DNA of 30,955 bases from the IMG/VR virus record IMGVR_UViG_3300043436_001569, positions 1 through 30,955 of that record; one strand, given 5' to 3'. The notes beneath the pieces are model-generated. The model had not been told where the DNA came from. It saw nothing but the letters and a program-made list of their open reading frames with translations, and did no database searches. The position numbers and the translations under genes are program-made. The stretch comes from a virus. This document shows positions 1 through 30,955 of the stretch, piece after piece. How positions within the stretch are numbered: the first letter of the stretch is position 1; each line of letters begins with the position of its first letter.

Positions 1-306
1 CTATTCATCGTTGGGGTATAATCTTTCCAATATACCATTTCACGACCTTCACGGGTTTCCATATTTAATGATTGGAACTTTACAACTAATCTTTTTTGTT
101 GTGTGTTCTGCCAATCTTCACAAACATAAAAAACACCATTTTCCCTATTGTGTATTTCTACATCTTGTTTTCCAACACGAACATCTTGGAATGGAATGTG
201 GTAGATACTTTCAATTCTACTTCCATCACGGCTTTTAATTACTTCCAAACTATAACCACCAAATAACCAAATATCATAAAAAATCTTGTAATATAATTCA
301 CTAATG
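1..306. repeat. Left copy of diverged terminal overlap
   Basis: This 306-base stretch is repeated at 30650-30955. I count 24 mismatches and no indels. The first 122 bases and the last 24 are identical, and 22 of the 24 differences lie at 198-282. Most changes fall at third codon positions of the portal gene, and only five amino-acid differences result. The simplest reading is the closure overlap of a circular or permuted genome, with two strain variants joined by the assembler. Confidence 0.85.
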
Positions 307-584
307 GTTTCGTATCTATTCACCAATACATTTCCCAAATCTTCAATTTCCACACCATCACCATAGGTCATATTTACTTTAGCATCAATAGCCACCGACA
401 TCGTAGGTGAATGTTCTTTTACTTGAAGGATAAATTGTGGGTAATCATTTCGTAATCCCCAAAGTATCCAGGGTTTAGACCTTTCTGTTGCTTCCCTATT
501 TTCACGGGTGTCTAATCTGTTGATTTGATAATCAACATTAAACGAATGGATTTTAGGTTCTATTGGTTTCTGTATGTTTTCCAT
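1..584 (-). CDS. Portal protein, N-terminal part (cut by window edge)
   Basis: N-terminal 194 residues of the phage portal, the dodecameric ring through which DNA enters the head. The frame is open from ATG at 582-584 to position 1 with no stop, so it is cut by the window edge. The early part (W-x-L-W-G-L-R-N-D-Y-P, then SPTMSVAIDAKVNMTYGDG) is typical of portals in Bacteroidota phages. Position 1 corresponds to 30650 and the frame matches exactly, so the rest of the protein is the feature at 30106-30955. Joined, the protein is 375 aa. The start lies 43 nt after the stop of the upstream fibre gene, directly behind the leader motif ATATTTATAG. No Shine-Dalgarno site is present. The family call is confident; the exact portal subfamily is not. 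Confidence 0.85.
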   Translation of the reverse strand, partial: MENIQKPIEPKIHSFNVDYQINRLDTRENREATERSKPWILWGLRNDYPQFILQVKEHSPTMSVAIDAKVNMTYGDGVEIEDLGNVLVNRYETISELYYKIFYDIWLFGGYSLEVIKSRDGSRIESIYHIPFQDVRVGKQDVEIHNRENGVFYVCEDWQNTQQKRLVVKFQSLNMETREGREMVYWKDYTPTMN

Positions 585-627
585 ATTCTATAAATATATG
601 TTATTCCTTTATTGTTTGTAGTAGATT

Positions 628-2532
628 TTATCTTGGTGGAAACATATTAGGGCCTGGTTTAGATGCTATACCATAACCCGCTGTTGTTATTAAACTATTT
701 CCGTTTGTTGTAGCGCTCCAAGTAATACCATCGTTAGATATTGCTATTGTATTTGTTCCCTGTCCTACCGCAACAAATATAGAACCATTCCAAGCAACAC
801 TAGAACCATAACTACTAATTATACTATTACCATTTGTAGATGCGCTCCAAGTCAAACCATCAGTAGAATAACCTAAAGTATTTGTTCCCTGTCCTGCCGC
901 AACAAATATAGAACCATTCCAAGCAATACCAAGACAAGATGTAGTAAAGATACTATTACCATTTGTAGAAGCAGACCAAGTTATACCATCGTTGGAATAA
1001 CCTAATCTATTTGTTCCCTGCGCTCCAGCAATCCATCTACTACCATTAGTAGCGATGCCTTTTACATTATTGTTAAATATACTAGTGGCATTCGTAGATG
1101 CGCTCCAAATAAACCCGTCAGTTGAATATATTATTTTATTACTACCACCAACAGCAACCCATTTAGAACCATCATAAGCAATATCATCACAACCACTAGG
1201 CATCAAAGAAAGAGCGTTAGTTGTAGCACTATAGACATCACCATCATAAGATACTGCTAAAGGTTGCGTTGTTGCTCCAGCAGCAATAAACTTACCATCA
1301 CCATACGCAACACCAAATGCCGAAATACTTAAAAAAGAACCTAAATTACTTGAACCAGTCCAACTTATACCATCATTAGAATATAAACCATCACTAGGAC
1401 TACCTGCTCCAACTGCCACCCACCTTGAACCATTTGTTGCTACTGCTTGTGCTACTATACTTAAACTTGAACCTGTGCCCGCACTCCAAACTAAACCATC
1501 TCTAGAATACACAACTTTAGTAGAACTATCACCAGCAGCCACCCAAAGTTCAACAGGGGTGCTCGTTGGCGTTGGTGTGTAAGTCGGTGTTATTGAAGGG
1601 GTAGGACTAGGGGTTAAAGTTGTTGTTGGTGTGTTAGTGGGCGTTTCTGTAGGCGTCTGTGTAGGCGTTTCCGTGTTTGTAGGGGTAATTGTCGGGGTCG
1701 GTGTTAAAGTAGATGTTGCCGTAATTGAAGGCGTTGGCGTTGGCGTTTCCGTGTTTGTAGGTGTCTGTGTTGGGGTCGGCGTCTGCGTAGGTGTTTCCGT
1801 ATTAGTTGGTGTCTGCGTAGGTGTTTCCGTATTAGTTGGTGTCTGCGTAGGCGTTTCAGTATTAGTCGGTGTCTGTGTAGTCGTAGGTGTTTGTGTAGTC
1901 GTAGGCGTCTGTGTAGGCGTTTCCGTGTTTGTAGGGGTAATTGTCGGGGTAATAGAAGGTGTCTGTGTATTGGTAGGCGTTTGTGTTGGTGTCGCTGTGT
2001 TCGTAGGTGTAATTGACGGGGTTATTGAAGGGGTCGGTGTGTGTGAAGGGGTAAGGGAAATTGTAGGCGTAGGTGTTATACCATCACCATTCTTATAGTA
2101 GATTTTATTAGGTGCGACATTAGCAGTATTACCTGTATAGAACTCGTTTTCAACAGGAACAAATATAAACGCTAAACTATTCAACAACTTTTCACCTGAA
2201 GGATTTAATGATGTTGAATTAGGTGGCATTTCATAAATCCCTAACCAATATTGGTTTTCATTTACAAGGTGTAAATTACAATCAGTTCCCGCACTATAAA
2301 TATAGTTTTCAGGTTGGTTCTTAAATGTGTTAAATGTGAATACATCATAACGACCAGTATAGGCACTTGGATAAGTATTTGTGCTATTTTCAGGATAAAA
2401 CGATACAATATTTCTACCTTGAGCGTTCTGTAATCTCCACAGGTATTTTGGATTAGCACCAAAGTTTCCCGTCTTGTATTGGGATACATTTACGAAGATG
2501 TTATTGACTGCGTTTTGTTCTATGTATATCAT
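628..2532 (-). CDS. Tail fibre/receptor-binding protein: N-terminal domain, Thr/Pro stalk, seven-repeat propeller
   Basis: A 634-aa protein in three parts. Residues 1-150 form a globular domain (start [11 protein letters not shown]). Residues about 152-325 are a low-complexity stalk of T-P-T-x-T-P units. Residues about 326-634 hold seven repeats, each with a V-A-x-G strand and an Asp-box-like motif of the type [12 protein letters not shown] (S-x-D-G-x-x-W). Seven Asp-box repeats suggest a seven-bladed beta-propeller of the sialidase/BNR type, fitting a glycan-binding tip. I chose ATG at 2532, 5 nt after the upstream stop. A longer in-frame start at 2664 would overlap the preceding gene by 127 nt and encodes an unlikely, Arg/Tyr/Cys-rich leader. 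The gene sits between another Thr/Pro protein and the portal. Its role as an adhesin is inferred from architecture. Confidence 0.8.
1555..2080 (-). repeat. Thr/Pro-coding tandem repeat tract
   Basis: Imperfect tandem repeats of 6-36 bases encode the T-P-T-x-T-P stalk of the 634-aa fibre protein. Several 36-base units encoding [12 protein letters not shown] recur almost exactly between about 1740 and 1860. The complementary strand is read as a spurious Val/Gly ORF. The tract is prone to length change by slippage and gives homology with the shorter tract at about 3060-3235. Confidence 0.85.
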
Positions 2533-2537
2533 AATAT

Positions 2538-3338
2538 TTAGGTTGGTGAAGGGGTCATAGTATTCGTTGGGGTGATACTTGGTGTATTCGTTGGGGTTGG
2601 ACTTGGAACAATACCACCTTGAATGTAGAACCTTACAACCAAATCTAAATCTTGTGTAGGACAACCATTACCCAAGTCAGCGGCAGGATTTACAATAGCG
2701 GTTTGTTTTGTAGTTCCTGAAATTAAAGAACCACCTTGATAATATTGTTCCAAGTAGTCATATCCACCAAAAGAACCAATAAGTGCGTTGTAAGCAAAGT
2801 TTATATTCCTAACTTCATCATAAACAAAACCAGGTGAAGAACAACCTGAAAATCCACCACCATAAGTTATTTGATAAATTATGGCTGTATTGTTTCTAAT
2901 CTGTAGATTTACACAAGAACCATTACCTATTGTTCCACCAGTAGATAAAATTGGAACTAATGTTCCATTCACACTAACGGAAACTCCACCTGTGTATATT
3001 CCACCACCACAATCAATAGCCAATAATCCCGTTTGATACGGGACTGCTGGTGATGATGTTGGGGTCATCGTGGGTGTTGGGGTCATCGTAGCCGTTCTTG
3101 TCGGTGTAGGCGTCCTTGTAGTCGTTGGTGTGTTGGTTGGTGTGGTTGTGTTAGTCGGTGTGGTTGTAGGTGTCGCAGTATTCGTAGGTGTAATACTTGG
3201 GGTGATTGAAGGCGTAGGCGTTGGACTTGGACTTGGCGGTGGTGTTGGGTCAGGAAATAAAATTGGTGGAACTTGAGCCCCGTAGTTATACACTTGTTCG
3301 CCTTGGAAGTATTGGGTAAGTAATGATTTAACCTTCAT
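2538..3338 (-). CDS. Thr/Pro-rich structural protein, probable tail appendage
   Basis: A 266-aa protein. A short N-terminal segment ([20 protein letters not shown]) is followed by a Pro/Thr stalk at about residues 28-95, then a Gly/Ser-rich globular part (about 98-245) with four cysteines and beta-rich composition, then a second short Thr/Pro tail that ends the protein. The tail resembles the start of the stalk in the next gene, which begins only 5 nt downstream. The two may once have been one chain, or may exchange parts. The start overlaps the end of the 79-aa gene by 11 nt. I recognise no enzymatic domain. The position among fibre genes suggests a virion appendage; this is inference. Confidence 0.7.
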
Positions 3339-3567
3339 TTTGTATTTGTTGATGAACCTGTTTGATTAGGTCATTCACATTCGTATCACCACATTTACCC
3401 ATATTAAATAACTTGGTAAATATTAGGTCATCATTCCTGTAGAATAGAACCTTTATTGTAATTATTTCACTATGTAAATCAAGTCGCAAGTTTGTTAAAA
3501 TATATCGTGTTATTGGGACATAAGTGTTGTCCTTTCTAACCCTAATATCTTTGATTACTTCCAACAT
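3328..3567 (-). CDS. Hypothetical protein between tail tube and fibre genes
   Basis: A 79-aa protein of unknown function beginning MLEVIKDIRVRKDN, with basic and hydrophobic stretches and no membrane segment. The open frame reaches back to an ATG at 3603, but those extra 12 codons are the 3' arm and U-tract of the terminator at 3576-3605. I therefore place the start at 3567. The end overlaps the next gene by 11 nt, suggesting coupled translation. In its position, right after the tail tube, some phages carry a small tail protein, but the sequence itself does not show this. Confidence 0.6.
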   Translation of the reverse strand: MLEVIKDIRVRKDNTYVPITRYILTNLRLDLHSEIITIKVLFYRNDDLIFTKLFNMGKCGDTNVNDLIKQVHQQIQNEG

Positions 3568-3575
3568 AATTGGCT

Positions 3576-3605
3576 TAAAAAAATGGGGGTTTTTACCCCC
3601 CATTA
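3576..3605 (-). terminator. Rho-independent terminator after tail tube gene
   Basis: On the minus strand an 8-bp stem (AATGGGGG with CCCCCATT, arms 3582-3589 and 3597-3604) with a 7-nt loop is followed by a run of seven T (A-run 3577-3583 on the plus strand). It lies 17 nt after the tail tube stop at 3622 and inside the late gene series, so it probably trims most capsid/tail-tube transcripts while allowing some read-through. Confidence 0.85.
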
Positions 3606-3621
3606 AAAAGTATTTTTTTAA

Positions 3622-4218
3622 TTAGTTGTTGTAGTATAAACCGAAACCTGAACCTGCTACGAAAGCAGACAAGGTAGTAGATACTAACATTTCAGGAACG
3701 CTGATTGAACTTTGTGAAGTCAAACCGATTGAATACAACTGGTCGTCTCCTGGTAATGAACCTGAAGTTATTGTTGCTGTTTCAACATACATTCCGCCAC
3801 CACCATTTACATCAGCACCCGCCAAGAAAAACTTACCTGTCTTCAACTTTACGATGAAGTAAGATTGTGTGTTCTTTACGATTTGTTGGTAAAGGTTAGT
3901 GTTTTCCTGTGAATAACCAGGAATTGTGAATAAAAGTTTAGTAAGGAATGTGAAACCTAGTGATGGTAAGTTGATTGATGTTTCTTCATTCAACGCAGCA
4001 CTACTATTTCTAACTAAATCTATTTGTTGGAAAGTTAAACCTGTAGTAGCCGCTGAAAATGATGTGATATACCCATCAGGGTCGTAAGTGATTGAAGCGA
4101 ATTGTGCGTCTGTAGAAGTTCCTGTAGATGTTAAAACGAATAATTCGTCAATACCAGGAACATTATTTACACAACTAGCAAGTGCTAGTCCGCTTGTGAT
4201 AATACAATTAGAAGCCAT
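3622..4218 (-). CDS. Major tail tube protein
   Basis: A 198-aa protein that I read as the subunit of the tail tube. The opening MASNCIITSGLALASC followed by V-x-G-I-D-E-L-F-V-L matches the pattern of tail tube proteins in Bacteroidota siphophages (M-A-S-x-C-x-I-x-x-G-x-A-L-x-C). The middle part (SFIQ-like region, then YFIVKLKTGKFFLAGADVNGG) and the beta-rich C-terminus fit that family, and the length is usual for it. It follows the major capsid gene after a 98-bp gap holding a stable hairpin, and it is followed by a strong terminator, as expected for an abundant virion protein. The start is preceded by an A/T-rich leader without Shine-Dalgarno. The assignment rests on sequence pattern and context, not on a search. 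Confidence 0.75.
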   Translation of the reverse strand: MASNCIITSGLALASCVNNVPGIDELFVLTSTGTSTDAQFASITYDPDGYITSFSAATTGLTFQQIDLVRNSSAALNEETSINLPSLGFTFLTKLLFTIPGYSQENTNLYQQIVKNTQSYFIVKLKTGKFFLAGADVNGGGGMYVETATITSGSLPGDDQLYSIGLTSQSSISVPEMLVSTTLSAFVAGSGFGLYYNN

Positions 4219-4266
4219 AATTTTATGTTATTATATTTTTTGTTATTTTTTTATCTTCCTTATTTG

Positions 4267-4292
4267 GTTTATAGCCCCGTAGGACTATAAAC
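4267..4292 (-). other. Stable RNA hairpin with UACG tetraloop behind the capsid gene
   Basis: On the minus strand the sequence folds as an 11-bp stem (GTTTATAGTCC with GGGCTATAAAC, one T-G pair) closed by a C(UACG)G tetraloop, one of the unusually stable UNCG loops. It starts 24 nt after the major capsid stop. No U-tract follows, so it is more likely an mRNA-stabilising or processing element than a terminator. Confidence 0.7.
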
Positions 4293-4316
4293 CATTAGGA
4301 ATGTGATTGTTTTTTA

Positions 4317-5252
4317 TTACGATGCGAAAACTACCTGTGAAGGAATACCTACAGCAGAACCAATTTTCATAGCCAATTTCAATCTAGTCTGTTGAAAATC
4401 AAGGGAATACCAAGAAATAGGTGAAGAAATGTCGCTCAACAAGTCAGTTCCCATCATCAAGTTTTCAGCGTTAGTCAAAACCATATAACCAGCAGCGATT
4501 TCACAAGAAATAGCGATTACATTTGTGAATGGGATTTGGATTGCCATTTGTCCGTTCGCCAAAGTAATTGGGTTAAAGTTGAATAAGTTTTGGTTTCTTA
4601 AAGCCAACTGAAGTGCTTGGAAATCGTTGTGGTTCAACGCCATAATGGTATTGATTACCTTTAATGGAGCAGGTAAGTTCAAGATGTAAGCATCACTCAC
4701 AGCAACCGCATTAGATGGGGTCATCGCTGTATAGTTGATGCCGATAGTTTCAGCGGTGAAAGGTGCGCTTTCCAACTGCTCTATCACACCAGAACAACCA
4801 TCAGTAGCCGTTTCAGCGTTCCAAAACTTTCTTGAAGCATAAACCGAAGCCTTCTTCGCAATATCATTCATAAACGCTTCTTCTACTGAAGGAGCCAAGT
4901 TAGGTGGGTAAGAACCTGGTGATAATCTAATAGACATAATTGTTCTATTCAATTCATCATCACACCAGTTCTTTTGTATGTTGTATTGGCATACCTTTAA
5001 TTCTCTTTCAGTCAATTCAATAGTTCCGCCTGTGAAGGAACAAGAATTACCTGGAAAAGCGATGTCGTCAATCGCCCCCGTTTCATATACCGGAATTAAC
5101 TCGCCAAACTTTATGTTAGGAACAACTTTGTAAGTAGAACTTTCAATAGTGTCTATAACGATTTTTGATAATAGCAAATCTGCGTTTGCGTTCAAGTAAT
5201 CTACCATTCCGGTAGTATCAAAATCAAAATTGAAGTTTTTAAGATTTTTCAT
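4317..5252 (-). CDS. Major capsid protein
   Basis: A 311-aa protein interpreted as the HK97-fold shell subunit. It starts MKNLKNFNFDFDTTGM. It contains a segment with L-T-E-R-E-L-K-V-C-Q-Y-N-I-Q-K-N-W-C, a pattern seen in Bacteroidota phage capsid proteins, followed by an E-x-x-F-x-N-D-I helix and a C-terminus rich in short hydrophobic strands. Length is normal for the group. Gene order supports it: protease, scaffold-like protein, this gene, tail tube. The 5' leader is almost pure A/T with no Shine-Dalgarno site, and a stable hairpin follows the stop. No delta-domain is obvious, consistent with a separate scaffold gene just upstream. No catalytic residues are expected. Confidence 0.85.
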   Translation of the reverse strand: MKNLKNFNFDFDTTGMVDYLNANADLLLSKIVIDTIESSTYKVVPNIKFGELIPVYETGAIDDIAFPGNSCSFTGGTIELTERELKVCQYNIQKNWCDDELNRTIMSIRLSPGSYPPNLAPSVEEAFMNDIAKKASVYASRKFWNAETATDGCSGVIEQLESAPFTAETIGINYTAMTPSNAVAVSDAYILNLPAPLKVINTIMALNHNDFQALQLALRNQNLFNFNPITLANGQMAIQIPFTNVIAISCEIAAGYMVLTNAENLMMGTDLLSDISSPISWYSLDFQQTRLKLAMKIGSAVGIPSQVVFAS

Positions 5253-5282
5253 AATTATTGTTTTTTAATTTTTTGTTTTTTT

Positions 5283-5828
5283 TTATTTGTTTAATTTCAT
5301 CTTTTTCAAGATTTCATACCTGCTGTCGCTTGAAAAAGCGTTAGACATCAAAGTATCCTCTTTTAAGGGAGCGTGTTTTGCTTCATTCTTGAAGGCTTGT
5401 AAATCTGCTTTCAAGTCAGCAATTTCTTTAGTGTTTGCTTCAAACGCAAACAATACATCGTGTATCGCTTGTTTTAATGCGTCTAATTGTGTGCTTTCCA
5501 TTTTTTCTTTTTCAGCATCAACAATAACCACACCTTCGTCTTCTACTTCGTCTTCCATAGCGTCTTTGATTTCAACCAACTTTCCTTCTTCATCTGTGAT
5601 AAAGATTTTCATTCCGTCAGCCAATCTGTGCGTTCCAGAACCTACTTGTGTAAATGTTCCGTCTTCGTTTTTAACACTAATAGTATCACCCAATACAAAC
5701 TCCCCTTCAGTTGAATTGGTGATGATTACGCCACCATCTAATTCTACTTCAGCGAAGGAATGGGAAACACTTGAAAACTTAAAGCCAACTAGGTCAGCGA
5801 CTTTTTGTAATAATTCAATATTTTTCAT
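5283..5828 (-). CDS. Scaffold-like capsid assembly protein
   Basis: A 181-aa protein. Residues about 25-90 are beta-rich with repeated D-G turns (HRLADGMKIFITDEEGKLVE), resembling the small beta domain found before coiled-coil scaffolds in Bacteroidota phages. Residues about 90-110 are strongly acidic. Residues about 112-150 form a heptad-rich helix. The end is basic (SRYEILKKMKLNK), which could contact the capsid inner face. Between the maturation protease and the capsid gene is the classical scaffold position. There is no signal peptide. It could instead be a head decoration protein, but the coiled coil and basic tail favour scaffold. Confidence 0.7.
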   Translation of the reverse strand: MKNIELLQKVADLVGFKFSSVSHSFAEVELDGGVIITNSTEGEFVLGDTISVKNEDGTFTQVGSGTHRLADGMKIFITDEEGKLVEIKDAMEDEVEDEGVVIVDAEKEKMESTQLDALKQAIHDVLFAFEANTKEIADLKADLQAFKNEAKHAPLKEDTLMSNAFSSDSRYEILKKMKLNK

Positions 5829-5875
5829 AGTTTATTTTTTTTTTATTGTTTATGATAAATATACGACTTAAATGT

Positions 5876-8017
5876 TTAAGACATAGATTTATCCATTTCT
5901 TTTAGTAGTGCTTCTAATTTCATAACAAGTTGTGCTGCGTTGTAGTCCATAGCCTCTTGGCTATTTTCTTCAACACACTTGTATTCACTTCTATCACCTA
6001 TCTTGAAACCAATAGCAGTATAACCATAATCACAATTACAATATTGTTCTGCTATATCTTCATAGGGGATATATTCAGTAATGAACTCTTCAGTCGCTTT
6101 GATTGGAACACAATTAGGAACTTCACGACCATCAACTATTTTAGTTCCGTAAGGTTCATAACCTTCCCAACAAGTTCCTTTTGGGAAATTAAACTTTTCT
6201 TTGTATTGTGAATAACATACCGCTAGTCGTTGTTTTTCATCAGGGAACTCTCCCATCATTTCACTTGAACTAACACATCTACCCACATAATCACTTTCAC
6301 TTTCACCAGGTCTAACATCAATAAATGCTTCTTCTTTTTTAACATCAAAGAAATTGAATGGGACTTCCTCAAACATACCTTCTAATGAAATTGAACTAGC
6401 CTTTTGGGATAATACAAACTCATCAAAAATCCTTCTGTCCTTGAAATGAATTGTTGTAATCCAAGTGCCAGGCTCAAACTCCCTGCCGAATATTTCATAC
6501 GATTTATCCATCTTTGGATTATCACCAACCAACCAATTTTCGTAGGTATAAACATCATCACCACTAAACACCATTCCTGAATGTTCGTAGTTGATAAGGT
6601 TTTTAGGTTTCAATCTTGATAATTTCATCAACATCTTTCTAATAGTATCACGGGACATAAAGACATAATAAGGGGTATTAGTTTCACTATCCCATCTGTA
6701 TATCTTTTGATTTGGTTGGAATACAACTGCGGTAATATCACCCTTGAAGTCATCAGCGGAAAACATTACATTCATTTCGGTTGCCTTCTTCATTTCCCTT
6801 TCAGCCCAACCTAACGCCGCTTCACCACCCCAACTATCATACATAAGTTTTCCACAACCATCATCGTAAGATTTAGAACTTTCCAAATCTACTTTATGAC
6901 GGGATAAATAACTAAACATTCTTGTAATGGTTTCAAGGGAAATGTTGTCGCCTTTTGCCAGTTGGTTTGCTCTAATCTTACCAACTTCAGTCCCACAACT
7001 TCCCCAACCATTTTCTTCAACCCAATTTAGAACCCTTTGTGCCGTGTCCTGTATTTCTTTTGTAGGAACAGCGAACGCTTCCCTAACCTTAAACTTTTCT
7101 AATACTTCACCAGTTCCTTCGTAATAGTCGTCCATTATATCAACGGGACAATACCCTTCCAATATACCTAACTTTACTTTAGAAATGATTTTTGCTGTTG
7201 GTTCAGCAACTAATGCTGCGAACCTTGTTGGATAAACAAACAGACCGAAATGAAAACCGATTGGTTTTAATTCATCTTGAGCCGACATATTTGTTGGCAT
7301 TCTGTTTAAGTATCTGGCTTCACTAATAAATGGACGACCAGAACCACCGACATTTTGACCTTTAGTTAAAGCGGATTGTGCTTTCACAGGGATTTTTGAT
7401 AATGCCGTTTCATAAGTTTCATCTATACCTATTGGAAAATCAATTTGAGCCCACTTATGACGACATCTGTTTCCTGCTTTATACTGGAAGAAATCCACAT
7501 TAGGTGCTGTCTTTGCTCTTGGAACTAACTTGAATGTATCCCCTTGTGAAGATAGTTGTAATGAATATGCTGCCATATCATCTTTAGACCAAACCCTTTG
7601 AGCCAATAACATCTTTCTACATAGTTGTCTTGATGTTCGCATCAGGGGTGCTCCTACACCTGTATCCACGATATAGATATATCTTGAAATAACAGATGCG
7701 TTATTACTATTATCGTCCCAAATACTTTGTTTTCTTGGGTCAGTATTGATTGATGGAACAGCGAAGTTTTCCAATACCAATTCATCAATATCATTTATTT
7801 CGGCGTTGAAGAATGCTTCATCGCTTACTTCCATTCCATAATTATCAATCAAAGCCAACGCTTCGTCTGTTAAATCGTCTTTATGCGAACAGGAAACTTC
7901 TTCCTGATTGTTGAAAACTTCCCAAGCAATTTGTGTGGCAGGGTCTTTTACAATACTGATATACTGAATACCAGACATATCATCTTCTTCGTCTATTTTT
8001 AACTCAAATACTTTCAT
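5876..8017 (-). CDS. Multidomain head maturation protease (XkdF-like) with added modules
   Basis: A 713-aa protein. The first 40 residues (IDEEDDMSGIQYISIVKDPA) and residues about 420-555 (IYRWDSE..YYVFMSRDTIRKM, N-x-E-H-S-G at about 476-481, E-N-W-L-V, G-T-W-I, SISLEGMFEE at about 542-551) together look like the XkdF-type prohead protease. The His of EHSG and the Ser of SLEG are the likely catalytic pair. About 375 residues are inserted between the two halves. They comprise a segment with R-T-S-R-Q-L-C-R-K-M and later CRHKW (about 108-195) and a segment beginning F-A-V-P and running to YLSRHKVDL and WGGEAALGWA (about 315-410). After the protease come a Cys module (GESESDYVGRC...RLAVC, about 571-601) and a GYEPYGTKIVDGREVPNCVP module (about 619-638). 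It overlaps the tape measure stop by one base (TAATG). The fusion order suggests stepwise accretion. Confidence 0.75.
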   Translation of the reverse strand: MKVFELKIDEEDDMSGIQYISIVKDPATQIAWEVFNNQEEVSCSHKDDLTDEALALIDNYGMEVSDEAFFNAEINDIDELVLENFAVPSINTDPRKQSIWDDNSNNASVISRYIYIVDTGVGAPLMRTSRQLCRKMLLAQRVWSKDDMAAYSLQLSSQGDTFKLVPRAKTAPNVDFFQYKAGNRCRHKWAQIDFPIGIDETYETALSKIPVKAQSALTKGQNVGGSGRPFISEARYLNRMPTNMSAQDELKPIGFHFGLFVYPTRFAALVAEPTAKIISKVKLGILEGYCPVDIMDDYYEGTGEVLEKFKVREAFAVPTKEIQDTAQRVLNWVEENGWGSCGTEVGKIRANQLAKGDNISLETITRMFSYLSRHKVDLESSKSYDDGCGKLMYDSWGGEAALGWAEREMKKATEMNVMFSADDFKGDITAVVFQPNQKIYRWDSETNTPYYVFMSRDTIRKMLMKLSRLKPKNLINYEHSGMVFSGDDVYTYENWLVGDNPKMDKSYEIFGREFEPGTWITTIHFKDRRIFDEFVLSQKASSISLEGMFEEVPFNFFDVKKEEAFIDVRPGESESDYVGRCVSSSEMMGEFPDEKQRLAVCYSQYKEKFNFPKGTCWEGYEPYGTKIVDGREVPNCVPIKATEEFITEYIPYEDIAEQYCNCDYGYTAIGFKIGDRSEYKCVEENSQEAMDYNAAQLVMKLEALLKEMDKSMS

Positions 8018-11000
8018 TATAGTCGTGCTAATTGTTCTATTTTTTTATTTAATTTTGTAGTGTCCTGAATGTCGTTATACAGAACATAAGCCTTTAGTGG
8101 TGATTTTGTAGATAAGTTTTGTTTAGCGATTGCTTGAACTATTCTACTATCATCAATAGACATCGGTTTTCCACCAGTAGCCGTATTGATACTTGAAATT
8201 GTATCCCCGTAGGCTCTAACGGCTTCCCTGTTTAAGATGAACTCACCACCTTCCAACATAGTTGGAACACCACCACCATAAGTATCGTGTGATGAACCTT
8301 CCACCAATCCACCCGTTCTACCAAAGTATGCTTTTGATTGTGTGAATTGTAATTGGTCGTTGATTACCGCAACCTGTGCTGCTGTTAAACCAGCCAACAC
8401 CAACGAAAATGGTATTGCCGCTGCGGTTGGTAATGTTGCGTATGTGTTGATAATCGCTTGAGCCCCTTGTGCTATGGCGTTCGCTAAACTAAATTGTAAT
8501 TCACTAACTCTAGCCTTCTTTTCGGCATCAAACTTTTTCTTACTATATTCTTTTTCAACCTTCGCTCTTTCTTCCAATATCCTTTTGTTTTCTTCTTCAC
8601 TTTCAGTATTGGCTTCACCGATAATGGATAATGCTTGTTCCTGTTGATATTGTAATTGTTCTAACAACAAACTATTCTGTTGTTGAACTATGTTAGATAA
8701 TTGACTTGAAATGGTCGTAAATGATGATAAAATAATATCAGCAATCTTCTTGAAATCACTTTCACTAAAGGTTTCTTGAAATGACTTTTTAAGTGCTTTG
8801 GTATTATCATTAGTTTCTTTAAGTTTCTTATTTAACTTATCCAAGATGTCGCTGAATGTTTTATATCCAACACCCAATTTTTCACCATCTACTTCACCTG
8901 AAGTTATTGCTTCACCAAAAGATATTTCTAATTCTTTAATGATGTTGATAAGTCCTTCAATTTCTTCTGCTGACTTGAATGTAAGGTTTTCTAATCCTAA
9001 TGATGCGTCTTGAACTATCTTTACGAAATCTTGGGGACTAATTACACGAAGTAATTTATCCCTTAAACCATCTGTGTTATTGATTACATTATTGATGAAA
9101 CCAGTAAATGCTTCTTGTGATGTTGAAAAAGCATCAGTAAGTTTTTTACCAAAGTTTTCAATTTCAGTATCAGTAAGTTTCTTATCTAAATCAATTAAAT
9201 CTTTACCAAATAAAGTGGTAAATGTGTTTAATCTGGTTAAAGCGTTTTCATTTCTTGCGGCTTCTAGTTTTAGTTGTCCTAAACTATCACGAACCTTATT
9301 ACTTTCAATTACGACATCACCTTCCTTTTTAGCCAAATCAACTAATAGTTTAGTGAATGTTTGTATCCTTTCATTATATGCTGTTTGTTCTGCGATGGCA
9401 GTTTTAGTTCTAGCACCCCTTTTTTCAGTAAGACCCAAGTTTTCTTTAACGAACTTTGTTAGGTTCTGTTCTGCTTCACCTGCTAATAATGTTTCATCGC
9501 TTAATTGTTTAACCCCTTCATCAACTAATTTTTTAAGAAACACATTTGCTTCTTCTAATTTAGTTTTTGTATCTTTACCAACAAACTTGGTTATTAAATC
9601 TTGGTTTTCTTTACCAGCCAACGATGTTGTAAATCTTTGGATTGTGTTAAAATAGTTTAATAAACCCTGTCTGGCTTCATCTGTAAGTTTAACACTTTCA
9701 GCAGTAATAGGTGTAAAATCCGCTCCAAGTGGGTTTTTTAATTCTTCACCAAGTTCATTATACAACTTGATTAAATCATCAAAAGTAATCTTCACATCTT
9801 TCGGTAATCTCTCAAAGTTTAATCCAATTCTATCAAAGATTTTTATGTAAAAATCTTCTAATAGTTTAGCATCTTCTGCCGTTGGGATTATATCAAAGAA
9901 TAATCTGTTTATATCTTCAGTAAGTTTTTCACTTTCCTTCTTTGCGAATTGGTTTCTTTCATCAATCAGGGCTTGCTGTTTATCAATAAGTTCTTTAACC
10001 CTATCCAACACTTCAGCCTGAACTTCTATTTCTTGGTTTGCGAAACCTTGTAATTGAGCCAAATAAAGTTTCTGTAGTTCTAATCTTTTTTGGATTTCTT
10101 GAATTGCGAATTGTTCCCTTTTATCCCTATTTTCTTTTGACTTCGCATTTCTTTTATCTTCTTCTTGTTTTTGGAAATCAGTAATCGCCTTTTCACTATT
10201 TTTAACAGCGGTTTCAAGTTTAATCGTAGCAATCAAGTTCGCATCAAGATTGTCTTTGATTTCCTTTTCCCTAATTTTTAATCTAGCGGTTCTATCTTTA
10301 TCCCTATCTTTTTCGGCGATGAATATATCTTGTTGGACGATTTCTAAATCCCTGAATAAATCACTTTGTTTTTGTAATCTTTTGTTGTATTCATCTTGGT
10401 TTTTCTGTAAGTCAGTTTGTAGTGCTGCTTCATTTTCACCAATAGATTTAATATATCCAATACGAGCATCTTGTAGTTCGTTTGTCTTTTCTAATGACTT
10501 GTTGAAATCATCATACGCTTCTTTGGCAGTTTTAATCTTTGGGGCTTCAGCATTCACTTCACTAAACTTTTCAACCAAAGTGGTAATACCAATAATCAAT
10601 AATGGAAGACCCAACGCAGCAAATGCTGATGTAAGGGCTCTAACCCCTGCTGATGCGACACCTGCTTCTATACCAACTAAACCTAACGCCGCTGATACAC
10701 CCTTTGCGGTTGCGATGTAGGCTTTTGATGTAATGTTTAAGGCTTTTTCAGCAAGTTCCCTACGGAATATCTTACTTTCTAATATACCTTCATTTACCGC
10801 TCTAACACCTAAAGCGATATTCAATACATTCAAGGACTTTGCTTCTGCGTCTTGAACGGCTTTTAATGTTTCTTCATCACTAGATAATGTCCCAACTACC
10901 CCACTTAAAGCCTGAAATGAACCTGATAGTAAGTTAGTTGTATCACCGATGGCACGCAATCTTTTTTCAACACCAATACCTTCAGTCGTTTTATCAACAT

Positions 11001-11187
11001 CTTCCAACCTTGATTTTAAGATTTGTATATTCTGTGCTGCTTCCTTGAACTGCCTACTACCAAACTCCGCTGTCTTCAGGGTGTTCTGTAATACTTTTAA
11101 TTCATCTTCAAGTTGGGTAATACTTGATATTACCTTTTCACTACCATCGCTGGTAATCTTTATTTTTAATCCAATTTCTTTCGCCAT
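8017..11187 (-). CDS. Tape measure protein
   Basis: A 1056-aa protein that sets tail length and fills the tube before ejection. The N-terminus (MAKEIGLKIKITSDGSEKVI) followed by coiled coil is usual for the family. Residues about 155-215 contain hydrophobic stretches (AFAALGLPLLIIGITTLVEKF) that could enter the host membrane. The long middle is Lys/Glu/Leu-rich helix. The C-terminus contains a short hydrophobic segment and the G-G-L-V-E-G...GGEFILNREAVRAYG pattern often seen at the end of tape measures. At about 0.15 nm per residue, a known rule for such proteins, the tail would be near 160 nm. It begins 3 nt after the preceding tail gene. Unusually, it lies far from the chaperone-like gene and directly before the head protease. 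Confidence 0.9.
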   Translation of the reverse strand: MAKEIGLKIKITSDGSEKVISSITQLEDELKVLQNTLKTAEFGSRQFKEAAQNIQILKSRLEDVDKTTEGIGVEKRLRAIGDTTNLLSGSFQALSGVVGTLSSDEETLKAVQDAEAKSLNVLNIALGVRAVNEGILESKIFRRELAEKALNITSKAYIATAKGVSAALGLVGIEAGVASAGVRALTSAFAALGLPLLIIGITTLVEKFSEVNAEAPKIKTAKEAYDDFNKSLEKTNELQDARIGYIKSIGENEAALQTDLQKNQDEYNKRLQKQSDLFRDLEIVQQDIFIAEKDRDKDRTARLKIREKEIKDNLDANLIATIKLETAVKNSEKAITDFQKQEEDKRNAKSKENRDKREQFAIQEIQKRLELQKLYLAQLQGFANQEIEVQAEVLDRVKELIDKQQALIDERNQFAKKESEKLTEDINRLFFDIIPTAEDAKLLEDFYIKIFDRIGLNFERLPKDVKITFDDLIKLYNELGEELKNPLGADFTPITAESVKLTDEARQGLLNYFNTIQRFTTSLAGKENQDLITKFVGKDTKTKLEEANVFLKKLVDEGVKQLSDETLLAGEAEQNLTKFVKENLGLTEKRGARTKTAIAEQTAYNERIQTFTKLLVDLAKKEGDVVIESNKVRDSLGQLKLEAARNENALTRLNTFTTLFGKDLIDLDKKLTDTEIENFGKKLTDAFSTSQEAFTGFINNVINNTDGLRDKLLRVISPQDFVKIVQDASLGLENLTFKSAEEIEGLINIIKELEISFGEAITSGEVDGEKLGVGYKTFSDILDKLNKKLKETNDNTKALKKSFQETFSESDFKKIADIILSSFTTISSQLSNIVQQQNSLLLEQLQYQQEQALSIIGEANTESEEENKRILEERAKVEKEYSKKKFDAEKKARVSELQFSLANAIAQGAQAIINTYATLPTAAAIPFSLVLAGLTAAQVAVINDQLQFTQSKAYFGRTGGLVEGSSHDTYGGGVPTMLEGGEFILNREAVRAYGDTISSINTATGGKPMSIDDSRIVQAIAKQNLSTKSPLKAYVLYNDIQDTTKLNKKIEQLARL

Positions 11188-11190
11188 AGT

Positions 11191-13695
11191 TTAACAGGTT
11201 GTAAAGTTTGTTAGAATACCATATTCTATCACTTGATAAATAGTATTGTCCCCTACTTGTTTCATAAATGTTCCTTCTATTATTGGGGTTGTTGCTCCCG
11301 TATCACTAAACACGGAACAACCAGCAGACAATATAGAGCAGTTAGAATATACTACTATTTGTGGTGATGTTTCACTACACATAGCATTTATGTTGTTGGA
11401 ACTAAACATAACATATTGATATGTTGAACCAGTTGGGGTCGGTTGTGGTGTGAATGGTGCCTGACGATATGTCGGTGCGATTAAAGGTGTTTCAACACTA
11501 TCAAATGGTAATTTAATGAACGAACAAGACACCAAACTAATATCGGTAATGTCTGCGTCATTCATAGATAATAACCTCCACCAAGCGTTTAGGAAATAAA
11601 CCTTATCGTTGAACGATAAGTTGTTTATTTCAGTTGGGGTCAGCCTGAATACCCCGTTGAATATCTTTACACCACTATCGTAAAGTTGTTCTACCCTACT
11701 AGACCAAAAATTAGTGAATACACTATTCAAGGTAAATCCAACATAAGTATCATTCATCGGTTGCCAGTAGTCATACTGATTTCCAAAGTTCAGGTCGCTA
11801 AATGTTGATGGTGAATATTCGTAAGATGATAAGTGTGATATGGCAGGATATGTTGTATGTGATATACTTGTATTTCCCGATAAAATATAGTAAGGGGTTG
11901 TTGTCCCCGTAATTGAACTAGTCAATAATCCATTATAGAAACCCAATATAATTTCAGTTCCTAATGGTGTGTATTGTGCTGTATTACCACTAGCACCATT
12001 ATTCCAAGTGTAGATGTGTGGAACTAAAATATTACTTTCTGTGTTTCCGTCAAAAGTAGAAATAGGTAATGGTTGAAATGGACTTTCAATAATCTTCGTT
12101 CCACTATGATACGCTAGATTACTGATGTTTCTATAAGTCCCGAATTGTTGGTTTCTATCCTGTTGGTTGATTTGACTATATCTGTCCGTGCTGTCTTTAT
12201 ACTTCAAGATATATTCTTTCGTTAAAGATGTTGTTGGTTCAATAGTATAGTCCTGTGAAATATCTAATTTCTGGCTCCAATCTAGTTCTTGTCCTGAATT
12301 GAAATAAGTGTCCCACCTTTCAATCAAAAGTGAATTATCACCATTAGGTATTACCACTAGATTAAAAGTATCTACAATCCCCTTAAAAAAGTCCAAACAG
12401 GTTGTTTCATCAGGTAGGTTGTCTTGTAATAACAATTCTTTATCACCAATCAAAATAGGTGAAGACCAAAGTTCCCAAGCCTGAAAAGTAAATCTTATTC
12501 TAGCGGTAGGGTCTCCACCCCCACTTTGTCTTGTATAGTAAAGAGCCACCCTTCTACCCGCAGGTATTGTAGCATTTACATACATATCTTTTACTTCTGT
12601 TCCTTGTGTGATAATACCAATACCCCTGACTTGTGAATATAATGTTCCGTCATCAACATCTTTAACCGCAATATCTAAAAAACACGGCAAAGTTGAATTA
12701 TCAACTTGAGCGTTGAAACTAACCTTAAACTTGTAGTTTCCTGCTACGGCGGTTGTGAAGAAGTTTCCCCTACCAGCAGAACTACCATTTCTGGCAGGAC
12801 TGAATATGTTTAATGGGTCATTCAATTCATTTACGAATACAAATCCTTTATTGAAATTAGGGTAGAAGTTTCCGTCAGCATCATCTAATAAAACCCTTGT
12901 GTAATTCACACTAAAGATGTTGGCATTTTTTGTTGAACCAGATACAACTTGTCCCCCTTGTGATTGGTTTGTTTTGGCTAAACAGAATATTCCGTTGAAG
13001 TAATCACTATTCAAGAAATTACTATCATAAGTAAATCCAACCCTGTTAAACATACTATCAATAAGATACTTGGCAGAAACCCAAGGCGCAAATTGTGTAG
13101 GGGATAATGGAGCACCTGAAAAAGTGAAACCTGATGTAGATAAATCAAACTTGGAATAGTATTGTGTATCATCATATCCGTAGAACCCTAATGGATAAAC
13201 GATTGAACCAGTAAGTCCTGTGTAGTTCGTGTAAGACCCACCTGTATAAGACCAAGTTGATACAATATTATCATAACTTAAAGTGTGGGTTAAACCTGAA
13301 AAATCCAAGTCAGTCAGTTTTACTTCCTGAAGGGTTAAAGCCAAGTCAGGTAAGTTCTGTGTAAGGAATATTTCATACGAACCACCTTGAAGTGAATTGA
13401 TGATTTTATTTAATCTACAAGAACCATTAAACACATCAGCCCCACCATATTTAACCACAGCAGGAATAACAATATCATTACTGAAATTGGCACTATTCAC
13501 ATTATACGCTGCGGCGAAGAACCTATTGTTCTTTGCTGTTTGGGGTATTGTAAATGTCTTGGAATATGAAGATGTCTTTGTTTGGAAATCTTCAATTTCC
13601 TCAAACGATTTGTTTATTGAAATGGATACACCTGCTCCTGTATCTAAACTTTCCCATACCCCCGTGTTGTTTGATTTTAACCATAGTTCAATCAT
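11191..13695 (-). CDS. Large minor tail protein (distal tail/baseplate hub candidate)
   Basis: An 834-aa structural protein. The N-terminal region with SYSKTFTIPQTAKNNRFF resembles the opening of tail-tip proteins in Bacteroidota phages (R/S-K-x-F-x-I-P-x-T-x-x-N). The middle is beta-rich, with a D-x-x-L-L-I-E-R-W-D-like segment near residue 450. A short linker (TPQPTPTG, about residue 748) precedes a 75-residue Cys-containing C-terminal module ending IYQVIEYGILTNFTTC, which looks like a separate add-on domain. It lies between another minor tail gene (gap 1 nt) and the tape measure, as expected for tail-tip genes. No peptidoglycan hydrolase motif is visible. Function is inferred from position and composition. 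Confidence 0.7.
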   Translation of the reverse strand: MIELWLKSNNTGVWESLDTGAGVSISINKSFEEIEDFQTKTSSYSKTFTIPQTAKNNRFFAAAYNVNSANFSNDIVIPAVVKYGGADVFNGSCRLNKIINSLQGGSYEIFLTQNLPDLALTLQEVKLTDLDFSGLTHTLSYDNIVSTWSYTGGSYTNYTGLTGSIVYPLGFYGYDDTQYYSKFDLSTSGFTFSGAPLSPTQFAPWVSAKYLIDSMFNRVGFTYDSNFLNSDYFNGIFCLAKTNQSQGGQVVSGSTKNANIFSVNYTRVLLDDADGNFYPNFNKGFVFVNELNDPLNIFSPARNGSSAGRGNFFTTAVAGNYKFKVSFNAQVDNSTLPCFLDIAVKDVDDGTLYSQVRGIGIITQGTEVKDMYVNATIPAGRRVALYYTRQSGGGDPTARIRFTFQAWELWSSPILIGDKELLLQDNLPDETTCLDFFKGIVDTFNLVVIPNGDNSLLIERWDTYFNSGQELDWSQKLDISQDYTIEPTTSLTKEYILKYKDSTDRYSQINQQDRNQQFGTYRNISNLAYHSGTKIIESPFQPLPISTFDGNTESNILVPHIYTWNNGASGNTAQYTPLGTEIILGFYNGLLTSSITGTTTPYYILSGNTSISHTTYPAISHLSSYEYSPSTFSDLNFGNQYDYWQPMNDTYVGFTLNSVFTNFWSSRVEQLYDSGVKIFNGVFRLTPTEINNLSFNDKVYFLNAWWRLLSMNDADITDISLVSCSFIKLPFDSVETPLIAPTYRQAPFTPQPTPTGSTYQYVMFSSNNINAMCSETSPQIVVYSNCSILSAGCSVFSDTGATTPIIEGTFMKQVGDNTIYQVIEYGILTNFTTC

Positions 13696-13696
13696 A

Positions 13697-15973
13697 TTAT
13701 TCGTGATTTTGTCTTATTGTATCGTAAGCCGATTTATATTCAATTTGGAATTGGTATTTGCTTGAATTGATTTGGTAGTTCGGTTTGATTACTTCTGTGT
13801 TTGTAATAACAACAGGTTCTAACACACCATTATCACCAACCAAATAAACTGATGGGGATTGGGTCAATTCTTCGCTTAACCATAATGTTTCTGCCTGTGG
13901 CATATAGTCAGTATAAAGAACCCCCGATTGTCCTACCAACTGCGACCATACTGAACGCTCACTATTCCAACCAAAGTAAGATGGTGTGTCCCAACCAGCA
14001 GAATACAATTCAGGGTTGGTTTGGACTACTTGTTTTTCAACAGAATAACCCACATCTTCACGAGCCCTGAAGTTCATACTATCCCAAGCGCCAAGTTTGT
14101 TTAACCAAAACACAACCCTATTTCCTTGACTACAAGTATCATCGTAGTAGAAGTAGAATGGTTCGCTAATGATGGTTGTTGTTAAACAAGAACCAGTTGT
14201 AGTAAGGGGACAAGGGAACGAAGATAATGCTGATGCTTCAGTATCAAATACAAATGGGTCTGTAAGTTGAATAAATCCACCACCACCGATTTCGGTAATT
14301 TCGTATATTGTATTTTCATAATTGATAAATTGACCTACTGCGATTGTATCACCTGAATAACGGAAGAACATTACACCACCATCGCAGACATTTACAGCCA
14401 CGATTGGTTGTCCTGTTGGGATACTTTCAGGGGTCGGTAGTGGCGTCGGCGTAGGACAAGGGGTCGGCGAACAAGTCGTTAAAATTGTGCTATTCCATAA
14501 TACAGATGTCGGGAATGGATTGTTCGCACAGAACACCACCGATGTTGCTGGTGGAACTGATATTGTAATTTCATTTCCACAACAACCCGTATAAGTAATA
14601 TCCAAGACATATCCTACATTTGTATCAACAGCAAACTCCCTACAATCAGCAGAAAATGGTAAAGGACAATCCCCAAGTTCAACAATAGATAAAGAACCTG
14701 TTATTCCACTTATGCTGTCTTCACAACCACATACTACGATTGTTGTATCACCTGATACTGAACCTGTAAATGATGTAGCACCCGAACAAGTTAAACCAGT
14801 ATAGGAATGTGTTGTTTCATCAGCGTTGGTAATTTGATATGTCTTACAAACACAATCATTACAAATACCATTAAAGATTATAGGACAAGGAACACCCAAA
14901 GATACGATTGGTGTGTTCTGGCAAGCACAGAAATTACCTATTTGACCTGATGGAATTGTAATATAACTTACTTCACCCAAACAAGACAAGTATTCAATTT
15001 CTACTTCACCTTCACCCAACGAATTATCAGCGTCGTAGTTTCCACAACTACAACCATCAAAATCATCTATCGCTGGTGTTGGCGGCGTTGGTTGTTCTAA
15101 TGTTCCTTCTAATTCAACCTTATAGTATTTCGTTGTAGCAGGAATGTTTATTCCGTGTTCTTCAAGGTTAGGACTTCCTACCCCCAAATAAACTACTTGT
15201 TGTTCCGTCCAATTTGTAGGGGTGTCCCAAAATCCATCGTAGTAAGAACAATTAGGTCTTGTTCCACATAGGCTTTCTACATTATAGGTTCTTCCTGTTG
15301 AAATTACATTATCACCATCATCGTAGAATGTGAATAAAGCAGAATAGATTTCACGAGCAGGTAATACATCTGTAGTATCAAACCAATTCACAGCAGCCAG
15401 TAATGCGTAATCCCCCTGACGAATGTATCTTGTTCTTGGGGAATTGGTTAAAAATCTTGATGTGTATTGTGGAAAAGTTCCTGTCTGTCCTGTTAAATAA
15501 AACGGGTCAAAGTCATAATACTTTCCGTTGAACCATTCCTTCACACCATTCGTGGCATAACATACATCACTTCTAACACCAGGATTTCCTACATTACCAT
15601 TACCATCATAAATTACTACTACCCCTGTTGGTGTTGTTGCGTATTCTTCACCTACGATGATGTCGTAGATAATCATATTGTTTCTTAAATAACCCCACGC
15701 TGCTCCTTGAATTGCTGTATCACCCGAACACCCTATATTTACGGGTTTAGATGATGTGTAGTTCAATAGAATTGGGGAAAGGTCTATCTGTCCCCACCCT
15801 TGACTTGAAGGTGTTATTTTAAGTTCGGCTATTAGTCCTTCTTGTGTATAAACATTTACAACATATCTGTATTTGTATAATGACGGGTCTGTTGCTGCTG
15901 TTGATTGAAATTGATAAACCAAGTTAGAATAAACTGGCTGTATTGTTTCTGGTTGTGATAAAAATGTAATCAT
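13697..15973 (-). CDS. Minor tail protein with inserted Cys-rich repeats and Pro/Thr linker
   Basis: A 758-aa protein. Residues 1-300 (MITFLSQPETIQPVYSNLVY, then VNVYTQEGLIAELKITPS) and about 610-758 (RVVFWLNKLGAWDSMNFRA, then ETLWLSEELTQSPSVYLVGD) look like two halves of one tail protein found widely in Bacteroidota phages. Between them are three Cys-rich repeats of about 65 residues (about 303-505), a Pro/Thr linker (PTPLPTPESIPTG, about 508-522) and a further domain of about 80 residues. The repeats carry pairs such as CSCGNY, CCGNE and VVFCA and could be extracellular Ig-like or disulphide-bearing domains. The start shares one base with the upstream stop (TAATG). Exact role in the tail tip is not shown. 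Confidence 0.7.
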   Translation of the reverse strand: MITFLSQPETIQPVYSNLVYQFQSTAATDPSLYKYRYVVNVYTQEGLIAELKITPSSQGWGQIDLSPILLNYTSSKPVNIGCSGDTAIQGAAWGYLRNNMIIYDIIVGEEYATTPTGVVVIYDGNGNVGNPGVRSDVCYATNGVKEWFNGKYYDFDPFYLTGQTGTFPQYTSRFLTNSPRTRYIRQGDYALLAAVNWFDTTDVLPAREIYSALFTFYDDGDNVISTGRTYNVESLCGTRPNCSYYDGFWDTPTNWTEQQVVYLGVGSPNLEEHGINIPATTKYYKVELEGTLEQPTPPTPAIDDFDGCSCGNYDADNSLGEGEVEIEYLSCLGEVSYITIPSGQIGNFCACQNTPIVSLGVPCPIIFNGICNDCVCKTYQITNADETTHSYTGLTCSGATSFTGSVSGDTTIVVCGCEDSISGITGSLSIVELGDCPLPFSADCREFAVDTNVGYVLDITYTGCCGNEITISVPPATSVVFCANNPFPTSVLWNSTILTTCSPTPCPTPTPLPTPESIPTGQPIVAVNVCDGGVMFFRYSGDTIAVGQFINYENTIYEITEIGGGGFIQLTDPFVFDTEASALSSFPCPLTTTGSCLTTTIISEPFYFYYDDTCSQGNRVVFWLNKLGAWDSMNFRAREDVGYSVEKQVVQTNPELYSAGWDTPSYFGWNSERSVWSQLVGQSGVLYTDYMPQAETLWLSEELTQSPSVYLVGDNGVLEPVVITNTEVIKPNYQINSSKYQFQIEYKSAYDTIRQNHE

Positions 15974-16494
15974 TATCCTATTGCTATATTATATTGTTCT
16001 GTTCCAAATATGTTTATTCTATCAAATATGTCCCCTAACACCGCTTCTTGATATTGTGGTTGTTCTAATAACCCTGAAACATATTTGGCAGTATCTTCTT
16101 GGAACTCATCAGTAAATATTCTGTATCCCTTGTATCCCACTTTCTTTAAGTTTGTTGCGACGGCGAATGCCATACTTTTTGCTTGTGCTCCTGTTAGTCC
16201 AATCTTGGCTCTAACCCACTTTTCAATCGGGGCTATGGGTGGTCTTTTACTTGGTTTAGAACCTTCACCAAATACGAAATCAACCCCATAATCGTTCATA
16301 AGAATATCTATTTCGCCGTCCCTAATAATATAAGATACAGAATTGTATAATGAACCCGTAGCCTTAAAATTATATGGGCTAGTTGGTTTCAGCATATTAC
16401 CAATCTTGGTGTATCTTGGTTTCGGGGTCAGGATAAGTTCCTTTACCTGTTTAACCAAATATTCACCAATAAGGTTTAATAGTTCTTCTTCCAT
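15973..16494 (-). CDS. HK97 gp10-like neck/tail completion protein
   Basis: A 173-aa protein. It contains an N-terminal helix, a middle strand pair, and the signature D-x-G-V-D-F-V-F-G-E-G-S-K-P-S-K-R-P-P-I at about residues 68-87, followed by IEKWVRAKIG and AKSMAFAVATNLKKVGYKG. This order (small turn with G-x-x-P-S, Pro-rich link, W helix, hydrophobic helix) is characteristic of gp10-type proteins that join head and tail. It is followed by minor tail genes with a one-base stop/start overlap. A 46-bp gap with a hairpin separates it from the gene upstream. Confidence 0.7.
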   Translation of the reverse strand: MEEELLNLIGEYLVKQVKELILTPKPRYTKIGNMLKPTSPYNFKATGSLYNSVSYIIRDGEIDILMNDYGVDFVFGEGSKPSKRPPIAPIEKWVRAKIGLTGAQAKSMAFAVATNLKKVGYKGYRIFTDEFQEDTAKYVSGLLEQPQYQEAVLGDIFDRINIFGTEQYNIAIG

Positions 16495-16504
16495 AATGAT
16501 TAAA

Positions 16505-16529
16505 GGGAATGCGGTTTATCCACATTCCC
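16505..16529 (-). terminator. Weak hairpin between small tail gene and gp10-like gene
   Basis: A 7-bp inverted repeat (GGGAATG at 16505-16511 and CATTCCC at 16523-16529) with an 11-nt loop occupies the 46-bp gap. On the minus strand it is followed only by TTTAAT, so it may be a weak terminator or an mRNA-processing hairpin. Confidence 0.45.
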
Positions 16530-16540
16530 GTTTCAAGTTG

Positions 16541-16780
16541 TTATGCCTTTTCTAAACCAAGTTTAGATAAAACAAGGGTTTCAATATATTCATCATTATC
16601 ACCCCAACCATTATATTCGTCTGTTGTTAAATCTAATGTGATGGTTTTACCAATTTGTGCTGTGGTATTTACCACACTACAAATGACCTGTGCTCCGTGT
16701 TGATGAATACTTACGCTTTGTAAGTAAAGTTCATTTAATTCTACCACTTGTGGTTTGATTTCTATTTTTCCGTAATTCAT
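16541..16780 (-). CDS. Small hypothetical tail-region protein
   Basis: A 79-aa protein beginning MNYGKIEIKPQVVELNELYL, of mixed beta composition, with a conserved-looking NGWGDNDEYIETLVLSKLG end. I recognise no family. Similar short proteins that start with an E-I-x-P-x-x-V box lie beside fibre genes in other phages, so a minor virion or assembly role is plausible but not shown. It starts 26 nt after the preceding fibre gene and is followed by the hairpin at 16505-16529. Confidence 0.65.
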   Translation of the reverse strand: MNYGKIEIKPQVVELNELYLQSVSIHQHGAQVICSVVNTTAQIGKTITLDLTTDEYNGWGDNDEYIETLVLSKLGLEKA

Positions 16781-16806
16781 ATTGTTATGTTATTATATTA
16801 TTTTTA

Positions 16807-17973
16807 TTATGTAAATACTATGTGTATTCTACCCGAACTATCCCTGTATAATTGTCCGTCTATCAATCCACCTGACTTCGCCGCTGCGTTGTTTGCGTAT
16901 TCTGTAAGTGGGGTCATAAGAATAAGTGCTTCTAAATGTGTTGTATCATTAGCGATAAGTGTTCTATTCTTTAATCCAATACCAATAGCGTTGGTTTTAT
17001 CATTTGCGGTATTACCAGTTCCAAACATAAACCCTGTAAATGTTGAACCTGAAATGGTTGAACCTTGTTCGTATAAAAATCCGTTATGATTTCCCCTTGT
17101 TGTATTACCTTGTGGGTTAAATAAATAACATTCATAAGAAGCAATAATGCTATTATTTCTACCATAGTAATCACCACTAAAATCACTAGCACCAGCATAT
17201 CTACCTGTAGTTGTTCCTAATGTTCCATTACTACTATTTTCGTTATAGATATATGTTGTTTTTAATACTGAAGCCCTTGAACCAAAATGATAATCATTAT
17301 AGTTTGCTCCACCTAATAGTTGATTATTAGCACCAAAAGTAAAACCTACAAATGAATTACTAGTGCTATGACTATTCGCTTGTCCCATCATATAACTCCA
17401 AGTATGACTACCTGAATTATTACTTGTTCCAACAACAATACTAAATCTTGAACCAATAGTATTACTATCACCAACACCTAAACAAAATCCAGCATCACCA
17501 CTAACATTACTATTTGCTGAACCAACTAATGCTCCTGTGCTTCTACTTTGTGTGTTGATTGTATTTCTAAAACCACCACCAATAAAATTGTAATTACTAC
17601 CATTATCACCTTCAATAAAGTTTTGTCTTCCACCAGCGATAAAGTTTCCAAAGCCAGGGGCACTAATACCATTTTGCCAACCACCAGCGATAGTATTACC
17701 AACACCGATATTACCACTACTACTGATTATTCTGTGTTGTAATCCACCTAAAATGGAAGAATACATTTGTCCTTCAGTAATAGAATTATCACTACAGAAC
17801 ATAGTAGCAATATTTCCATTTCCATTTACATACTTGAATGGAACTTGATTGCTTAAGAAAAATTGTTTATTTATTTGGAAAGTGTCTGTTGTTCCACTAT
17901 TCACCATAGCGATTGTATCCAACCTATTTGTTGAACCCGCCTGTAATAATTCTATAAAAGATTTGTTTGCCAT
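16807..17973 (-). CDS. Tail fibre with trimeric-adhesin-like repeats
   Basis: A 388-aa protein. Residues about 70-300 carry short repeats with N-x-I/G-G-G-x-x-N patterns (NFIGGGFRNTI, SILGGLQHRI, NFIAGGRQNFI), resembling the stacked left-handed head repeats of trimeric autotransporter adhesins. The C-terminus (NNAAAKSGGLIDGQLYRDSSGRIHIVFT) matches the A-x-x-G-L-x-x-G-x-L-Y-R ending common in phage tail fibres. No collagen repeats are present. The start is 3 nt after the stop of the collagen-like fibre, so the two are probably made together and may form one appendage. A trimeric stalk with receptor contact is inferred. Confidence 0.7.
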   Translation of the reverse strand: MANKSFIELLQAGSTNRLDTIAMVNSGTTDTFQINKQFFLSNQVPFKYVNGNGNIATMFCSDNSITEGQMYSSILGGLQHRIISSSGNIGVGNTIAGGWQNGISAPGFGNFIAGGRQNFIEGDNGSNYNFIGGGFRNTINTQSRSTGALVGSANSNVSGDAGFCLGVGDSNTIGSRFSIVVGTSNNSGSHTWSYMMGQANSHSTSNSFVGFTFGANNQLLGGANYNDYHFGSRASVLKTTYIYNENSSNGTLGTTTGRYAGASDFSGDYYGRNNSIIASYECYLFNPQGNTTRGNHNGFLYEQGSTISGSTFTGFMFGTGNTANDKTNAIGIGLKNRTLIANDTTHLEALILMTPLTEYANNAAAKSGGLIDGQLYRDSSGRIHIVFT

Positions 17974-17976
17974 AGT

Positions 17977-19410
17977 TTAATTTACTTTAACTGCTCTGCC
18001 GATATTAGACATATATTTATTCACTATTGTTGATAAGGTCTGTATTTGTCCGTCAGTCATACCATCAGCACTCCAACTACAGCCGTGTTGATTATCCCTT
18101 CTTCCTGATGTAGCGTTAAAGACCCTTATTGTTCCTGTTGGTAATCCAGCAGAACTCATACTAACGCTGTTTTGTGCTACTTTTGTTTCGTTGCTCCATA
18201 GGTTAAAGTTTGTTGAACTATCCCTATTTCCAATAACACAACCTAATTGATTTTTAATATCAGTATTGGGAATACCTATTCTATCACTTGAAGTATCAAA
18301 CATATCGCATCTTGTGTATAAATCACCACCCCACCATACTATATTTGCTGTGTATCCACCACCAGTCGCTCCAATATCATTTCCATAATAATAAGAACCA
18401 CCATTCCAAGTTGCCGCTCCACCAAATCCCATTAGATAAAATCCTATTTGTAATGATGGGAAAGTCATACTAACAGAAGGGGTTATACCCATATCACCTT
18501 CGCCTGTTGATGATGCTTCAACCCCGTTGATGTAATTTAATGTTCCCGTCCAAGTCATATCAAATGTTCCTGGACTAATCATATTTATTCTTGTTGAATT
18601 AGCGGTATTACCCAGATATGGATAAAAAGTTTTTAATGAACTATAAAGTGATGCCGCTTTTAATTCAGTAAAGAAGTTATTTGTTGCCGCACTAATGTTA
18701 TATCCAATATCACCAACTACGGCTGATACTGCGTTTAAGTATGTCTGTGCGTCAGCGTCAAACGATATAGGGGTTTCTACAACCTGCCAAGTTAAATTAT
18801 CACCTGAAGGAATGTTTATTACAACATCTGCTTCACCTGTTCCCCCACTTGTGATTGTGGCACCACTAATAAAGTTTAAGATTGATACTGCTGGAACTAC
18901 TAAAGTTCCACCACTATAAACATCTACACTTTGTCCGTTTATTCCACTTGTTCCTGATGTTCCTGAACTACCATCTTGACCTGATGAACCTGAACTTCCA
19001 TCTTGACCCGATGTTCCTGAACTACCATTACTTCCTGATATACCTGAAGTCCCTGATGTTCCTGCGATTGCCACTTCACCCCAATTTGCGTTTATATCAG
19101 GTGGGTTCTGTCCTATTGAAATGGTTGTTAAAGCCACCCAAGATGACCCGTTGTAATACACAACATCATTTAGGTAATAAGTTATGTTGTTCTGCCAACC
19201 ACCCTGATAGTTGAAACCTAATCCTGATGTTCCACTAGTTCCTGATGTGCCAGAAGTCCCCGATGTGCCACTAGTTCCTGACGCACCTGAAAACAAAGTT
19301 TCCTTTGTTATTTTGTATGTTGTTGTTTCACCTGAATTATTACCAGGAAAATAAAACCCTTCGGTATTCCCCGTCCATTCTGGTAATTGTGATATTGTTA
19401 AATTACTCAT
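17977..19410 (-). CDS. Collagen-like tail fibre with carbohydrate-binding-like and lectin-like domains
   Basis: A 477-aa fibre. Residues 1-40 form an attachment region. Residues about 43-63 are six G-T-S-type triplets. Residues 66-100 (W-Q-N-N-I-T-Y-Y-L-N-D-V-V-Y-Y-N-G-S-S-W) look like a CBM5/12 chitin-binding-type module. Residues about 116-160 carry a second triplet block (GTSG, QDGSSG). The C-terminal 280 residues include strands and a final RRDNQHGCSWSADGMTDGQIQTL helix segment often seen at the tip of Bacteroidota phage fibres (LamG/lectin-like fold suspected). Triplet blocks suggest a trimer. It follows the tail-terminator-like gene after 23 nt of A/T-rich leader. Host glycan binding is inferred. 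Confidence 0.75.
   Translation of the reverse strand: MSNLTISQLPEWTGNTEGFYFPGNNSGETTTYKITKETLFSGASGTSGTSGTSGTSGTSGTSGLGFNYQGGWQNNITYYLNDVVYYNGSSWVALTTISIGQNPPDINANWGEVAIAGTSGTSGISGSNGSSGTSGQDGSSGSSGQDGSSGTSGTSGINGQSVDVYSGGTLVVPAVSILNFISGATITSGGTGEADVVINIPSGDNLTWQVVETPISFDADAQTYLNAVSAVVGDIGYNISAATNNFFTELKAASLYSSLKTFYPYLGNTANSTRINMISPGTFDMTWTGTLNYINGVEASSTGEGDMGITPSVSMTFPSLQIGFYLMGFGGAATWNGGSYYYGNDIGATGGGYTANIVWWGGDLYTRCDMFDTSSDRIGIPNTDIKNQLGCVIGNRDSSTNFNLWSNETKVAQNSVSMSSAGLPTGTIRVFNATSGRRDNQHGCSWSADGMTDGQIQTLSTIVNKYMSNIGRAVKVN
19221..19285 (-). repeat. Nine-base repeat encoding Gly-Thr-Ser triplets
   Basis: Imperfect 9-base units encode GTSGTS... in the collagen-like fibre. A second, more degenerate block encoding GTSG/QDGSSG lies at about 18945-19065. 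Codons differ between units (GGA/GGC, ACT/ACA/ACG), so the tract is not a fresh expansion. Confidence 0.75.
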
Positions 19411-19433
19411 TTTATTTTTTATTTAATATTTTT

Positions 19434-19967
19434 TTATGGTTGTTGTTGATATAAGATTTGGTCGCCACCTTCAGTTGTAAATATTGAACCATTTTGGAAC
19501 AATAAGTAGAACTGCTCTTGGATATTGACTGGAATACAAGCCGTCTGTTCGGCGGTGATTGTAATGACCGCTTCAACCCCACAGACATCTTGGGAAAATC
19601 TATCCATAAAGGGTGTGTAATTCACAGCCGTATTCAAGAAGAAATCACTACTAGTAAGTTGGTTTGTGAAGAATGCGTAGAAGTCAGTTAGAATAACTTG
19701 GCATAAAGACAAACTATCCAACTGGTTAGAATTGATTGGGTCTCCATCAACATATTCATTCAACAGGTCATAAATTAAAATGTTGAAATTAAAGGTCGCA
19801 TAGTTCTTTTCAACTAACGATGGCTGTGGAACAGCGTGGAACGCAGGATACTTTGTAATATAATCGTCCCTTGAATAATCCGCTAGATTACCCCAACTGA
19901 AAGTTTGTAGTATTGGGTGTTGTGCCGTGAATACTGCGAATATTTGTATAATATCTTTTATAGTCAT
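19434..19967 (-). CDS. Tail-terminator-like protein (candidate)
   Basis: A 177-aa protein beginning MTIKDIIQIFAVFTAQHPIL. The pattern H-P-x-L-x-x-F-S-W-G-N-L...Y-P-A-F-x-A-V-P-x-P then FNFNILIYDLLNEYVDGDPINSNQLDSLSLCQVILTDF resembles a family in Bacteroidota phages placed between head-joining and tail genes and thought to act as tail terminator/completion protein. The ATG shares one base with the stop of the frameshifted chaperone product (TAATG at 19965-19969), implying coupled translation. I base the call on pattern and neighbourhood only; another neck role is possible. Confidence 0.55.
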   Translation of the reverse strand: MTIKDIIQIFAVFTAQHPILQTFSWGNLADYSRDDYITKYPAFHAVPQPSLVEKNYATFNFNILIYDLLNEYVDGDPINSNQLDSLSLCQVILTDFYAFFTNQLTSSDFFLNTAVNYTPFMDRFSQDVCGVEAVITITAEQTACIPVNIQEQFYLLFQNGSIFTTEGGDQILYQQQP

Positions 19968-20742
19968 TATTGTATTGTTTTTTGGTTTTTCTGGTTTTCT
20001 TTATGTGCCTTATCTAACCTATATGATAAATATGATAAGACCTCAAACAATTCCAATTTAAGAACGGGATTTACTTTTAAGATGTCGTCTTGAGCGCACA
20101 ACATAAGTGATTGGTAATAAAAATCTACTACGGATTGTTGGACTTCTTGTGGCGTAGTATCTTTGTTTTTGCTTTGTCTTTTTTGTTGTTCTCTATCATT
20201 TTCGTCTCCATAGATGATAGGGAAACTTTGGTAAGTTCTTGAACGAAAGTTGTTAAAAAAAAAAGGGCTGAAAATAAACTAGTTATGGGGAACTGCTTAA
20301 AGTCATTCATACGACCCATACATTCGTCTAATGAATAGGGTATTAGTTCCCTATCATCACCTTCTTTATTGTTGGATAATGGTTTGTATAAATGGACTGC
20401 CAACTTGGTTAAATCCAAAGGACTTTCAGCCATAAACACTTCAAGGTTTATCCATTCTTCATAACTGATGTTTGATGGTTTAATCAAACCATATTTAACC
20501 CCCTTGAAATCCACTACTAATTGTAGGGGTGTTGTGTCTGTATTACCCCATTCAGTCATCAACATCTTTGCCACGAACGATACTTGTGCGAAGGGTGCTT
20601 GTTTCACTTCTTCAATCGGTGCTCCCGTCATCATAGTAATCAATTCTGTTGCTTTAATGTCGGGGTTTTTCTTCAGTAATTCATACTGCTCTATTGTGAT
20701 GGGTAATATCCCATATTCTTTTTTACCTAATACTACTTTCAT
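19967..20742 (-). CDS. Tail assembly chaperone-like protein, long form made by -1 frameshift
   Basis: Joined product: 20742 to 20254 in the zero frame (163 codons), then a slip by -1 so that base 20254 is read again, then 95 codons to a TAA at 19967-19969. The total is 258 aa. The extension (NNFRSRTYQSFPIIYGDEND..., ending in a helix LKLELFEVLSYLSYRL) has no stop for 95 codons and fills an otherwise empty 160-bp gap. It ends exactly on the next gene's ATG. An isolated start inside it (ATG at 20104, 45 codons) is the alternative. Frameshifting is inferred from sequence; mass spectrometry would settle it. Confidence 0.65.
20128..20742 (-). CDS. Tail assembly chaperone-like protein, short (zero-frame) form
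   Basis: A 204-aa protein beginning MKVVLGKKEYGILPITIEQY. The N-terminal two thirds (TIEQYELLKKNPDIKATELI, VDFKGVKYGLIKPSNISYEEW, MAESPLDLTKLAVHLYKPL) resemble proteins in the tail-chaperone position of Bacteroidota phages. A helix near residues 150-170 (ITSLFSALFFLTTFVQEL) contains the slippery run. After the run the zero frame reads a Lys-rich tail (NNKKDKAKTKILRHKKSN). A short and a frameshifted long product from one gene is the G/GT arrangement of tail assembly chaperones. The start lies inside the end of the 54-aa gene. Unlike in most phages, it is not next to the tape measure. Confidence 0.65.
   Translation of the reverse strand: MKVVLGKKEYGILPITIEQYELLKKNPDIKATELITMMTGAPIEEVKQAPFAQVSFVAKMLMTEWGNTDTTPLQLVVDFKGVKYGLIKPSNISYEEWINLEVFMAESPLDLTKLAVHLYKPLSNNKEGDDRELIPYSLDECMGRMNDFKQFPITSLFSALFFLTTFVQELTKVSLSSMETKMIENNKKDKAKTKILRHKKSNNP
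20248..20264 (-). promoter_or_regulatory. Slippery site for -1 frameshifting
   Basis: On the minus strand ten T are followed by AA (plus-strand A-run 20255-20264). In frame this gives T-TTT-TTA, a canonical X-XXY-YYZ heptamer, ending at 20254. Two nt downstream, AACTTT and AAAGTT (20246-20251 and 20224-20229 on the plus strand) can pair around an inner GTT/AAC stem, a possible stimulator. Confidence 0.65.
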
Positions 20743-20887
20743 AATGTTTCACTAATATATTTATCATCTTACCTAATGGTTTCTTTTCTTTTATTGATAG
20801 TTCTTTTAGGGCTCTATAATATTCACCCTTCATTATGATTGACTTGTAGTCATAATCATAATCCTTTCCTAATCTTTTAATTTTCAT
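20723..20887 (-). CDS. Small protein, possible ribbon-helix-helix type
   Basis: A 54-aa basic protein beginning MKIKRLGKDYDYDYKSIIMK. It starts 2 nt after the terminase stop and overlaps the start of the chaperone-like gene by 20 nt, leaving no unexplained DNA between them. The second half (Y-Y-R-A-L-K-E-L-S-I-K-E-K-K-P-L-G-K-M-I...) has the spacing of the two helices in ribbon-helix-helix proteins, but the N-terminal strand is not convincing. It could equally be a small assembly factor. The tight packing is the main support for translation. Confidence 0.5.
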   Translation of the reverse strand: MKIKRLGKDYDYDYKSIIMKGEYYRALKELSIKEKKPLGKMINILVKHYESSIR

Positions 20888-20889
20888 AA

Positions 20890-22065
20890 TTACATAAAAC
20901 TATATTTCACTTTTGGCTTATAGGTCATTTCCGTAATCAAATACCTTGCGGCGTCTAATAAGTGGTCTCTACCTGTTGTCTTACTGGTGATGTTCCCTGA
21001 CCTGTCCTTGAACCATTTGTAGTTCTTTAGTTCTTCAATCAAGTTAGTTGATGATGCGTCAATCTGTAGTTTATACTTTTTCATTTCGGTTATACCATAC
21101 AGGACTGACCCTGCTTCCTTCTTTACCCCCCTTGTTCTTGAATAACCACCCTTCTTCAGTTCGTCAATCATACGGGGCTCACTACTATCGGCGATGACCT
21201 CAAAGGTCTTTTGTAATCCACCTTCACGCATCTTGAATAATATATCATCACTAGACAATCCCTTTTCATAGAATACTTCCTTCAGGTAGATTACATTATC
21301 AGGTTCGTTGATAAGTCCCCATACACACGCACATTCGTCATTAGAATAACCCCAGTCAATTCCTACACCTAACATCTTGGAATATCTTGGTGCTTCTTTA
21401 ACCACTTCCCAATTGATAAAGATTGTTTCACGGGGTTTAATCTTTTTACCCAACGCATAAACTTCATACATTTCAGGGTCTATGTCTTTCAACCCTTCAA
21501 TAGATTTTACAATTCGGTCATCTAAAAAGGGGTTCTGTTTGTAGGTTGAAATGATTAGTTGGTTTTCAGGTTTTTCTTCCAATTCATAAACGAACCAATC
21601 ATCACTAGCCGATGGGTTGTAATCTGCTATGATGAACCTACTGGTTCTAATGTCTAACTGAATAAACGCATCTTGGGATACTGATGTAATTTCGTTGATG
21701 AATACGATGTCTTGTTTCATACCACGAAGTTTTCCTGAACCATCATCTGCTCCCAAGAACCTAACTAATGAACCATTATCAAACCTGTAGATTACTTCTG
21801 TCTTGTTGAATAGTTCAGGGTTGTATAAACCCATTTGGTTCATTACTTCCTGAAAGTCCAATAGAACAGAATTACGGATTGATACAAGTGTGTCCCTAAC
21901 TATCGTAATTGTTGTGTTGGGGTTCTGTAGAATGTATAAAATCAGGTAGGATATGGTTTGATATGTCTTACCGCTTCTTGATGAGCCACGAAGGAATATA
22001 TGTCTTTTACCTTCCTTGACTGCCTTGTCTATATCCAAGTATAATGTTGATACTTTTACTTCCAT
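20890..22065 (-). CDS. terL: Terminase large subunit
   Basis: A 391-aa DNA-packaging motor. The ATPase domain shows Walker A GSSRSGKT at residues 27-34 and Walker B DIVFINE at 119-125 with the catalytic Glu at 125. The motif after it (ITSVSQDAFIQLDIRTS) and the coupling-type segment IISTYKQNPF (171-180) fit. The C-terminal nuclease shows GIDWG (Asp237), IADSS (Asp293) and RDHLLDAARY (Asp367, Asp371), a complete RNase H-like acidic set. Length and motifs match PBSX/XtmB-type large terminases. It opens the late region behind a terminator and a leader with the ATATTTATAG motif. Unusually, the small-subunit candidate lies about 3.8 kb upstream, across a block of ORFan genes. Confidence 0.95.
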   Translation of the reverse strand: MEVKVSTLYLDIDKAVKEGKRHIFLRGSSRSGKTYQTISYLILYILQNPNTTITIVRDTLVSIRNSVLLDFQEVMNQMGLYNPELFNKTEVIYRFDNGSLVRFLGADDGSGKLRGMKQDIVFINEITSVSQDAFIQLDIRTSRFIIADYNPSASDDWFVYELEEKPENQLIISTYKQNPFLDDRIVKSIEGLKDIDPEMYEVYALGKKIKPRETIFINWEVVKEAPRYSKMLGVGIDWGYSNDECACVWGLINEPDNVIYLKEVFYEKGLSSDDILFKMREGGLQKTFEVIADSSEPRMIDELKKGGYSRTRGVKKEAGSVLYGITEMKKYKLQIDASSTNLIEELKNYKWFKDRSGNITSKTTGRDHLLDAARYLITEMTYKPKVKYSFM

Positions 22066-22093
22066 ACGAAAAATCGGGTAATCCCCCAGAATA

Positions 22094-22105
22094 CTATAAA
22101 TATAG
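22094..22105 (-). promoter_or_regulatory. Leader motif ATATTTATAG upstream of terL
   Basis: The minus strand reads CTATATTTATAG about 30 nt before the terminase ATG. The same ten-base core stands directly before the starts at 584, 24548 and 27052. It may be a promoter element used by late genes or an initiation signal; the sequence alone does not decide. Confidence 0.35.
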
Positions 22106-22130
22106 TTTATGTTGTAAAAAGATGTATAAC

Positions 22131-22160
22131 AAAAAACCCCAACCTTTTCGGGTTAGGGTT
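22131..22160 (-). terminator. Rho-independent terminator between early and late regions
   Basis: On the minus strand AACCCTAACC and GGTTGGGGTT form a 10-bp stem (one T-G pair) with loop CGAAAA, followed by a T-run (plus-strand arms 22135-22144 and 22151-22160, A-run 22131-22136). It lies 24 nt after the last early gene and about 66 nt before the terminase start, so it insulates early transcription from the late region. Confidence 0.9.
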
Positions 22161-22183
22161 TCAACAATATAGGACAATCACAA

Positions 22184-22402
22184 TTACTTCTTGGGAAGTC
22201 CTTTATTATCTATATGGTCTTGGATTGTTTCTAATCTTTTACCTAATTCGGCGGTGTATCCGTTTTCTACATAATCCACAAGGACTACGGACATTCCCAC
22301 AAGTTCCTTCATAGTTAAACACTTTCCACAGGAAGTAGCCCAATCAAGAACCAACTTCATAGAACTTTGTGATGCGATTTGTCTGTCTTTATTCTGTGCC
22401 AT
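22184..22402 (-). CDS. Hypothetical early protein, 72 aa
   Basis: Begins MAQNKDRQIASQSSMKLVLDW, with a CGKC pair at about residues 30-33 and a helical second half (MKELVGMSVVLVDYVENGYTAEL). The two cysteines might bind metal, but no second pair is present. Similar short proteins occur in Bacteroidota phages without known function. It starts 3 nt after the stop of the 64-aa gene, so both share the promoter at 22622-22653, and the transcript ends at the terminator 24 nt downstream. Confidence 0.7.
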   Translation of the reverse strand: MAQNKDRQIASQSSMKLVLDWATSCGKCLTMKELVGMSVVLVDYVENGYTAELGKRLETIQDHIDNKGLPKK

Positions 22403-22405
22403 ATC

Positions 22406-22600
22406 TTATAGGTTATTTACGATTTTAATTTCAGCGATGTCGTTTAGAAGCCAGTTGATATTATCTTCATACCAACCAATACTTCCTTCGGTTTCAATTT
22501 CAGGGTTTTCTTCAATAAACTTATCAAAGTCAAAGTTGTCTAACATAAACGCCAACATTTTAGTTTTGGGTTCATTCAATTCAATAGTGTAGTTTTCCAT
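22406..22600 (-). CDS. Hypothetical acidic early protein, 64 aa
   Basis: Begins MENYTIELNEPKTKMLAFML, acidic, helix-rich, with ENPEIETEGSIGWYEDNINW in the middle. No family recognised. First gene of a two-gene unit with the 72-aa gene. The promoter at 22622-22653 has its -7 box 21 nt before this ATG, leaving a short A-rich leader and no Shine-Dalgarno site. Confidence 0.7.
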   Translation of the reverse strand: MENYTIELNEPKTKMLAFMLDNFDFDKFIEENPEIETEGSIGWYEDNINWLLNDIAEIKIVNNL

Positions 22601-22621
22601 ATTTTTATTTCGTTTGTCTTA

Positions 22622-22653
22622 CAAAGATAGTAAATATTTTTTATACTGCCAAA
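22622..22653 (-). promoter_or_regulatory. Bacteroidota-type promoter for the 64-aa/72-aa unit
   Basis: Minus strand: TTTG (22650-22653), 20-nt spacer, TATCTTTG (22622-22629), matching TTTG-N19/20-TAnnTTTG. The -33 box is extended to TTTGGCAGTATAAAA. It overlaps the last codons of the 106-aa gene (Leu-Ala-Val-stop). Confidence 0.85.
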
Positions 22654-22961
22654 CATTTCTCAAAAGAAATGTGATGTTGTGGTCGTGTAAAATAACTAAT
22701 TTCTACAATAGGTTCATTAGTAATACTATCTACCTGTCCCATAGTATAAGCCATTTCATCAGCGATGATTGTTGTAGTTCTTTTGATATGAATACCCCGA
22801 CTTGTTTTTGCTCTTTCCCCCTTTGGTATATCTTCCCAAGATATAATAACATCTTTGGTGTGTGAAGAACCAAAGGTTTCATCAGTTAAAACGAAACCAG
22901 GTTTCAATACTTCTAAAACCATACTGGTTTCTTTCTTATTTAACTTACTTCTACTTCTCAT
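22641..22961 (-). CDS. Hypothetical early protein, 106 aa
   Basis: Begins MRSRSKLNKKETSMVLEVLK. Basic N-terminus, then a beta-rich part (GFVLTDETFGSSHTKDVIIS, RGIHIKRTTTIIADEMAY). No family recognised and no membrane segment. It starts one base after the stop of the 59-aa gene (TAATATG), so the two form one unit. Its last codons are the -33 box of the next promoter, an economical overlap also seen in neighbours. Confidence 0.7.
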   Translation of the reverse strand: MRSRSKLNKKETSMVLEVLKPGFVLTDETFGSSHTKDVIISWEDIPKGERAKTSRGIHIKRTTTIIADEMAYTMGQVDSITNEPIVEISYFTRPQHHISFEKCLAV

Positions 22962-22962
22962 A

Positions 22963-23142
22963 TTACTTTGCGTTTATTTCTACGATTGTTGTGTATCCAC
23001 CCGCTTCGTTGGGGAATGATTGTTTTGTGTATTTAGCCAACTCACCATATAGGTTAGTGATTTCGTGAGCGTGAATACATACACCATTTTCCATAATCCT
23101 AACGATGATGAAGTTTTTTTTCTTATTCTGTTTGTCTTTCAT
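22963..23142 (-). CDS. Small hypothetical early protein, 59 aa
   Basis: A 59-aa protein beginning MKDKQNKKKNFIIVRIMENG, with a strongly basic start followed by a beta segment and ending TTIVEINAK. It is shorter than usual ORF cut-offs. Support: a consensus promoter ends 7 nt before its ATG with the same TATCACT leader as two other genes, and its stop lies one base before the next ATG. Function unknown. Confidence 0.75.
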   Translation of the reverse strand: MKDKQNKKKNFIIVRIMENGVCIHAHEITNLYGELAKYTKQSFPNEAGGYTTIVEINAK

Positions 23143-23149
23143 AGTGATA

Positions 23150-23181
23150 CAAAATTACGGATTAGTTTTGATATTCCCAAG
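23150..23181 (-). promoter_or_regulatory. Bacteroidota-type promoter for the 59-aa/106-aa unit
   Basis: Minus strand: CTTG (23178-23181), 20-nt spacer, TAATTTTG (23150-23157), a perfect TAnnTTTG. The ATG follows 7 nt later, so the message would be nearly leaderless. The segment is a near duplicate of the promoter at 23439-23470 and overlaps the end of the 89-aa gene. Confidence 0.8.
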
Positions 23182-23431
23182 AAAAAGTTGAAAAATATTC
23201 ACCAGTTTCTTCTTCAATAATATCAACCAAAAAATCGTCAATATCATCTTCTTCTTCATCAAAATCATAATCGTCCAAATCAACTTCTAATGTTGTTTGA
23301 CTTTTAAGTTCTTCACATCGTTCTTCAATTTCTTCTTCAGTCAAATTGTTTTCACGATTGTAGTTCTTAAAATACTTTTCGTCCCATAAGTAAGTAAATG
23401 CGATGTCTGTGATTATTATTGTGTTTCCCAT
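23162..23431 (-). CDS. Highly acidic hypothetical protein, 89 aa
   Basis: Begins MGNTIIITDIAFTYLWDEKY. From about residue 28 to 76 nearly every second residue is Asp or Glu (EEEIEERCEELKS, DLDDYDFDEEEDDIDDFL), giving a very low predicted pI. Such small acidic phage proteins are sometimes DNA mimics that block host nucleases or polymerase (as with Ocr), but no specific family is recognised here. It is a single-gene unit with its own promoter 7 nt before the ATG. Its last codons are part of the next promoter. Confidence 0.75.
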   Translation of the reverse strand: MGNTIIITDIAFTYLWDEKYFKNYNRENNLTEEEIEERCEELKSQTTLEVDLDDYDFDEEEDDIDDFLVDIIEEETGEYFSTFSWEYQN

Positions 23432-23438
23432 AGTGATA

Positions 23439-23470
23439 CAAAATTACGGATAAGTTTTGATACTGCCAAA
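23439..23470 (-). promoter_or_regulatory. Bacteroidota-type promoter for the acidic 89-aa gene
   Basis: Minus strand: TTTG (23467-23470), 20-nt spacer, TAATTTTG (23439-23446), then TATCACT and ATG. The -33 box is the extended form TTTGGCAGTATCAAAA. The best consensus match in the window. Confidence 0.9.
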
Positions 23471-23602
23471 CTATTTTTGATAATATTTGATACTACCCAT
23501 TTGTCTTTCTAATTGGATAGACCATTCTATCGCTTGAAGGATTACTAATATTCTATACTTCCTTCTATTGTGATTTGATTTTCGTTGTCTTGGGATTTTC
23601 AT
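23471..23602 (-). CDS. Small basic protein, 43 aa
   Basis: Begins MKIPRQRKSNHNRRKYRILV, strongly basic at the N-terminus, then a helix (VILQAIEWSIQLERQMGSI). Its ATG overlaps the stop of the 132-aa gene (ATGA), and it ends one base before the -33 box of the next promoter, so it exactly fills the space between two well supported elements. Function unknown; nucleic-acid binding is possible given the charge. Confidence 0.6.
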   Translation of the reverse strand: MKIPRQRKSNHNRRKYRILVILQAIEWSIQLERQMGSIKYYQK

Positions 23603-23997
23603 ACATTTACCTTTTTAATAAACTTATAGTGTTCTTCCTTGAATAGTTCATAATCAGGTTCAGTTGTGAATACCCTTGATGTCTCTTGGAATACTTCATC
23701 ACCTATGTAGTGTAATACTATGAATAACCTACCCTGCGTCGTTTCTACGGGACTTATTTGTGATGAATACTGATTACCCCTAACTATTGTAATTGTCTTC
23801 GTATAACTCTTCATTTGGTCTTTCATAACAAATGACCTTTTTTCATCGTTCCATTTTTTTCCACTACGGATTTGATTTATCATTTCACGGGATACACCAT
23901 ACATTTCTGCGATGTCCCCATCACACAACATCGTTGTTGCGAATAATCGTTTGATTTCCTGAACCTTCTGTTCGTCCAATTTACTAGCACCTATCAT
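23599..23997 (-). CDS. Helix-turn-helix protein, 132 aa
   Basis: Residues about 5-50 (LDEQKVQEIKRLFATT, then DGDIAEMYGVSREMINQIRSGKKW) form a helix-turn-helix of the kind found in small phage regulators and in the DNA-binding ends of homing endonucleases. The rest (about 60-132) is beta-rich with no nuclease motif. It resembles the 61-aa helix-turn-helix protein at 28925-29110. The start overlaps the upstream stop (ATGA at 23994-23997), and it is followed by the overlapping 43-aa gene. A regulatory role is likely; its target is unknown. Confidence 0.7.
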   Translation of the reverse strand: MIGASKLDEQKVQEIKRLFATTMLCDGDIAEMYGVSREMINQIRSGKKWNDEKRSFVMKDQMKSYTKTITIVRGNQYSSQISPVETTQGRLFIVLHYIGDEVFQETSRVFTTEPDYELFKEEHYKFIKKVNV

Positions 23998-24548
23998 ATT
24001 GTTTGTTCCTTTCTTTCTATTGGGGGTTTTTCATCTTTACAATCACAATCGTTTAATCCGTAATCAATTTCATCAACCCATTTATTTAAGTCCATTAGGA
24101 TATGCTGACTATCAGCAGTTCTTAAATTACCATACATTTCCCTACCAATCTTTTTGGTTATTTCATTTCCATTATAGGAAACTTTAATATTCACACCATC
24201 TTTTACATAACGGATTTCATAGATGAACTGACCCCAAATATAATCTTCCATCAATTTCTTATCACTTAAAGGAATGTCCCAAAACAATACATCAACAGGT
24301 GCCATACCTTCTTCGTTGATTTGATTGATGAATGGTTTTTTCTTATTACCAAACATACTACCAAACTTACCATCATTTACAAACTTATTGATTGTGTGAT
24401 AAAATCTTTGTTTGTTAAAGTCCTTACCTAAAGAATATAATACAGGTCGTAATGCTGATGTATCATCAACCCCACCATCGTATTTAATCCACGAACCCAT
24501 TACGAACTTTCCGTTGTCGTAAATCTTAAAAATTGCGTTTGTTCCCAT
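23994..24548 (-). CDS. Hypothetical protein, 184 aa
   Basis: Begins MGTNAIFKIYDNGKFVMGSW. I use ATG at 24548; the frame extends to a TTG at 24593, but that would run into the upstream gene and past the leader motif. The M-G-T-x start followed by a beta-rich segment with K-Y-D-G-G recalls a loose group of phage proteins of unknown function. A C-terminal DCDCKDE segment is present. First gene of a three-gene unit with the 132-aa and 43-aa genes. The leader motif ATATTTATAG lies directly before the start. Confidence 0.7.
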   Translation of the reverse strand: MGTNAIFKIYDNGKFVMGSWIKYDGGVDDTSALRPVLYSLGKDFNKQRFYHTINKFVNDGKFGSMFGNKKKPFINQINEEGMAPVDVLFWDIPLSDKKLMEDYIWGQFIYEIRYVKDGVNIKVSYNGNEITKKIGREMYGNLRTADSQHILMDLNKWVDEIDYGLNDCDCKDEKPPIERKEQTI

Positions 24549-24561
24549 ATCTATAAATATA

Positions 24562-24813
24562 TTAAAAGTTTTTATTATGAAAAGTTTTAACAAACTTACG
24601 GAACTTTGATTTGATGTGTTCTACAATTTTGTCTTCAACATTTTCATCATCAACTTTCCAATAAGGGTTTTCTTCAGGTTGGGGACAATACCAGTCAGTA
24701 TTGATATACCAGATGGTTTCAATCCCTTTATGTTCTACATAGTAGGTTGCGTATATCTGTGTAATCTTTCCTTCTTCGTAGGTAATTGCTTGGTTTTCTC
24801 TTTTGCTTCTCAT
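24562..24813 (-). CDS. Hypothetical early protein, 83 aa
   Basis: Begins MRSKRENQAITYEEGKITQI. Aromatic-rich middle (YATYYVEHKGIETIWYINTDWY) and a charged C-terminal helix (VEDKIVEHIKSKFRKFVKTF). No family recognised. Single-gene unit behind the promoter at 24821-24852, whose -7 box ends 7 nt before the ATG. Confidence 0.7.
   Translation of the reverse strand: MRSKRENQAITYEEGKITQIYATYYVEHKGIETIWYINTDWYCPQPEENPYWKVDDENVEDKIVEHIKSKFRKFVKTFHNKNF
24591..24598 (-). promoter_or_regulatory. Possible -7 element upstream of the 184-aa gene
   Basis: Minus strand TAAGTTTG fits TAnnTTTG, 42 nt before the ATG at 24548. No TTTG stands at the expected distance upstream, so this is weaker than the neighbouring promoters. 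Confidence 0.35.
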
Positions 24814-24820
24814 AGTGATA

Positions 24821-24852
24821 CAAAGTTCAGGATTATATTTGGATTATACAAG
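24821..24852 (-). promoter_or_regulatory. Promoter for the 83-aa gene, degenerate
   Basis: Minus strand: CTTG (24849-24852), 20-nt spacer, GAACTTTG (24821-24828), then TATCACT and ATG. It aligns without gaps to the promoters at 23150 and 23439 but departs from consensus in the TA of the -7 box. Confidence 0.6.
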
Positions 24853-24855
24853 CGA

Positions 24856-25170
24856 TTAGTTAAAAATATTTTTAAGTTCTTGGGTCAAATTATCACCACA
24901 CATATCCACACAAACCGCTTGGATTACATCATCAGGAAGATTACCAAATACCACATCTTTTCTACCCATAATACTAATAAGAGCGATGAATGATTTTGCG
25001 TCAAGTTTAGATGGGTTTATCAAATCCAACAAACTAATCTTACCAATTTTGGTCTTGAACTTTTCATTACCTGCTACATCAACCCATTCTTTCAAGGTGT
25101 TTGCTTCTGCGATTACATTACCGATGATGATTTCAATTTTCTCTTTGATTTGTTGTTCTTGGTTTTTCAT
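24856..25170 (-). CDS. Hypothetical early protein, 104 aa
   Basis: Begins MKNQEQQIKEKIEIIIGNVI. Helix-rich, with LLDLINPSKLDAKSFIALIS in the middle and a VCVDMCGDNLTQELKNIF end. No family recognised. Its promoter (25206-25236) gives it a leader of about 35 nt, the longest in this block, with an A-rich run before the start. Confidence 0.7.
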   Translation of the reverse strand: MKNQEQQIKEKIEIIIGNVIAEANTLKEWVDVAGNEKFKTKIGKISLLDLINPSKLDAKSFIALISIMGRKDVVFGNLPDDVIQAVCVDMCGDNLTQELKNIFN

Positions 25171-25205
25171 AGTGGTTTATTTTTTTATAGTGTGATTGTG
25201 TCTTA

Positions 25206-25236
25206 CAAAGATACTGATTATTTTGATACTGCCAAA
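25206..25236 (-). promoter_or_regulatory. Bacteroidota-type promoter for the 104-aa gene
   Basis: Minus strand: TTTG (25233-25236), 19-nt spacer, TATCTTTG (25206-25213). Extended -33 box TTTGGCAGTATCAAAA, identical over 16 bases to that at 23439-23470. It overlaps the last codons (Leu-Ala-Val-Ser-Lys-stop) of the 87-aa gene upstream. Confidence 0.9.
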
Positions 25237-25481
25237 TGTTTTTTTACAAAATCCAAAATATTATTCATAATAACTTGGTTGTAATGATGCTCGGTTGAAT
25301 TGTCCCTTGTTTGATTATGTATGTTCTGTGATACATTTTCATCAATACTCCAAAGTTTAGATAATGGTAAAACCTTATATTCCATAGGATAATCAAACGC
25401 CATATTCAACAAAGTTAAAACTTTATCATACTGCGATAATTTATCAAAGTTTTTCGGTAATCCTTTTTGTGTGTTTTTCAT
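25218..25481 (-). CDS. Hypothetical early protein, 87 aa
   Basis: Begins MKNTQKGLPKNFDKLSQYDK. Helical, with NQTRDNSTEHHYNQVIMNNI near the end. No family recognised. Its promoter's -7 box ends 4 nt before the ATG, so the message is probably leaderless. The last codons are the -33 region of the next promoter. Confidence 0.7.
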   Translation of the reverse strand: MKNTQKGLPKNFDKLSQYDKVLTLLNMAFDYPMEYKVLPLSKLWSIDENVSQNIHNQTRDNSTEHHYNQVIMNNILDFVKKHLAVSK

Positions 25482-25485
25482 AATA

Positions 25486-25516
25486 CAAAGATACTAGTTT
25501 AATTGATTTCTACAAA
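25486..25516 (-). promoter_or_regulatory. Bacteroidota-type promoter for the 87-aa gene
   Basis: Minus strand: TTTG (25513-25516), 19-nt spacer, TATCTTTG (25486-25493), then TATT and ATG. The consensus is met, but the extended -33 sequence GCAGTATC is absent here. It overlaps the end of the upstream gene. Confidence 0.8.
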
Positions 25517-25762
25517 ATTATTTTCAACTTTTTTGTATGCCTTACCATCAACTACAACCCAATAGTAAGCATTACCAAATCTCTTACCGAACTTTCGGTT
25601 GTATAATGATACTAATTCGTTGGCTTCTTCAACCAACATTTCTAAAGTAATACCATACATATTTTCGTATCGGTTGATTACCACAGGGTTTTTAGCGTTG
25701 AAGTGTTGGATAATCGCAAATTGTTCGCTCATCTTGTATTTCATTTCTCGTTTAGTATTCAT
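25499..25762 (-). CDS. Hypothetical early protein, 87 aa (MNTKREM...)
   Basis: Begins MNTKREMKYKMSEQFAIIQH, with a helical middle (EMLVEEANELVSLYNRKFG) and a final beta segment (AYYWVVVDGKAYKKVENNFV). I chose ATG at 25762. The frame extends to an ATG at 25801, but those codons are the promoter itself (25767-25798), so the longer form would not be on the transcript. No family recognised. First gene downstream of the terminator that ends the first early operon. Confidence 0.7.
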   Translation of the reverse strand: MNTKREMKYKMSEQFAIIQHFNAKNPVVINRYENMYGITLEMLVEEANELVSLYNRKFGKRFGNAYYWVVVDGKAYKKVENNFVEIN

Positions 25763-25766
25763 ACCA

Positions 25767-25798
25767 CAAAGAAACGGCGAATTATTGAAACTGCCAAA
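25767..25798 (-). promoter_or_regulatory. Promoter for the first gene of the ORFan block
   Basis: Minus strand: TTTG (25795-25798), 20-nt spacer, TTTCTTTG (25767-25774; one mismatch to TAnnTTTG). The ATG follows 4 nt later. Extended -33 box TTTGGCAGTTTC. Confidence 0.75.
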
Positions 25799-25805
25799 CA
25801 TATCA

Positions 25806-25845
25806 CAAAAAAAAAGGAAGGTTTTTTACACCTTCCTTTTTATCT
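25806..25845 (-). terminator. Rho-independent terminator ending first early operon
   Basis: A 9-bp stem (AAAGGAAGG with CCTTCCTTT, plus-strand arms 25813-25821 and 25831-25839) with a 9-nt loop and a long T-run on the minus strand. It lies 33 nt after the terminase-small-subunit-like gene. T/A runs on both sides mean it could work in both directions. Confidence 0.9.
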
Positions 25846-25878
25846 ATCCCCAAGACCAGTTTTTAATAATGGCAGTCA

Positions 25879-26325
25879 TCAAAGAACATCAGGGTCTTCA
25901 GGGGTAGTATCTTGGTAATTTGTCGGTAGTATTACACGGACTTCTATTTTGTCTAAACCAGTATGGTTCAGTTCTATAGATTGCTTGACCTTATATTCGG
26001 GGTGCCTGTGTTTTAAGAAAAACTGAAGTAAGTTTGGGTTTTCTGCTAAAGATTGTTTTAATATTTCTTCTGCCTGTTCTAATTCAATTTGGAAATATTC
26101 TTCAATCTTGGTCTTAAACTCTTCGTCATACTTCTTCCACCTGTAGTAAGAAACATCACTACAACCGCATAGTTTGGTTGCCTGTTTTACCGATTTACCT
26201 TCGGCTAGTTTATTGATAATACAATTCTGCTTTTGGATAGTTGAATGTCTGTTCTTGGCTTCCCTTGAATAGACATAATTACCCTGTCTGCTTTTTGGTT
26301 TATCATTTTGATTTGGCTGTTCCAT
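25879..26325 (-). CDS. terS: Terminase small subunit-like protein
   Basis: A 148-aa protein beginning MEQPNQNDKPKSRQGNYVYS. Residues about 35-65 (IINKLAEGKSVKQATKLCGCSDVSYYRWKKYD) form a helix-turn-helix. The following helix (EEFKTKIEEYFQIELEQAEEIL) and the LLQFFLKHRHPEYK segment are typical of small terminases of the PBSX type, which recognise packaging sites. I use ATG at 26325; an in-frame TTG at 26334 is the alternative. It closes the first early operon and is separated from terL by the ORFan block, whereas the two are normally adjacent. Another DNA-binding role is possible. Confidence 0.7.
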   Translation of the reverse strand: MEQPNQNDKPKSRQGNYVYSREAKNRHSTIQKQNCIINKLAEGKSVKQATKLCGCSDVSYYRWKKYDEEFKTKIEEYFQIELEQAEEILKQSLAENPNLLQFFLKHRHPEYKVKQSIELNHTGLDKIEVRVILPTNYQDTTPEDPDVL

Positions 26326-26485
26326 ACATATCAATTCTTTCTTGTTGGGTAGATGGTCTTACCCCTAATTTTGTAAAAATGAACTCGTCTATTAAACGCA
26401 ATTCACTATTTGCTATATTACCCCAACCACGACTGGCGAGCCTACTTTCTACCTTCTGTAATGGACTTTGCTTACACGAACACAT
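26303..26485 (-). CDS. Small hypothetical protein, 60 aa
   Basis: Begins MCSCKQSPLQKVESRLASRG, with a C-S-C pair at the N-terminus and a helical end (LIDEFIFTKLGVRPSTQQERIDMY). It overlaps the upstream gene by 14 nt and the terminase-small-subunit-like gene by 23 nt, a packing that suggests coupled translation. No family recognised. Overlap on both sides keeps confidence moderate. Confidence 0.6.
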   Translation of the reverse strand: MCSCKQSPLQKVESRLASRGWGNIANSELRLIDEFIFTKLGVRPSTQQERIDMYGTAKSK

Positions 26486-26774
26486 TTCCTTTTTCCTTTC
26501 TTAAATCATCTAATCGTTTATTTGCTTCCCAAAAGATTTCTGTGAAATAATAACACATTTCGTAGTTGTCGTTTTCGGTGTGGTGTTTTATTTGTTCTTC
26601 AATATTCGCTAGTGTGTTATTCAACAACTGCGATGGTAATATATCCGTCATCTGTGCGGTGATGATGATTTGTTGAAACAATACATCAACGCCTGCTTCT
26701 ATTACCTTCTTCCTGTCTTCAATAGGTAGGTTAAACAATTCACCTACTTCAACATCTTCTACATTATCAATCAT
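26472..26774 (-). CDS. Hypothetical protein, 100 aa
   Basis: Begins MIDNVEDVEVGELFNLPIED, acidic and helical throughout (VLFQQIIITAQMTDILPSQL, EMCYYFTEIFWEANKRLDDL). No family recognised and no membrane segment. The start overlaps the stop of the membrane/coiled-coil gene by 4 nt (ATGA). Confidence 0.7.
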   Translation of the reverse strand: MIDNVEDVEVGELFNLPIEDRKKVIEAGVDVLFQQIIITAQMTDILPSQLLNNTLANIEEQIKHHTENDNYEMCYYFTEIFWEANKRLDDLRKEKGNVFV

Positions 26775-27052
26775 AGTGCGTTTCTTTTTAGTTCAGGGTT
26801 CATATCACTTCTAAAAGAATATAACTCCTTTTCCAATTTTTCAATATGGGTTTGGTATTTTTCTAATTGTGATTTTAATTCTTTGACTTCAACCTTCAAG
26901 TCATTTATTGCCATCGTATAAACAGATATTACTTCTTTAACATTTTCAATTTCCAATCTGTTTGCTTCTGCCTTGGTTTTTCTATTACCAACGATGTATC
27001 CTACTATCGTTGAAATAAAACCAATTACAGCGGTCGTTATTACATCATTCAT
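26771..27052 (-). CDS. Small membrane-anchored coiled-coil protein
   Basis: A 93-aa protein. Residues about 5-22 (ITTAVIGFISTIVGYIVG) form one membrane segment, followed by a basic stop (NRKTK) and a long coiled coil (about 28-80). One membrane helix followed by a coiled coil fits an inner spanin or a small accessory lysis or anchor protein. No hydrolase or lipoprotein partner was recognised, so lysis is only one option. It starts 12 nt after the zinc-finger gene with the leader motif ATATTTATAG in the gap. Confidence 0.7.
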   Translation of the reverse strand: MNDVITTAVIGFISTIVGYIVGNRKTKAEANRLEIENVKEVISVYTMAINDLKVEVKELKSQLEKYQTHIEKLEKELYSFRSDMNPELKRNAL

Positions 27053-27064
27053 AATCTATAAATA

Positions 27065-27388
27065 TTAGTTGTCCTTGTTTTTTATTGGTAAATTATGTCG
27101 TTCGTGAAATTGTATCCAAATCGGTATGTTCCCTGATGTATCATAATTCAAGTTATTTAGAATTACTTTTAGTTCCCTATCCATATTTTCCTTTTGTGTT
27201 TGTTGTCCTTTTGATGCTCTACAATTCATACACATCAAACAATTCCCATAAGCGTCTATGTAATCTACACAACCCCTAAACTTTGTTTTAAGGAGCCATC
27301 TATCACAATACCTACATTCATATTCCCATTCCCCGTATTCATCAACACGCTTTCTTCTAATCAGTAAATCATCATCATTTAGTTCCAT
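27065..27388 (-). CDS. Zinc-finger protein, 107 aa
   Basis: Contains C-R-Y-C at about residues 26-29, C at about 40, and CLMCMNC at about 50-56, followed by RASKGQQ. The spacing C-x2-C...C-x2-C suggests a treble-clef or zinc-ribbon fold, as in many small phage DNA-binding and HNH-type proteins. A clear HNH His/Asn set is not visible; H95 (HERHNLP) is the only late candidate. The gene lies 15 nt downstream of a long inverted repeat and next to the replication genes. Confidence 0.65.
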   Translation of the reverse strand: MELNDDDLLIRRKRVDEYGEWEYECRYCDRWLLKTKFRGCVDYIDAYGNCLMCMNCRASKGQQTQKENMDRELKVILNNLNYDTSGNIPIWIQFHERHNLPIKNKDN

Positions 27389-27403
27389 CTTCGTTCAATT
27401 AAA

Positions 27404-27478
27404 AAGGGGGGTTGAATAGTTAGGACAAACGAATAAGAATAGTATATGGGAAACACTATTAGAAAGCAAACCCCCCTT
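27404..27478 (-). repeat. Long inverted repeat with inner hairpin between early genes
   Basis: Perfect 10-bp arms AAGGGGGGTT (27404-27413) and AACCCCCCTT (27469-27478) enclose 55 nt. Inside, AATAGT (27439-27444) and ACTATT (27455-27460) form a second, 6-bp hairpin. On the minus strand the closing arm is followed by TTTAATT, so the whole may act as a terminator or attenuator before the zinc-finger gene, or as a structured RNA or origin element. It fills a 108-bp gap with no ORF. Confidence 0.55.
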
Positions 27479-27496
27479 AAACATAAATATATTCAA

Positions 27497-28201
27497 TTAT
27501 TCAATTATAGTGAATATTGATGATACTAATTCATCAAGTTCTTTATCGGTTGTAAAACCATTATCAATATCATAAATGACTTTACTGACTAAATCCTTCC
27601 TGTCTATTCCCCTTTCGGTGATGACGCTTTCCTTGAAGGTTCTAATACTTTTGTATTTCGCAAAATACCCATCATCACCCAATCCTAATGTAAGTGAAAT
27701 GTTATATTGTAATCTGTTGAACTGAACCATAGTGATTTCATCAAGGGTAGTATTCAAGTCGGTCATCAGTTTATTAAAGTCCTTCTTATTCATAATCAAC
27801 CCATCAGTAAAAACTTTAAGTGCGATGTGTTTGTCGTCTTCAGTTTCCCTAACTAATATGTTATGTGGTGTTTTATAGGTCTTTCCCCACGCCAGTTTGA
27901 CTTTCTTTTCCTTTGTGGGAATATATCCCATAATGGTTTTTATAGCCTCTCCTAACCAGTATTTAATCATATCATTTTGATTATTGGTAATACCGAGCAT
28001 CGTGTGTGTGTATATCGCACTATCATCATCACAATTTTCAAGATACACAAACGCTGCTTCCCATAACCTTTCTTCCGCAGTTAGTAGTTCTTTTGTTTCT
28101 ACCCTATGTAGATTGGTTATGATTGCCAAAGACAATCCTTCAATAAACTCGTCTGTTGAAAACAGATATGGTTTTCCTTCTGGTGAATATTTTTTTTTCA
28201 T
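27497..28201 (-). CDS. Unknown protein directly behind the replication initiator, 234 aa
   Basis: Begins MKKKYSPEGKPYLFSTDEFI. Mixed alpha/beta, acidic; includes WLGEAIKTIMGYIPTKEKKVKLAWGKTYKT-like segments and a helical C-terminus (DKELDELVSSIFTIIE). No Walker A, zinc site or other motif seen. It starts one base after the stop of the O-like initiator, the position held by the helicase loader P in lambda. A loader role is a positional guess only; sequence similarity to P or DnaC is not apparent. Confidence 0.7.
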   Translation of the reverse strand: MKKKYSPEGKPYLFSTDEFIEGLSLAIITNLHRVETKELLTAEERLWEAAFVYLENCDDDSAIYTHTMLGITNNQNDMIKYWLGEAIKTIMGYIPTKEKKVKLAWGKTYKTPHNILVRETEDDKHIALKVFTDGLIMNKKDFNKLMTDLNTTLDEITMVQFNRLQYNISLTLGLGDDGYFAKYKSIRTFKESVITERGIDRKDLVSKVIYDIDNGFTTDKELDELVSSIFTIIE

Positions 28202-28202
28202 A

Positions 28203-28928
28203 TTAGAACTTGTATTTTTTAACTGGTTTGGTTTTATTTTCTTTCAACAAAGTTAGTGAAATATCATCGGTAATCCAAAACTTTTCGTTGAAATATTTAT
28301 TGACTGGTTTGATGAACTTTGGTTCATCTTTATTTCGTTGAAGATAAACAGGTAATATCTTTTCAATCTGTTTCTTTTCGTCATCATTCAAGAACAACCA
28401 AGTATAATCAAACGCTTCCTGTATTCCTTTCTGTTTTGACTTTGGAAATAGTCCAACGATTTTATTAAATCTTAAATCAGTTTCATACGACGCTTGCGTA
28501 TCGTTATTATCTTTATTATCTTCTTTATTATATGTGGAAATATTTTCCTCCCCTAATGGTATTATTTTCCTGTCTGTATGGAAATCTTTTCCACCCTGTA
28601 TGGAAATTATTTCCTCTTGTGTGGAAGTATTTTCCACCCCATCTATATTACAAACTTCAAGGGAAATGTTTTCAATTTCAGGACGATTGTTTAGATAAAT
28701 AAATCTTCTGTCTCTGGTTTGGAATGTATTGATATGACCTAGTGATTTCAATTTAGAAACAGAACTTCTAATTGTTCTATCACTTACTTTAAGTAATTTG
28801 CCAGCATATTCATTACTAAAACAAATTGTTTGTCTAGCATCGTTCAAGGAAATTATCCACGACATCAATAAACATTCAATCGTGGATAAATCTTTATAGG
28901 GTCTATAAACTATAAACACTTCTTTCAT
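28203..28928 (-). CDS. Replication initiator-like protein (lambda O/DnaD-type layout)
   Basis: A 241-aa protein. Residues about 14-75 (ECLLMSWIISLNDARQTICF, then NEYAGKLLKVSDRTIRSSVS, KLKSLGHINTFQTRDRRFIY) form a winged helix-turn-helix like the N-terminal domain of phage replication proteins. Residues about 80-150 are a polar, Asn/Lys/Asp/Glu-rich linker. Residues about 150-225 are helical and end KFIKPVNKYFNEKFW. The linker-coding DNA holds a periodic set of palindromic repeats (28536-28674) next to an A/T-rich stretch, just as lambda ori lies in gene O. It overlaps the upstream regulator by 4 nt (ATGA). Initiator function is inferred from fold, iterons and position. Confidence 0.75.
   Translation of the reverse strand: MKEVFIVYRPYKDLSTIECLLMSWIISLNDARQTICFSNEYAGKLLKVSDRTIRSSVSKLKSLGHINTFQTRDRRFIYLNNRPEIENISLEVCNIDGVENTSTQEEIISIQGGKDFHTDRKIIPLGEENISTYNKEDNKDNNDTQASYETDLRFNKIVGLFPKSKQKGIQEAFDYTWLFLNDDEKKQIEKILPVYLQRNKDEPKFIKPVNKYFNEKFWITDDISLTLLKENKTKPVKKYKF
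28498..28674. other. Probable replication origin: iterons plus A/T-rich stretch
   Basis: Five 13-bp palindromic cores of the type GGAAATATTTTCC start at 28536, 28558, 28580, 28602 and 28623 (spacing 22, 22, 22, 21). R2 (28558, GGTATTATTTTCC) is degenerate, and a sixth, weaker copy lies at 28662. An A/T-rich run of TTATTAT/CTTTATTA units (about 28500-28533) borders the array. The period is not a multiple of three, so repeats are read in different frames and cannot be explained by protein repeats. Layout matches lambda ori inside O. Confidence 0.75.
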
Positions 28929-29110
28929 ATTTCAATATCGCCCCATCTTCCGTTTTTATCCATAGGGTTCTTCAACCCAAGATTGATTTTGGTGATTTGT
29001 GTTCTAGATACTTTGTATTTGTCTGCGATTTGTTGATGGGTATGTTCCCCACCTTCCAACAATACTTTAATTCTACGAACTTGCGTTGCTGATAATTTTG
29101 GTCTTGGCAT
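28925..29110 (-). CDS. Small helix-turn-helix regulator, 61 aa
   Basis: Begins MPRPKLSATQVRRIKVLLEG. The segment HQQIADKYKVSRTQITKINL is a clear helix-turn-helix. The protein is almost only that domain, with a short tail ending GRWGDIEI. It sits at the front of the early operon, downstream of a promoter that has an inverted repeat in its spacer, so autoregulation is plausible. It overlaps the initiator start by 4 nt. It resembles the first 50 residues of the 132-aa protein at 23599-23997. Confidence 0.75.
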   Translation of the reverse strand: MPRPKLSATQVRRIKVLLEGGEHTHQQIADKYKVSRTQITKINLGLKNPMDKNGRWGDIEI

Positions 29111-29112
29111 AA

Positions 29113-29271
29113 TTATTTTTTTAAGTTTTGGTAAAAGTTTATAGATTTTTCAAGGGATAATTCCCTGAACCATTCTTGTTGTTTAACCGATAATAAATCT
29201 TTGTTGGTAAGTTTGTCGTGTAAGGGGCGCTCCGCAACGGGTCGCACTTCCTTCGTGTTATTGTTTCCCAT
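29113..29271 (-). CDS. Small hypothetical protein, 52 aa
   Basis: Begins MGNNNTKEVRPVAERPLHDK, basic, helical second half (LLSVKQQEWFRELSLEKSIN). It is the first gene of the early operon. Its stop lies 2 nt before the next ATG, and the promoter-like sequence at 29275-29307 ends 3 nt before its start. No family recognised. Confidence 0.6.
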   Translation of the reverse strand: MGNNNTKEVRPVAERPLHDKLTNKDLLSVKQQEWFRELSLEKSINFYQNLKK

Positions 29272-29274
29272 ATA

Positions 29275-29307
29275 CAATAAATAGTTCCAAACGGAACAAA
29301 AGTCAAA
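29275..29307 (-). promoter_or_regulatory. Putative early operon promoter with operator-like inverted repeat
   Basis: Minus strand: TTTG (29304-29307), 20-nt spacer, TATTTATTG (29275-29283), an imperfect -7 box. The spacer contains GTTCC-GTTT-GGAAC (plus-strand 29284-29288 and 29293-29297), a perfect 5-bp inverted repeat placed where a repressor would block polymerase. Confidence 0.5.
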
Positions 29308-29328
29308 TGATTAGTAAAAAAAATTAAA

Positions 29329-29523
29329 TTATTTTTGACCCAACTTTCGTTCAGGTTCAGTAAAGGGTTGTCTTAAAGCCTGACGCATTTGGTCTGCGTG
29401 TTCTTTACAGATACTTCTACGAACGGAAATACTATCTACATTATTTACCATATCAGCAGTAGTGGAACAACGGGCTACATAACCCGATATACTTTCACCC
29501 CTATTATACTTCGGTAGATACAC
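29329..29523 (-). CDS. 64-aa protein related to the Cys module of the protease
   Basis: Starts at a GTG (29523); an upstream stop in frame and no earlier ATG leave little choice unless it starts at the internal Met25. Residues 9-45 (GESISGYVARC...RRSIC) match the module in the 713-aa protease (GESESDYVGRC...RLAVC): G-E-S-x-S-x-Y-V-x-R-C, M at +6, R at +16 and C at +20 all agree. The gene lies 25 nt after the connector candidate at the end of the late region. Two Cys may bind metal or form a bridge. Function of the module is not known to me. Confidence 0.65.
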   Translation of the reverse strand: MYLPKYNRGESISGYVARCSTTADMVNNVDSISVRRSICKEHADQMRQALRQPFTEPERKLGQK

Positions 29524-29548
29524 TTTATTTCGTGTTTAAGACACTTTA

Positions 29549-30109
29549 TTAGTAGCAGCACATATTGTTATAGGAAAATCTCCTACGAGCCCCTAAAACA
29601 AGACCACCATTTCTAAACTTATCACGGGGATTTGCTGGTTGTAATCCGTTGGAAAGCATATAAGTATAGTATGGGACATAATCGTTTTGGTTCCAGTATA
29701 ACCAATCATTACATCTTTGACTATAATAAGTTGCTAAATCTTGAAACTCATTTTTCAAGGTTCGCCAAACAGATAAATCAACATTATTACTGAACTCCCC
29801 TTGTTGTGATTGAACGCCCCTGTTTGCGTATTTTGCTAATAGGTTGATTGTTAGATAATTCATCGTCCAATACAACACTACATTCTGTAGGTAATTATCC
29901 AATAAGAACTTGAACCTTTCATTAGCAGGGTCATCAATCGTGTTGGTGATAATCAATTCATTTATCTTATCAAACAATCTATCACCCAATATATCACGAG
30001 CGTTGATGAAGTGAGCCTGTTGTAAGGCAGGTAAGATGTTTCCACTTAAAAGGGAATATTCTACGGGTAAATTATCACGAACATAACTTTCGTCTATCCA
30101 ATATATCAT
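29549..30109 (-). CDS. Head-tail connector (adaptor) candidate
   Basis: A 186-aa protein beginning MIYWIDESYVRDNLPVEYSL. It is helix-rich, with LQQAHFINARDILGDRLFDK and a Tyr/Asn-rich second half (NDWLYWNQNDYVPYYTYMLS). The pattern of I-x-x-A-x-x-x-D-I-L-G-x-x-L at the N-terminus resembles gp6-type connector proteins of Bacteroidota phages that sit under the portal. Its ATG overlaps the portal stop by 4 nt (ATGA), so it is translated with the portal. The C-terminus is Arg/Cys-rich. The call rests mostly on position and general fold. Confidence 0.6.
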   Translation of the reverse strand: MIYWIDESYVRDNLPVEYSLLSGNILPALQQAHFINARDILGDRLFDKINELIITNTIDDPANERFKFLLDNYLQNVVLYWTMNYLTINLLAKYANRGVQSQQGEFSNNVDLSVWRTLKNEFQDLATYYSQRCNDWLYWNQNDYVPYYTYMLSNGLQPANPRDKFRNGGLVLGARRRFSYNNMCCY

Positions 30110-30955
30110 AATTCGGGTGTTCTAAACTTGTTTATCAATTTGATTGGTCTATCGTATTTTAACGCTAATATGTTTTCAATAGATGCGTTTGCTTTTCTAA
30201 CCATAGGCTTAATTGTGGTTTCCATCATCAAGTTCCAAGCCACATTTATTTCTTCTGCGTTTTGACTGAATGCTGAATTATTCAAGGTTGAAATACCAAG
30301 AAGTAATGGTGATGCGACTTGTTGTCCTGTAAGGATTGCCTGAACGCACATTTGTAATATTTCGGTATAGAAACTATCATTACCCGTATTACTAATTGGT
30401 TCAATAACAGGTCTTTCATCAGCAGAATTACTGAACGCCAACATAAGTTTTTGTCCGTTCTTTCCTTGATAAGACCTAACCAATTCTTCGTATGTAGAAA
30501 GTCGTTCTTCAGGTGTAGGGTCTCCTATCAAACTTACAAATAAGTTCGGCATAAGTGATGCTGCCAAGTTTGTCTTGTGGAATTGGTAGATTTCTGCTTC
30601 CAATACACAACTATCAATAGAAGATTGATATGGTGTTAAAGGATAGTGTCTATTCATCGTTGGGGTATAATCTTTCCAATATACCATTTCACGACCTTCA
30701 CGGGTTTCCATATTTAATGATTGGAACTTTACAACTAATCTTTTTTGTTGTGTGTTCTGCCAATCTTCACATACATAAAAAACACCATTTTCCCTGTTGT
30801 GTATTTCTACATCTTGTTTTCCAACACGAACATCTTGGAATGGAATATGGTAGATACTTTCAACTCTGCTGCCGTCCCTGCTTTTGATAATTTCCCACGA
30901 ATACCCCCCAAATAACCATATGTCGTATAAGGTCTTGTAATATAATTCACTAATG
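30106..30955 (-). CDS. Portal protein, C-terminal part (open at right edge)
   Basis: The frame is open from the right edge of the window to TGA at 30106. An internal ATG at 30711 is not the true start, because in-frame codons continue to the edge and match those at 1-306. Residues include WLFGGYSWEIIKSRDGSR, YHIPFQDVRVGKQDVEIHNR and a C-terminal helical part (QAILTGQQVASPLLLGISTL, WNLMMETTIKPMV). These fit the clip/stem and crown of a portal. With 1-584 it makes a 375-aa protein. In the overlap this copy differs from the left copy at five residues. Confidence 0.85.
   Translation of the reverse strand, partial: ISELYYKTLYDIWLFGGYSWEIIKSRDGSRVESIYHIPFQDVRVGKQDVEIHNRENGVFYVCEDWQNTQQKRLVVKFQSLNMETREGREMVYWKDYTPTMNRHYPLTPYQSSIDSCVLEAEIYQFHKTNLAASLMPNLFVSLIGDPTPEERLSTYEELVRSYQGKNGQKLMLAFSNSADERPVIEPISNTGNDSFYTEILQMCVQAILTGQQVASPLLLGISTLNNSAFSQNAEEINVAWNLMMETTIKPMVRKANASIENILALKYDRPIKLINKFRTPEL
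30650..30955. repeat. Right copy of diverged terminal overlap
   Basis: Aligns without gaps to 1-306 with 24 mismatches, mostly in the segment matching 198-282. It marks the point at which the circular or permuted genome was cut by assembly. Confidence 0.85.

Follow-up and report, generated by a model that had tools for sequence, protein, structure and literature searches.

A conserved T run with a predicted -1 frame change in a putative tail chaperone gene of uncultured phages

In phage lambda the tail assembly chaperone gene yields a short protein, G, and a longer form, GT, through a frameshift that is ribosomal (PMC5009743), and a shift of 6-7% was recorded in reporters for two HK97-like chaperone genes (PMC3711429). 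Transcriptional slippage, in turn, is recognised to act on T runs longer than 8 (PMC3711429), and in Shigella mxiE two overlapping frames are joined by an extra U in a U run to give a longer product (PMC1088944). No open-access paper that we found describes transcriptional slippage as the source of a tail chaperone.

Here we describe a phage gene in a 30,955-base virus record (the window, meaning the whole stretch analysed) in which, judging from the sequence, a long T run is almost certainly the site of a programmed -1 frame change, whichever machine slips. Reading the gene in this way joins parts that gene calling had split or dropped, both in an uncultured phage group and in one cultured phage, and provides a testable case of a homopolymer run held constant for a frame change.

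The T run and its reading frames

The gene lies on the minus strand (20742..20128) as an open frame of 204 aa, which is conserved in 41 IMG/VR loci and whose AlphaFold2 model has a mean pLDDT of 84. Its codons 160-163, CTT TTT TTT TTA, form the putative slippage run, a T10 at 20264-20255 (minus strand) with the 0-frame context GCC CTT TTT TTT TTA ACA. An earlier reading, made from the letters of the window (hereafter the sequence-only reading), had pointed to the heptamer T_TTT_TTA here, and this is indeed in frame within the run, as is T_TTT_TTT. With the TTT across the end of the run included, the -1 frame stays open for 96 codons (19970..20257, minus strand; the T-like part), 95 of them beyond the run, while the +1 frame meets a stop immediately past it. 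Between 20128 and 20254 (minus strand) the 0 frame and the -1 frame are both open, forming a dual-coding overlap. The -1 frame ends in a TAA at 19969-19967 that has one base in common with the ATG (at 19967) of the next gene (TAATG), which encodes 177 aa (19434..19967, minus strand), has no family match and looks tail-completion-like only by eye. As called, 160 nt separate the 204-aa gene and the 177-aa gene. The predicted fusion, supported by the open frame and by the relatives, spans 19967..20742 (minus strand, TAA included) and has 258 aa. The sequence-only reading had given the same 95 codons, 160-nt gap, TAATG junction and 258-aa product, and all of these coordinates and counts hold. The gap separating the G-like gene from the terminase gene is spanned by an uncalled 54-aa frame (20723-20887, minus strand), which also overlaps the start of the G-like gene.

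Such an arrangement is rare within the window. At none of 4,214 codon positions in ten other genes is the -1 frame open for at least 96 codons, and synonymous shuffling predicts 0.04 sense-strand T runs of at least 10 within genes, where one is observed. From one start the gene would give two proteins, a short form of 204 aa (G-like) and a long form of 258 aa (GT-like). The long one would lack the final 42 residues of the short one and carry the 96-residue -1 extension in their place. These two predicted products, one short and one -1 extended, are what is expected of a G/GT gene.

Conservation of the run and of both frames

Matching loci were collected from IMG/VR with the short protein (34 loci), the short-protein alignment (41), the extension (64) and a larger extension alignment (80), and the comparison set comprised 39 non-identical loci with complete genes, window included, with 0-frame identity down to about 42%. 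The run is T10 in 36 of these loci, T9 in two and T11 in one; T_TTT_TTT is in frame at every locus and T_TTT_TTA at most. All 39 have a -1 extension, of 90-96 codons, giving fused products of 253-260 aa, and in most the -1 stop overlaps or nearly adjoins the next start. The sequence-only reading had proposed just this comparison of related phages, and it comes out in its favour: run and extension are kept together throughout the set, and neither stops in the -1 frame of relatives nor loss of the run with the extension retained, the two outcomes named as contrary to it, was found.

The codons of the run are also unusually constant. Third-position changes were counted by parsimony on a single tree (9.4 substitutions per site) and are hence not to be read as formal probabilities. 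They number 0, 0 and 1 at codons 160, 161 and 162, whereas 58 conserved columns upstream average 7.7 (range 3-12 for Phe and 5-12 for Leu). Where residue 160 is Leu its codon is CTT (32/32 loci). In the six loci where it has become Phe (ALFFL to AFFF) the run lies 2 nt farther upstream, still as T9-T10, and all six write the preceding Ala as GCT, a residue that is mostly GCC or GCG where it falls outside the run. At alignment column 162 TTC occurs twice, both times in one of these six loci with a displaced T9 run.

Beyond the run both frames leave their mark. Among same-residue pairs codon identity is 0.63-0.93 in the dual-coding overlap versus about 0.5 upstream, as expected since two frames are read there. 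In the part of the extension read in the -1 frame alone, differences by codon position are 0.32/0.18/0.50, indicating that the extension evolves as a protein in that frame. The comparison shows that selection acts, at the level of sequence, on the run, on both frames and on the junction where stop and start share a base.

The arrangement extends to two more distant families. The first, contigs L153-L162, has a T9 run and a 90-codon -1 extension with 27-30% identity in the extension, the run context being GTT TTT TTT TGG in members with Val and xxG GTT in the rest; in L158, the one contig of this group that was read through, the gene upstream resembles terminase by motif. The second is represented by the cultured Nonlabens phage P12024S, whose gene 38, beside the terminase, contains CTT TTT TTT TAT (T9) followed by an 81-codon -1 extension. 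The end of that extension is annotated as gene 39, a separate gene of 55 aa, and the frame change is unannotated. Profile comparison with hhalign gave P values of 0.0016 for the short protein (G) and 0.004 for the extension, which are modest alone and gain strength because position and run also agree. Elsewhere in these genomes, the family of a 754-aa protein of P12024S matches an 834-aa protein of the window (E 6e-10). We found no relatives of the extension in bacterial genomes. The hit in Flavobacterium phage 6H was uninformative as a comparison, its relatives having one long open frame at this place; a 6H gene of 191 aa has 293 aa in close relatives, so that 6H carries a natural or a sequencing frameshift (L163:3001-3882 and L146:10352-10927).

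Two explanations would do away with the frame change altogether. The first is that the T run has been given a wrong length in what is truly a single frame, or that the extension is the remnant of a decayed gene. Homopolymers are error-prone, and in contig L151 (L151:2546-2590) the run is T9 where sister contigs have T10, with a 0-frame stop directly past the run, a variant that is either an assembly error or natural. T10 nevertheless recurs in dozens of independent contigs, both frames past the run are conserved, and a single fused frame was seen in no relative, so that we regard error or decay as extremely improbable; the relatives rule out a sequencing error unless all of them share one systematic error. 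It is also very unlikely, if a little less so, that the extension is no part of a fusion but a downstream gene in its own right, with its start inside the overlap. The annotation of gene 39 in P12024S would fit a separate gene, but the extension alignment begins at the run and is conserved from there (FNNFR..TY), it lacks a conserved start codon where it begins, and the run is conserved as well.

The predicted protein and its neighbourhood

Neither the short protein nor the extension has a sequence match in Pfam, PHROG or the PDB sequences. With Foldseek the model of the short protein gave 36 BFVD matches at E 0.001 or better, all of them uncharacterised or unnamed phage proteins (the DNA context was viewed for one, P12024S), and nothing in the PDB at that threshold. 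The top VIA-align row was the HK97 tail assembly chaperone (PDB 2ob9), with a Z of 3.4 and an rmsd of 3.4 over 63 aligned residues within model residues 1-69; this Z is barely above that of unrelated rows (next 3.0) and within noise, and we take it as a hint. The extension was predicted with a pLDDT of 66 and gave no useful structure matches.

Upstream the gene adjoins the terminase large subunit (20890..22065, minus strand; PHROG phrog_2, E = 1e-33). It is flanked by terminase and the 177-aa gene in every main-family locus tested, and it follows directly after a terminase or terminase-like gene in all families. The candidate tape-measure protein of 1056 aa (8017..11187, minus strand), which has no family match and was assigned by size and composition only, lies 9 kb downstream of the G-like gene, with similar spacing in the relative G001, and is present in six of the seven relatives' contigs tested; the assignments of the tail-tube and 177-aa genes likewise come from size, composition or inspection by eye. 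The G/GT scheme put forward in the sequence-only reading stands in part: the frame change recurs in all 39 loci and in two far families, but the gene is not placed just upstream of the tape-measure gene as that gene is assigned here. Two genes rich in Thr-Pro-Thr repeats (TPTQTPT) occupy 628-3338 of the window, near the portal gene. Over 306 bases within the portal gene the two ends of the record (1-306 and 30650-30955) are 92% identical, which may mean that the genome is circular and that its ends derive from two strains differing slightly.

The description of the protein as tail chaperone-like has fared similarly. The layout with two products, the phage setting and the predicted fold make the label plausible, whereas a match in Pfam, PHROG or the PDB sequences is lacking. 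If the comparison with lambda carries over, G would coat the tape-measure protein and the extension would recruit tail-tube subunits. It is likely that the frame change at the T run, by either machine, makes a tail-chaperone-like pair, and this pair probably works like G/GT and is a tail assembly chaperone. The frameshift could also be real and the protein some other factor of head completion or assembly whose longer form arises by frameshift, as the position directly after terminase, the 9 kb to the tape-measure candidate and the missing chaperone family matches might suggest. We consider this unlikely, since the size, the long -1 extension and the best (weak) solved-structure match fit a chaperone, and since no second overlapping pair was seen in the open frames that separate terminase from the tape-measure candidate.

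Slippage by RNA polymerase or by the ribosome

A downstream stem or pseudoknot is common at ribosomal -1 sites, though not obligatory. The short pairing element that had been proposed to follow the run did not survive scrutiny: its z is -0.65, and 22 aligned loci gave no nested downstream structure, with a consensus fold of 0 kcal/mol and no covariation above shuffles. The mean fold z of -0.76 is within the range of control windows. We rejected a downstream stem-loop as stimulator, as it is neither unusually stable nor conserved. This result leaves the choice of machine undecided, because low-efficiency ribosomal sites may lack such a structure.

The slip would take place on a run of about 10 T and, as we infer, would need the homopolymer alone. 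RNA polymerase slippage would put an extra U in some of the mRNAs; it could add up with ribosomal slippage, and both would give the same protein. The T9-T11 runs of the main and distant contig families are of the length associated with transcriptional slippage (about 9 or more A or T in a row), and T_TTT_TTT supplies every locus with an X_XXY_YYZ heptamer in the 0-frame phase, so that runs held at 9 T or more suit RNA polymerase and ribosome alike. The main alternative to polymerase slippage, which concerns the slipping machine and not the existence of the frame change, is ribosomal -1 frameshifting alone at T_TTT_TTT/T_TTT_TTA in the style of lambda G/GT, with the extra T's a by-product of Phe-rich coding in two frames. 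The in-frame heptamers present at every locus, which explain the third-position constraint equally well, the ribosomal nature of the lambda shift and the reporter values for the HK97-like genes speak for it, and we give it a serious chance, somewhat short of even. Against it, the run always has at least 9 T where 8 (the heptamer plus the fixed next T) would be sufficient, other slippery heptamers are used in none of the families seen, and a conserved stimulatory structure is absent, though low-efficiency sites may not need one. Because the run never drops below 9 T and no other heptamer replaces it, we place RNA polymerase slippage slightly ahead of ribosomal slippage as the machine. The full proposal, that this is a tail assembly chaperone family making both of its forms through programmed slippage of RNA polymerase at a T run across deeply divergent phages, is more tentative and stays clearly below an even chance. 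If RNA polymerase does slip, transcription would fix the ratio of the two assembly proteins, which the cultured P12024S makes measurable.

Set beside the described systems, the gene resembles lambda G/GT in having a short protein with a -1 C-terminal extension, a shift late in the short gene and a place in the phage structural region; it differs in its long T run in place of the lambda heptamer, its long dual-coding overlap, its position next to terminase and not to the tape-measure gene, and the lack of a sequence family match. The HK97 chaperone (2ob9) is the top solved-structure row for model residues 1-69, but at 10% identity, with a weak score and no sequence match. Shigella mxiE offers the same joining of overlapping frames at a homopolymer, in an unrelated protein, whereas the phage case is a prediction from sequence. 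The closest counterpart is found in genes 38/39 of P12024S which, although only about 20% identical and annotated as two hypothetical proteins, share the position after terminase, the T9 at an LFF motif, the -1 extension and a weak profile similarity of both parts.

Follow-up and report, generated by a model that had tools for sequence, protein, structure and literature searches.

The locus described here raises the question of whether a row of short palindromes inside a protein-coding gene is the replication origin of an uncultured phage, as it is in lambda, where the origin lies within gene O. The window, i.e. the whole stretch of DNA that was analysed, is the 30,955-nucleotide IMG/VR virus record IMGVR_UViG_3300043436_001569. 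A preliminary description had proposed a lambda-ori layout inside an initiator gene, and the in-gene array, its conserved spacing and the AT tract next to it support this proposal. In our judgement the array very probably works like lambda ori, i.e. as an origin placed inside the initiator gene.

Iteron array and initiator gene

The iterons are 13-bp palindromes that were found by reading the sequence and by a repeat search. Five of them, one degenerate, lie inside a 241-aa gene on the minus strand. The features of the region are listed below; DNA sites are given without strand.

28203..28928, minus strand: initiator gene, 241 aa; winged helix at the N-terminus, then a disordered linker in which the iterons lie, then a helical C-terminal region
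28746..28787, minus strand: codons of the recognition-helix region, VSDRTIRSSVSKLK, residues 48-61 (helix at 50-62 in the AlphaFold2 model)
28623..28635: iteron GGAAGTATTTTCC (repeat search; in orthologue L001 the arms match fully)
28602..28614: iteron GGAAATTATTTCC (repeat search; palindrome matches)
28580..28592: iteron GGAAATCTTTTCC (repeat search; palindrome matches)
28558..28570: degenerate iteron GGTATTATTTTCC (this position is degenerate in L001 and L006 too)
28536..28548: iteron GGAAATATTTTCC (repeat search; identical sequence in L001)
28501..28535: AT-rich stretch, candidate unwinding element, after the array in the sense of the gene
27497..28201, minus strand: downstream gene, 234 aa, at the position of lambda P; replaced jointly with the initiator in relatives
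28925..29110, minus strand: upstream HTH gene, 61 aa; overlaps the start of the initiator by 4 bp and borders the swappable cassette

On the plus strand the iterons start at 28536, 28558, 28580, 28602 and 28623, i.e. the spacings are 22, 22, 22 and 21 bp, and the repeat search thus returned exactly the five palindromes, with a degenerate second copy, of the preliminary description. A sixth match, GGAAATGTTTTCA at 28662, was dropped as an iteron: it is 39 bp away and off register, and it is absent from orthologue L006.

The repeats might have arisen by chance or as a by-product of the linker being of low complexity, and this linker is indeed AT-rich and poorly structured. However, the codon phases of the five copies are 2, 1, 0, 2 and 2, i.e. 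all three phases are occupied, and therefore they do not constitute a protein repeat, as had been claimed from the sequence at the outset. Matches to GGAAANNNTTTCC with at most one mismatch number 7 in the whole window against 1.5 expected from dinucleotide shuffles, and none of 100 shuffles attained 7. In a codon-resampling test the protein was kept fixed and the codons were redrawn from the phage's own usage (20,000 sequences). Five near-matches are observed where the resampled maximum is 4 (0/20,000 attain 5), and the lag-22 self-similarity of 0.54 was likewise attained by none of the 20,000 (maximum 0.538). The test errs on the conservative side, as the peptides EENIS, RKIIP, GKDFH, EEIIS and VENTS are fixed by the iterons. 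A motif-free chain detector gave the array a z of 14. The by-product or chance explanation is rejected by the resampling, the shuffles and the motif-free detector alike, and the iteron arms are kept while amino acids change (see below); we regard it as next to impossible.

The N-terminal winged helix of the preliminary description was recovered both in profile searches (Pfam, PHROG) and in an AlphaFold2 model. The HTH_36 match (E 2.6e-5) is slightly under the Pfam cut-off (24.4 bits vs 25), the orthologue L006 scores over it (26.3), and the initiator also matches PHROG 270 (E 2e-8) and PHROG 428 (E 6.2e-7), both of which are "replication initiation protein" families. The model, built from five sequences only, has the winged helix at residues 16-79 (block pLDDT ~58-81), followed by a linker at 89-154 with pLDDT below 50 and then by low-confidence helices. 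The array encodes this disordered linker, which is where the preliminary description had placed it. As judged from profiles and model, the 241-aa protein belongs with the HTH_36 phage replication initiators. Its own family was found neither in GTDB genomes nor in 395 Bacteroidota genomes; tblastn against phage GenBank gave one weak match only, the initiator of Staphylococcus phage EW, and a PDB sequence search gave nothing useful.

The AT-rich stretch reported to adjoin the iterons was also found: the most A+T-rich 40-nt segment of the initiator gene is 28504-28543 (85% A+T vs 64% for the genome), and it overlaps the end of the array. Twenty-nine nucleotides of the stretch, 28501-28529, are identical in L008, an orthologue with 50% protein identity. 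GC skew, suggested earlier as a check, carries no origin signal in the window; it is uninformative on this point because nearly all genes are on one strand.

Orthologues and the exchangeable cassette

Four orthologues only were found, L001, L006, L007 and L008, with protein identities to the window initiator of 83%, 63%, 80% (truncated) and 50%, respectively. The array lies about 290 nt into the gene in all of them. L001, L006 and L007 retain five copies at 21/22/22/22 bp in the coding sense. Between the window and L001, substitutions affect 1 of 50 arm positions, 4 of 15 positions in the three-base centres and 63 of 576 positions in the gene outside the array; the sole arm change completes a palindrome and alters an amino acid. 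The comparison with L006 gives 2/50 for the arms and 7/15 for the centres. Substitutions thus spare the arms and crowd in the centres, i.e. the arms are retained as DNA even as the protein diverges. L006 (2846-3595) has a window-type N-terminal half with the iterons and a different C-terminal half; the junction lies just past the array, as expected of a putative mosaic exchange at an origin.

L008 has the same gene order as the window, and it carries five copies of a TAATCA-N3-TGATTA-type palindrome at 22/21/22/22 bp at the same position of the linker. Its recognition helix reads VSTPTITRAIARLK as opposed to VSDRTIRSSVSKLK in the window, whereas neighbouring residues are much less changed: identity is 79% over the winged-helix domain without the recognition helix. 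In other words, judging from the aligned sequences, copy number and pitch are kept from the window to L008, and iteron sequence and recognition helix change together. Iterons of the L008 type were not found elsewhere in IMG/VR. The proposed check that relatives keep the spacing while codons vary was positive in four related genes, and it holds even in L008, where both iterons and recognition helix are swapped.

Near relatives of the phage are also informative. In L017, L047, L019 and L025, whose terminases are 93-98% identical to that of the window, a DnaB-like helicase of 399-430 aa (PHROG 19, E 1.2e-51 in L017) replaces the initiator and the downstream gene between conserved neighbours. No significant array is present in this helicase-bearing slot (before gene107), which ties the repeats to the initiator and not to the genome backbone. 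From this comparison, a single slot is seen to accept two interchangeable replication modules, an initiator with what appears to be a built-in origin or a DnaB-like helicase without iterons. In L048 the slot holds a third type, a DUF6291-like protein.

The downstream 234-aa protein has no convincing family match in profile searches, and its low-confidence model gave no match in the fold search, so that a helicase-loader role, which it may have by analogy of gene position only, is a guess. Neither this gene nor the C-terminal domain of the initiator matches known helicase-loading families.

The palindrome in other initiators

A blind pattern of two GGAAA-N3-TTTCC copies 22 bp apart was searched in IMG/VR using DNA only. 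It occurs in 27 stretches, 3 from the window's family and 24 others. Of these 24, 20 have the pattern within an ORF that was interpreted as a winged-helix initiator, and L068 has it 3 nt past such an ORF. The remaining three are L078, truncated where the contig ends, and L069 and L080, which are near copies without a winged-helix gene. As there are near copies among the 24 contigs, the independent cases are fewer, roughly 15. Protein scanning of 24 proteins, which include the window's own family and two non-initiator genes, gave matches to HTH_36 in 20, to PHROG 270 in 21 and to O-like families in 17. The same pattern with a 27-bp spacing, used as a control, gave no match. The iteron is therefore not peculiar to the window phage. 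The preliminary description had spoken of iterons different from those of lambda; they are unlike lambda's, but GGAAA-N3-TTTCC at 22 bp recurs in phage and prophage initiators from several phyla.

In GTDB the pattern was found in initiators of Kiloniella, Meiothermus and Pelotomaculum, and in Acrocarpospora an array directly follows a winged-helix gene. Most GTDB matches are not initiators and are chiefly Prevotellaceae repeats.

Some of the contigs deserve mention in their own right. L069 (196-230) and L080 (1481-1515) are related viral contigs with a two-copy array and no winged-helix gene found nearby. The Prevotellaceae MAG UBA2718 has 3-4 copies of CGGAAA-N3-TTTCCG at 22-23 bp on many contigs (L090, L093, L094, L096, L100, L102-L104, L109, L114 and L115); they seem to lie outside long ORFs, no winged-helix genes accompany them, and they form a repeated element. 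On L087 (1975-3321), from a bacterial MAG, the GGAAA-iteron initiator has HTH_36 joined to a DnaA N-terminal domain (E 5.9e-10), possibly a direct helicase-docking fusion.

The motif-free detector, which recovers the annotated ori iterons of lambda (spacings 20, 24 and 23 bp), finds in-gene palindromic arrays with a pitch of 20-24 bp in many phage and prophage HTH_36 initiators. These come from Pseudomonadota, Bacillota and Bacteroidota samples, and the palindrome differs each time. It is conceivable, though we place it slightly below an even chance, that a simple code, valid across phyla, links the recognition helix of phage HTH_36 initiators to the in-gene iterons that they read. Under this code, a recognition helix that opens with R-x-[STA]-[VI]-R would be paired with GGAAA-N3-TTTCC iterons spaced 22 bp, and different helices with different palindromes. 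Arginine at residues 3 and 6 of the aligned helix is found in 16 of 18 distinct helices of the GGAAA class vs 1 of 23 from initiators with another type of array (Fisher p 2e-8), the two classes having been collected differently. The GGAAA label changes about six times on a tree built without the helix columns, and the independent contrasts on well-supported branches number only two, both mostly in the expected direction; the code is therefore suggested and not established. Among 48 initiators in which no array was detected, 8 also have R-x-x-R at this place in the helix, so the motif is not sufficient. The window/L008 pair, in which iteron and helix both changed, lends the code support. The most novel part of this work is the suggested connection of iteron with recognition helix across phyla, whereas the in-gene origin layout is already known. 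Should the code hold, sequence alone could tell where uncultured phages have their origins and what their initiators recognise.

Origin model, lambda and the phage

In lambda (NC_001416) the iterons within gene O are at 39034, 39054, 39078 and 39101. As in lambda (PMC7466680), where the pitch is 20-24 bp, palindromic iterons that bind the initiator, putatively so in the window, lie in the middle of the initiator gene, and in both cases an AT-rich tract adjoins them. The repeats themselves are different, i.e. five 13-bp GGAAA-N3-TTTCC copies in the window and four 18-bp TCCCTC-type copies in lambda. A helicase-loading gene follows downstream in lambda, whereas the 234-aa gene at that place in the window is not P-like by sequence. 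Lambda O was not among the matches of the winged-helix profile, and the window initiator has no O-like PHROG match; the latter is therefore not placed with lambda O by descent.

Closer in protein type are phages whose initiators fall under HTH_36 or the PHROG label "replication initiation O-like", e.g. Pseudomonas phage PP9W2, Klebsiella phage ST13-OXA48phi12.5 and Aeromonas phage AsXd-1, in which, like in the window, an HTH_36-type N-terminus is followed by an iteron linker. Their palindromic iterons are spaced 21-24 bp, each with its own sequence unlike that of the window. PP9W2 and ZF40 have a gene annotated as a DnaB-like helicase directly after the initiator, whereas none was recognised among the window proteins scanned. 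L005, an unrelated GC-rich phage from IMG/VR, has four GGAAA-N3-TTTCC iterons (23/22/22 bp) in the linker-coding part of the gene for an HTH_36 initiator, but its next gene is a full DnaB helicase and its initiator is only about 12% identical to that of the window. The literature search, with subscription papers outside its scope, found the lambda and Stx-phage origins and no report of a GGAAA-N3-TTTCC iteron.

Two other roles of the array have to be weighed. It could be an operator through which the winged-helix protein regulates the early operon via its own gene, with replication starting elsewhere; such folds are common in repressors, and the Foldseek matches of the model are general winged helices, mostly repressors (best E 0.017). 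Yet some 290 nt inside the gene, in every orthologue, would be an odd location for an operator, the protein families and relatives are replication initiators, and relatives exchange the whole cassette for a replicative helicase gene. We find an operator role improbable, while autoregulation could coexist with origin function. A centromere for partition, bound by a TubR/AspA-like winged-helix protein, is more improbable still: TubR and AspA do come up as weak matches in the fold search, but profile searches recognised no partition NTPase among the window proteins scanned, the profile matches are replication proteins, and the site lies inside a gene.

We thus have high confidence that array and initiator gene together make up the lambda-style replication origin of the phage, with the binding, melting and helicase loading proposed here. 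The iterons are most likely the docking sites of the protein encoded by the same gene. Its winged-helix domain would bind the five palindromes, probably as one dimer per iteron, and the spacing of roughly two helical turns would bring these dimers into a stack along a single face of the helix. The stacked dimers may then strain and open the adjoining AT-rich stretch; in lambda and Stx phages initiator complexes form on the iterons and strain opens an AT-rich tract (PMC7466680). The C-terminal half would recruit a helicase, probably host DnaB because no helicase was recognised by profile searches among the window proteins scanned, and perhaps with the help of the 234-aa protein.

An uncultured phage group thereby gains a concrete candidate origin. 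Among HTH_36 phage initiators the lambda design seems to be a frequent arrangement, at least in Pseudomonadota, Bacillota and Bacteroidota. As the same iteron recurs in distant phages, metagenomic phage origins are searchable by a short DNA pattern.

The host is likely a member of the Bacteroidota, as the preliminary description had it: phages of Bacteroides, Parabacteroides and Phocaeicola rank highest among the listed terminase relatives (about 33% identity), and 7 of 296 Bacteroidota genomes contain weaker matches. This assignment is unproven, as staphylococcal and streptococcal phages match the terminase too.

The ends of the window (1-306 and 30650-30955) overlap within the portal gene over 306 bp with 92% identity; by this overlap the record is a nearly full circle of about 30.6 kb, its ends coming from slightly different strains or copies. 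Finally, the ORFs at 628-3338 and 17977-19410 contain long Pro/Thr-rich repeats, and a third ORF of the window has a GTSGTSG repeat.
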